A stretch of 40,611 bases of DNA, taken from Cellulomonas citrea (lineage in GTDB: Bacteria > Actinomycetota > Actinomycetes > Actinomycetales > Cellulomonadaceae). Positions within the stretch are counted from its first letter, which is position 1. Every line of letters starts with the position of its first letter. This document shows, piece by piece, positions 1-40,611 of the stretch. Below the pieces are notes generated by a model. That model was given only the letters and a program-made list of their open reading frames with translations, did no database searches and was not told the origin of the DNA. The stretch is taken from NCBI RefSeq assembly GCF_009829685.1, contig NZ_VWSD01000010.1:1-40611 (forward strand), in the 5' to 3' direction. A program made the translations under genes and the position numbers.

Positions 1-711
1 CCCCGCGGCCCGCAGCGCGGCCCGGAAGCCGGAGAACCGTGCACGGTCGTCGGGCGAGGCCGAGGGGCCCGCGACGTAGGCCGGCTCACGCACCCCGTGC
101 TCGGCGACGAGGTGCGCCGTGAGCGCGCGCATCCCGCCCGCGTTGTCGGTGGTCACGTGGTCGTAGTCGTCACCGGCGCGCGGTCCCGCGACCACCACCA
201 CCGGCAGCCGTCGGGCGAAGTGCACGAGCTGGTCGTCCGGGATCGTCCGCGAGAGCGTGACCAGGCCGTCCACCCGGCCGGCGAGGTCGTCGAACACCTG
301 GGCGCCGCGACGGCCGTTGGCGATGGCCACCGTCACCGCGGTCGCGTGCCGCCACGCCTCGAGCTGCACCCCGCGCATCACCTCGGCGATGTACCGGTCG
401 GCCGAGGGCTCCAGCGGGTGCGCCGGGTCCTGCCGCACCACCACCGGCCCGTCGGAGAACCGCAGCGGCTCGATCTCGTCCATCCCGTCGAAGTCCGGGA
501 AGCACAGCCCGATGGCCCCCGACCGGCGCGCCGCCAGGCTGCGGGCCGACCCGCTGGGCACGTACCCCAGCTCGCGCACCGCCTTCTGCACGGTCTCCCG
601 GGTCGAGGCCGTGACCTCCTGCGGCCGGCGGAAGACCCGCGACACCGTGGCGATCGACACCCCCGCGAGCGAGGCGACGTCATAGACGGTCGGCGCCTTC
701 GCGGCCGTCAC
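1..711 (-). CDS. LacI-family transcriptional regulator, 3' end outside window
   Basis: The frame runs from a GTG at 711 to the left edge without a stop: 237 codons, so the C-terminus is missing. The N-terminus has the classic LacI helix-turn-helix: TVYDVASLAGVSIATVSRVF at about residues 8-27, then the hinge-helix region with GYVPSGSARSLAARRSG. The rest matches the periplasmic-binding-protein-like effector domain, including DGLVTLSR and VTTDNAGGMRALTAHL. Such proteins repress sugar-use operons and release DNA on binding a sugar; the ligand cannot be told here. The GTG is chosen because GGGAG lies six bases upstream. Its first codons and upstream region are duplicated at 2976-3040. Confidence 0.93.
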   Translation of the reverse strand, partial: MTAAKAPTVYDVASLAGVSIATVSRVFRRPQEVTASTRETVQKAVRELGYVPSGSARSLAARRSGAIGLCFPDFDGMDEIEPLRFSDGPVVVRQDPAHPLEPSADRYIAEVMRGVQLEAWRHATAVTVAIANGRRGAQVFDDLAGRVDGLVTLSRTIPDDQLVHFARRLPVVVVAGPRAGDDYDHVTTDNAGGMRALTAHLVAEHGVREPAYVAGPSASPDDRARFSGFRAALRAAG

Positions 712-747
712 GGTCTGCTCCCACGCACCTGCGAGATCCTACGGCGA
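683..747. repeat. 65-bp direct repeat, copy A (lacI start region)
   Basis: This segment holds the ribosome binding site, GTG start and first nine or so codons of the lacI-type gene. It matches 2976-3040 in the same orientation at 61 of 65 positions, with mismatches at 688, 691, 695 and 707. The match ends sharply just upstream of the gene. Copy A is the functional one because its frame continues into the regulator. Confidence 0.9.
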
Positions 748-808
748 GGCGTGCGCCGGCCGCGGACCCACGACGGCGCCGAGCCGGCAGCCCCCCGCGA
801 ACCGCCCC

Positions 809-1261
809 TCACAAGAACAGTGCTCGCATCGCCGATCGGTCCGTCAGGACGCGGGTCGGCCACCTCTCTCGGAAGATCCGCCCCATCTCTCTCCGCAGCG
901 GCTCGGTGCTCGAGTCGATCGGGACCTCCACGCGGACTCCCCCGCGTGAGAGCAGCAGACTGCGCGGCCCCTTCATCACGAAGACGGTGCGGATGTCATC
1001 GGCCTCCGCGATGTTCACGCAGGTCGCACCGCTGCCTTCCCCCCAGAAGACAGACTCGCCTTCGATCCAGAAGGACGTCGTCCGACCACGAAGGGCGACC
1101 AGAAGCCCGAGGAGTGTCGCTCCGAGCGCACCGGCAACGACCCAGGGCCCCTCGAGGAGGAGCAGCGAGATGCCCGAGCCCCCGAGACCGATGAGGAGAC
1201 CAAGACCGACAAGCGACGCCCTCGAGACGTCGTCCGTCATGAACGTCCGCTCAGCACTCAT
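809..1261 (-). CDS. small membrane protein with PH-like C-terminal domain, unknown function
   Basis: This 150-residue protein is not recognised. Residues about 15-60 form two closely spaced hydrophobic helices (LVGLGLLIGLGGSGISLLLL, then WVVAGALGATLLGLLVAL). A soluble beta-rich tail follows, with alternating short strands (FWIEGESVFWGEG, IRTVFVMKG, LLLSRGGVRVEVPID), reminiscent of bacterial PH-like domains. Codon use is less extreme in G/C than in the neighbours, which suggests an accessory gene. An in-frame Met at residue 8 is a possible alternative start. It is the most downstream member of a minus-strand cluster of small envelope proteins. Confidence 0.7.
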   Translation of the reverse strand: MSAERTFMTDDVSRASLVGLGLLIGLGGSGISLLLLEGPWVVAGALGATLLGLLVALRGRTTSFWIEGESVFWGEGSGATCVNIAEADDIRTVFVMKGPRSLLLSRGGVRVEVPIDSSTEPLRREMGRIFRERWPTRVLTDRSAMRALFL

Positions 1262-1418
1262 GACTCACGCGACGCCTCTGAGGTTCCGACCGTGTGCGTG
1301 CAACGCACCTGTCCGCGACGAGACCCCGAGCTGTGCGACGAGCTCCATGCGGAAGGCTCTCCGACCGGCTCCCGTGGCCGTCGTGCTCGGCGCATCGGCC
1401 GCCGTGCCCGGGCAGCAC

Positions 1419-1511
1419 TCAGTCGTCTTCCCATGAGCCGGCGGCCTTGATCTTCAGATGCTCCAGGTACCCGGCGAGGACGCCCAGCACCTCCTCGTCG
1501 GCGTCGTTCAT
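1419..1511 (-). CDS. possible 30-residue small protein
   Basis: The ATG at 1511 is preceded by a GGGGGAG ribosome binding site. The 30-residue product, starting MNDADEEVLGVLAGYLEHL, is acidic with an amphipathic helix and ends in SWEDD. The same frame is open upstream to 1772, but that part is arginine- and proline-rich and reads like non-coding sequence. It may be a genuine small protein or the surviving 3' end of a decayed gene. No function is inferred. Confidence 0.4.
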   Translation of the reverse strand: MNDADEEVLGVLAGYLEHLKIKAAGSWEDD

Positions 1512-1680
1512 GTCTCCCCCGCTCGCTCGCGCTGGTGGTGCAGGCCCGGCTGCTCGACGAAGGTACATCGCTCCCGACCGACCGCGGCCGGCGTGTTCGC
1601 ACAGGTCGACGAGTGCGCCGCCCGCCACCGCACTCGCGACCGACCTCAGGGGGCTGTTCGTACCACCCTGGGCTCGGGCC

Positions 1681-2232
1681 TCATGCCCCCGACGCGGGCC
1701 GCACCAGGACGGCGAGCATCGCGGCCAGGGCCGCGACCGTCCCCAGCCGAGCAGGGAGGTGGTCACCCGCACGCACCCGGCGCTCTCGCGGCCCCCGCAC
1801 CTGCCGCGACCGGGCCTTCGCGCGAAGCAGCAGCGCGTGGGCGAGGGAAGCCACCAACGTCAGCGCCGCGCTCACGCTGTACACGATCAGCAGACTGACG
1901 GGCCAGTCGCCGTCGTGCGCGAGGACGAGAAAGCAGGCCGAGATGCCCGCGAGCAGCCCACCAAGGACGGACGACGGAACACCGACCACCGCCTGCGGCT
2001 CACCCCACGGCCCGGTCTCCGGTCGGTTGTACAGAAGCCGCCCGATGAGGCCCAGGGACATCCCCGACGCGAAGGAAACGACGAGGAAGGCCTGGAAGAG
2101 AAGCTGCACCCGACCGCCCTCCGCCTGCTGCCATCGCGCCTGGACGGTGAGGCTACTCGGACCCGGCCTCGGCGCTGCCCGGTCGTCGGCGTGGTCCTCG
2201 TCGGTGACGTGGCACCTGCGACCGCGGTCCAC
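1681..2232 (-). CDS. multi-pass membrane protein, unknown function
   Basis: A 183-residue ORF with about four predicted transmembrane segments: QLLFQAFLVVSFASGMSLGL, VVGVPSSVLGGLLAGISACF, PVSLLIVYSVSAALTLVASL and a last one near the C-terminus (VAALAAMLAVLV). The longest frame starts at GTG 2232, 9 bases after the lipoprotein stop. An internal GTG at 2109 follows a better GGAGG site and sits directly before the first helix, so the true product may be about 142 residues. It lies in the same minus-strand cluster as the lipoprotein. No family is recognised. Confidence 0.65.
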   Translation of the reverse strand: MDRGRRCHVTDEDHADDRAAPRPGPSSLTVQARWQQAEGGRVQLLFQAFLVVSFASGMSLGLIGRLLYNRPETGPWGEPQAVVGVPSSVLGGLLAGISACFLVLAHDGDWPVSLLIVYSVSAALTLVASLAHALLLRAKARSRQVRGPRERRVRAGDHLPARLGTVAALAAMLAVLVRPASGA

Positions 2233-2241
2233 ACGTGATCG

Positions 2242-2742
2242 CTACGACTGCGCGGTCGACGATCCCGGCGCAGGGCACGGGTACTTGGCTGCCTCGGCGA
2301 AATACTCCGCGGACGTCACCGCCTGACCATCCACCACATACCTGCCCGGCGGGAGGCCGCGGGCCTGAGACAAGTAGTCGGAGTCGAGGCCCCCGCCGTA
2401 CTCGCCCTTCTCGGTGACCACCATGACACCGAAGCTCTCGAGGTTCTCGTAGGAGCCGCTGACCGATGACCAACTCGAGGACGAGAACGAGATCGGTTCA
2501 TCGGACTTCCCGACGAACCCCGACGCTTGCCAGAGCTTCACCCCTGGCTCCTCCGCCCCGAGGTCATCGACATAGGCGGACTCAACCGATCCCCCGGGGC
2601 ATTGAGGGACCAAGACCGAGACCACGTCGCCATCCATCCGAACGGCGATCGGAACGGTCTTGGGATCGGAGGGAGCGAACACGCACCCCGACAACGAGAA
2701 CACGATGGCCAGGGGCGCGAACCACGCCGCTCGGCCCCTCAT
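2242..2742 (-). CDS. small secreted lipoprotein, unknown function
   Basis: A 166-residue protein beginning with a lipoprotein signal: basic start (MRGRAAW), hydrophobic core (FAPLAIVFSLSG) and lipobox LSGC near residues 18-21. It should be exported and lipid-anchored on the outer face of the membrane. The mature part is serine- and glycine-rich with no motif recognised. The ATG at 2742 overlaps the stop codon of the 58-residue gene upstream (ATGA), which argues for translational coupling and for this start over a longer in-frame one at 2928. Confidence 0.8.
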   Translation of the reverse strand: MRGRAAWFAPLAIVFSLSGCVFAPSDPKTVPIAVRMDGDVVSVLVPQCPGGSVESAYVDDLGAEEPGVKLWQASGFVGKSDEPISFSSSSWSSVSGSYENLESFGVMVVTEKGEYGGGLDSDYLSQARGLPPGRYVVDGQAVTSAEYFAEAAKYPCPAPGSSTAQS

Positions 2743-2915
2743 GGCACGTATCCCGTCGACACGGTCACGCCGGTCAGCTGCGCGGCGAGTGCGGCGTACG
2801 AGTTCCTGGCCGACAGCTCCACGGTGACGTCCGTCAGCCTGAGGCGCACCAGGGGGTAGGTGAGGGTGGGCCACCCGTCGAACGTGGCGCCGACGGAGAG
2901 CTCGAGCGGATCCAC
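2739..2915 (-). CDS. 58-residue protein coupled to the lipoprotein gene
   Basis: GTG start at 2915 follows an AGGGGG ribosome binding site five bases away, and an in-frame stop lies just before it, so the start is well fixed. The product begins VDPLELSVGATFDGWPTLTY and ends VTVSTGYVP; it looks beta-rich and soluble, with no signal peptide. Its TGA overlaps the lipoprotein ATG. Third positions are mostly G/C, as in neighbouring real genes. Function is unknown; it could be the trimmed end of a larger ancestral gene. Confidence 0.6.
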   Translation of the reverse strand: MDPLELSVGATFDGWPTLTYPLVRLRLTDVTVELSARNSYAALAAQLTGVTVSTGYVP

Positions 2916-2975
2916 CGTGCCCCCTCATTCACCAGCTCGAGCTGAACGTGCAGCCCGAGACGGGCTCCATCCCCC

Positions 2976-3040
2976 TAGACCGTGGGCACCTTCGCGGCCA
3001 TCACGGTCTGCTCCCACGCACCTGCGAGATCCTACGGCGA
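2976..3040. repeat. 65-bp direct repeat, copy B (vestigial lacI start)
   Basis: This is the second copy of the segment at 683-747. On the minus strand it keeps the ribosome binding site and start (GTG ATG GCC GCG AAG) but hits a TAG after about nine codons, so it is a dead start of a regulator gene. It lies about 130 bases upstream of the metallo-beta-lactamase gene on the other strand. Confidence 0.88.
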
Positions 3041-3170
3041 CCCTCGCGCCCGCACCGGGCCGACAACGGACCGGGGACCTCGACGCGGGCGACGTGCTGG
3101 AGGGGACAGCGACGCCGGACGGGAGGAGGCTGGCGACGAAGGACGCCGTCGTCCGAAGGATGTGGTCCGC

Positions 3171-4562
3171 ATGTCCAGCACCAGCCCCGCCGCCACGCTC
3201 ACGTTCCTGGGAGCCGCCGGCACCGTGACGGGCAGCAAGTTCCTGGTGGAGACCGACGGGGCCCGGCTGCTCGTCGACTGCGGGCTGTTCCAGGGACCCC
3301 GGCAGTGGCGCCGCCGCAACTGGGAGCCGCTCCCGGTCGACCCGTTGACGATCGACGCCGTGGTGCTCACCCACTCGCACCTCGACCACTGCGGCGCACT
3401 GCCGCTGCTCGCCCGGCACGGCTTCACCGGGCCGGTCGTGTGCAGCCCCGGGACGGCGGCACTGGCCGCCATCGTTCTGCGGGACGCCGCCCACCTGGAG
3501 GAGCTGGAGGCCGAGTACGCCCGCCGCGACGGGTACTCCAAGCACACCCCCGCCCTGCCGCTGTTCGACACCGACGACGCCGAGAAGGCGATCACCCTGC
3601 TCCAGCCGCACACCGGTGACGGGCCCACCCGGCTGCCCGGGGGTGCGACGGTCAGCCTGCACCGGTCGGCGCACATCCTGGGCTCGACGTTCGCGGTGCT
3701 CGACATCGGCGGGGTGCGCACGCTGTTCACCGGGGACATGGGCCGCCCGGTGCACCCGCTGCTGGCCCCGCCGGCCCCGGCCGTCGACGCCGACGTGGTG
3801 GTCACCGAGTCGACCTACGGCGCCCGCCAGCACGCCACCACCGGCCGTGCCGTGCTGGCCGAGGCGATCGTGCGCACGGCCCGGCGCGGTGGGGTGTGCC
3901 TGCTGCCGGCGTTCGCGGTCGACCGCACGCCGTCGCTTCTCGTGGTCCTCGCCCGGCTGCGGCAGGACGGGGCGATCCCGTCGCTGCCGGTGCACGTGGA
4001 CAGCCCGATGGCGCTGCGGGCCCTGGAGGTCTACCGCCGGGCGGCCGCCGCGCACGACCCGCAGCTGCGTCCCGAGGTGACCGACGAGCTGCTGTCCGGG
4101 GTCCACCTGGACGCAGCACGCGGCGACTCCGAACGGCTCAACTACCCCGCGGGGCCCTGCATCATCATTTCGGCCTCGGGGATGGCGACCGGTGGACGTG
4201 TGCTGCACCACCTGGCCGCCCAGCTGCCCGACCGGCGCAACACCATCCTGCTCACCGGCTACCAGGTGCCGGGCACCCGCGGCGCCGCACTGGCCGACGG
4301 TGCACGTCAGGTCAAGATCCACGGCGAGTACGTGCCGGTGCGGGCCGAGGTGGTCGTGGTCGACGGGTTCTCGGCGCACGCCGACGCCGATGAGCTGCTG
4401 GCGTGGTTCACGACCGTGCACCCGCCCCGCACGGCGTACGTGGTGCACGGCGAGCCCGACTCGGCCGCCACCTTCGCCCGCCGGCTCGGCGACGAGCTCG
4501 ACTGGAACGCCGTGGTCCCGGGCTACCGGGAGAAGGTGGCGCTGCGCGCGCGGCAGGAGTGA
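3171..4562 (+). CDS. beta-CASP metallo-beta-lactamase (RNA-processing nuclease family)
   Basis: A 463-residue enzyme of the CPSF73/YSH1-like metallo-beta-lactamase group, which cleaves RNA with two zinc ions. HSHLDH sits at residues 68-73 (motif 2), a metal histidine at about 168 in SAHILGS, and FTGDMG at 186-191 with the bridging aspartate. The beta-CASP part includes SASGMATGG, and the C-terminal RMMBL part has DGFSAHADADELL (histidine near 403) and VVHGEPDS (426). All catalytic positions look intact. ATG 3171 starts right at the first beta strand; the longer open frame upstream is non-coding in character. It stands alone on the plus strand, so its targets cannot be read from context. Confidence 0.92.
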   Translation: MSSTSPAATLTFLGAAGTVTGSKFLVETDGARLLVDCGLFQGPRQWRRRNWEPLPVDPLTIDAVVLTHSHLDHCGALPLLARHGFTGPVVCSPGTAALAAIVLRDAAHLEELEAEYARRDGYSKHTPALPLFDTDDAEKAITLLQPHTGDGPTRLPGGATVSLHRSAHILGSTFAVLDIGGVRTLFTGDMGRPVHPLLAPPAPAVDADVVVTESTYGARQHATTGRAVLAEAIVRTARRGGVCLLPAFAVDRTPSLLVVLARLRQDGAIPSLPVHVDSPMALRALEVYRRAAAAHDPQLRPEVTDELLSGVHLDAARGDSERLNYPAGPCIIISASGMATGGRVLHHLAAQLPDRRNTILLTGYQVPGTRGAALADGARQVKIHGEYVPVRAEVVVVDGFSAHADADELLAWFTTVHPPRTAYVVHGEPDSAATFARRLGDELDWNAVVPGYREKVALRARQE

Positions 4563-4800
4563 GCCTCAGCGGCCGGGGAGTGTCGAACGCCCAGCACGGC
4601 TCACCGTGGCCACCGCTCCTGGCGCCGGGCCGTCCCCACCGGTCCCGGCACACGCGTCTCTCGCGAACGACGGGGCGCCATGGGCCGCCCGAGCACGGTG
4701 CACCAGCGGGCCCCCTTCGCGCCGTTGAGAGAGTCGATCCCGCCCGGGAGTTCACGGGCGGCGTCCAGGTCGACCGAGGTCGCGCTCCGATGCGCCACCC

Positions 4801-5100
4801 TCACCGCCCGTCCCCTCGCTCCTGCCCGGCACGACGCCGACGCTCCCACCGGCGGACCACCCACCACAGACCCCACATCAGCCCGGCGCCCGCGACCTCG
4901 AACCCGGTGAAGAACCACGCTCCGGGGCGGTCGTCCGCCGAGGAGCGGAGCGCGAGGAACGCCGTGACCACCGCAAGGACGGCGAACGCCACGGCGAGGG
5001 TGGCGAAGGTCGAGCGGAGGTCCCGGACGAGCATCTCGACGATGATCCCGCCACGGGCCGCCCCCCTCACAGTGCCCCCAGAGTCCGACCGTGCACCCAT
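4801..5100 (-). CDS. small two-helix membrane protein, unknown function
   Basis: A 99-residue protein with two hydrophobic segments: ATLAVAFAVLAVVTAFLAL, and FEVAGAGLMWGLWWVV just before a basic tail (RRWERRRRAGQERGDGR). The ATG at 5100 forms a TGATG overlap with a stop in a third frame. Its start lies inside the still-open frame of the upstream membrane gene, which suggests that gene has a frameshift near its end. No family is recognised. The 238 bases between it and the convergent nuclease gene show no clear gene or hairpin. Confidence 0.6.
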   Translation of the reverse strand: MGARSDSGGTVRGAARGGIIVEMLVRDLRSTFATLAVAFAVLAVVTAFLALRSSADDRPGAWFFTGFEVAGAGLMWGLWWVVRRWERRRRAGQERGDGR

Positions 5101-5101
5101 C

Positions 5102-5533
5102 AGAACCGCCACCCCCAGCCACGTCCTGTCCCGGTCCGAGGACGGCCGGTGCCACGCCCGCGTCCTGCGCCGTATCGGCCACCGCCCCACCCTCGGTTGC
5201 GGCGAGACGCTGGCGCACCGGGCCGTCGCGTCCGCTGCGTCCCCTTCGGAGAAGAACGAGCCCGAGGCCAGTGACCAGCAGCCCGATGACGACCAACGGC
5301 ACCGCCCACACCAGACTCCCAGCACCCCCGAGCGTCAGGGAGGACACGACCGGCACGACGAGCGCGGACCCGCCCCAGACGAGCACGGACGGCAGGCGCG
5401 GTGCAGAGCGCCCGTCCGACCCCTGCGACGGCTCGTCCTTCGCCTCGGTCCGGGAGAGCCACCACAGCCCCGCCCCGATCAACGGGAGCGCGAGGAGCGG
5501 CGCGAGCGCCGCCGCCAAGGAAGGCTCGGCCAT
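5102..5533 (-). CDS. small membrane protein, probably frameshifted near its 3' end
   Basis: ATG 5533 follows AGGGGGAACCGAG, a good ribosome binding site. The first 110 or so residues look real: an N-terminal helix (LAALAPLLALPLIGAGLWWL), a polar linker, and two more helices (SVLVWGGSALVVPVVSSLTL; LVWAVPLVVIGLLVTGLGLV), then LLRRGR. After about residue 140 the frame stays open to 4601, but that part is arginine- and glycine-rich and runs over the next gene in the wrong frame. A TGA in another frame sits exactly at the next gene's ATG (5100-5102), where a natural end would be expected. Extent is therefore approximate. Confidence 0.5.
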
Positions 5534-5572
5534 CTCGGTTCCCCCTGTGCTCAGACCGACCCGCTCATCCTG

Positions 5573-7120
5573 TCAGTCCGGCAGGTCGTGACGGAAGGTC
5601 CGCCGCACCTCCCGGACCGCGGCCGCGCGCTCGTGCCGCGACTGCGCCGGGAGCACATGCAGCTCGACGCGGTCACCCGGGGCCAGGACCCGGTCCGCGC
5701 CCGGGGTGTGGCTGACGTCGCCGCGCCGGACGACGGCGACCTGCACACCGTCGGGCAGGGCGAGGTCACCGGCCGCGACGCCGTCGGCCCGGCTGCCCAG
5801 CTCCACCGCGAGGTCGAGCACGAGCCCACCGCCGCGCGGCGTCTGCGGGTTCGCGGCCAGGAAGCGTTCGAGCAGCTGGTCGTAGATCGGGCGCCCGCGC
5901 AGCAGGTCCGCGGTGAGCAGGGCGAGCAGGGCGCACGCCGCGACCGGCAGCACGTGCACCACCCGCCCGGACATCTCCACCACGAGCAGGATCGCGGTGA
6001 CCGGTGCCTGCAGGCTGGCCGCGAGCACCCCCGCCATGGCGCACAGCACGAGGGCCGGCCGGGCCGCCGGGGGCAGACCGGTGTGCGTGGCCGCGGTCGC
6101 CAGCACCGCACCGGTGAGCGCCCCGAGCGACAGCAGGGGCATGAAGATCCCGCCGGGCGTCCCGGACCCGAACGACGTCCCGGTGAACAGCAGCTTGCCC
6201 ACCAGCAGGCCCAGCAGCCCGAGCACCGGCAGCGCGCTCGTCTCGGCGAGCCGGACCAGCGTGTCGCCGCCGCCCATGAGCACGGGCACCGTGAGCCCGA
6301 CGGGCAGCGCGATGAGCAGCGCCACGACCGGCCGGACCGGGCCGGGCAGCCGTCTGGCGGCGCTCTGCATCCCGAGCAGCACCCGGTTGGCCGCGACCGC
6401 GACGGCACCGGCGAGCGGGCCGAGCACGAGCAGCCACGGGTACTGCCCGAGCGGCAGGCTGGCGACGGCCCCGAAGTCGAGCACCGGTCGCAGCCCGAAC
6501 ACGGCCGACGACACGACATCGGCGCCCAGGGCCCCCGCGGCCGCCGCGAGCAGCACGAGCGGCGAGAACGACCGGTGCAGCTCCTCCAGGGCGAAGACCA
6601 TGCCGGACAGCGGTGCGTTGAACGCCGCGGACAGGCCGGCCGCAGCGCCCGCGGTCACCAGGTGGTCGCGCTCCACCCCGCTGCTGCGCACCGCGGTGGC
6701 CACCGCCTGCCCGGCGCTCGCCCCGATCTGCACGCTCGGCCCTTCCCGGCCCAGGGACAGACCGGCGAGCGCCCCGAGCCCGCCGCCCAGGAAGCGCACC
6801 CCCAGCACCGACCAGGTCGGCACCTGCAGGCCCTCGACCAGGACGCCCTTGACCTGCGGGATCCCGGACCCTCCCGCCGCCGGGACCCGACGCACCGCCC
6901 AGGCGATGACCAGGCCCATGCCGACGAGCACCGGGACCGCCACCACCAGGAGCAGCGGTCGCGCCGCGACGGCCCGGTCGACGGCCTCGGCACGGCCGAG
7001 CGCCAGCCCCAGGAGCGCCCGGTAGGCGGCCACGAGCAGACCGGCGGCGAGCCCGACGAGCAGCGCCAGCCCGACGGTGCGCCACACGAGCACGTCACGA
7101 CGAGACAGCGGCAGCCGCAC
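5573..7120 (-). CDS. CLC-family chloride/proton antiporter
   Basis: A 515-residue polytopic membrane protein. The three CLC selectivity signatures are present: GSGIPQ at about 84-89, GREGP at 124-128 with the gating glutamate, and GGIFMP further on. The second glutamate pair in FNAPLSGMVFALEE (179-180) matches the internal proton glutamate of exchangers, so proton-coupled antiport is more likely than a channel. A tyrosine in GRPIYDQLL fits the inner gate. The last 75 residues resemble a TrkA-C regulatory domain (LPDGVQVAVVRRGD). GTG 7120 is chosen over 7150 because AGGAAGG precedes it. It lies 39 bases upstream of the small membrane genes and may be cotranscribed. Confidence 0.93.
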   Translation of the reverse strand: MRLPLSRRDVLVWRTVGLALLVGLAAGLLVAAYRALLGLALGRAEAVDRAVAARPLLLVVAVPVLVGMGLVIAWAVRRVPAAGGSGIPQVKGVLVEGLQVPTWSVLGVRFLGGGLGALAGLSLGREGPSVQIGASAGQAVATAVRSSGVERDHLVTAGAAAGLSAAFNAPLSGMVFALEELHRSFSPLVLLAAAAGALGADVVSSAVFGLRPVLDFGAVASLPLGQYPWLLVLGPLAGAVAVAANRVLLGMQSAARRLPGPVRPVVALLIALPVGLTVPVLMGGGDTLVRLAETSALPVLGLLGLLVGKLLFTGTSFGSGTPGGIFMPLLSLGALTGAVLATAATHTGLPPAARPALVLCAMAGVLAASLQAPVTAILLVVEMSGRVVHVLPVAACALLALLTADLLRGRPIYDQLLERFLAANPQTPRGGGLVLDLAVELGSRADGVAAGDLALPDGVQVAVVRRGDVSHTPGADRVLAPGDRVELHVLPAQSRHERAAAVREVRRTFRHDLPD

Positions 7121-7236
7121 GACACCTTCCTGACCTCGTCCGAGCGCCACCTGGTCCGGCGGGCAGGGGCCCGGGTGCGGCGCGTTGCGGGACGACTCCC
7201 GGCGAGGGTACCCGGCGCCGTTGAGCGCCCGTCCGC

Positions 7237-7590
7237 TCAGGCGCTCACCAGGTCGAACGCGTTGCCCTCGGGGTCGGCGAGGGTGACCCAGCGGGTGGCG
7301 CCGTCGCTCACGCCGCCGAGCCGGCGGGCGCCGAGCTGCACGAGGCGGTGCGACTCGGCCTCCAGGTCGCCGGTGGACAGCTCCAGATGCAGCGGGGTGG
7401 CCATCGGACGGCCGTCGGTGACCTGGCGGAACACGAGCCGGGGCGCCCCGAGCTGGTGCGGGTCCTCCAGCTCGGCGCGTTGCGGGGTGGCGCCGGGTGC
7501 CAGACGCAGCCGCAGCACGGCGGCCCAGAACAGCGCGGCGGCCTGTGCGTCGAAGGCGTCGAACGTCAGTCCGCTGAAGCTGCTGGCCAT
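7237..7590 (-). CDS. VOC superfamily (glyoxalase/bleomycin-resistance-like) protein
   Basis: A 117-residue single-domain protein with the beta-alpha-beta-beta-beta layout of the vicinal oxygen chelate fold: FSGLTFDAFDAQAAALFW at the start, MATPLHLELSTGD in the middle and WVTLADPEGNAFDLVSA at the end. The final DPEGNAFDLV is the common VOC signature. Short members of this kind act as dimers; substrate and even enzymatic activity are unknown. ATG 7590 has GGAGGAGACCACC directly upstream. Confidence 0.88.
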   Translation of the reverse strand: MASSFSGLTFDAFDAQAAALFWAAVLRLRLAPGATPQRAELEDPHQLGAPRLVFRQVTDGRPMATPLHLELSTGDLEAESHRLVQLGARRLGGVSDGATRWVTLADPEGNAFDLVSA

Positions 7591-7728
7591 GGTGGTCTCC
7601 TCCGGTACCCGTCCCGACCGTCGCGCGGCACCCCCGGGGCGGCCCGCGCTCGGTCGCTGCTGGGGACAGGTCTACCGACCGCCCCCGGACGAACCCTGGG
7701 AAACCTGTCAGGGGGTTGTGTCGATGCG

Positions 7729-7758
7729 GTGGCGGTCGTCCGACGCGCCGACCGCCAC
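7729..7758 (-). terminator. hairpin after the ABC-F gene
   Basis: A perfect 9-bp stem (GTGGCGGTC with GACCGCCAC) and 12-nt loop lie two bases past the ABC-F stop. No T-run follows, as is common in high-GC actinobacteria. Confidence 0.55.
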
Positions 7759-7760
7759 GC

Positions 7761-9416
7761 TCAGTCCGGCGTGACCTCCTCGACGCGGCCGTCCTCCACG
7801 TGCCAGCGCCGGGTCAGCCGCACGGTGTCCAGCATCCGTCGGTCGTGCGTGACCAGCAGCACCGTCCCGTCGAACGCCTCCAGCGCCTGCTCGAGCTGGT
7901 CGATCGCCGGCAGGTCGAGGTGGTTCGTCGGCTCGTCGAGCACCAGCAGGTTCACCCCGCGGGCCGACAGCAGCGCGAGGGCCGCCCGGGTGCGTTCCCC
8001 CGGGGAGAGCGAGGACGCCGGCCGGCCGATGTGGTGACCGCCCAGCCCGAACTTGGCCAGCAGCGTGCGCACATCGGCCGTCGGCCAGTCCGGCACCTGC
8101 CGGGAGAACGCCCCGACCAGCGGCTCGTCGCCCTCGAACGCGGCACGCGCCTGGTCCACCTCGCCGACGAGCACCCCCGAACCCAGGTCCACCCGCCCCG
8201 ACGTGGGCGCCAGCCGGCCCAGCAGCAGCGCGAGCAGCGTCGTCTTGCCGGCGCCGTTGGGCCCGGTGATCGCCACCCGGTCCCGCCAGTCGAGCTGCAG
8301 GTCCACCGGGCCCAGGGTGAAGCCGCCGCGGCGCACCACCGCCTGGTGCGCCACCGCGACCACCGCCCCCGAGCGTGGGGCGGCCGCGATGGTCATCTGC
8401 AGCTGCCACTCCTTGCGCGGCTCCTCGACGGTCTCCAGCCGGGAGATCATCCGCTCGGTCTGCCGGGCCTTCGCCGCCTGCTTCTCGGAGGCCTCCGAGC
8501 GGAACTTGCGGCCGATCTTGTCGTTGTCGCTGGCCTTGCGACGCGCGTTCTTCACGCCCTGCGCCATCCAGGCCCGCTGCATCCGGGCCCGGGCCGCCAA
8601 CGCGTCGCGACGGGCCGCGAAGTCCTCGTACGCCTCCCGCGCCTGACGTCGCGCGGTCGAGCGCTCCTCCAGGTAGGCGTCGTACGACCCGCCGTAGACC
8701 GCCACCTTGCGCAGGCTGCGGTCGATCTCCACGACGGAGGTCACCGTGCGGGACAGGAACTCCCGGTCGTGGCTGACGAGGACCACGGGTGCGGTCTGCC
8801 GGTGCACGAACTCCTCGAGCAGCTCCAGCCCGGCCAGGTCCAGGTCGTTCGTCGGCTCGTCGAGCAGGTAGAGGTCGTAGCGGGACAGCAGCAGCCCGGC
8901 CAGGCCCACCCGGGCGGCCTGCCCGCCGGACAGCGCCGTCATCGCCAGCGACGGGTCGACGTCCAGGCCCAGGTCGGCGAGCACCGCGGGGGTCCGGGTG
9001 TCCAGGTCGCCACCGCCCAGCGCCATCCAGCGCTCCAGCGCCGCCGCGAACTCCTCGTCCGCACCGGGGGCGCCGGTCGCCAACCGGTCGGCCGCGGCGT
9101 CCATCGCCACCTGCGCCGGGCCGACGCCGGTGCGCCGCTCGAGGTGGGCCTGCACGGACTCGTCCGCCCGGCGCTCGACCTCCTGCGCCAGGTAGCCCAG
9201 CACGGCGTCGCGCGGCGAGACCGAGACCGTGCCCGCGTCCGGTGCACGCTCACCGGCCAGGATGCGCAGCAGCGTCGACTTGCCGGCACCGTTCGGCCCC
9301 ACCAGCCCGACGACGTCGCCCGGGGCCACCACGAGGTCGACCCCCGCGAACAGCTCGCGGTCGCCGAACCCCGCACCCACGCCCTTGGCCTGCACCGTCA
9401 CGCTCACAGCCCCCAT
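7761..9416 (-). CDS. ABC-F family ATPase (ribosome-associated)
   Basis: A 551-residue soluble protein with two ABC cassettes and no membrane segment. The first Walker A (GPNGAGKST) is at about 40-48, followed by LSGGQAARVGLAGLL and LLDEPTNDLD. A charged linker follows (DNDKIGRKFRSEASEKQAAK), then the second cassette with GPNGAGKTT, LSPGERTRAALALL and LVLDEPTNHLD. ABC-F proteins bind the ribosomal E site, rescue stalled translation, or protect against ribosome-targeting antibiotics. This one could be a housekeeping or a resistance type; the linker alone does not decide it. ATG 9416 lacks a strong ribosome binding site, and GTG 9407 or 9401 after GGGGG are equally plausible starts. Confidence 0.93.
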   Translation of the reverse strand: MGAVSVTVQAKGVGAGFGDRELFAGVDLVVAPGDVVGLVGPNGAGKSTLLRILAGERAPDAGTVSVSPRDAVLGYLAQEVERRADESVQAHLERRTGVGPAQVAMDAAADRLATGAPGADEEFAAALERWMALGGGDLDTRTPAVLADLGLDVDPSLAMTALSGGQAARVGLAGLLLSRYDLYLLDEPTNDLDLAGLELLEEFVHRQTAPVVLVSHDREFLSRTVTSVVEIDRSLRKVAVYGGSYDAYLEERSTARRQAREAYEDFAARRDALAARARMQRAWMAQGVKNARRKASDNDKIGRKFRSEASEKQAAKARQTERMISRLETVEEPRKEWQLQMTIAAAPRSGAVVAVAHQAVVRRGGFTLGPVDLQLDWRDRVAITGPNGAGKTTLLALLLGRLAPTSGRVDLGSGVLVGEVDQARAAFEGDEPLVGAFSRQVPDWPTADVRTLLAKFGLGGHHIGRPASSLSPGERTRAALALLSARGVNLLVLDEPTNHLDLPAIDQLEQALEAFDGTVLLVTHDRRMLDTVRLTRRWHVEDGRVEEVTPD

Positions 9417-9636
9417 TGTCCGTGCCTCGGCGCCGCCCGCCGTCCGCCCCCGGCGCCGGCACCGGCCCGCCCGTTCCCGCTGTGCAGCACGGCGCACCGG
9501 GGTGCGTGAGGCACGCACCCGGCGGGGCGATCACCAGGCGTTCACCCAGCACATCGCTCAGTGAAAGGCCCAAGACTGTCGACAATGCCGGGGACAGGTC
9601 GGCGCCCGGTCGGCTCGAGGGACAAGGAACGAACCG

Positions 9637-11184
9637 ATGTGGCACGCACGCGGGACGCGCGCGCTCCTGGTCGTGTCGGCGACCGGGATCCTGGCCGCCT
9701 CGGTGCCCGTCGCCCCGGTCGTCGCCCGCACCTGGGTGACCTGGCTGCTGTTCCTCACGGTGCACATGTGGTTCGTCATCGACACGTGGCACGTGTGGCG
9801 CGACCCGGCGGCCAACGGGGCGACCCGCCGTATCTGGCGCGCGTTCTTCGGCACCGGCATCCTCTACACGGCCAGCGACCTGGTCCAGCTGGTCACGATG
9901 ACGGTCCAGCCCTGGAGCGTCGACCTGGCGACCGGGGTGCCGGGTCAGCAGCTCCTCGTCTACACCGGGACGGGGCTCGCTCTGCTCGCCGCGCTCGTCG
10001 AACCGCTGCGGCTCGGGTCGCCGCAGGCCCGGCTGCGGTTCTGGCTGGACGTCGGCGTCGTGCTCGTCGGGGTCGCCGCGCTCGGGGTCTTCGTCGTCCC
10101 CGTCTCGTCGTCGCGCACGACGTCGGACACCATCGCGCAGTTCGTCGTCGGCCCCGCGGCGTTCTCGGCGATCGCCTTCGTCGTGCTCAAGCTCGCGATG
10201 TCCGCCGAGCGGCCGTTCTCCGCGACGGCCGGCCGCATCCTCGGGCTGGCCGCGGCGGGCGAGGCCGCGCTCGCGCTCATCACGATGCGCGTGGACCTGG
10301 CGCAGAACCTCACCGTCATCTTCGCGATGACGCTCACGAGCAACGCGCTGCTCGCGCTGGCCGCCCGGCTGCAGCGCGGCGCCCCGAGCATCCCGACCAC
10401 GCAGCTGCCCACGGGCCCGCACATCACCGCACTGCCCTACCTGTCGATGGCCACCATCAACGCGCTGCTCGTGTGGGCGCTGCTCGCCGACGGCCGCTCG
10501 GGGCGCACCTGGATGGTGCTGGGTGCCGCCATCGTGGGCAACGTCCTGGTGATGACCCGCCAGCTGCTGTCGCTCAACGAGTCCTCCTGGCTGCTGGGTG
10601 AGCTCGACCGCCGGCTCACCGAGCTGCGTGAGGCGCTGCGGCAGCGCGACGAGCTCACCGCCCGGCTGGCGGACCTGGCCTACCACGACGCGCTCACCGG
10701 CCTGGCCAACCGCGCCCTGTTCGACCAGTCGCTGGAGAACGCGGTCGAGGCCCGCCGCGCCCGCACCGACCTCGAGCCCGACGACCTGCTCACCGTCCTG
10801 CTCGTGGACCTCGACGGGTTCAAGGAGGTCAACGACACCTACGGCCACGCCGTCGGCGATGCGCTCCTCGTGGCCGTCTCCACCCGCATCCAGGCCTGCG
10901 TGCGCCGCGGCGACGTGGTCGCCCGGTTCGGCGGCGACGAGTTCTGCCTGCTGCTGGAGAGCAGCCCGCAGGACGCGAACGACGTGGCCGACCGCATCGT
11001 CGAGGCCCTCGGTCAGCCGTTCGACCTTGGTGGCCTGCAGGTCCACGTCGGCGCCAGCGTCGGGCTCGCGTCGCTCGACCCGTGCACCCGCAACGGCTAC
11101 GACCTGGTGCGGCGCGCCGATGCGGCGATGTACAGCGCCAAGGGCCTGGGTAAGGGCCGGGTCTTCGTGGACCAGGGTCGCTGA
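9637..11184 (+). CDS. membrane-bound diguanylate cyclase (GGDEF)
   Basis: A 515-residue protein with about eight to nine hydrophobic helices over residues 5-320, a short helical connector (ELDRRLTELREALRQRDEL) and a C-terminal GGDEF domain. The active site reads GGDEF at 432-436. An RxxD product-inhibition site (RRGD) lies five residues before it at 423-426, so the enzyme should make cyclic di-GMP and be feedback-inhibited. DLDGFKEVNDTYGHAVGDALL is the nucleotide-binding part. No EAL domain is present. The multi-helix N-terminal region is an unrecognised sensor. AAGGA lies about ten bases before the ATG. With the chemoreceptors it fits a motility/sessility control network. Confidence 0.95.
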   Translation: MWHARGTRALLVVSATGILAASVPVAPVVARTWVTWLLFLTVHMWFVIDTWHVWRDPAANGATRRIWRAFFGTGILYTASDLVQLVTMTVQPWSVDLATGVPGQQLLVYTGTGLALLAALVEPLRLGSPQARLRFWLDVGVVLVGVAALGVFVVPVSSSRTTSDTIAQFVVGPAAFSAIAFVVLKLAMSAERPFSATAGRILGLAAAGEAALALITMRVDLAQNLTVIFAMTLTSNALLALAARLQRGAPSIPTTQLPTGPHITALPYLSMATINALLVWALLADGRSGRTWMVLGAAIVGNVLVMTRQLLSLNESSWLLGELDRRLTELREALRQRDELTARLADLAYHDALTGLANRALFDQSLENAVEARRARTDLEPDDLLTVLLVDLDGFKEVNDTYGHAVGDALLVAVSTRIQACVRRGDVVARFGGDEFCLLLESSPQDANDVADRIVEALGQPFDLGGLQVHVGASVGLASLDPCTRNGYDLVRRADAAMYSAKGLGKGRVFVDQGR

Positions 11185-11190
11185 GCGGCC

Positions 11191-11493
11191 TCAGCGCACC
11201 TCGACCTCTTTCCAGAACGCCACGTAGTCGCTGAAGTCGGCACCGACCCGCTCGAACGCCGTCGGGTACGGCGTGGGGTACGACCAGGCGCGGTCGACGA
11301 GCAGACCGTCACCGTCACGCACCGAGAAGTACTGGCACTGCCCCTTCCACGGGCAGGTGTACGGCGTCGGCGAGGGCTGCAGCAGCTCGTGCCGGACGGA
11401 CGAGGGCGGGAAGTAGACGTTGCCCTCGATGTGCAGCACCTCCTGCTCGGGTGCGTCGGCGAGCACGACACCGTGCAAGGTGGCGGTGGGCAT
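11191..11493 (-). CDS. DUF427 domain protein
   Basis: A 100-residue protein matching the DUF427 family. Typical features are VYFPPSSVRHELLQPS, then TPYTCPWKGQCQYFSV with the conserved cysteine-tryptophan-lysine-glycine run, and AWSYPTPYPTAFERV near the C-terminus. The fold is compact and all-beta; the biochemical role is not established. It is convergent with the diguanylate cyclase with only six bases between stops. ATG 11493 follows CAGGAGGTCCGCC. Confidence 0.9.
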   Translation of the reverse strand: MPTATLHGVVLADAPEQEVLHIEGNVYFPPSSVRHELLQPSPTPYTCPWKGQCQYFSVRDGDGLLVDRAWSYPTPYPTAFERVGADFSDYVAFWKEVEVR

Positions 11494-11567
11494 GGCGGAC
11501 CTCCTGGTCGGGCGGGCTCCTTGCCGCGACGGTAGGTCACCGGCGCACGGCGCGCATCACGGACGAC

Positions 11568-11606
11568 GACGTGCGACGGCGACCTCCTGGGGCGCCGTCG
11601 CACGTC
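11568..11606 (-). terminator. strong hairpin after the sigma/anti-sigma-like operon
   Basis: A perfect 14-bp stem (GACGTGCGACGGCG with CGCCGTCGCACGTC) and 11-nt loop lie 20 bases past the stop of the gene at 11626. Position and stability fit an intrinsic terminator for that operon. Confidence 0.7.
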
Positions 11607-11625
11607 CGCCCGTGCCGGCTCCGCC

Positions 11626-12492
11626 TCAGCTTCCCGACGGCGCCGGGCTCGCCCCGACCGCGGGGAGACCCGCGTCGATCGGGACGCTGGTGAGGGAGTC
11701 CAGGATGCCGGCGGTCCGGCTGGTCCCGTCGGCCAGGTGCACTACGACCTCGGTCTGCGACCAGCCGGTCTGCGAGTCCTCGGTCGACGGCCACCAGGCC
11801 GTCCAGTAGCCGCCGGCCACCGAGGCGGTCACCGTCGAGCCCTGCGGGGTGCGCAGCTCGACCCCGACCACCTGCGCGCCGACCCGGCCGCTGGCGACCA
11901 CGGCACTCTCACCGCCAGGGACGCCGACCCCGCCCCCCTGCAGCAGGTCGACGCCGTCGGGTGCGGGTGCGCTCGGGTAGGCGGCCAGGTTGGTCGTGTT
12001 CACCGTGGTCACCTGGTCGCCGAGCTCGGGTGAGGTGAGGCAGCCGAACACCCAGGACCCGTTGGTGGTGACGAGATGGGTGAACGAGCCGCGCTGCTCG
12101 GTGAGCACCACGCGCTGCCCACCGACCTGGTCGACGGATCGCGGCACGTTCAGCGGCGGGACCGGCTGACCGCTCGCGAGGCGCTGCGCCGTCGCCTGGG
12201 CAGAGAAGGTGGTCACCGCCTCGCACCGCTGCTGGGCGACGGAGACCTGCTGCGCCGTCGCCGCGCTCGGCAGCGCGGTCCAGCCGGCGAACGCCGACGG
12301 GGACGACGTGGGCCAGGCCACCAGCGCGGTCGCACCGACGGCGGCCGCGGCGGCGACGGCGAACCAGCGGCCGCGGTGGTCCACCCGCCGGGGCACGGCC
12401 GTCTGCGCCAGCACACGCTCGTGCACCTGCTCCAGCAGGTCGTCGGGCACCTGGGGTGCCAGCAGGGTCAGGGTCTCGTCGAGGTCGTTCAT
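11626..12492 (-). CDS. membrane-anchored protein cotranscribed with ECF sigma factor (anti-sigma candidate)
   Basis: A 288-residue protein: a short acidic cytoplasmic N-terminus (residues 1-40), one transmembrane helix at about 42-60 (WFAVAAAAAVGATALVAW) and a large extracytoplasmic beta-rich part. There is no clear zinc-binding HxxxCxxC anti-sigma motif in the N-terminus, so it is not a canonical ZAS anti-sigma factor. Its start overlaps the sigma-factor stop (ATGA at 12489-12492), which implies coupling and matched amounts. The topology (cytoplasmic stub, one helix, outside sensor) fits an anti-sigma or sensor partner. That role is inferred from context only. Confidence 0.8.
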   Translation of the reverse strand: MNDLDETLTLLAPQVPDDLLEQVHERVLAQTAVPRRVDHRGRWFAVAAAAAVGATALVAWPTSSPSAFAGWTALPSAATAQQVSVAQQRCEAVTTFSAQATAQRLASGQPVPPLNVPRSVDQVGGQRVVLTEQRGSFTHLVTTNGSWVFGCLTSPELGDQVTTVNTTNLAAYPSAPAPDGVDLLQGGGVGVPGGESAVVASGRVGAQVVGVELRTPQGSTVTASVAGGYWTAWWPSTEDSQTGWSQTEVVVHLADGTSRTAGILDSLTSVPIDAGLPAVGASPAPSGS

Positions 12493-13031
12493 CGTGCCCT
12501 CCTCAGCTCGTGGACCTGCGCGGTCCCGGTGGTGTCGTCCTCGTGCTCGGCGGCCGCCACCCGGGCCCGCGCCCGGGACAGCCTCTTGGTGAACGCCTGC
12601 TCCGAGCAGCCGGCCACCTTCGCCCCCTGCTGCGGGGTCAGCCCGTCCCAGGCCGTGAGCAGCAAGGCCTCACGCTCGGCGTCCGTGAGCCGGGCGAGGG
12701 CCCGCAGCACCTCCTCACGCGCCCGGACGGGCACGTCGGCGGCCTGCGCGGGGCGGGCCACCTGGACGAACCGCGCCAGCTCACGTTCGAGCAGCCGGCG
12801 GCGGTAGGTCGACCGGCGCCGGTTGGACATCGTGTTGCGCGCCACGACGAGCAGCCAGGGCAGCGGGTCGCCGGGCACGTCGGCCAGCCGTCGCCAGGCC
12901 ACCAGGAAGGTCTCGGCGACCACGTCCTGGGCGCTGTCGGCGTCGGTGTGCCGCAGCGCGTAGGCGTAGACCCGCCGCGCGCAGCTCTCCCAGAGCTCGG
13001 CGAAGCGCCGGCCCTCGTCCTCGTTCGTCAT
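12489..13031 (-). CDS. ECF-like sigma-70 family sigma factor
   Basis: A 180-residue protein with only sigma regions 2 and 4. Region 2 covers about residues 13-76 (ADSAQDVVAETFLVAWRRL, PWLLVVARNTMSNRRR) and region 4 about 107-160 (LARLTDAEREALLLTAWDGL, then the QGAKVAGCSEQAFTKRLSRA helix-turn-helix). It directs RNA polymerase to a dedicated promoter set. It is divergent from the FabI gene, with 111 bases between. ATG 13031 is preferred; a GTG three codons upstream is possible. The overlapping downstream gene probably holds it at the membrane until a signal arrives. Confidence 0.92.
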   Translation of the reverse strand: MTNEDEGRRFAELWESCARRVYAYALRHTDADSAQDVVAETFLVAWRRLADVPGDPLPWLLVVARNTMSNRRRSTYRRRLLERELARFVQVARPAQAADVPVRAREEVLRALARLTDAEREALLLTAWDGLTPQQGAKVAGCSEQAFTKRLSRARARVAAAEHEDDTTGTAQVHELRRAR

Positions 13032-13142
13032 GCTGCTCACACCTCGTACTGTCCGGCAGCGGGCGCGGATGACGCCCTGCCGGGCACTGCTGCCAAGATG
13101 GCCCCTGCACATGTTCGGACCGACGCGATTGGGAGCCACCTC

Positions 13143-13910
13143 ATGGGCCTGCTCGACGGCAAGAAGATCCTCGTCACCGGGGTGCTCACGCAGGGCTCCA
13201 TCGCCTTCCACGTGGCCCGGCTCGCCCAGGAGGAGGGCGCCCAGGTGGTGCTCACCTCGTTCGGCCGCCAGTACCGGCTCACCGAGGTGATCGCCCGCCG
13301 GCTGCCCGTCGAGCCGCCGATCGTGCAGCTCGACGTCACGTCCTCCGACGACCTGGCGGCCCTCGCGGAGCGGGTGGGCGAGCACACCGACCACCTCGAC
13401 GGCGTGGTGCACTCGATCGGGTTCGCGCCGCAGGCCGTGCTCGGCGACAAGTTCCTCACCGCGCAGTGGGCCGATGTCGCCACCGCGCTGCAGGTCTCGG
13501 CCTACTCGCTGCAGGCGCTCGCGGTGGCGAGCCTGCCGCTCATGGGTGCGGGCGGCTCGATCGTGGGCCTCACGTTCGACGCGTCGTTCGCCTGGCCGGT
13601 CTACGACTGGATGGGCGTGGCCAAGGCGGCGTTCGAGTCGACCTCGCGCTACCTGGCCCGCGACCTGGGCCCGAAGGGCATCCGCTGCAACCTGGTGTCG
13701 GCCGGTCCGGTGAAGACGACGGCGGCGACCTCCATCCCCGGGTTCGAGACCATCGAGGGCGGCTGGGACAACCGGGCGCCGCTCGGCTGGGACGTGTCCG
13801 ACGCGGTGCCGACGGCCCGTGCGGTGACGGCGCTGCTGTCCGACTGGTTCCCGGCGACCACCGGCGAGATCGTGCACGTCGACGGTGGCGTGCACGCGAT
13901 GGGCGCCTGA
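13143..13910 (+). CDS. fabI: enoyl-[acyl-carrier-protein] reductase, InhA type
   Basis: A 255-residue short-chain dehydrogenase-like enzyme that reduces the enoyl-ACP double bond with NADH in the last step of each type II fatty-acid elongation cycle. The N-terminus MGLLDGKKILVTGVLTQGSI matches the InhA nucleotide-binding start. Catalytic residues fit the InhA set with a constant offset: Phe145, Tyr154 and Lys161 in YDWMGVAK. The C-terminus GEIVHVDGGVHAMGA is typical. ATG 13143 has GGGAG seven bases upstream; an in-frame ATG 15 codons earlier would add a tail unlike the family. FabG, its usual partner, is not adjacent. Confidence 0.96.
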   Translation: MGLLDGKKILVTGVLTQGSIAFHVARLAQEEGAQVVLTSFGRQYRLTEVIARRLPVEPPIVQLDVTSSDDLAALAERVGEHTDHLDGVVHSIGFAPQAVLGDKFLTAQWADVATALQVSAYSLQALAVASLPLMGAGGSIVGLTFDASFAWPVYDWMGVAKAAFESTSRYLARDLGPKGIRCNLVSAGPVKTTAATSIPGFETIEGGWDNRAPLGWDVSDAVPTARAVTALLSDWFPATTGEIVHVDGGVHAMGA

Positions 13911-13934
13911 CCAGGCTTCCTGTCTGCGGCGGCG

Positions 13935-13955
13935 GGACCGGTGATCGACCGGTCC
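13935..13955 (+). terminator. hairpin after fabI
   Basis: A perfect 8-bp stem (GGACCGGT with ACCGGTCC) and 5-nt loop lie 25 bases past the fabI stop and separate it from the next promoter region. Confidence 0.5.
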
Positions 13956-13980
13956 GGGGCTCTCGTATCTCCGCCGAACC

Positions 13981-14007
13981 TACGGTATCGTAACTTACGC
14001 TACCGTA
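13981..14007. promoter_or_regulatory. 27-bp palindrome, candidate TetR-family operator
   Basis: TACGGTATCGTAA and TTACGCTACCGTA are inverted around a single C, with one mismatch in 13 base pairs. It ends 19 bases before the GTG of the nitronate-monooxygenase-like gene, so a bound protein would block its promoter or elongation. Size and TACGGTA-type half sites resemble operators of TetR-family repressors of lipid metabolism. No TetR gene is in the window, so the binding protein is unknown. Confidence 0.72.
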
Positions 14008-14026
14008 ACCAGCGAGAGGCTCCACC

Positions 14027-15562
14027 GTGCCGGTCCTGCCCCAGCTGCGCCACCACCCCCGACCGCTGCCCCAGGTGATCCAGGGCGGGATGGGGGTCGC
14101 CGTCTCGTCCTGGCAGATCGCCTCCTCGGTCGCCCGCGCCGGACAGCTCGGCGTGGTCTCCGGCACCGCCCTCGACCTCGTGCTCGCCCGTCGGCTGCAG
14201 GACGGCGACCCCGACGGCGACGCCCGCCGCGCGCTGGCCGCGTTCCCGGTGCCCGCCGTCGCCGAACGCGCCCTGGCCCGCTACTTCATCGAGGGCGGAC
14301 GCACCCCCGGCACGCCCTACTCCCCCGTGCCCCGCCCGGCCGTGCGCGCCGCGAGGATGCCGCAGGAGCTGGGCATCCTCGGCAACTTCGTCGAGGTGTG
14401 GCTGGCCAAGGAGGGGCACGACGGGCTGGTCGGCATCAACCTGCTCGAGAAGGTCCAGATGGCCACGCCGACGGCCGCCTACGGCGCGATGCTCGCCGGG
14501 GTCGACTACGTGCTCATGGGCGCCGGGATCCCGCGCGACATCCCGCACCTGCTCGACGAGCTCGCGCTGCACCACGCCGTGCAGCTGCCCATCGAGGTGT
14601 CCGGCGCCGCACCCGGCAGCCACACCGTCGACCTCGACCCGCACGCGCTGCTCGGCCCGGACCTGCCGCCCCTGACCCGGCCGACCTTCCTGGCGATCAT
14701 CTCCGCGCACGCCCTCGCGGCCTACCTGGCCAAGGACGCCACCATCCGCCCCGACGGGTTCGTCGTCGAAGGCCCGCTCGCCGGTGGGCACAACGCCCCG
14801 CCGCGCGGCCAGATGGTGCTCGACGAGACCGGACAGCCCGTGTTCGGCCCACGCGACCAGGCCGACGTCGCCAAGGTCGCCGCCGTCGGGCTGCCGTTCT
14901 GGCTCGCCGGGTCGCAGGGCACCCCCGAGGCGCTGGCCGCGGCACGTGCCGCTGGCGCCGCCGGGGTGCAGGTCGGCACGGTGTTCGCGCTCTGCGAGGA
15001 GACGGGCCTGACCCCGTCCCTGCGCGACCGGCTGCTCGCCCGGCTGCGCGCCGGCACCCTCGCGGTGCGCACCGACCCGCTCGCTTCCCCCACCGGCTTC
15101 CCGTTCAAGGTCGCCCAGCTGCCCGGGTCGCTGTCCGACGCACCGGCCGCACAGGCCCGGCCCCGGCTGTGCGACCTGGGCTACCTGCGCACGCCCTACC
15201 TCAAGGAGTCCGGCGGCATCGGCTACCGGTGCAAGGCCGAGCCGGTGCACACCTACGTGCGCAAGAACGGCGACGAGGCCGACACCGTGGGACGCGCCTG
15301 CCTGTGCAACGCCCTCACCACCAACATCGGCCTGGGCCAGACCCGGGCCGACGGGTACGTCGAGGAGCCGCTCGTCACCCTCGGCTCCGACCTGGACGGC
15401 GCCCGGCGGCTCGCGCACCTGCACCCGGGCACCTGGACGGCCCGGCAGGCGCTCGACTGGATCCTCGACCGGCGCCCGCACGTGACGTTGCCGCACCTGC
15501 ACATCACCTTCCCCGAGCCCGGCTGGGCGCCCTGGCGGCTGAGCCCGCTGCCGGCGGCCTGA
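14027..15562 (+). CDS. nitronate monooxygenase-like FMN enzyme with C-terminal cysteine-bearing extension
   Basis: A 511-residue TIM-barrel flavoprotein of the nitronate monooxygenase/2-nitropropane dioxygenase family. Family features: VIQGGMGVAVSSWQIASSVA at the start, EGPLAGGHNAPPRG in the middle and LAGSQGTPEALAAARAAGAA, then GVQVGTVFALCEE, at the phosphate-binding end. It exceeds the usual 320-370 residues; the last 130 or so carry cysteines at 382, 402, 425 and 427 (YRCKAEP, RACLCNA), possibly metal-binding. The enzyme may oxidise alkyl nitronates or act as an enoyl reductase-like flavoprotein. GTG 14027 follows GAGAGG at good spacing. The TetR-type palindrome just upstream suggests inducible expression. 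Confidence 0.85.
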   Translation: MPVLPQLRHHPRPLPQVIQGGMGVAVSSWQIASSVARAGQLGVVSGTALDLVLARRLQDGDPDGDARRALAAFPVPAVAERALARYFIEGGRTPGTPYSPVPRPAVRAARMPQELGILGNFVEVWLAKEGHDGLVGINLLEKVQMATPTAAYGAMLAGVDYVLMGAGIPRDIPHLLDELALHHAVQLPIEVSGAAPGSHTVDLDPHALLGPDLPPLTRPTFLAIISAHALAAYLAKDATIRPDGFVVEGPLAGGHNAPPRGQMVLDETGQPVFGPRDQADVAKVAAVGLPFWLAGSQGTPEALAAARAAGAAGVQVGTVFALCEETGLTPSLRDRLLARLRAGTLAVRTDPLASPTGFPFKVAQLPGSLSDAPAAQARPRLCDLGYLRTPYLKESGGIGYRCKAEPVHTYVRKNGDEADTVGRACLCNALTTNIGLGQTRADGYVEEPLVTLGSDLDGARRLAHLHPGTWTARQALDWILDRRPHVTLPHLHITFPEPGWAPWRLSPLPAA

Positions 15563-15581
15563 CCGGCGCCTTCCCGAGGCA

Positions 15582-15602
15582 CGGCGGCCCCCGCGGCCGC
15601 CG
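15582..15602 (+). terminator. hairpin after the nitronate monooxygenase-like gene
   Basis: An 8-bp stem (CGGCGGCC with GGCCGCCG) and 5-nt loop begin 19 bases after the stop codon. It insulates the gene from the regulatory repeats that follow. Confidence 0.5.
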
Positions 15603-15616
15603 CCGCCACGGCGAAT

Positions 15617-15649
15617 AGCAGGTGCACAGCAGGTGCACAGCGGGTGCCC
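15617..15649. promoter_or_regulatory. three tandem 11-bp repeats, PHO-box-like on the minus strand
   Basis: Three adjacent 11-mers on the plus strand read AGCAGGTGCAC, AGCAGGTGCAC and AGCGGGTGCCC. On the minus strand each unit is GTGCACCTGCT or close to it, one base from the GTTCACC core of actinobacterial PHO boxes, which are built of 11-nt direct repeats. They lie about 180-210 bases before the nuclease start. Repeat units are certain; PhoP binding is inferred. Confidence 0.6.
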
Positions 15650-15669
15650 GATGTGCCCGAATCCGGTGA

Positions 15670-15691
15670 GTTCATCCTCGGTTCAGCCGTT
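15670..15691 (+). promoter_or_regulatory. two-unit PHO box candidate
   Basis: GTTCATCCTCG and GTTCAGCCGTT are two adjacent 11-nt direct repeats matching the GTTCACC-N4 PHO-box unit of Streptomyces PhoP at five or more core positions. They lie 134 bases before a secreted nuclease/5'-nucleotidase, a typical phosphate-scavenging target. A TAGAAC at 15719-15724 could be a -10 element, but no -35 at normal spacing is evident. Confidence 0.62.
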
Positions 15692-15825
15692 TGCCGGGCA
15701 AGGGCCGATCCGTACCGGTAGAACAGGCACACCAGAAGCCGCGCCACGACGTCGTGCCACCGCACCACCGGCACCCGCCCAGGGGAGACCCGCGCGGCTC
15801 ACGTGCGTTCGAGAGGGACTCGTCC

Positions 15826-18800
15826 ATGCTGCTCACCCATCCATGGTTCCGACGATCGGCCGCCCTGTCGGCTGCCGTCGCCGGGGCGCTCGTGCTGCCG
15901 GCGTCGCTGCCTGCCTTCGCGGCCGTCTCGACCGGCTCCCCCGTCGTGATCAACGAGATCTACGGGGCCGGCGGCAACTCGGGGTCGACGCTGACCCACG
16001 ACTTCATCGAGCTCGCCAACGTCTCCGACGCCCCGGTCGACGTCTCGACCTGGTCGGTGCAGTACGCCTCCTCGGCCGGGACCAGCTGGAGCGGGGTCGT
16101 CCCGCTGACCGGCTCGATCCCCGCGCACAGCACGTACCTGGTGCAGGCCGCCTCGCAGACCGGCGCCTCGACGGTCTCGAACCTGCCCACCCCCAACGCC
16201 TCCAGCAGCACCGTCAACCTGTCCGCGACGAAGGGCTCGGTCGCCCTCGTCTCGTCGACCACCGCCCTGAGCTGCGCGACCACCGCGTGCGCCGGAGCCA
16301 CCGGGGTCGTCGACCTCGTCGGGTACGGCGCCGCGGGCGCCTACGCCGGCGCCGGCCCCGCGACGGCCCCGAGCACCACCACGTCGATCTCGCGGACCTC
16401 GTACGCGAACACCGCCGACAACGCGGCCGACTTCGTCGCCGGGGCGCCCACGCCGACGGCGGCGACGACGACGCCCGTCGACCCGACGCCCACCCCCACC
16501 GCGACGCCGACGGTCGACCCGACCACCCCGGCCGACACCACCCTGGCGATCTCCGAGATCCAGGGCACCGGTGCGCAGAGCCCGCTCGTCGGCCAGAAGG
16601 TCGTCACGACCGGCGTGATCACCGCGCTCTACCCGACCGGCGGCCTCAACGGCTTCGTCATCCAGACCCCCGGCACCGGTGGCACGCTCGACGCGTCGCA
16701 CACCGCGTCCGACGCGGTCTTCGTCTACCAGCCCAGCGGTCTGGGCTCGCTGTCGATCGGCGAGGACGTCACCGTCACCGGCACGGTCGCCGAGTACAAC
16801 GGGCTCACCGAGATCAACGCCACCAGCACCGTGGCGCGCCCCGGCACCGTCGCCCCCGTCACCCCGGTCGTCGCCACCTGGCCGACCACCGACGCGGCGC
16901 GCGAGGCCCTCGAGTCGATGCTGCTCGCACCGGCCGGCGACTTCACCGTGAGCAACACCTACTCGACCAACCAGTACGGCGAGGTCGGGCTCGCGTCCGG
17001 CAGCACGCCGCTGCGCCAGCCCACCGACGTCGCCCGCCCGGGCACCGCCGAGGCCGCCGCGGTCGCCGCCGACAACGCCGCCCGCGGCGTCGTGCTCGAC
17101 GACGGCGCCACGACCAACTTCCTCAGCTCGGCGAACTCCGGGCTGACCCCGCCGTACATCTCGCTCACCGACCCGGTCCGGGTCGGCGCGAAGGTGACGT
17201 TCGACCAGCCGGTGATCGTCGACTACCGGAACTCGACCTGGAAGCTCAACCCCACCAGCCAGGTCACGAGCACCACGCCGGCGGGGCAGCGCGCCCAGTT
17301 CTCGAACACCCGCACCGCAGCCCCCGACGCCACGAAGCTGGGCGCCGCGGACCTCAAGATCGCCTCGTTCAACGTCCTCAACTACTTCACGACGCTCGGC
17401 TCGACCGTGAGCGGCTGCACCTCGTACAAGGACCGCGCCGGCACGCCGATCACGGTCAACAGCTGCCCGGGCAACGGTCCGCGCGGCGCCTGGGACGCGG
17501 CCAGCCTGGCCCGTCAGCAGGCCAAGATCGTCGCGGCGATCAACGCCACCGACGCCGACGTCGTCGGTCTCATGGAGATCGAGAACTCGGCCGTCCTCGG
17601 CGAGCCCGTCGACTCGGCGCTGTCCACGCTCGTGGCGGCGCTCAACGCGGCGGACAGCTCGGCGCACTGGGCGTACGTGCCCTCCTCGACCGAGCTGCCG
17701 GCGCTCTCGGCGCAGGACGTCATCACCAACGCGCTCATCTACCGCACCGACGCGGTGAGCCCCCTCGGGGCCTCGCACGCGCTCGGCACGGCCAGCGGCG
17801 CCGGCCAGGCGTTCGACAACGCGCGCGAGCCCATCGGGCAGGCGTTCACCCCGGCCGGCGGCGGCGACCCGTTCTTCGTCGTCGTCAACCACTTCAAGTC
17901 CAAGGGCTCGGCCGGCCCGCTCCCCGGTGACACCGACGCCGGTGACGGGCAGGGCGCCTCGAACGCCTCGCGCGTCGCCCAGGCGAACGCGCTCGCCGCG
18001 TGGGTGCCGACCGTGCTCGCGACCTACTCCACGCCGGTCACGGGCGTGGCGCTGGTCGGCGACTTCAACTCCTACTCGCAGGAGGACCCGATCGCGGCGC
18101 TCGCCACGGCCGGCTACACCGACGTCACCCCGCACTTCGACGCCGGTGAGTACTCCTACAGCTTCGACGGGCTGGCCGGATCGCTCGACCACGTGCTCGT
18201 CAACGACGCGCTGCTGGCCCGCTCGACCGGGTCGGACATCTGGTCGATCAACTCCGCGGAGTCGATCGCGCTGGAGTACAGCCGGTACAACTACCACGGC
18301 ACGCTCTTCTACGACGCGAGCCCGTACCGGTCCTCCGACCACGACCCGGTGATCCTGGGGATCACGGCGAAGCCCGCCCCGACCACCACCGACCTCACGC
18401 TGCTCAACCTCAACGACTTCCACGGCCGCATCGACGCCAACACCGTCAACGTGGCCGGGACGATCGAGCAGGAGCGGGCCGCCAAGGGTGAGGACAACAC
18501 CGTCCTGCTGTCCGCCGGTGACAACATCGGGGCCACGCTGTTCGCGTCCTCGATCGCCAAGGACCAGCCGACGATCGACGTGCTCAACGCGCTCGGGCTC
18601 AAGGCCTCCGCGGTGGGCAACCACGAGTTCGACCAGGGCTTCGCCGACCTCAAGGACCGGGTCTCGGCGAACAAGACCAACGCCGCGTGGGACTACCTCG
18701 GGGCGAACGTCTACCTCAAGGGCACCACGACCCCGGCCCTGCCGGAGTATTCAATCCTCGACGTCGCCGGCAAGCGGCTCGCCGTCATCGGCGCCGTCAC

Positions 18801-20868
18801 GCAGGAGACCTCGGCGCTGGTCTCGCCCGGCGGGATCGCCGGGCTCGACTTCGGCGACCCGGTCGACGCGGTCAACCGGGTCGTCGCCCAGCTGAGCGAC
18901 GGCAACGAGGCCAACGGCGAGGCCGACGTCTTCGTGGCCGAGTACCACGACGGCGCCGGTGCGGGTACGCCGGACGGCGCGACCCTCGCCCAGGAGATCG
19001 CGGCGGGCGGTCCGTTCGCCAAGATCGTCACCGCGACCGACGCCAAGGTGTCGGCCATCTTCACCGGCCACACCCACAAGCAGTACGCGTGGGACGCCCC
19101 GGTCCCGGGCAGCAGCACGGCGACCCGGCCGGTGCTGCAGACCGGCTCGTACGGCGAGTTCCTCGGTGAGATCACCCTCACGGTCGACAACTCGACGAAC
19201 GCGGTGACGGCCTACACGGCCAAGAACGTCGCCCGCACCAAGACCCCGGCGGCGACCCTGGTCGCCACCTACCCGCGGGTCGCGGCCGTCAAGACGATCG
19301 TCGACAAGGCGCTCGCCAACGCGGCCGCCGAGGGCAACAAGGTGATCGGCAAGGTCTCGGCCGACATCACCACGGCGTTCAAGGGCACCGCCCGCGACGA
19401 CCGCGCCTCGGAGTCCACGCTCGGCGACCTGGTCGCCGACTCGCTGCGCACCTCCCTGTCCGACCCGCTGCGCGGCGGCGCCGACATCGGCGTGGTCAAC
19501 CCGGGTGGTCTGCGCAGCGAGCTGTACGCGAAGCAGTCGTCGTACTCCCCGGCCGGTCCGGCGGCGGACGGCGACATCACCTACGCGCAGGCGAACGCGG
19601 TGCTGCCGTTCCTCAACAACCTGTGGACCGTGTCCCTCACCGGGGCCCAGTTCACCACCCTGCTCGAGCAGCAGTGGCAGACGAACCCCGACGGCACGGT
19701 GCCGTCGCGTCCGTACCTGCAGCTCGGGCTGTCGAAGAACGTCACCTACACCTACGACCCGGCCGCCGCAGCCGGTCACCACATCACCTCGGTGACGATC
19801 AACGGCAAGCCGCTCGACCCGGCCGCGTCCTACCGGATCGGCACGTTCTCCTTCCTGGCCCAGGGCGGGGACAACTTCCGGGTCTTCACCTCCGCGACGC
19901 AGGTGCGTGACTCGGGTCTGGTCGACCGGGACGCGTGGATCTCCTACCTCACGGCCAACCAGCCCGTCTCGCCGAGCTTCGCCCGGCGTGCCGTGCAGGT
20001 GACCGGTCAGCCCACCGCCGCGACCCAGGGCGACGACCTCTCGTTCGGGGTCGCCGGTCTGGACCTCACCTCGCTGGGCAGCCCGGCCACGACGTCCCTC
20101 GTGGCCTCGTGGGTGGGCAGCTCCCAGGCCCCGGTGACGGTGCCCGTCTCGGCGGGTGCCGCGACGGTCGCCCTGCCGGTGCCCTACGACGTGCTGGGGG
20201 CCGCGACCCTGCAGCTCGTCGCCGCGCCGACGGGTACCACGGTGACCATCCCGGTCCAGGTGGCCTCCGGTGGGCCGATCCCGGCCAAGGCTCCGGGCCG
20301 CGCGGTCCTGAGCAGCGACAACGGCTGGGACACCGGTCTGCTCGACGGTGACTACACGATCACCTCGAACCTGTGGTGGGGCCAGAACGGCACCAGGTTC
20401 CGGCTGTACGAGAACGGCGTGCTGGTCGGCGAGGTCAAGCTGAGCGACCACACCCCGCTCGCGCAGGTGGCGCAGGTGCACCTGTCCGGCCGGGTCAACG
20501 GCACGTACGTCTACACCGGTGAGCTCGTCAACGCGAAGGGCACCACCGCCACCTCCACGCTCACGGTGCGCGTCAAGGACGCCAACCCGGGTGCCGTGGT
20601 GCTGAGCAACGACAACTGGGACCGCAACGGCTCCTACACGGTGTCGGCGGACAAGTGGTGGGGCACGGCCGCCACGACCTACCGGCTGTACGAGGACGAC
20701 GTGCTCATCGACACCCAGTCGCTGAGCAACCCGTCGGTCTACGCCCAGCACGCCTCGACGGTGCTCACCGGACGCGCGGTCGGCACCCACACCTACCGGG
20801 CCGAGCTGGCCAACGCGGCAGGGGTGACGAGCAGCAAGGTGATGAAGGTGACGGTCTCCAAGCCGTGA
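15826..20868 (+). CDS. giant secreted ExeM/NucH-like nuclease fused to 5'-nucleotidase
   Basis: A 1680-residue exported protein. In order: Sec signal peptide (about 1-32, AFA before the likely cut); lamin-tail-like domain (35-165, PVVINEIYGAGGNSG); Pro/Thr linker (218-238); OB-fold nuclease-accessory region (240-480); endonuclease/exonuclease/phosphatase domain (509-845, IASFNVLNYF, LMEIENS, VVNHFKSKG, GDFNSYSQ, SSDHDPVI); calcineurin-like metallophosphatase (858-1160, NLNDFHGRID, GNHEFDQG, GHTHKQYAW); 5'-nucleotidase C-terminal domain (1170-1400, NPGGLRSEL, GGDNFRVF); a spacer; and two related Trp-rich repeats (from about 1493 and 1589, NLWWGQNGTRFRLYENGV and DKWWGTAATTYRLYEDDV). It should degrade extracellular DNA and strip phosphate from nucleotides. 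ATG 15826 follows GAGAGGG. No sortase or anchor signal is present. Confidence 0.95.
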   Translation: MLLTHPWFRRSAALSAAVAGALVLPASLPAFAAVSTGSPVVINEIYGAGGNSGSTLTHDFIELANVSDAPVDVSTWSVQYASSAGTSWSGVVPLTGSIPAHSTYLVQAASQTGASTVSNLPTPNASSSTVNLSATKGSVALVSSTTALSCATTACAGATGVVDLVGYGAAGAYAGAGPATAPSTTTSISRTSYANTADNAADFVAGAPTPTAATTTPVDPTPTPTATPTVDPTTPADTTLAISEIQGTGAQSPLVGQKVVTTGVITALYPTGGLNGFVIQTPGTGGTLDASHTASDAVFVYQPSGLGSLSIGEDVTVTGTVAEYNGLTEINATSTVARPGTVAPVTPVVATWPTTDAAREALESMLLAPAGDFTVSNTYSTNQYGEVGLASGSTPLRQPTDVARPGTAEAAAVAADNAARGVVLDDGATTNFLSSANSGLTPPYISLTDPVRVGAKVTFDQPVIVDYRNSTWKLNPTSQVTSTTPAGQRAQFSNTRTAAPDATKLGAADLKIASFNVLNYFTTLGSTVSGCTSYKDRAGTPITVNSCPGNGPRGAWDAASLARQQAKIVAAINATDADVVGLMEIENSAVLGEPVDSALSTLVAALNAADSSAHWAYVPSSTELPALSAQDVITNALIYRTDAVSPLGASHALGTASGAGQAFDNAREPIGQAFTPAGGGDPFFVVVNHFKSKGSAGPLPGDTDAGDGQGASNASRVAQANALAAWVPTVLATYSTPVTGVALVGDFNSYSQEDPIAALATAGYTDVTPHFDAGEYSYSFDGLAGSLDHVLVNDALLARSTGSDIWSINSAESIALEYSRYNYHGTLFYDASPYRSSDHDPVILGITAKPAPTTTDLTLLNLNDFHGRIDANTVNVAGTIEQERAAKGEDNTVLLSAGDNIGATLFASSIAKDQPTIDVLNALGLKASAVGNHEFDQGFADLKDRVSANKTNAAWDYLGANVYLKGTTTPALPEYSILDVAGKRLAVIGAVTQETSALVSPGGIAGLDFGDPVDAVNRVVAQLSDGNEANGEADVFVAEYHDGAGAGTPDGATLAQEIAAGGPFAKIVTATDAKVSAIFTGHTHKQYAWDAPVPGSSTATRPVLQTGSYGEFLGEITLTVDNSTNAVTAYTAKNVARTKTPAATLVATYPRVAAVKTIVDKALANAAAEGNKVIGKVSADITTAFKGTARDDRASESTLGDLVADSLRTSLSDPLRGGADIGVVNPGGLRSELYAKQSSYSPAGPAADGDITYAQANAVLPFLNNLWTVSLTGAQFTTLLEQQWQTNPDGTVPSRPYLQLGLSKNVTYTYDPAAAAGHHITSVTINGKPLDPAASYRIGTFSFLAQGGDNFRVFTSATQVRDSGLVDRDAWISYLTANQPVSPSFARRAVQVTGQPTAATQGDDLSFGVAGLDLTSLGSPATTSLVASWVGSSQAPVTVPVSAGAATVALPVPYDVLGAATLQLVAAPTGTTVTIPVQVASGGPIPAKAPGRAVLSSDNGWDTGLLDGDYTITSNLWWGQNGTRFRLYENGVLVGEVKLSDHTPLAQVAQVHLSGRVNGTYVYTGELVNAKGTTATSTLTVRVKDANPGAVVLSNDNWDRNGSYTVSADKWWGTAATTYRLYEDDVLIDTQSLSNPSVYAQHASTVLTGRAVGTHTYRAELANAAGVTSSKVMKVTVSKP

Positions 20869-20873
20869 CCCGG

Positions 20874-20905
20874 GTGGGCCGCGCCGGGTGACCGGTGCGG
20901 CCCAC
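20874..20905 (+). terminator. first hairpin after the nuclease gene
   Basis: A perfect 9-bp stem (GTGGGCCGC with GCGGCCCAC) and 14-nt loop start five bases past the stop. It sits in tandem with the longer hairpin at 20919-20960. Confidence 0.5.
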
Positions 20906-20918
20906 CACCGGTTCGACC

Positions 20919-20960
20919 CGCCCGGGTGCTGGTGTCCCCACGGACACCGGCACCCGGGCG
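20919..20960 (+). terminator. second, 19-bp hairpin after the nuclease gene
   Basis: A 19-bp stem with one G-T wobble (CGCCCGGGTGCTGGTGTCC with GGACACCGGCACCCGGGCG) and a CCAC loop. It is a strong intrinsic terminator candidate ending the long transcript. Confidence 0.75.
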
Positions 20961-21033
20961 GTGCTGTCTGCACTCCCCTGACCTGCACCCGGGCTCGAGG
21001 GTGGGCTATATCACACTCCGCGTCCCGATGTGC

Positions 21034-21060
21034 TCAACTCACGCCCGACTAATCCGATAA
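21034..21060 (+). promoter_or_regulatory. sigma28 (FliA/WhiG-type) promoter candidate
   Basis: TCAA at 21034-21037 and TCCGATAA at 21053-21060 are separated by 15 bases. The sigma28 consensus is TAAA-N15-GCCGATAA, so three of four and seven of eight positions match at exact spacing. It would start transcription about 35 bases before the chemoreceptor ATG. Motility and chemotaxis genes are the usual targets of this sigma factor. Confidence 0.75.
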
Positions 21061-21100
21061 GTAGCCCAGCACGAGTCCCGTCGCAGAAGGAGTGAGCGCC

Positions 21101-22747
21101 ATGAGCACGACCAGCACCGCGCACGACGCCACCGCACCGCACCGCCGCGGCGCGACGTCGTGGTTCTCCAACCGTGCGATCCGCACCAAGATCCTCTCGC
21201 TCGTCGGGATCCTCGCGATCGTCGCAGGGTTCACCGGCTGGCTCGCGATGACGTCGCTGCAGAACGTCGCGGCGGACGCGCGGTCGATCGACACCACCCA
21301 GAACGACATCGCCGCACCGCTGGGCGTCGTGCACCAGGAGGAGATCAAGGCGCGGATGCTCGTCGCCCAGGCCGGGGCGTACCAGACCGACACCGCGGAG
21401 CAGCAGCAGGCGTTCAAGGACAAGATCGCCGCGACCGACGCCGACCTCGACACCGCGGCCGCCGCCCTGGATGCGGGCCTGAACGGTACCAACGTCGCGT
21501 CGTGGACCGCGTTCAAGACCGACTGGGCGGCGTGGAAGCAGATCCGCGACACCCAGCTCCTGCCGGCCGCGCTGGCCGATGACCGCGTCGCGTTCGGGAA
21601 CATCAGCGACAACGTCGCCCAGCCGGTGCTCGACAAGGTCATCACCGACCTGGGCGACACCGAGACGCAGGTCAAGGCCTACCTCGACCAGGTCGCCGCC
21701 AACGCCTCGCACCGTGCCTCGACCGCCATCCGCACCGTGGCGATCACGCTCGCGGTCGGCGTGCTGCTCGTGATCCTGCTCGGCCTGTGGACCGCACGGC
21801 TGATCCGCCGGCAGATCATCGGGGTGCAGCACGCGCTCGAGGCCCTCGCGACCGGTGACCTCACGGTCGAGGCCGGTCTGGAGAGCACCGACGAGATGGG
21901 CCGCATGGCCCACGCCCTCACCGTGGCCCAGGCCTCGCTGCGCGAGACCCTGCAGGAGGTGTCGGCGACCGCGGTGACCGTGGCCGCCGCGTCCGAGCAG
22001 CTCTCGGCGTCGAACTCCCAGGTGGCGGAGGGCTCGGACCTCACCAGCGCGCAGGCCGGTGTGGTCGCAGCCGCGGCCGAGCAGGTGAGCCGGAACGTGC
22101 AGACGGTCGCGTCGGGCGCCGAGCAGATGGGCGCGTCGATCCGGGAGATCTCGCAGAACGCCAACCAGGCGGCCCGGGTCGCCGCGCAGGCCACCGGGGT
22201 GGCCGCCACGACCAACGACACGATCGCGAAGCTGGGCGTCTCGTCCTCGGAGATCGGGAACGTGGTCAAGGCGATCACGTCCATCGCAGAGCAGACGAAC
22301 CTGCTGGCGCTCAACGCGACGATCGAGGCCGCGCGGGCCGGGGAGGCCGGCAAGGGGTTCGCGGTCGTCGCCGGCGAGGTCAAAGACCTGGCGCAGGAGA
22401 CGGCGCGGGCCACCGAGGACATCGCCCGGCGGGTCGAGGCGATCCAGACGGACACGGCCGGTGCGGTCGCGGCCATCGAGGAGATCGCGGGCATCATCGC
22501 GACGATCAACGACTACCAGCTCACCATCGCGAGCGCCGTCGAGGAGCAGACCGCGACGACCAACGAGATGTCCCGCTCGGTCCAGGAGGCCGCGACCGGG
22601 TCGGTCGAGATCGCCACCAACATCACCGGGGTCGCCCAGTCGGCGTCCACCACGACCGAGGTGCTCTCGCAGGTCAGCCAGTCCGTCGCCGAGCTCGCCC
22701 AGATGTCGGCGAGCCTGCGCGCGAAGGTCGCGAGCTTCACCTTCTGA
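21101..22747 (+). CDS. methyl-accepting chemotaxis protein
   Basis: A 548-residue chemoreceptor. Cytoplasmic start, first transmembrane helix at about 30-50, a roughly 155-residue extracytoplasmic four-helix-bundle-like sensor, second helix at about 208-230 ([18 protein letters not shown]), HAMP domain (about 230-283, including [16 protein letters not shown]), then the long signalling coiled coil. The hairpin tip carries [20 protein letters not shown] and [17 protein letters not shown], which contacts CheA/CheW. There is no C-terminal receptor pentapeptide. ATG 21101 has AAGGAG nine bases upstream; GTG 21092 is too close to it. The ligand is unknown. A sigma28-like promoter precedes it and a 21-bp terminator follows. 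Confidence 0.95.
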
Positions 22748-22768
22748 CCGGACGCACCGTCAGTCCGC

Positions 22769-22814
22769 CCGACCGCGGGCGTCCCCGTCCTACGACGGGG
22801 GCGCCCGCGGTCGG
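22769..22814 (+). terminator. 21-bp hairpin after the chemoreceptor gene
   Basis: A 21-bp stem with one G-T wobble runs from 22769-22789 to 22794-22814, with a CTAC loop. It lies 22 bases past the stop and is the strongest terminator candidate in the window. Confidence 0.8.
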
Positions 22815-22861
22815 CTGCTAGCGTCGTCGCGACCCCGAACCAGCACCCCGGAGGCCTCGAC

Positions 22862-22939
22862 ATGGCTGCCCTCCCCCCGTCGGCCATCGGCGTCCCCGCC
22901 CGGTTGCACCGCTCCGACGCCTGCGGCGCACGTCGGTGA
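22862..22939 (+). CDS. 25-residue leader ORF coupled to the acetyltransferase
   Basis: ATG 22862 follows a near-perfect GGAGG site at seven bases. The ORF encodes MAALPPSAIGVPARLHRSDA then CGARR, and its TGA overlaps the GTG of the next gene (GTGA at 22936-22939). The acetyltransferase start has no Shine-Dalgarno sequence of its own, so ribosomes probably reach it by reinitiation. The ARLHRSDAC part faintly recalls short cysteine-containing leader peptides of actinobacteria. It may be an attenuator peptide or only a coupling device. Confidence 0.5.
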   Translation: MAALPPSAIGVPARLHRSDACGARR

Positions 22940-23454
22940 GCCCGACGACCTGGGCCCTGGTCCGACCGCTCGAGACGGCTCGTCTCACGCTGCGACCGCA
23001 CCGCGAGGACGATCTCGACGACCTGCTCGTCTTCCACGGCGACCCGCAGGTGACGGCCTACATCCCGTGGCCGGTACGCGACCGTGAGCAGACCGCGCAG
23101 GCCCTGGCCGAACGGCTCGTGCGGACCAGCGCCACGGCGCCCGGGGACGTGCTGAACCTGGCCGTCGAGGAGCGCAGCTCCGGCACCGTGATCGGTGAGG
23201 TGCTGCTGCGCCGGACCGGAGCCACCGCGACCGAGGTCGGCTACGCGCTGCGCCAGGACCGGTGGGGCCGCGGGCTGGCGAGCGAGGCCGTCACGGCCCT
23301 GCTCGACGCGGCGGCCGGCTGGGGCGTCACGACGGTCGAGGCCGTCGTCGAACCCCCCAACACCGCCTCCGTCGCGCTGCTCGAACGCCTGGGCTTCCAC
23401 CGCGAGCCCGAGCTGCGCGACGGCCTCCTCGTCCTCACCCGCACGTCCGCCTGA
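22936..23454 (+). CDS. GNAT-family N-acetyltransferase (RimJ/RimL-like)
   Basis: A 172-residue acetyltransferase of the RimJ/RimL type. It begins LVRPLETARLTLRPHREDDL, the usual start of this subgroup. The acetyl-CoA loop is YALRQDRWGRGLASEAV at about 105-121, and the end has NTASVALLERLGFHREPELR. It probably acetylates an N-terminal amine or a small molecule; the substrate cannot be told. The only start that fits the family is GTG 22936, which lacks a ribosome binding site and overlaps the stop of the leader ORF. It is convergent with the peptide-transporter operon. Confidence 0.9.
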   Translation: MSPTTWALVRPLETARLTLRPHREDDLDDLLVFHGDPQVTAYIPWPVRDREQTAQALAERLVRTSATAPGDVLNLAVEERSSGTVIGEVLLRRTGATATEVGYALRQDRWGRGLASEAVTALLDAAAGWGVTTVEAVVEPPNTASVALLERLGFHREPELRDGLLVLTRTSA

Positions 23455-23478
23455 GGCGCCGTCGGGCTCGGCCGGCTC

Positions 23479-23538
23479 GGCTCGGCTCCAGCGGGTTCGG
23501 CTCGGCTCCAGCGGGCTCGACCCGGCTCCAGCGGGGCT
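23479..23538. repeat. three imperfect 20-bp tandem repeats
   Basis: Three units based on GGCTCGGCTCCAGCGGGTTC lie head to tail; the first two differ at one position and the third at a few. They sit between the convergent acetyltransferase and transporter genes. GC-rich GGAGCCGGGCGG-type repeats continue at about 23625-23690. No coding role is seen. Confidence 0.7.
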
Positions 23539-23562
23539 CGGCTTCCCGTTCTCGGGCGCTTC

Positions 23563-23610
23563 TGGTCACTTGGTCACACGACACGCCGAGTTCCCACGAC
23601 CAACTGACCA
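23563..23610. terminator. inverted repeat between convergent genes
   Basis: TGGTCACTTGGTCA pairs with CGACCAACTGACCA at 12 of 14 positions, plus a flanking C-G pair, around a 20-nt loop. Its place between two converging genes suits a two-way terminator, but the doubled TGGTCA units could also be a protein-binding site. Confidence 0.45.
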
Positions 23611-23694
23611 GTTGCCGGCCGGCCGGAGCCGGGCGGGAGCCGGAGGTGGGCCGGAGCCGGGGCGGAGCCGGGCGGGAGCGGGTGCCCGGGCGGG

Positions 23695-25371
23695 TCAGGA
23701 GGCGCGGGCCAGGCGCTCCTCGCGGCGACGGGTCTGCTCGTCGGGGTCGGCGACCAGGGCGGCGTCGAGCAGCCGACGGGTGTAGGGGTCGCGGGGGCTG
23801 CTCAGCACCCGGCTGCGCTCGTCGAGCTCGACGATGCGGCCGTGCTGCATGACGGCGACCCGGTCGGCCAGCGTGTCGACGACGGCCAGGTCGTGGCTGA
23901 TGAACAGGCACGCGAACCGCAGCCGCGCCTGCACCTGCGCGAACAGCTCCAGCACGGTGGCCTGCACCGACACGTCGAGGGCTGAGGTCGGCTCGTCGGC
24001 GATGAGCAGCTGCGGGTCGAGGCTGACAGCACGCGCGATCGACACCCGCTGCTGCTGCCCGCCGGACAGCTCGTGCGGGTAGCGCCCGGCCCACGCGGCC
24101 GGCAGCTCGACCTGCTCGAACAGCTCGGCCACCCGACGCTTGAGCGCCTCCCCGCGCAGCCCGCCGTGCACCGCGAGCGGCTCGGCCACCGACTGCCCGA
24201 CCGTGTAGCGCGGGTTGAGCGTCGCGGCCGGGTTCTGGAACACCACCCCGATCCGGCGCCGCGCGGCCCGCAGCGCCTTGGGGCTGGCCTGCCCGAGGAG
24301 CGCACCGACCACCTCGACGCTGCCCGAGGTGATCGGCGCCAGCCCGAGGGCGCACCGGCCCAGCGTCGACTTGCCGGACCCCGACTCACCGACCAGCGCG
24401 ACGATCTCCCCGGGCAGCACCTCCAGGTCCACCCCGTCGACGGCGCGCACCACACCCGAGCGTCGGCCGCGGTACTCCACGACGAGGTCGACGACGTCGA
24501 GCACCGGCCGGTCCCGCTTGTCGGCCGGGTCGGGCCGAGCCGGCGCACCCAGCCGGGGCACGGCCTGCAGCAGGGTGCGGGTGTACTCCTGGGTCGGCGC
24601 CGCGAACAGCTCGCGCACCGGCGCGTGCTCGACGGGCAGCCCGCGGCGCAGCACGATGACCCGGTCGGCGAGGTCGGCGACGACCCCCATGTCGTGCGTG
24701 ATGAGCACGATCGCGGTGCCGGTGCGCGCCTGCAGCCGGCGCAGCACGTCGAGCACCTCCTGCTGGACGGTGACGTCGAGCGCGGTGGTCGGCTCGTCGG
24801 CGACGAGCACCTCCGGGTCGGAGGCGAGCGCCATCGCGATCATCACGCGCTGCGCCTGGCCGCCGGACAGCTGGTGCGGGTAGAACCGCAGCCGCTGCTC
24901 GGGGTCGGGCAGCTCGACCATGGCGAGCAGCTCGGCGGCACGGGCCTGGCGCTGGGCGCGGTCGAGCTGCGGCTGGTGACGGCGCAGCACCTCGCGCAGC
25001 TGGTAGCCGATGGTGAACACCGGGTCCAGGGAGTTGGACGGGTCCTGGAAGATCATCGAGATGCGCCGGCCGCGCACATCGGCCAGCTCCTTGCGGGACA
25101 GCCCCAGCAGCTCCAGGTCGCCGAGCCGGGCCGATCCGGTGACGGTGGCGGTGCGCGGCAGCAGGCCCAGCAGCGCGAGCGAGCTCACGGACTTGCCGGA
25201 GCCGGACTCGCCGACCACCGCGAGCACCTCGCCGGGGTACAGGTCGAAGCTGAGCCCGGTGATCGCGTGCACGTCGGGTGCCCGGCCCTCGTCGACCGTG
25301 AAGGTCACCGTCAGGTCGCGGACGGTGAGCACGGGCTCGCGGTCGGCGGCGGTGGCGCTCTGCTCTGTCAC
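23695..25371 (-). CDS. fused oligopeptide ABC transporter ATPase (DppD-DppF type)
   Basis: A 558-residue protein joining the two ATPases of a Dpp/Opp importer in one chain, which power peptide uptake through the two permeases. First cassette: Walker A GESGSGKS at 54-61, [17 protein letters not shown] and [11 protein letters not shown]. Second cassette, from about residue 325: [26 protein letters not shown] and [11 protein letters not shown]. Both halves keep all motifs, and the [10 protein letters not shown] and [10 protein letters not shown] ends typical of Opp ATPases. GTG 25371 overlaps the regulator stop (GTGA). It is the last gene of the seven-gene operon. Confidence 0.95.
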
Positions 25372-26018
25372 TCGGTGTCCTCCGGGGTCGGGGCGGCGGC
25401 ATGGGCCGCGTCGCGGTACGCCTGCCAGTCGGCGAGCATCCGGCGCTGGTAGCCGGTGAGCCACGTGATGTAGAGCCGGGCGTTGGTGAGCCGCAGCAGC
25501 GGGCCGGCGTCGGGGTGCTCGGCCGTCGGCGCGGTTGCGTCGGGCTGGGCGTCCGACGGGGTGGTCGGCTCGCCGCCCGCCGTAGCACCGGGGATCACGG
25601 CGAAGCCGGTGTCGATGACGTCCTGCAGCCGCTGCAGGTAGTGCCGCTCCCCGCCGAGGAACGACCCCCAGATGTCGTCCTCGACGCGGAAGTAGTGGTT
25701 GCGGTCGCCGGGGATGACGTGCCGCTTGAGGAACCCCACGTCGACGAGCTGGCGGGTGGACGTCGAGACCGCGCCCGCGCTGGCGTGCAGCATGGTCGCG
25801 ATCTGGGTGCTCGACAGGTACGGCTCGTCGAGGATCATGAGCAGCCCCATGATCCGGCCCTCCATCCGCGGGTTGCCGGCCGTCGCCCAGACGAGCGCGA
25901 ACTGCTCGACGAACTGCGTGCGGGCCTGGTCCAGCACCGGCAGCGCGGGCGGCGCGTCGGTCGCGGGGGCGTCGGACGGGAGGGACGAGGCGGGCGTCAC
26001 GCCGGCGGTGTCGGTCAC
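25368..26018 (-). CDS. GbsR/MarR-like transcriptional regulator
   Basis: A 216-residue protein. After a Pro/Ala-rich start of 30 residues comes FVEQFALVWATAGNPRMEGR and IMGLLMI, the hallmark start of GbsR-like winged-helix regulators. The helix-turn-helix is LSSTQIATMLHASAGAVSTS, the wing LVDVGFLKRHVIPGDRNHYF. A low-complexity acidic stretch at about 145-172 separates an extra C-terminal helix. GbsR proteins repress genes for uptake or conversion of a small molecule they sense. Lying inside the transporter operon and overlapping genes at both ends, it probably autoregulates this operon, perhaps sensing an imported peptide or its product. Confidence 0.85.
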   Translation of the reverse strand: MTDTAGVTPASSLPSDAPATDAPPALPVLDQARTQFVEQFALVWATAGNPRMEGRIMGLLMILDEPYLSSTQIATMLHASAGAVSTSTRQLVDVGFLKRHVIPGDRNHYFRVEDDIWGSFLGGERHYLQRLQDVIDTGFAVIPGATAGGEPTTPSDAQPDATAPTAEHPDAGPLLRLTNARLYITWLTGYQRRMLADWQAYRDAAHAAAPTPEDTE

Positions 26019-27478
26019 ACGCTCACCCTAGGGAGCCGGGTCATCGCCGTGCGCCGCTCCAGGAAGCGTTCGACCGGCCAGCTCGTCATCCCGCCGACCC
26101 GCAGCCATGCGGGCCCGTCGGGTCCTGCCGGGCCGACCTCGATGCGCTCACCGCACGACCCGAACCCGGGCCCGGCGGCCACCTGCAGCCCCTCGGGGGT
26201 GATGAGGACCTCCTCCAGCCCGGCCAGCGGGTCGGGGGTGGTGGGGTGCAGCACGACGAGCCGTCCCCCGAGCTCGACGAGGTCGGTGCGACCCCACAGG
26301 TCGACGAACCGTCCGGTGACCCCGGCGGGCACCGTCGGCAGCTCCTCGGCCGGGGTGCTCGGCCCGGTGCCGCGCCCGCGCCCGGGGTGCAGCGCGACCT
26401 CGATGAGGTGCACCAGCCCGACGGCCAGCTCGTGCGCCGGCCCGTCGACGGCGTTGGTGAGCACGCACACGACGAGCCCGTCGGTCGGGTCGACGAAGGT
26501 GCGCGTGATGTGCCCGGGGTAGCCGCCGGAGTGCCCGACGAAGGACCGCTCGCCGACGCTCACCAGCTCCATGCCGACGCCGTACCGGCCGGCCTCGACC
26601 CCGTAGGGGCTGACCACGGTCTCCAGCCGCTGCATGAGCCGCTTGGAGTCGTCGGACAGCAGCGTGGTGTCGCCCATGACGTGCGCCTGGGCGTACCGGG
26701 ACAGCTCGTGCGCGGTGGAGTAGAAGCCGGTGGCGGCCGCGAGCGCGCGGGTGTCGACGTGGTCGATGGTCTCCCGGGTGGTCTCCCCGTCGAGCAGCGA
26801 GGTGTGCCCGGCGGCGTACTGCTCGGCGCGTGCCGGGTCGTACTCGGCACCGGTGCGGGTCAGACCGAGCGGCGCGAGCACGGCCGTCGCCAGGTGCTCG
26901 GCGAACGACGTGCCGGTGACGGCCTCGATGACCAGGCCGAGCAGTCCGTAGCCCAGGTTGGAGTACTTGAAGTGCTCGTTGCGGGCGTAGACCTTGCCGT
27001 CCCGGCGCACCCAGTCCAGCAGCGCCTCCCGGTCGGGGAAGTCGCCGATGAGCTGCCAGTAGTCGGCGTCGACGCCGTCACGCAGCACCCCGCCCTGGTG
27101 GCCGAGCAGCTCGCGCACGGTGACCTTGGCGAGCTCGGCACCGGCCAGCTCGGGCACCCACTGCGCGACCGGGTCGTCCAGCCGCAGCCGCCCCGTCTCG
27201 ACGAGCTGCAGCACCGCGGTGCCGGTGAAGGTCTTGGAGTGCGAGGCGATCCGGAACAGGTGGTCGGTGGACAGCGGCTCACCGGTGGTGACGTCGGCCA
27301 GGCCGATCGCGGTGTCGAGCACCACCTCGCCGGCGTACCGCACGCACACCTGGGCGCCGGGGGTGCGCCGCGTCGCCACCTGGGTGGTCAGCCACTCGCG
27401 CAGGTAGGGCGCGGCCGCCCGCAACGTGGCCAGCCGGGCTGCCGTGCGGGCGTCGGACGGGGTCGGGGTGCTGGTCAT
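26015..27478 (-). CDS. cytoplasmic serine hydrolase, class C beta-lactamase/D-aminopeptidase fold
   Basis: A 487-residue serine hydrolase of the beta-lactamase/penicillin-binding-protein-like superfamily (MEROPS S12-like). Ser-x-x-Lys is SHSK at 79-82, Tyr-x-Asn is YSN at 172-174, and the third motif is HSG at 316-318. The last 110 residues are a separate beta-rich domain. There is no signal peptide (start MTSTPTPSDARTAARL), so it acts inside the cell. In a peptide-import operon this points to a peptidase, perhaps on D-residues or amide bonds, rather than antibiotic resistance. ATG 27478 lies two bases past the permease stop and is preferred to the longer frame. Confidence 0.9.
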   Translation of the reverse strand: MTSTPTPSDARTAARLATLRAAAPYLREWLTTQVATRRTPGAQVCVRYAGEVVLDTAIGLADVTTGEPLSTDHLFRIASHSKTFTGTAVLQLVETGRLRLDDPVAQWVPELAGAELAKVTVRELLGHQGGVLRDGVDADYWQLIGDFPDREALLDWVRRDGKVYARNEHFKYSNLGYGLLGLVIEAVTGTSFAEHLATAVLAPLGLTRTGAEYDPARAEQYAAGHTSLLDGETTRETIDHVDTRALAAATGFYSTAHELSRYAQAHVMGDTTLLSDDSKRLMQRLETVVSPYGVEAGRYGVGMELVSVGERSFVGHSGGYPGHITRTFVDPTDGLVVCVLTNAVDGPAHELAVGLVHLIEVALHPGRGRGTGPSTPAEELPTVPAGVTGRFVDLWGRTDLVELGGRLVVLHPTTPDPLAGLEEVLITPEGLQVAAGPGFGSCGERIEVGPAGPDGPAWLRVGGMTSWPVERFLERRTAMTRLPRVSV

Positions 27479-27482
27479 CGGG

Positions 27483-28373
27483 TCAACGCGCCTTCGGGTC
27501 GAGGGTGTCGCGCAGCACGTCACCCAGGGTGATCGTCGCCAGGACGGTGACGACGAGGAACAGGCCGGGGAACACGAGCATGTGCGGGGAGGTCTGGAAG
27601 GTGGCCTGGGCGTTCGCGAGCTGCAGGCCCCACGAGATCGCAGGTGCTCGCAGGCCCAGGCCGAGGAACGTGAGGGTGGACTCGGCGACGATCACGCCGC
27701 CCACGGTGGTGGTGGCCACGGCGAGCACCGGGCCGATCGCGTTCGGCAGCACGTACCGTCCGACGATCCGGCCGGTGCCCAGGCCCATCGCACGGGCCGC
27801 CTCGACGTAGGGGGCGTCCCGCACGGCGCGCACGCTGGCGCGCATGAGCCGGGCCAGCGTCGGCCAGATGAACACCGCGAGCACGAGCGCGATGACGACG
27901 GGGGTGCGCGAACCGATCGCGGTGAGCACGACGACCGCGCCGAGCAGGAACGGGAACCCGAGGAACACGTCGGTGAGCCGGGCGACGAGCGCATCGGCCC
28001 AGCCGCCGCGGTAGCCGGCCAGCGTGCCGAGCACCATCGCGATGACGAGCGCGACCGCGGTGGCGAGCAGGCCGACCGACAGCGACGCCCGGGTGCCGTA
28101 GACGACGTTGGCGTACACGTCGCAGCCCTGCCGGTCGGTGCCGAACACGTGCGCGGCGCTCGGCGGCTGCGAGCCGGAGGCCAGGTCGCACAGCCGCGGG
28201 TCGGGCTGGCCGAACAGCCCGGCGAACAGCTGCGGTGCGACGGCGATGGCCATGAGCAGGCCGAGCGCGGCGACGCAGGCCCAGAACAGCGGGCGTCGGC
28301 GCAGGCTGCGCCAGACGCCGCGGACCGGGGCCTCGGCGTCGACGGACGTGACCTGGGCGGCGACCTCAGACAT
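27483..28373 (-). CDS. oligopeptide ABC transporter permease, DppC type
   Basis: A 296-residue inner-membrane permease with about six helices. A long loop after the first helix (DPRLCDLASGSQPPSAAHVF) leads to FGTDRQGCDVYANVVYGTR, the standard start of the DppC/OppC core. The ATPase-contact loop is EAARAMGLGTGRIVGRYVLP, and the end is DVLRDTLDPKAR. It pairs with the DppB-type permease, whose last codons its start overlaps by eight bases. ATG 28373 was chosen over the longer frame because that extension is cysteine/serine-rich shadow sequence. Confidence 0.95.
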   Translation of the reverse strand: MSEVAAQVTSVDAEAPVRGVWRSLRRRPLFWACVAALGLLMAIAVAPQLFAGLFGQPDPRLCDLASGSQPPSAAHVFGTDRQGCDVYANVVYGTRASLSVGLLATAVALVIAMVLGTLAGYRGGWADALVARLTDVFLGFPFLLGAVVVLTAIGSRTPVVIALVLAVFIWPTLARLMRASVRAVRDAPYVEAARAMGLGTGRIVGRYVLPNAIGPVLAVATTTVGGVIVAESTLTFLGLGLRAPAISWGLQLANAQATFQTSPHMLVFPGLFLVVTVLATITLGDVLRDTLDPKAR

Positions 28374-29298
28374 GGCGGATCCTCGGGTCGAGCACGGAGT
28401 GGAGCAGGTCGACCAGCACGTTGACCACGAGGAACACGAGGATGAGCGAGGTCGCAACCCCGACGACGGTCGGCCCCTCGTGTGCGCGGATGGCCTGGAA
28501 GAGCAGGTTGCCGACGCCGGGCAGGTTGAACACGCCCTCGACGACGACGGTCCCGCCGAGCAGGTAGCCCAGGTCGATCGCGAGGAACGTCGTCACCGGG
28601 ATCGCCGAGCTGCGCAGCACGTGGATGCCGACCACCTGGCGGGGCGTGAGCCCCTTGGCCCACAGCGCGCGCACGTGGTCCGAGCGCATCGTCTCGGCGA
28701 CGGACCCGCGCATCAGCCGGGCCACCGAGGCCAGGCCGAACACCGCGATGACGGCGCCGGGCAGCAGGTAGGCCATCGGCCAGCCGGCGTCGTCCCCGGC
28801 CACCGGGAACCAGCCCAGGTGCAGCCCGAAGAGCAGCTGGGCGGAGACCGCGAGCACGAACACCGGGATCGAGGTGGCCAGGATGGTGCCGGCCAGCACC
28901 ACGCGGTCGCCGAGCCGGCCGGGCCGCAGCCCGGCGTACAGCCCCAGCCCGACGCCGACGACGATCTCGATGCCCCATGCGGTGAGCGCGAGCGCGATGG
29001 TGGTGGGCCAGCGCACGGCCATCTTGGCGGCGACGGACTGGCCGGCGAAGTTCTGCCCGAGGTCGCCGTGCAGCAGCCCGCCGAGGTAGCGCAGGTACTG
29101 CTGGAGCACCGGTTCGTCGAGGTGGTAGCGCACCCGCAGCGCGGCCTGCACGCTCGCGGGCAGCGGCCGGTCACCCCCGAGGGCGGCGATGGGGTCGCCG
29201 GGCAGCGCGAACACGGCCAGGTAGATGAGCAGCGTGACGCCGAGGAAGACGAGCAGGAGCTCGGCGAGCCGGCGCAGGGTGTAGCGGGTGGCGCTCAC
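28366..29298 (-). CDS. oligopeptide ABC transporter permease, DppB type
   Basis: A 310-residue permease with six predicted helices. The first 35 residues (YTLRRLAELLLVFLGVTLLI) and the loop with YHLDEPVLQQYLRYLGGLLH match DppB/OppB. The cytoplasmic ATPase-contact loop is RALWAKGLTPRQVVGIHVL, and the C-terminus is DLLHSVLDPRIRHV. It forms the translocation pore with the DppC-type partner. The GTG start overlaps the stop of the carboxypeptidase gene (GTGA at 29295-29298). Confidence 0.95.
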   Translation of the reverse strand: MSATRYTLRRLAELLLVFLGVTLLIYLAVFALPGDPIAALGGDRPLPASVQAALRVRYHLDEPVLQQYLRYLGGLLHGDLGQNFAGQSVAAKMAVRWPTTIALALTAWGIEIVVGVGLGLYAGLRPGRLGDRVVLAGTILATSIPVFVLAVSAQLLFGLHLGWFPVAGDDAGWPMAYLLPGAVIAVFGLASVARLMRGSVAETMRSDHVRALWAKGLTPRQVVGIHVLRSSAIPVTTFLAIDLGYLLGGTVVVEGVFNLPGVGNLLFQAIRAHEGPTVVGVATSLILVFLVVNVLVDLLHSVLDPRIRHV

Positions 29299-30683
29299 GC
29301 CTGGACCTCCGTGCGCAGCAGGTGGGACATGACCAGGGTCGCCGCCACCTGCACGCCGACCAGCCGTTCGAGGGGCGCGGGGACCAGCTCGGTGGCCAGC
29401 GCCTCGGCCAGCCAGGCGTCGAACTGCTCGCCCAGCCGCGCGCGCACCGCACGCAACGGGTGCGGGCCGACACCGGCGTCCAGCTCGGCGTCCAGCGCAC
29501 GCAGCGCCATCCCGGTGAACCGCAGCCGGAAGGAGTGCAGCACCTCGGTGTTGGAGTGCACCTCGGCGACGGTCGCGGGCCGGTCGTTGGCCGGGTCGTC
29601 GACCCGGGCGCGTTCGGCGAGGGCGGCCTGCACCATGACGGGGGCGAACGCCTGCGTGGCGCGCAGCGTCGGGGTGCGCCAGGTCAGGTGCGGGCCGGCG
29701 GCGGCGAGGGCGTCGGTGAGCACCTGGCCGAGCTCGGCGAGCCGGTCGGCCTTGGTGGCGAGCACCTGCCGGTAGGACGTCGTGGTCGCGGTGCGGTCGT
29801 CGCAGGCGGGGTGCGTCCAGTAGGGCAGCTCGGCCACGAGGGAGAGCGTGCCGTACCGGTCGGCGTACGCGGCCGACGAGTTGCCGGACGGCACCTGCGT
29901 GGGGTCGAGGCCGAGGGCGACCATGTGGTCGATCTCCGTGCCGGCGTCGATCATGCCGAACACGCCGGTGCCCAGGACGGGGGCCAGCGGGCTCTCCGGC
30001 TCACCGTCGTCGAGCGGCAGGCCGAGCGCGGCCGGGATGGCCTGCAGCGCCTCGACCGCCCCGGGCAGCTCGCGGGTGAGGTAGTAGTAGACGCCGCCGG
30101 ACTCGCCGTTGTGCAACGAGACCAGCAGGTCGGGGCGCACCTCGTCGACGAGCCGCATGAGCGCCTGGGTCTCGGGCAGCACCTGGTCGAACCAGAAGCC
30201 GGCGTGGTCCAGCGGGAAGGACCACTCCACCTGCTCGGCCGGGGCCGGGCGGTAGAAGCCGCGGAAGTACGCCGCCCGGTCGGTCGGGGTGGTGAACCAG
30301 GACTCGTTGAGCCGGGTGCCGTCCGGGTCGATGCAGGGCACGAACCACCAGGTCGCGTCGTGCTCGGCGCGCAGCTGCTCGTCCTGCACGAGCGTGGTGG
30401 CCAGGTGCCGCACGGTGTGCAGGCCGATCGGCTCGTTGGGGTGCACGCCGGCGACGAGCAGCAGCGCGCGGGGGCCGTCGCCGACGGCGTAGGCGTGCAG
30501 CGGCTCCCCGGTGCGCGACGAGCCGATCCGACGGCGGCGCACGAGCGCGGGGTGCGCGGCGCGCAGCTCCTCGAAGGAGGCGACGAGCTCGTCGACCGTC
30601 GGGAAGGTGGTGGTGGGGGGGACCCGGCGGGCCCGCCCGAGGATGTCCTCGAGCGGGCCCGCCGTGCTGGCGGCGTCGGTCAT
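29295..30683 (-). CDS. M14-family zinc carboxypeptidase-like enzyme
   Basis: A 462-residue metallopeptidase-like protein. Zinc ligands: HPNE at 81-84 and His191 in SLHNGE. The probable catalytic glutamate is Glu285 in VAELPYW. CIDPDGTRLNESWF at about 117-130 is typical of M14 enzymes. There is no signal peptide, so it is cytoplasmic. It sits between the binding protein and permeases of a peptide importer, five bases after the former and overlapping the latter, so it likely trims the imported peptide. Related M14 enzymes cut gamma-D-glutamyl-diaminopimelate or ordinary C-terminal residues; which applies is not known. The C-terminal 150 residues are helical and unassigned. Confidence 0.88.
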   Translation of the reverse strand: MTDAASTAGPLEDILGRARRVPPTTTFPTVDELVASFEELRAAHPALVRRRRIGSSRTGEPLHAYAVGDGPRALLLVAGVHPNEPIGLHTVRHLATTLVQDEQLRAEHDATWWFVPCIDPDGTRLNESWFTTPTDRAAYFRGFYRPAPAEQVEWSFPLDHAGFWFDQVLPETQALMRLVDEVRPDLLVSLHNGESGGVYYYLTRELPGAVEALQAIPAALGLPLDDGEPESPLAPVLGTGVFGMIDAGTEIDHMVALGLDPTQVPSGNSSAAYADRYGTLSLVAELPYWTHPACDDRTATTTSYRQVLATKADRLAELGQVLTDALAAAGPHLTWRTPTLRATQAFAPVMVQAALAERARVDDPANDRPATVAEVHSNTEVLHSFRLRFTGMALRALDAELDAGVGPHPLRAVRARLGEQFDAWLAEALATELVPAPLERLVGVQVAATLVMSHLLRTEVQA

Positions 30684-30688
30684 CGAGC

Positions 30689-32314
30689 TCAGGAACCGTC
30701 CGCCATGACGACCTGGGTGAGCGTCGGGTTACCCACCGCGGAGGTCGGCAGGTTCTTCACCCGGTCGGAGACGACGTAGGAGTACGCCTCGTCGAACAGC
30801 GGGACGGCGGGGAACTCGGCCAGGATGCGCTCCTGCGCGGCCTTGTACGCCGCGGCTGCCTTGTCGGCGTCCACCTGGGCGTCGGCCGTCTTGAGCAGGC
30901 TGGCGACCTGGTCGTCGTACCAGGGGACGCAGTTGTCGCAGCCGCCGCCCTTGACGAAGAAGGCGCGCAGGTGGTTCTGCTGGCTGGGGTAGAGGGCGCC
31001 CCAGCGGGAGAAGAACGGACCGGGGGCCTTCTGGTTGAGCCGGGTCTGGTAGAACTCGGCCCAGTCGGTGCTGGCCTGGGCGACGGCGTCGATCCCGAGG
31101 TTCTGGCGCAGCTGGTTGGCGATGGCGGTGTAGAACGCGTCCGCCCCGATGCCGCCCGGGTAGTAGACGGTCATGGTGCCGGAGAAGCCGCCGGCCTGTG
31201 CGAGCAGGGCCTTGGCCTTGTCGGGGTGGAACTCGCACAGCTCACCGCACAGCCCGACGGGGGTGCCGAGCTCGATGGCCGGGGTGAAGGCCGTCGCGGG
31301 GCTGTAGAGGCCGCCGTAGATCTGCTCGTTGATGGTCTTCCGGTCGATCGCCATCGAGATGGCCTGCCGGACCTTGATGTCCTGGTACCGCGGGTCGTAG
31401 AGCGGCAGGCCGAGGTAGGCGATGCCGGCGGCCTTGAACGCGTAGAGGCGGTCGCCGAAGTCGGTCTTGGCCTGGATGAGCTTGTCGGCGCCGACGCCGG
31501 CGACGTCGAGGTTGCCGGCCTGCACGTCGGTGTAGGCCGTCGCGGTGTCGGTGTAGGGCACGAACGCGATCTCGTCGACCGTGCCGGGGGTGCCCTTGTA
31601 GTCGGCGTACTTCTTGACGGTGATCGTCTCGCCCTCGGCGTAGTCGCCGACGATCTCGTACTGGCCGTTGCCGATGGGGTGCTTGTTGTAGGCGGCCAGG
31701 TCGGCGGACGCGCCCTTGGGCATCGGGTACATGGCCGTCTGGCCCTGGGACAGCTGGAGCGGGAACTGCCCGTCGGGGCCGTCGAGGGTGACCGTGAAGG
31801 TCTGGTCGTCGACGACCTTGAGGCCGGACATCTCCTTGACGGTGGGGGTGGCACCGCCGGCCGGGTTGAGGTCCGTGTAGCCGACGACGTGCGCGAGCTG
31901 CCCGGAGTTCTCGAAGGCGTTCGGGCCGTAGGCGACGGTGTTCCAGCTGTCGACGTAGTCCTGGGCGGTGACCGGGCTGCCGTCCTGGAACGTCCAGCCC
32001 TTCTTGAGCGTGATGGTCCAGGTGGTCGCGTCGTCGGAGGTGACGGAGTCGGCGGCGACGTAGGTGAGCTTGCCGCTGTCGTCGATCCAGGTGAGCGGGG
32101 CCCACACGGCCATGTCGAAGTCGTAGGCGACGGTGTTGCGCCCCGGGATGAGGTAGCCGGGGTCGGTGGACTGCACGCGCAGCGTGACGGGCGCGGCGTT
32201 GGTGGCGCCGCCGGTGCTGCTGGTGGATCCAGATCCGCCGCTGCAGGCGGTGAGCATGAAGGTCAGCCCCAGGGCGGCGGCTGCCACCTTGGTCCGTGCT
32301 CGGGTGCGGGACAT
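30689..32314 (-). CDS. oligopeptide-binding lipoprotein of ABC importer (SBP_bac_5)
   Basis: A 541-residue extracellular binding protein. The signal ends in lipobox LTAC with the lipidated cysteine at 24, followed by a serine/glycine/threonine tether. The family 5 solute-binding pattern is clear: WTITLKKGWTFQDGSPVTAQ, then DYVDSW, and VRQAISMAIDRKTINEQIYG. It captures the substrate for the two permeases. ATG 32314 follows AGGAGAATGC. It is the first gene of the operon and has the only sizeable AT-rich upstream region nearby, with two inverted repeats. Confidence 0.95.
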   Translation of the reverse strand: MSRTRARTKVAAAALGLTFMLTACSGGSGSTSSTGGATNAAPVTLRVQSTDPGYLIPGRNTVAYDFDMAVWAPLTWIDDSGKLTYVAADSVTSDDATTWTITLKKGWTFQDGSPVTAQDYVDSWNTVAYGPNAFENSGQLAHVVGYTDLNPAGGATPTVKEMSGLKVVDDQTFTVTLDGPDGQFPLQLSQGQTAMYPMPKGASADLAAYNKHPIGNGQYEIVGDYAEGETITVKKYADYKGTPGTVDEIAFVPYTDTATAYTDVQAGNLDVAGVGADKLIQAKTDFGDRLYAFKAAGIAYLGLPLYDPRYQDIKVRQAISMAIDRKTINEQIYGGLYSPATAFTPAIELGTPVGLCGELCEFHPDKAKALLAQAGGFSGTMTVYYPGGIGADAFYTAIANQLRQNLGIDAVAQASTDWAEFYQTRLNQKAPGPFFSRWGALYPSQQNHLRAFFVKGGGCDNCVPWYDDQVASLLKTADAQVDADKAAAAYKAAQERILAEFPAVPLFDEAYSYVVSDRVKNLPTSAVGNPTLTQVVMADGS

Positions 32315-32367
32315 GCATTCTCCTGGGTCGGGGGGTGGAGTGCCGGTCGTCCGTCCGGGGTGGGCCT

Positions 32368-32379
32368 AGGCAAGTGCCT
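32368..32379. promoter_or_regulatory. short palindrome upstream of the peptide operon
   Basis: AGGCA and TGCCT are inverted around two bases, with partial extension on each side (CCT, TGG). It lies 54 bases upstream of the binding-protein ATG, downstream of a TTGACC at 32397-32392 on the minus strand. It could be an operator. Confidence 0.35.
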
Positions 32380-32411
32380 GGCACCCCACCCGGTCAAGGG
32401 TTTCGCTTCGG

Positions 32412-32436
32412 AAAGTTCAGTACGAAATGAATCTTT
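32412..32436. promoter_or_regulatory. AT-rich imperfect inverted repeat in the divergent promoter region
   Basis: AAAGTTCA and TGAATCTTT form an inverted repeat with one bulged base around GTACGAAA. It is strikingly AT-rich for this genome and lies between the peptide operon and the PaiB-like gene. The GbsR-like regulator of the operon is a natural candidate to bind it. Confidence 0.45.
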
Positions 32437-32484
32437 AACGTGCCGGTCACATGGCTCCTCAGGGCCGCGTGGTCTCATGGCACC

Positions 32485-33120
32485 GTGATCGAGACCCCGG
32501 ACCACGCCGTGCCGGACGAGCAGTGGGTGCGCGACCTCGTGCACGACGAGGGCTGGGGCGTGCTCGTCACCTCCGGCGACCGCGGCCTGGTCGCCTCGCA
32601 CGTGCCCGTCGTGCTCGACGCCGACGCGGACGGCCTCGTCGTGCTCGGCCACCTCGGGCGGCCCGACGACCAGACCCACGGCCTCGACGGTGTGCGCGAG
32701 TCCCTGCTCGTCATCACCGGGCCGTACGGCTACGTCTCCCCCGGCTGGTACGGCTACACCCCCGCGCTGCCCACCTGGAACTACGTCGCCGCCCACCTGC
32801 ACGGCGTCGCGCACCCGCTCAACGCCAAGGAGACGTGGGACGTGCTCGGCGCCACCGTCGACCGCTGGGAGACGCCGCTGACCGAGCCGGTGCAGCTGGA
32901 CGAGGTGGGCACCTACGCCCGCCGCGTCGCCACCGGCACCACCGGCTTCCGGTTCGTCGTCGACCGCTGGCAGGCCAAGGCCAAGCTCAGCCAGGACAAG
33001 CCCCGCGCCGTCGCCGAACGCGTGCACGACGCCCTCGCCGGCGGCGACCCGGTCTACACCAACCCGCGGCTGGCGGCCGCGATGCGGGCGGAGCTCGACC
33101 GGCGGGAGGGGTGGGGGTGA
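32485..33120 (+). CDS. PaiB-like FMN-binding (split-barrel) protein
   Basis: A 211-residue protein of the PaiB family, described as FMN-binding negative regulators. It has the early W-V-L-V-T strand pattern (DEGWGVLVTSGDRGLVASHV), the central GPYGYVSPGWYGYTPALP and PTWNYVAAHLHGVAHPL, and the late GFRFVVDRWQAKAKLSQDK. GTG 32485 fits the family N-terminus; a GTG 15 codons upstream would add unrelated residues, and neither has a strong ribosome binding site. It is divergent from the peptide operon; a shared control region is possible but unproved. Confidence 0.88.
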   Translation: MIETPDHAVPDEQWVRDLVHDEGWGVLVTSGDRGLVASHVPVVLDADADGLVVLGHLGRPDDQTHGLDGVRESLLVITGPYGYVSPGWYGYTPALPTWNYVAAHLHGVAHPLNAKETWDVLGATVDRWETPLTEPVQLDEVGTYARRVATGTTGFRFVVDRWQAKAKLSQDKPRAVAERVHDALAGGDPVYTNPRLAAAMRAELDRREGWG

Positions 33121-33132
33121 GGGTGCTCCCGG

Positions 33133-33205
33133 TGGGCCCCCTGGGGATCGAACCCAGAACCCGCGGATTAAAAGTCCGCTGCTCTGCCAGTTGAGCTAGA
33201 GGCCC
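33133..33205 (-). tRNA. tRNA-Lys (UUU)
   Basis: The 73-nt cloverleaf is complete: acceptor GGGCCTC with GGGGCCC (one T-G pair), D arm AGCTC...GAGC, anticodon stem GCGGA/TCCGC with loop CTTTTAA (anticodon TTT), and T arm CTGGG-TTCGATC-CCCAG. The discriminator base is A, and the CCA end is not fully encoded. The 5' end faces the defence-like island. Confidence 0.96.
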
Positions 33206-33318
33206 GGCGTGTGCGGCGCGGGCGCCCGTTGCAGGAGCGTGGAGGCCCGGACCGGTGCCACGACGACGGCACGAGGGTACGCGGTCGCCGGGGATGGCGG
33301 CGGCCCTGGGGCGCCAGG

Positions 33319-33975
33319 TCAGGGCCGGGCGAGCTCCTTGTCGTAGCCCTGGCCGACCAGCCAGCTCAGGACGTCGAACACGCGCAGGACCGAGATGTCG
33401 CTCCCCAGACCGGCCTCGGCCCGGACTCGTTCGAGGTGGTGCTCGTGGGCACCCTCACCGGCCACCAGCCAGGCGCGCAACGGTTCCCAGAACGGCCCGG
33501 CCCCCAACGCCAGCTCTCTCTCGACCACGCTGTCGCGGATCGGCACGAGGTGCGGGCGCTTGCGCGCGACCAGCTTGGACGCCGTGGTCGGGCCGATGTC
33601 CTTGATGTCGCGGAGCTCGGCGTAGAGCCGCCACGCGGGCCAGTCGGGGGTGATCGCGCCCGCAGCCACCCGGCCGAGCGTGAGGTCGGTGGGGACCTGC
33701 CGGAGCAGCTCGTGCAGCCGGTTGCGGCGGTGCACCAGGATCTCCAGCGCCGCATCACGGACCACCTCGACGGACAGCATCGAGACCGCGACCAGGTCCT
33801 CGGCGGTGAGCTCGTCCGCGATCGCGGGCCGGTCACCGCCACCACCGAGCCGCTCGAAGTGCGCTCCGGTGAAGCGTCCGGCCGGCCGTGGCGTGAAGTA
33901 GCGGCGGACCAGTCGCGCGGCCACCTCGGCGTTCTCCGGGCGAAGGTAGAACCCCAGGTCCTCAGAGACGTCCAC
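33319..33975 (-). CDS. DUF6308-like protein with helix-hairpin-helix-like segment
   Basis: A 218-residue soluble protein resembling actinobacterial DUF6308 proteins. It begins VDVSEDLGFYLRPENAEVAA and has YFTPRPAGRFTGAHFERLGG. Residues about 130-160 (ELRDIKDIGPTTASKLVARK, then RPHLVPIRDSVV) look like a helix-hairpin-helix DNA-contact element as in base-excision glycosylases. No catalytic set is identified. GTG 33975 follows GGAGGAACC, a strong site. It is downstream of the helicase gene on the same strand, with a 160-base gap holding a coding remnant. Function is unknown. Confidence 0.75.
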   Translation of the reverse strand: MDVSEDLGFYLRPENAEVAARLVRRYFTPRPAGRFTGAHFERLGGGGDRPAIADELTAEDLVAVSMLSVEVVRDAALEILVHRRNRLHELLRQVPTDLTLGRVAAGAITPDWPAWRLYAELRDIKDIGPTTASKLVARKRPHLVPIRDSVVERELALGAGPFWEPLRAWLVAGEGAHEHHLERVRAEAGLGSDISVLRVFDVLSWLVGQGYDKELARP

Positions 33976-34034
33976 GGTTCCTCCACTGCTGTCGACGGGA
34001 ACGGAGACCCGTCGGCGACGGGTCGATCTGGCGC

Positions 34035-34106
34035 TCAGCCGAGGCCGAGGTACCGCTCGACGTAGGCGGTGAGTCTGTCGATGACGGTGCGCTTCTTGGC
34101 CGCCCA
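34035..34106 (-). pseudogene. orphan 3' coding remnant
   Basis: A 23-codon frame, WAAKKRTVIDRLTAYVERYL then GLG and TGA, has almost every third base G or C, like real genes here. The frame has no credible start, and the sequence upstream becomes arginine/glutamine-rich junk running into the helicase stop. It looks like the last part of a deleted gene left between the helicase and the DUF6308-like gene. Confidence 0.45.
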
Positions 34107-34137
34107 TGCCCCACCCCCCTGTCGCTGCTGACGGCGA

Positions 34138-35919
34138 CTAGACCGCGGTCGTCGGGCCCGGCTGCCCCTGCCCCAGGAAGGGCCGCAGGTACTCCCGCAG
34201 CGCCGGGTCGCACACGTACACGAACGTCCCGAGCATGCCGCGCGTGAGCAGCACGCCGTAGATGTTCACGATGTAGCGCCGCAGCTCCTTGTCGGAAGGG
34301 GCGTCGTCACCTTTGGATCTTCGTTCCTTGCCCCTCATGTCACGGTAGGAAGCCCGGTCGACGAAAAGCTGGCGCCCGACCGGGTCGTACCGCAGATCGG
34401 GGCCGATGACGACGCCGGCGTAGTTGAGGTCGTAGCCCTGGACCGTGTGGATCGAACCAACCTCCTCCAGCGACCCCGGGGCGTTGATCCAGTCGCGGTC
34501 CGTGGAGTTCCAGCGCAGCCGGGAACCATCGATCTCGATGTCGTAGGCACTGGGGTCCTTCTTGCTCTTCCACTCCCACGCGAACCCCGCGACGAGCCTG
34601 GCCAGCCCGTGAGCCTCGTCCATCGCGATGATCTCGGACCGCATGAGCGCGAAGTCGTCGAACATCCGCAGGTCGTAGCCCTCGTAGGCACTCGGGTCAG
34701 GCCGCGCCAGCTCGCCGGGGGATGGCCGGAGCACCGCGCGCACGTACCCGACGTAGTCACCGCCCGCCCGCACACGCATCTGGGTGGTGAGCGGGTAGAA
34801 GCGCCCCTGGCGCCGCGCGCTGCTCGAGAGCGCCTCGAGGGCGGGTGTCGAGAGGTCTGCGGGACGCACGGTCTGCTCCGCGTCGACCAGGAACACCCGG
34901 TGGGCGGAGCAGGCGATGACCCAGTCCAGCTGGGTGCGACGCGGGTCGTCGACCCCGAAGAGCCGCTCGTTGATCACACGGAAGTCCCGGTTGAGCACAC
35001 CGGACGGCTGGTTGGCCCGCTGGCTCAGCCGGTGGGTCTCGTCCACCACGAGCAGGTCGAACCGCTGCTCGCTCCGACCGACGTCGAAGGGTGAGAGCAC
35101 CATGTCTGCACGCAGACCGGGGGTCTTGCCGAACACCTTCCTGATCGAGGTCCGCAACGACTGCTGCGGGATCACGAGCCCCAGCCGGAACCCGGTCAGG
35201 AGCGTCCGGTGCTCCTCGGTGAAGAACTCGGCGAACATCGAGTCGGGATCCAGGACATCGTCCGAGCTCGCCACCTGGATGTCCGCGAGCATCTTCATCA
35301 GGTAGATGGCGACGATCGTCTTGCCGGTACCTGGCCGCCCCTGGATGACGATGCTGCTGGAGCGTCCCCCCTCCAGGTCCGCGAACAGACCTTCGAGGAT
35401 GTCCTCGACCGCGATGGCCTGGTCCTGCGTGAGGGCCTTGAACGGCGAGAGCTTGAAGAGGTCGCTGTTCTCGATCTCGGCGATACTCCGGGTGAACAGC
35501 CCCTCGCGACGAAGCGCCTCGAAGACGCCTGCGAACGTCGGGCGGTACAGGTCGCGGTGGAAGTACTCCGCATTCGTGATCCCGTCGTTGCGGTTGAGCA
35601 GGCGGCAGCCGCCGTCCCCTGAGAAGAGCTGGATGAGGTACGACTCGAGGTCGAGGCACACCGATTTGTTGAACGTCTCGTCGACGACCACGCGCACGTT
35701 GCGCAGCTCGGCCTTCGTCCCCGAGGCCAGGTGCTGGCGCATCCGGGTCGCGGCTTTGATCGACTCGCCGACGTAGACGGCCGTCCGGGCACCTCGGCCC
35801 CGACCTTCCCCGTCGAGCACGTAGACGACGGGCCAGTTGGTGTGGCGCGGGTCCCGCCGGGCCCAGTCGTCGATCGCGTCGCGCGTGAACCGAAGCCCCT
35901 CGATGTCAGAGGGCGTCAT
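34138..35919 (-). CDS. GIY-YIG nuclease/DUF2075 (Schlafen-like) helicase fusion
   Basis: A 593-residue protein. Residues about 28-112 are a GIY-YIG-like nuclease: VVYVL (31-35), VYVGES (48-53), arginines at 59/61 in RMRQHL, Glu92 in LESYLIQLF, and NRND at 109-112. After a helical linker comes a superfamily 1-like helicase of the DUF2075 type: Walker A GRPGTGKT at 194-201, Walker B LLVVDETHRL with DETH at 293-296, and later IHTVQGYDLNYAGVVIGPDL and NIYGVLLTRGMLGTFVYV. All NTPase motifs look intact. The ATG lies inside the MazG-like gene (14-nt overlap), so the two should be made together. Such fusions occur in defence contexts; an antiphage role is inferred. Confidence 0.88.
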   Translation of the reverse strand: MTPSDIEGLRFTRDAIDDWARRDPRHTNWPVVYVLDGEGRGRGARTAVYVGESIKAATRMRQHLASGTKAELRNVRVVVDETFNKSVCLDLESYLIQLFSGDGGCRLLNRNDGITNAEYFHRDLYRPTFAGVFEALRREGLFTRSIAEIENSDLFKLSPFKALTQDQAIAVEDILEGLFADLEGGRSSSIVIQGRPGTGKTIVAIYLMKMLADIQVASSDDVLDPDSMFAEFFTEEHRTLLTGFRLGLVIPQQSLRTSIRKVFGKTPGLRADMVLSPFDVGRSEQRFDLLVVDETHRLSQRANQPSGVLNRDFRVINERLFGVDDPRRTQLDWVIACSAHRVFLVDAEQTVRPADLSTPALEALSSSARRQGRFYPLTTQMRVRAGGDYVGYVRAVLRPSPGELARPDPSAYEGYDLRMFDDFALMRSEIIAMDEAHGLARLVAGFAWEWKSKKDPSAYDIEIDGSRLRWNSTDRDWINAPGSLEEVGSIHTVQGYDLNYAGVVIGPDLRYDPVGRQLFVDRASYRDMRGKERRSKGDDAPSDKELRRYIVNIYGVLLTRGMLGTFVYVCDPALREYLRPFLGQGQPGPTTAV

Positions 35920-36226
35920 GCTTCGTGCTCCGCCCGCGGGCCTTGTCCACCGGGTACTTGCGCCGGGTCACCTCGATCTTCTCGAGGATGATCTCCGCGG
36001 GGTCGAGCCCGGTGCGGTCGGCCAGCAGCAGGCAGTAGATCAGCACGTCGGCGAGCTCACCGCGCAGGGCGTCAAGGTCTGCGTCGGGTGCCCACTGGAA
36101 GCACTCCAGGAGCTCGGCGGCCTCGATGGCGATGCTCTTCGCAAGGTTCTCGGGCGTGTGGAACTGGGCCCAGTCACGTTCGGCGACATACGCCCGGATC
36201 TCGTCGCGAACGGAAGGATCGAGCAC
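35906..36226 (-). CDS. MazG-like nucleotide pyrophosphohydrolase
   Basis: A 106-residue all-alpha NTP pyrophosphohydrolase, close to the MazG-like dCTPase group. The magnesium site has the usual two ExxE/D pairs: Glu35/Glu38 in IEAAELLE and Glu57/Asp60 in GELADVL. The start AYVAERDWAQFHTPENLAKS is a family signature. It probably cleaves nucleoside triphosphates to monophosphate and pyrophosphate. GTG 36226 fits family length; the longer frame to ATG 36289 adds a proline/cysteine-rich tail. Its last 14 bases contain the helicase start, a sign of one functional unit. Confidence 0.9.
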   Translation of the reverse strand: MLDPSVRDEIRAYVAERDWAQFHTPENLAKSIAIEAAELLECFQWAPDADLDALRGELADVLIYCLLLADRTGLDPAEIILEKIEVTRRKYPVDKARGRSTKHDAL

Positions 36227-36342
36227 GTCGCGAACGTAGCACCGGTGCAGCAAGCACCGCGGCGAGGGGCACGGTGGGCGGGGCTCCATACCCTCGGCCG
36301 CCGGGAGCGCCAGCTTCTCAGGCCTTCCGCACCCATGCCGAT

Positions 36343-36358
36343 TGCACCTACAGGTGCA
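36343..36358. promoter_or_regulatory. 16-bp palindrome between MazG-like and antitoxin genes
   Basis: TGCACCT and AGGTGCA are perfectly inverted around AC. A TATACG at 36371-36376 just after it could be the -10 element of the antitoxin promoter, placing the palindrome over the -35 region. An antitoxin-bound autoregulatory operator is likely, but it could also control the divergent MazG/helicase pair. Confidence 0.6.
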
Positions 36359-36415
36359 GCAGGTTACGGTTATACGTGCAGGTTCGTGGGGCGAACCGCG
36401 ATCGAGGAGAGTGTG

Positions 36416-36853
36416 ATGTCGACGTCCGTTGCGGTCACGAACCGTCTTCTCACCAACGAACGTGACGCCGAGATGGCACGCGAGGTCCTCGACGACCTCG
36501 TCGGCCCCGCCGGTCAGCTCGCCGTGGGGCAGGTGGGTTCGCAGGTCGCGACGCCGCTGCCGCCCGAGCTCGGCGTGATCCTCCAGCAGGTTCTCAGAGC
36601 GGTCGCCGAGGGTTCGTCGGTGACCGTGACGTCGATCCCCAAGGAGCTGACCACCTCCAGCGCGGCGGCGATGCTGGGGATGTCACGACCGACCCTCATG
36701 AGGCTGGTGGCCGAGGGGCACCTGCCTGCGCACAAGGTCGGATCGCACACCCGGCTCCTCGCCGACGACGTCGTGGCCTACCGGAAGGCGCGACGGGCCC
36801 GTGAACGGGCAGCCTTCGCCGAGCTGCTCGAGCTCGAGGGCGACGAGGTCTGA
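36416..36853 (+). CDS. excisionase-like (MerR-type HTH) antitoxin
   Basis: A 145-residue protein with an N-terminal helical part and a MerR/excisionase-type winged helix at about 79-125: LTTSSAAAMLGMSRPTLMRL, then HLPAHKVGSHTRLLADDVVA and Y. Proteins of this shape are the DNA-binding antitoxins of one class of PIN toxin modules: they repress their own promoter and neutralise the nuclease. ATG 36416 follows GAGGAG. The PIN gene starts 69 bases downstream on the same strand. The upstream palindrome is the likely operator. Confidence 0.88.
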   Translation: MSTSVAVTNRLLTNERDAEMAREVLDDLVGPAGQLAVGQVGSQVATPLPPELGVILQQVLRAVAEGSSVTVTSIPKELTTSSAAAMLGMSRPTLMRLVAEGHLPAHKVGSHTRLLADDVVAYRKARRARERAAFAELLELEGDEV

Positions 36854-36922
36854 TCGCGTCGCGAGGCCGGTTCCGGGCGCCACCGGCGGCGACCGGTCGG
36901 TGCCGATGGATAGGGTCGGCTC

Positions 36923-37510
36923 GTGCAGGGGCTCGGGCCACACGCCGTCTTCGTCGACGCCAACGTCTGGTACTCCCGCACGGCCCGGGACTGGATCGGG
37001 ATGCTCTACACCACCCCCGACGTGCCACCCTTCGCTGTCTTCTGGACCGAGGACGTCATGGCCGAGTTCCTGCACGGGCTCCGCAAGGCACACCCGACCT
37101 GGCCGGGAGCTCGCACCACGCAGATCCGGGACCGACTGGCGTCGACCTTCGAGGCGGGGCGCGTCGACCGCTTCACGGTGGACGGGACCTACCGCGGCCC
37201 CGACCCCCACGACGCGCACGTCCACGCAGCGGCGCTCGCATGCAGAGCTGACATCCTGCTGACCTTCGACGCCACCGGCTTCGTCTGGGACGACAACACC
37301 TCGCCGTACGAGGTGATGCACCCCGACGACTTCTTCGTCCTGGTCGACCTGTCTGCACCGGCCCTGGTGGCCGAGGCCACCCGACGGATGTGCGCGCACT
37401 GGCTCGCCAGGAGCGGCGAGGCCGACCTGCCCGCGCGGCTGCGGGCCGCGGGCTGCCCGCAGTTCGCCGACCGGGTGCGTGATCACGTCTTCCGACAGCT
37501 GGACCGCTAG
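36923..37510 (+). CDS. PIN-domain ribonuclease toxin
   Basis: A 195-residue PIN-domain protein. Acidic metal-binding residues are in place: Asp12 in VFVDANVWYS, Glu48 in TEDVMAEFLH, Asp97 in PHDAHVHAAA, and Asp110/Asp116 in CRADILLTFDATGF. Such toxins are magnesium-dependent ribonucleases that cut tRNA, mRNA or rRNA. The 60-residue C-terminal extension after the PIN core (SAPALVAEATRRMCAHWLAR) is helical and unassigned. GTG 36923 has a weak AGGG site eight bases upstream. Its partner is the excisionase-like antitoxin just before it. Confidence 0.9.
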   Translation: MQGLGPHAVFVDANVWYSRTARDWIGMLYTTPDVPPFAVFWTEDVMAEFLHGLRKAHPTWPGARTTQIRDRLASTFEAGRVDRFTVDGTYRGPDPHDAHVHAAALACRADILLTFDATGFVWDDNTSPYEVMHPDDFFVLVDLSAPALVAEATRRMCAHWLARSGEADLPARLRAAGCPQFADRVRDHVFRQLDR

Positions 37511-37550
37511 CCCGCCCCAGCTGCATCGCGGGCGCACCCACCCCACCCCC

Positions 37551-39194
37551 TCAGAACCGGAACCGCTCCAGCTGCCGGCGCAGGTCCGCGGCCATCGTCG
37601 CGAGGCTGGTCGCCGCCGACGAGGTCTCCTCGACCGTCGAGGACGTCGCCGACGCGGCGGCTGCCACGCCGTCGATGGTGCGTGCGATCTGGTGCGACGA
37701 CTCGGCTGCGTCCTGCACGGAGCGGCCGACCTCGGCGGTCGTGGCGGTCTGCTCCTCGACGGCCGCGGCGATCATCGTCTGGTAGTCGTCGATGCTCGCA
37801 ACGACCGTGGCGATGTCGACGATGACCTCCACGGCCGCGGTGGTGTCGGTCTGGATCGTGGCGACCCGGCGGGAGATGTCCTCGGTGGCCCGCGCGGTCT
37901 CCTGCGCGAGCTCCTTGACCTCCCCGGCGACGACCGCGAAGCCCTTGCCGGCCTCCCCCGCACGCGCCGCCTCGATGGTCGCGTTGAGCGCGAGCAGGTT
38001 GGTCTGCTCGGCGATCGAGGTGATGACCTTGACGACGTCGGCGATCTCGGCCGACGAGGTCCCGAGCCGGGTCACCGTGGTGGTGGCCTGCTGCGCCGCC
38101 TTGACGGCGCCGTTCGCGACCTTGGCCGCCTCGTTCGCGTTGGTCGAGATCTCCCGGATGGAGGCGCCCATCTGCTCGGCGGCGGCGGCGACCGCGCCGA
38201 CGTTGGTGGACACGTCGGCGGCCGCGGCCGAGACCATGCCGGACTGCGCAGTGGTCTCGGCGGCCCGTGCGTCGATGTCCCGCGCGGCCTCCCGCATCTG
38301 CTCGGAGGCGTCGGCGACGGCCCCGGTGGTCGAGGCGACCGAGGCGAGCACGGCCCGCAGGCTCTCGGTGGCCCGGTCGAGCGCGGCGGCCGCGTGGACC
38401 AGCTCGTCACCGTCGTCGCCCAGCCCCGAGGTGTGGGTGAGGTCACCGGCGGCGAGCGCCTCGGCGGACCCGACGAGCGCGGCGGCCGAGCGGCGCAGAC
38501 CGCGCGCGACGAGGACGCCCCCGGTCCAGGCGAGCGCGGCACCGAGGGCCACGAGGAGCGCGAACACGACCTCGCCGCGGCGCGCGTCGGCGGCCACGGA
38601 GGCACGCCGGGCCGCACCGGCGTCGACGACGGCGCCCGACAGCTTCTCGAGCGCATCGATGGTCGCGGTGGCGGCCGGACCGGTCTTGGTGGTGCGCACC
38701 TTGTCCCAGCCGGCGATGTCGCCCTTCGCCCGGAGGGCGTCGCCCTCCTTGAAGCCCTCGACGAAGGTCGCGGCGTTGTCGATGGCGCTCTGCACCAGCG
38801 CCCGGTCGGCGTCGGTGGCGGCCACCGTGTCCCGGTACTGGCCACCCAGGGTCTGCAGGGCGGTCGAGGCGTCGGTCACCTTCTGCAGGTAGCCGGGGGC
38901 GTCGGCGGTGTCGCGGTTCATCGTGTACATCGCGGCGTTGAACCGCATGGTCATGAGCTCGACCTGCATGCTCTTGGCCAGCCGCACCCCTTGCAGGTGG
39001 ACGTCGTAGATGTCGGCCGCGCCGGCCGCGCTGCGGGCGGCCAGCGCGTAGCCGCCCACGCCGGTGCCGAGCGCGACGAGCACGGCGACACCGACGGCGG
39101 CGAGCACCTTGCCGGTGATGCCGATCCGACGGGTCAGGCGCGGGCGGGCGGATGCAGTGGGTGAGCTGACGGCGGGTGAGGTGACGGTGGGCAT
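37551..39194 (-). CDS. methyl-accepting chemotaxis protein
   Basis: A 547-residue chemoreceptor like the one at 21101 but with a different sensor. First helix about 28-51, an extracytoplasmic helical sensor ([20 protein letters not shown] near its start, as in four-helix-bundle receptors), second helix about 208-230 ([20 protein letters not shown]), HAMP, then the coiled-coil signalling domain with [20 protein letters not shown] and [17 protein letters not shown]. The tip is nearly identical to that of the other receptor, so both should join the same CheA/CheW arrays. ATG 39194 follows AGGAG at seven bases. No sigma28-like promoter was found upstream. Confidence 0.95.
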
Positions 39195-39304
39195 GCTGAC
39201 GCTCCTGGAGGCAGTGCGGTGCCTGCCCCCTGCGGACAGCGCTCGCACGGTCGCAACGGCGACCCAGTGCGACAGCATGAACGAACTATCCAGTAAGTCC
39301 ATCC

Positions 39305-39326
39305 GACTGCCCCGAACGGAGCAGTC
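39305..39326 (-). terminator. hairpin after kup
   Basis: On the minus strand GACTGCTCC pairs with GGGGCAGTC (one T-G pair) around GTTC, nine bases past the kup stop. This stable stem with a tetraloop fits an intrinsic terminator. Confidence 0.65.
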
Positions 39327-39334
39327 CCCGCCCG

Positions 39335-40611
39335 CTACATCTCGACGGTCGCCCCCATGACGACCGTCCGCTCCGGCGGCAGGTGGAACACCTCCTTGCG
39401 GCCTGCGGCGTTGCGGGCCAGCCAGACGAACAGGCGGGTGCGCCAGGCGCGGCGGCGCGGCAGACCGGCCACGTTCACGGTGAGCACGGACAGGAAGTAG
39501 TGCGCCTGGGTGACGTCGAGGTCCAGCTCGGGGCTCTGCCCGATCGCGAGCGCCAGCCCCTTGGGGATGTCCTGGCTGTCGTTGAAGCCCACCCGGATGC
39601 TCACGTGCACGATGCCGTCGTCCCGGTAGCCGAGGTCGTCGACCACCACCCGGTCGACGTGCCGGATGTGCGGCACGTTCTCGTTGAGGATCTGCACGAT
39701 GATGACGTGCTCGTGCAGCACCTGGTTGAACGCGACGTGCGAGCGCAGCGCGAGCGGCGTCGTCTCCTTGGTGTGGTGCGGGAACACCGCGAGCCCGGGC
39801 ACCCGCGGCACGTGCGTCTCGTGCACGGTCCGCACGAAGTCCTCGAGCGGCCCCTCCAGCTCGGTGCGGCGGGCCAGCAGCGCAGCCGCGCCGGTGCGCC
39901 ACACGGACATGAGGGTCACCACGACGGCGGCGATGAGCAGCGGCAGCCAGCCTCCGCTCACGATCTTCACCAGGTTCGCCGCGAAGAACAGCACCTCGAG
40001 CCCGAGTACGACGACGGAGTACGCGATCAGCTTCCACCGCGCCCAGTGCCAGACCCGCTGGGCCAGCAGCAGGAACAGCAGGCTGGTGAGCAGCAGCGTG
40101 CCGGTGACGGCCACGCCGTAGGCGCTGGCCAGCCGGGCCGAGCTGCCGAACGCCGCGATGAGCAGCAGCACCCCGGCGTACAGGATCCAGTTGACCGCCG
40201 GCAGGTAGATCTGGCCGCCCTCGTGCCGGGAGGTCTGGCGCACGGTGAGCCGCGGCAGCAGCCCGAGCCGCACCGCCTGGCGCGACACCGAGTACGCCCC
40301 GGAGATCACGGCCTGGGAGGCGATGATGGTCGCCGCCGTGGCGAGCACGACGAGCGGCAGCGTGGCCCAGCTGGGCGCCAGGTGGAAGAACGGGTTCGCG
40401 ATGGTCGACGGGTCGTCGAGGATCATCGCGCCCTGGCCCAGGTAGTTGAGGGTGAGCGCGGGGAACACGACGACGAACCAGGCCCGCCGGATCGGCGAGG
40501 GGCCGAAGTGCCCCATGTCGGCGTAGAGCGCCTCGGCCCCCGTGATGGTGAGCACGACGGCGCCCATCGCGACGAACGCGATGAACGGGTGCTCGACGAC
40601 GAACCCGACCG
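39335..40611 (-). CDS. kup: Kup-type potassium uptake protein, 5' end outside window
   Basis: The frame is open to the right edge, so the N-terminal helices are missing; 424 codons remain. The visible part has [20 protein letters not shown] and [20 protein letters not shown], both hallmarks of Kup/HAK transporters, then about eight further helices and a soluble C-terminal domain of about 150 residues ([31 protein letters not shown]). Kup imports potassium with protons at the cell membrane. No partner gene is visible. Confidence 0.95.

Follow-up and report, generated by a model that had tools for sequence, protein, structure and literature searches.

The window, a stretch of 40,611 nucleotides from Cellulomonas citrea, carries on its minus strand two overlapping genes whose features are listed in Table 1. 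The first encodes a MazG-like protein (E 5.9e-18 and 65.3 bits in Pfam, against a cut-off of 27). The second encodes a predicted GIY-YIG nuclease fused to a Schlafen-group-3 (SLFN-g3) helicase (PF09848; E 1.3e-59, 202.7 bits). Both reading frames lie where the initial annotation had placed them, with the helicase ATG 14 bases inside the MazG-like gene. The GTG start of the latter, as given in the initial annotation, was also picked by a home-made gene caller, as were equivalent starts in many homologues; an in-frame ATG at 36289 is also possible and would give a protein of 127 aa. A classical Schlafen RNase was ruled out, as Pfam matches the helicase domain only.

Table 1. Features of the gene pair in the C. 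citrea window
Feature	Position	Strand	Details
MazG-like gene (PF12643), all-alpha dNTP pyrophosphohydrolase type, DCTPP1/RS21-C6 type	35906..36226	minus	106 aa from GTG 36226
MazG-like residues			E35xxE38, E57xxD60, W19, W45
GIY-YIG nuclease + Schlafen-group-3 (DUF2075) helicase fusion	34138..35919	minus	593 aa; ATG 35919, stop 34138
GIY-YIG nuclease domain	35584..35838	minus	residues ~28-112; Y33, Y49-G51, R59, H63, E92, N109
SLFN-g3 helicase domain	34207..35355	minus	residues 189-571
SLFN-g3 motifs			Walker A G194-T201, D293-E294-x-H296, Q380, R382, Q494-G495, R560
Gene overlap	35906..35919	minus	14 bases

Catalytic residues of the two proteins

Residues were compared in 118 complete pairs, namely the window and the 117 pairs used for tree building. 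Since the tree required an adjacent MazG on the same strand with at least 80 aligned residues, counts out of 118 refer to complete pairs only, and loci such as L004 were left out. Also absent from the tree are L086 and L106 (broken helicase), both excluded from the structure inputs as well, L175 (a second match of the helicase of L173), L039, L100, L034 and L022.

The GIY-YIG domain of the window protein scores below the Pfam cut-off (PF01541; E 0.0021, 18.8 bits against 22.6). Despite this, the assignment is sound at the level of sequence, because Y33, Y49, G51, R59, H63, E92 and N109 are identical in 118/118 aligned pairs, relatives score above the cut-off (L033, 29.3 bits; L202, 27.4 bits; L212, 23.9 bits) and the domain profile matches GIY-YIG endonucleases in the PDB, if weakly (2wsh endonuclease II, 1ycz UvrC, E 0.0067; 1mk0, E 0.0094). 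Slx1 was matched weakly as well. Two relatives, L031 and L189, stay under the cut-off, the latter giving no GIY-YIG match at E 0.01. The conserved R, E and N of the initial annotation belong to a Y, Y, R, E, N pattern kept throughout the complete pairs. The helicase likewise appears intact, as had been claimed: in addition to its Pfam score, the Walker A, DExH and arginine motifs are kept, with K200, D293, E294, H296 and R382 present in 118/118 pairs and R560 in 117, with one gap. Pfam detected no modified-base reader domain (SRA, MrcB_N, AspBHI_N etc.) in the helicase protein; domains of this kind were confined to genes adjoining the helicase in some relatives.

In the MazG-like protein E35, E38, E57 and D60 are kept in 118/118 pairs; one exception outside this set, L100/L005, lacks the ExxD stretch. 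The solved structures closest to its profile are DCTPP1/RS21-C6 (E 4.6e-25) and 4qgp (E 1.7e-23), with which it shares ExxE, ExxD and both pocket tryptophans. W19, W45 and Y64, equivalent to DCTPP1 W47, W73 and Y102, are each found in 117/118 pairs. Unlike the protein described here, DCTPP1/RS21-C6 and 4qgp are known as stand-alone house-cleaning enzymes, not as products of an operon with a nuclease-helicase. A further difference concerns His38 of DCTPP1, which contacts cytosine (excerpt of PMC4491611): by our reading of the alignment this site lies immediately ahead of the aligned part, and the window protein has no His there. According to an excerpt of PMC10742078, Orf135, RS21-C6 and DCTPP1 are 5-methyl-dCTP hydrolases, MutT2 is most active on 5-methyl-dCTP, and enzymes of the DCTPP1 type act as pool sanitisers. 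By analogy with these relatives, the MazG-like enzyme may be specific for 5-modified dCTP. Pfam detected neither a sensor nor an activation domain in it.

Conservation of the pairing and its distribution

The MazG-like gene lies directly upstream of the GIY-YIG/SLFN-g3 gene in 78/80 loci, with the 14-base overlap in 60 of those 78 (counted over all 80 loci, taking the in-frame start nearest to window residue 1). L085 and L086 are identical throughout their 21,716 bases, so that 78/80 corresponds to 77/79 distinct loci. MazG is adjacent in 17/22 loci of the host family and in 32/34 loci of the order and phylum samples. The pairing reaches beyond close relatives, as far as another class of the same phylum (L170, L171, L173, L174; 38-50% identity over aligned parts). 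The overlap recurs across more than 20 genera, as judged by record titles, far beyond chance. Chance adjacency was ruled out by the 78/80 loci together with 20 control regions of 10 kb, none of which contained a match to MazG-like or SLFN-g3 proteins, and a housekeeping operon by the lack of any other constant neighbour. These data bear out the proposed coupling, and the two genes very probably form one functional unit.

The link between them is not that of one frozen operon, since L022, L189, L190 and the plasmid L212 carry the two genes in the opposite order. Nor is MazG strictly required, since helicases without an adjacent MazG occur in 5/22 family loci and in 2/80 and 2/34 loci of the other sets, including L039, L089, L169 and L172; the genome of L089 (G239) gave no MazG-like match at E 1e-4. 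Of 15 plasmids inspected, 4 have MazG beside an SLFN-g3 helicase, and MazG also adjoins a sister helicase of PD-(D/E)XK type in 11/32 family loci (a G003 fragment of this type being excluded); the sister helicases have an E-D-ExK motif in 33/36 rows. These variants bear on a role of MazG as regulator or antidote, in which it would remove a nucleotide signal or limit the NTP supply, the toxic nuclease-helicase being otherwise switched on. A small gene preceding a larger effector is a common order in toxin-antitoxin operons and, with the overlap, is the arrangement in most loci. However, the loci without MazG, the genome G239 and the reversed orders argue against toxin-antitoxin logic, which we consider unlikely.

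The pair is patchily distributed, being present in 22/221 genomes of the family, 29/297 of the order and 9/396 of the phylum. Neighbours vary by locus, no third gene family occurring in more than 16/81 neighbourhoods. Restriction genes are commoner in the case regions than in the control regions (3/152 control genes were removed for size), although the PADLOC family counts (305 against 59) are inflated by a single methyltransferase to which many models match. Plasmid copies in Priestia and Ligilactobacillus adjoin genes annotated as type I R-M. Patchiness, changing neighbours, restriction genes and plasmid copies together lend circumstantial support to the candidate defence module of the initial annotation, and a mobile defence or restriction role of the pair is probable.

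The same observations weigh against genome maintenance, in which MazG would sanitise damaged or noncanonical dNTPs and a UvrC- or Slx1-like GIY-YIG/helicase would repair stalled forks with no role against phage. The weak UvrC and Slx1 matches of the GIY-YIG profile and the house-cleaning function of MazG and NUDIX relatives (excerpt of PMC10742078) are in favour of such a role, but patchy presence, variable neighbours, the plasmid copies that adjoin type I R-M genes and the excess of restriction genes make it improbable.

Two other origins were considered. A phage gene was ruled out, as 600 viral-contig stretches matched a pattern and none encoded a relative. Four phage records had matches, the best being MT836409, an UNVERIFIED human-faecal scaffold that we take for actinobacterial. 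An excision island round the window pair was likewise rejected: comparison of the window with parts of G085 and G082 showed no empty site. The FMN gene and tRNA-Lys, next to each other in the window, lie ~15 kb apart in G085.

Modification-dependent neighbours and a proposed mechanism

A SauUSI-like type IV enzyme adjoins the pair in 7/80 loci, and such a gene is also found at L032, L153, L182, L183 and L193. This neighbour matches PDB 7clg (E 1.2e-72) and PADLOC mREase_IV. The order NUDIX, SauUSI-like, MazG, GIY-YIG/SLFN, with all four genes in one cluster, is common to L079 and L202, a plasmid of Lactiplantibacillus. The NUDIX protein corresponds to PADLOC PDC-S07; its closest solved relative is 5x1x (mutT), followed by the CTP pyrophosphohydrolases 3gwy/2rrk and MutT2 5zrc. 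Further domains of modification-dependent enzymes adjoining SLFN-g3 helicases are MrcB_N-HNH (L031, L210) and AspBHI_N-Mrr_cat and GmrSD_N (L213), AspBHI being a modification-dependent enzyme.

The pair is best explained as a mobile two-gene restriction-type defence module, for which we put forward a mechanism tentatively, at clearly less than even odds. The SLFN-g3 motor and the GIY-YIG nuclease would recognise and cut foreign DNA, most likely DNA with 5-substituted cytosine (5hmC or 5mC). Hydrolysis of 5-modified dCTP to the monophosphate would fall to the MazG-like enzyme; modified cytosine would in this way be kept from host DNA and become scarce in the infected cell. The SauUSI-like, NUDIX, MrcB_N, AspBHI_N and GmrSD_N genes at relatives' loci point in this direction, as does 5-methyl-dCTP hydrolysis by MazG and NUDIX relatives (excerpt of PMC10742078).

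Several observations count against restriction of 5-modified cytosine. Avoidance of C5-methyltransferases was not found in the host family (PF00145 in 12/22 pair-bearing against 111/199 other genomes), and the genome of the window itself carries one. A family that we read as C5-MTase-like (cluster 4, with a PF00145 match verified in 3 neighbour genes) lies within 10 kb of the pair in 9/81 loci. The avoidance test discriminates poorly, since 6/13 genomes with a SauUSI-like gene (3 of the 9 strongest) also carry PF00145. In the host family no SauUSI-like gene was found beside the GIY-YIG pair within 1.5 kb flanks; among the 13 family genomes with a SauUSI-like gene, the pair is present in G181 alone, at a distance of 3.4 Mb in contig coordinates. 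The lack of a reader-domain match, the non-conservation of His38, the closeness of the NUDIX protein to a MutT and the loci devoid of MazG are further points against this mechanism.

Alternatively, infection might activate the pair, whereupon MazG would drain dCTP or other dNTPs and the nuclease-helicase would cut nucleic acid, halting phage replication or the cell. dGTPases and dCTP deaminases are examples of nucleotide-depletion defence, and the MazG and GIY-YIG active sites are intact in all complete pairs; DefensePredictor, moreover, includes MazG among predicted, unvalidated defence domains implicated in modifying nucleotides (excerpt of PMC13092281). On the other side stand the lack of a sensor or activation domain, the description of DCTPP1-type enzymes as pool sanitisers and the loci that keep the nuclease-helicase without MazG, and we regard depletion as rather doubtful. 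The neighbourhoods favour sanitising of modified dCTP beside modification-dependent restriction at least as much as depletion.

A wider reading of restriction at 5-modified cytosine, in our view also somewhat unlikely, is a general and so far undescribed layout that joins a dNTP-pool sanitiser to a nuclease-motor: MazG with GIY-YIG/SLFN or PD-(D/E)XK/SLFN, and a MutT2/Orf135-like NUDIX with a SauUSI-like enzyme. GIY-YIG/SLFN would then be a new modification-dependent class. As the sanitiser would bar 5-modified dCTP from host DNA, self and non-self would be told apart at the nucleotide pool and not by protective methylation.

Relation to known systems and implications

The initial annotation recognised no named system of exactly this composition, in agreement with PADLOC-DB 2.0.0 and with the literature searched, in which MazG with GIY-YIG/SLFN-g3 was not found. 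In PADLOC-DB 2.0.0 MazG matched 0 families and the helicase gave partial matches only, so that no single system model covers both genes. Among these partial matches are PDC-S14, for the GIY-YIG half (E 1.1e-8), and PDC-S41, for the C-terminal helicase (E 2.9e-8); against the PD-(D/E)XK sister L027, the best stretch of PDC-S41 covers residues 8-310 (E 3.8e-19). Both are single-gene candidates. SauUSI, a type IV enzyme dependent on 5mC/5hmC (PLD + SF2 + SRA-fold TRD), resembles the window protein as a single-chain nuclease with an NTP-driven motor, but the latter has GIY-YIG instead of PLD and SLFN-g3 instead of SF2, with no DUF3427 match. PD-T4-3 and PD-lambda-1 are antiphage proteins with a GIY-YIG nuclease, for which no SLFN-g3 helicase or MazG partner is named in the excerpt of PMC10952713; PADLOC matched neither to the window genes. 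The predicted MazG system of DefensePredictor (Fig. 6F) shares MazG as a predicted defence domain; the excerpt of PMC13092281 names no partner genes for it. The parts are thus known, and their combination appears to be undescribed.

In the excerpt of PMC13092281 MazG is a predicted, not a validated, defence domain. The present pair offers a compact test case that is widely conserved and has active sites intact in both genes, and its natural variants (swapped nuclease, swapped order, absent MazG) provide built-in controls. Should the modified-nucleotide reading hold, it would account for the occurrence of nucleotide hydrolases next to nucleases directed at modified DNA, and restriction enzymes would gain a further class.

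The two genes and their active sites

The initial annotation had described a MazG-like gene overlapping a helicase gene, and both were found intact, with 14 bases in common between the two frames. The Schlafen-3-like nature of the helicase is confirmed by a clear Pfam match; coordinates and matches are collected in the table.

Table. Features of the window at and around the pair
Feature	Position	Strand	Match
MazG-like gene	start GTG 36226, stop 35906	minus	PF12643, 65.3 bits (Pfam)
GIY-YIG/SLFN-g3 helicase gene, 593 aa	ATG 35919, stop 34138	minus	PF09848 SLFN-g3_helicase, 202.7 bits (Pfam)
DUF6308 gene, immediately 3' of the helicase gene	33319-34107	minus	PF19827, E 5.3e-62
tRNA-Lys	33131-33205	minus	
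Excisionase-like HTH gene	36416-36853	plus	
PIN-domain gene	36923-37510	plus	RSP_2648 family and PIN_3, both below cut-off

For the GIY-YIG-like nuclease, also proposed at the outset, the Pfam match in the window helicase is weak (18.8 bits, under the cut-off), and some distant relatives pass that cut-off. The residues Y33, Y49, G51, R59, H63, E92 and N109 are invariant in the 118 complete pairs (adjacent same-strand MazG, at least 80 aligned residues), and because this catalytic pattern is identical in 118/118 the assignment is regarded as settled. The nearest homologue is a Cellulomonas MAG locus (L034, 88% identity).

In MazG, the ExxE/ExxD acids E35, E38, E57 and D60 are invariant (118/118), and W19, W45 and Y64, each present in 117/118, align with Trp47, Trp73 and Tyr102 of DCTPP1. 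RS21-C6/DCTPP1 and 4qgp are the nearest solved structures. The DCTPP1 pocket residues include His38, a cytosine contact (PMC4491611, excerpt), which is not conserved in the window MazG. Outside the complete-pair set, the MazG of a Cellulomonas humilata locus (L005/L100) lacks the stretch holding ExxD, and that of L004 is divided over two frames; at L005/L100, despite this loss, the overlap still measures 14 bases and the helicase frame is unbroken.

Conservation of the pairing

The two genes had been called a coupled pair, and their adjacency proved far better conserved across genomes than could be known from the window. Among the best 80 of 395 places encoding a helicase relative, retained from a search of a contig collection, 78 have a same-strand MazG-like gene directly upstream, the exceptions being L039 and L089. 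The overlap at these 78 loci, which include the identical L085 and L086, is 14 bases (n=60), 4 (n=11), 11 (n=5) or 20 (n=2). Record titles among the 80 comprise Cellulomonas, Microbacterium, Cryobacterium, Frigoribacterium, Arthrobacter, Agromyces, Leucobacter, Nocardioides, Marmoricola, a Frankiaceae MAG and others. MazG is adjacent in 32 of 34 distinct loci from the order and phylum samples (30 upstream; L189 and L190 downstream), with none adjacent at L169 and L172 and that of L188 spread over two frames. The GIY-YIG helicase type occurs in 22/221 host-family genomes, one locus (L022) being split; MazG adjoins it in 17 of these 22 and was not found in the 1.5-kb flanks of L006, L011, L012, L015 and L021. 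The samples overlap (L006 = L039, L002 = L034, L005 = L100) and are therefore not to be summed. MazG and helicase tree distances correlate over 117 pairs (Spearman 0.52, host phylogeny not corrected for), against a maximum of 0.205 in 2000 permutations.

L085 and L086 lie on identical 21.7-kb stretches of Leucobacter massiliensis contig NZ_MWZD01000024.1, in opposite orientation and with overlapping contig ranges, each carrying the pair, ~18 kb apart; this reflects either perfect inverted duplication of a large segment or faulty assembly. In L022 (genome G176) the GIY-YIG helicase runs over two frames and a DCTPP1-like MazG overlaps its 3' end, not its upstream side.

The other 32 host-family genomes with a helicase match encode a different SLFN-g3 helicase, whose N-terminal PD-(D/E)XK motif (E, D and ExK) is present in 33/36 aligned rows; it is missing from the shorter open frames L140, L141 and L143. 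A MazG-like gene lies within ~1 kb of this sister helicase in 11/32 loci (28 of the 32 re-examined with 4-kb flanks), upstream on the same strand in four (L024, L027, L140, L141) and divergent in seven (L025, L029, L147, L148, L153, L157, L159). On plasmids, MazG adjoins an SLFN-g3 helicase in 4/15 loci (12 searched by profile, L212-L214 by annotation only): upstream in Lactiplantibacillus (L202) and Priestia (L210), downstream in Ligilactobacillus (L212) and Halomonas (L206, ~550 bases). In L031 it is ~10 kb away. MazG is thus linked to two nuclease flavours, its association with PD-(D/E)XK/SLFN-g3 being a second, independent one, and the linkage spans several gene orders in Actinomycetota, Bacillota and one Pseudomonadota plasmid.

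A fragment of the other helicase type lies directly beside the GIY-YIG pair in genome G003 (L003, 3564-4496, plus strand). L033 has a GIY-YIG/SLFN helicase without MazG, 2.3-5.7 kb from an annotated nucleotidyltransferase-E2-Mov34 cluster that we take to resemble CBASS.

Distribution and neighbouring genes

The presence of the pair is patchy: 22/221 host-family, 29/297 order and 9/396 phylum genomes (threshold 1e-40 for the latter two). Apart from the pair itself, no gene family occurs in more than 16/81 neighbourhoods (up to 10 kb each side). A role in genome maintenance is improbable.

In 20 genomes, 125 genes within ~4 kb of the pair were compared with 149 taken from control regions in those genomes. 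Pfam matches close to the pair were DNA_methylase, NERD and HNH_2 (3 each) and HNH, Vsr, Mrr_cat, MTaX1 and TrwC (2 each), all absent among the 25 control families listed; as that listing ends at two members, DNA_methylase, NERD and HNH_2 each number at most 2 in the control. On the suggested enrichment near defence genes, restriction families are commoner near the pair; matched PADLOC models (305 vs 59) form a redundant count, and generic ones also occur in control regions (mad3 9, mad8 8, AriA 4, PD-T4-6 1).

A PLD-SF2-DUF3427 protein adjoins the pair in L042, L073, L079, L084, L088, L098 and L112 (best 80 of 395), lies ~7.5 kb away in L057, and also adjoins the pair in L182, L183, L193, L153 and L032. 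It is SauUSI-like, matching PADLOC mREase_IV (E 0) and PDB 7clg (putative helicase, 953 aa; E 1.2e-72), which we take to be the SauUSI entry. The SauUSI recognition domain ends at residue 953 (PMC7913695, excerpt), and the enzyme cuts 5mC- or 5hmC-bearing DNA (PMC7913695, PMC3874153, excerpts). SauUSI-like genes occur in 13/221 host-family genomes, a rate for that family alone, which suggests that their adjacency to the pair is not chance; within the host family, no GIY-YIG pair showed such a gene in its 1.5-kb flanks. L032 (MT836409.1), labelled Bacteriophage sp. (UNVERIFIED) and carrying a SauUSI-like gene, MazG and helicase, is probably an actinobacterial fragment, not phage.

A NUDIX gene adjoins the SauUSI-like gene in L042, L073, L079, L088, L193 and L202, the order NUDIX, SauUSI-like, MazG, GIY-YIG/SLFN being shared by L202 and L079. 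Both NUDIX genes tested match PADLOC PDC-S07; among solved structures the closest are 5x1x (a mutT), the CTP pyrophosphohydrolases 3gwy and 2rrk (the latter presumably Orf135) and MutT2 5zrc, classical MutT being more distant. Hydrolysis of 5-methyl-dCTP is ascribed to Orf135, RS21-C6 and DCTPP1, with MutT2 as the most active on it (PMC10742078, excerpt). NUDIX and SauUSI-like genes form a second nucleotide hydrolase/nuclease-motor pair, occurring next to the MazG pair in either orientation. SLFN-g3 helicases also have neighbours with domains from further modification-dependent enzymes: MrcB_N-HNH (L031, L210), GmrSD_N and AspBHI_N-Mrr_cat (L213).

In the window, the HTH and PIN genes, divergent from MazG, look like a toxin-antitoxin pair. 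In G085, the 88%-identical relative, the same tRNA-Lys lies 2.6 kb beyond the helicase and a gene we read as DnaQ-like takes the place of DUF6308. The FMN-binding gene that abuts the tRNA in the window is ~15 kb from it in G085; the tRNA-Lys 3' end is a variable site between the two.

Known systems and possible function

No named system of this composition had been recognised initially, and PADLOC-DB 2.0.0 bears this out: no model matches the window MazG, and PDC-S14 and PDC-S41 match the helicase only partially. The PD-(D/E)XK sister helicase and PDC-S41 are distantly related. GIY-YIG domains are contained in PD-T4-3 and PD-lambda-1 (PMC10952713, excerpt) and lie beside Dnd genes (PMC10853773, excerpt); the main text of a BREX survey (PMC12839542) has no MazG, GIY-YIG or DUF2075. 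In DefensePredictor, MazG is one of the defence domains predicted but not yet validated (PMC13092281, excerpt). The literature matches listed (titles and abstract openings, mostly non-subscription) contain no description of the pair, which may be new.

In the preferred though tentative reading, the nuclease-helicase would restrict modified-cytosine DNA and MazG would clear 5-modified dCTP; these substrates, the direction of action and phage protection we infer. Of its rivals, depletion of dNTPs, part of the logic first suggested for the pair, is rather doubtful, and a MazG serving as antidote or regulator appears unlikely. Against the preferred reading, a C5-methyltransferase occurs in the same share of host-family genomes with the pair (12/22) and without it (111/199), and C5-MTase-like genes lie near 9/81 loci, none of which is among the loci with a SauUSI-like gene. 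The genome-wide test is weak, since 6/13 SauUSI-like genomes (3/9 of the strongest) carry one too. Pfam recognises no base-reader domain in the window nuclease-helicase.

Patchy presence, varied neighbours and nearby restriction genes lend circumstantial support to the candidate defence module of the initial annotation, for which a defence role is likely as judged from sequence. The intact genes, their linkage and their neighbours support a mobile, restriction-like unit composed of two putatively working enzymes.
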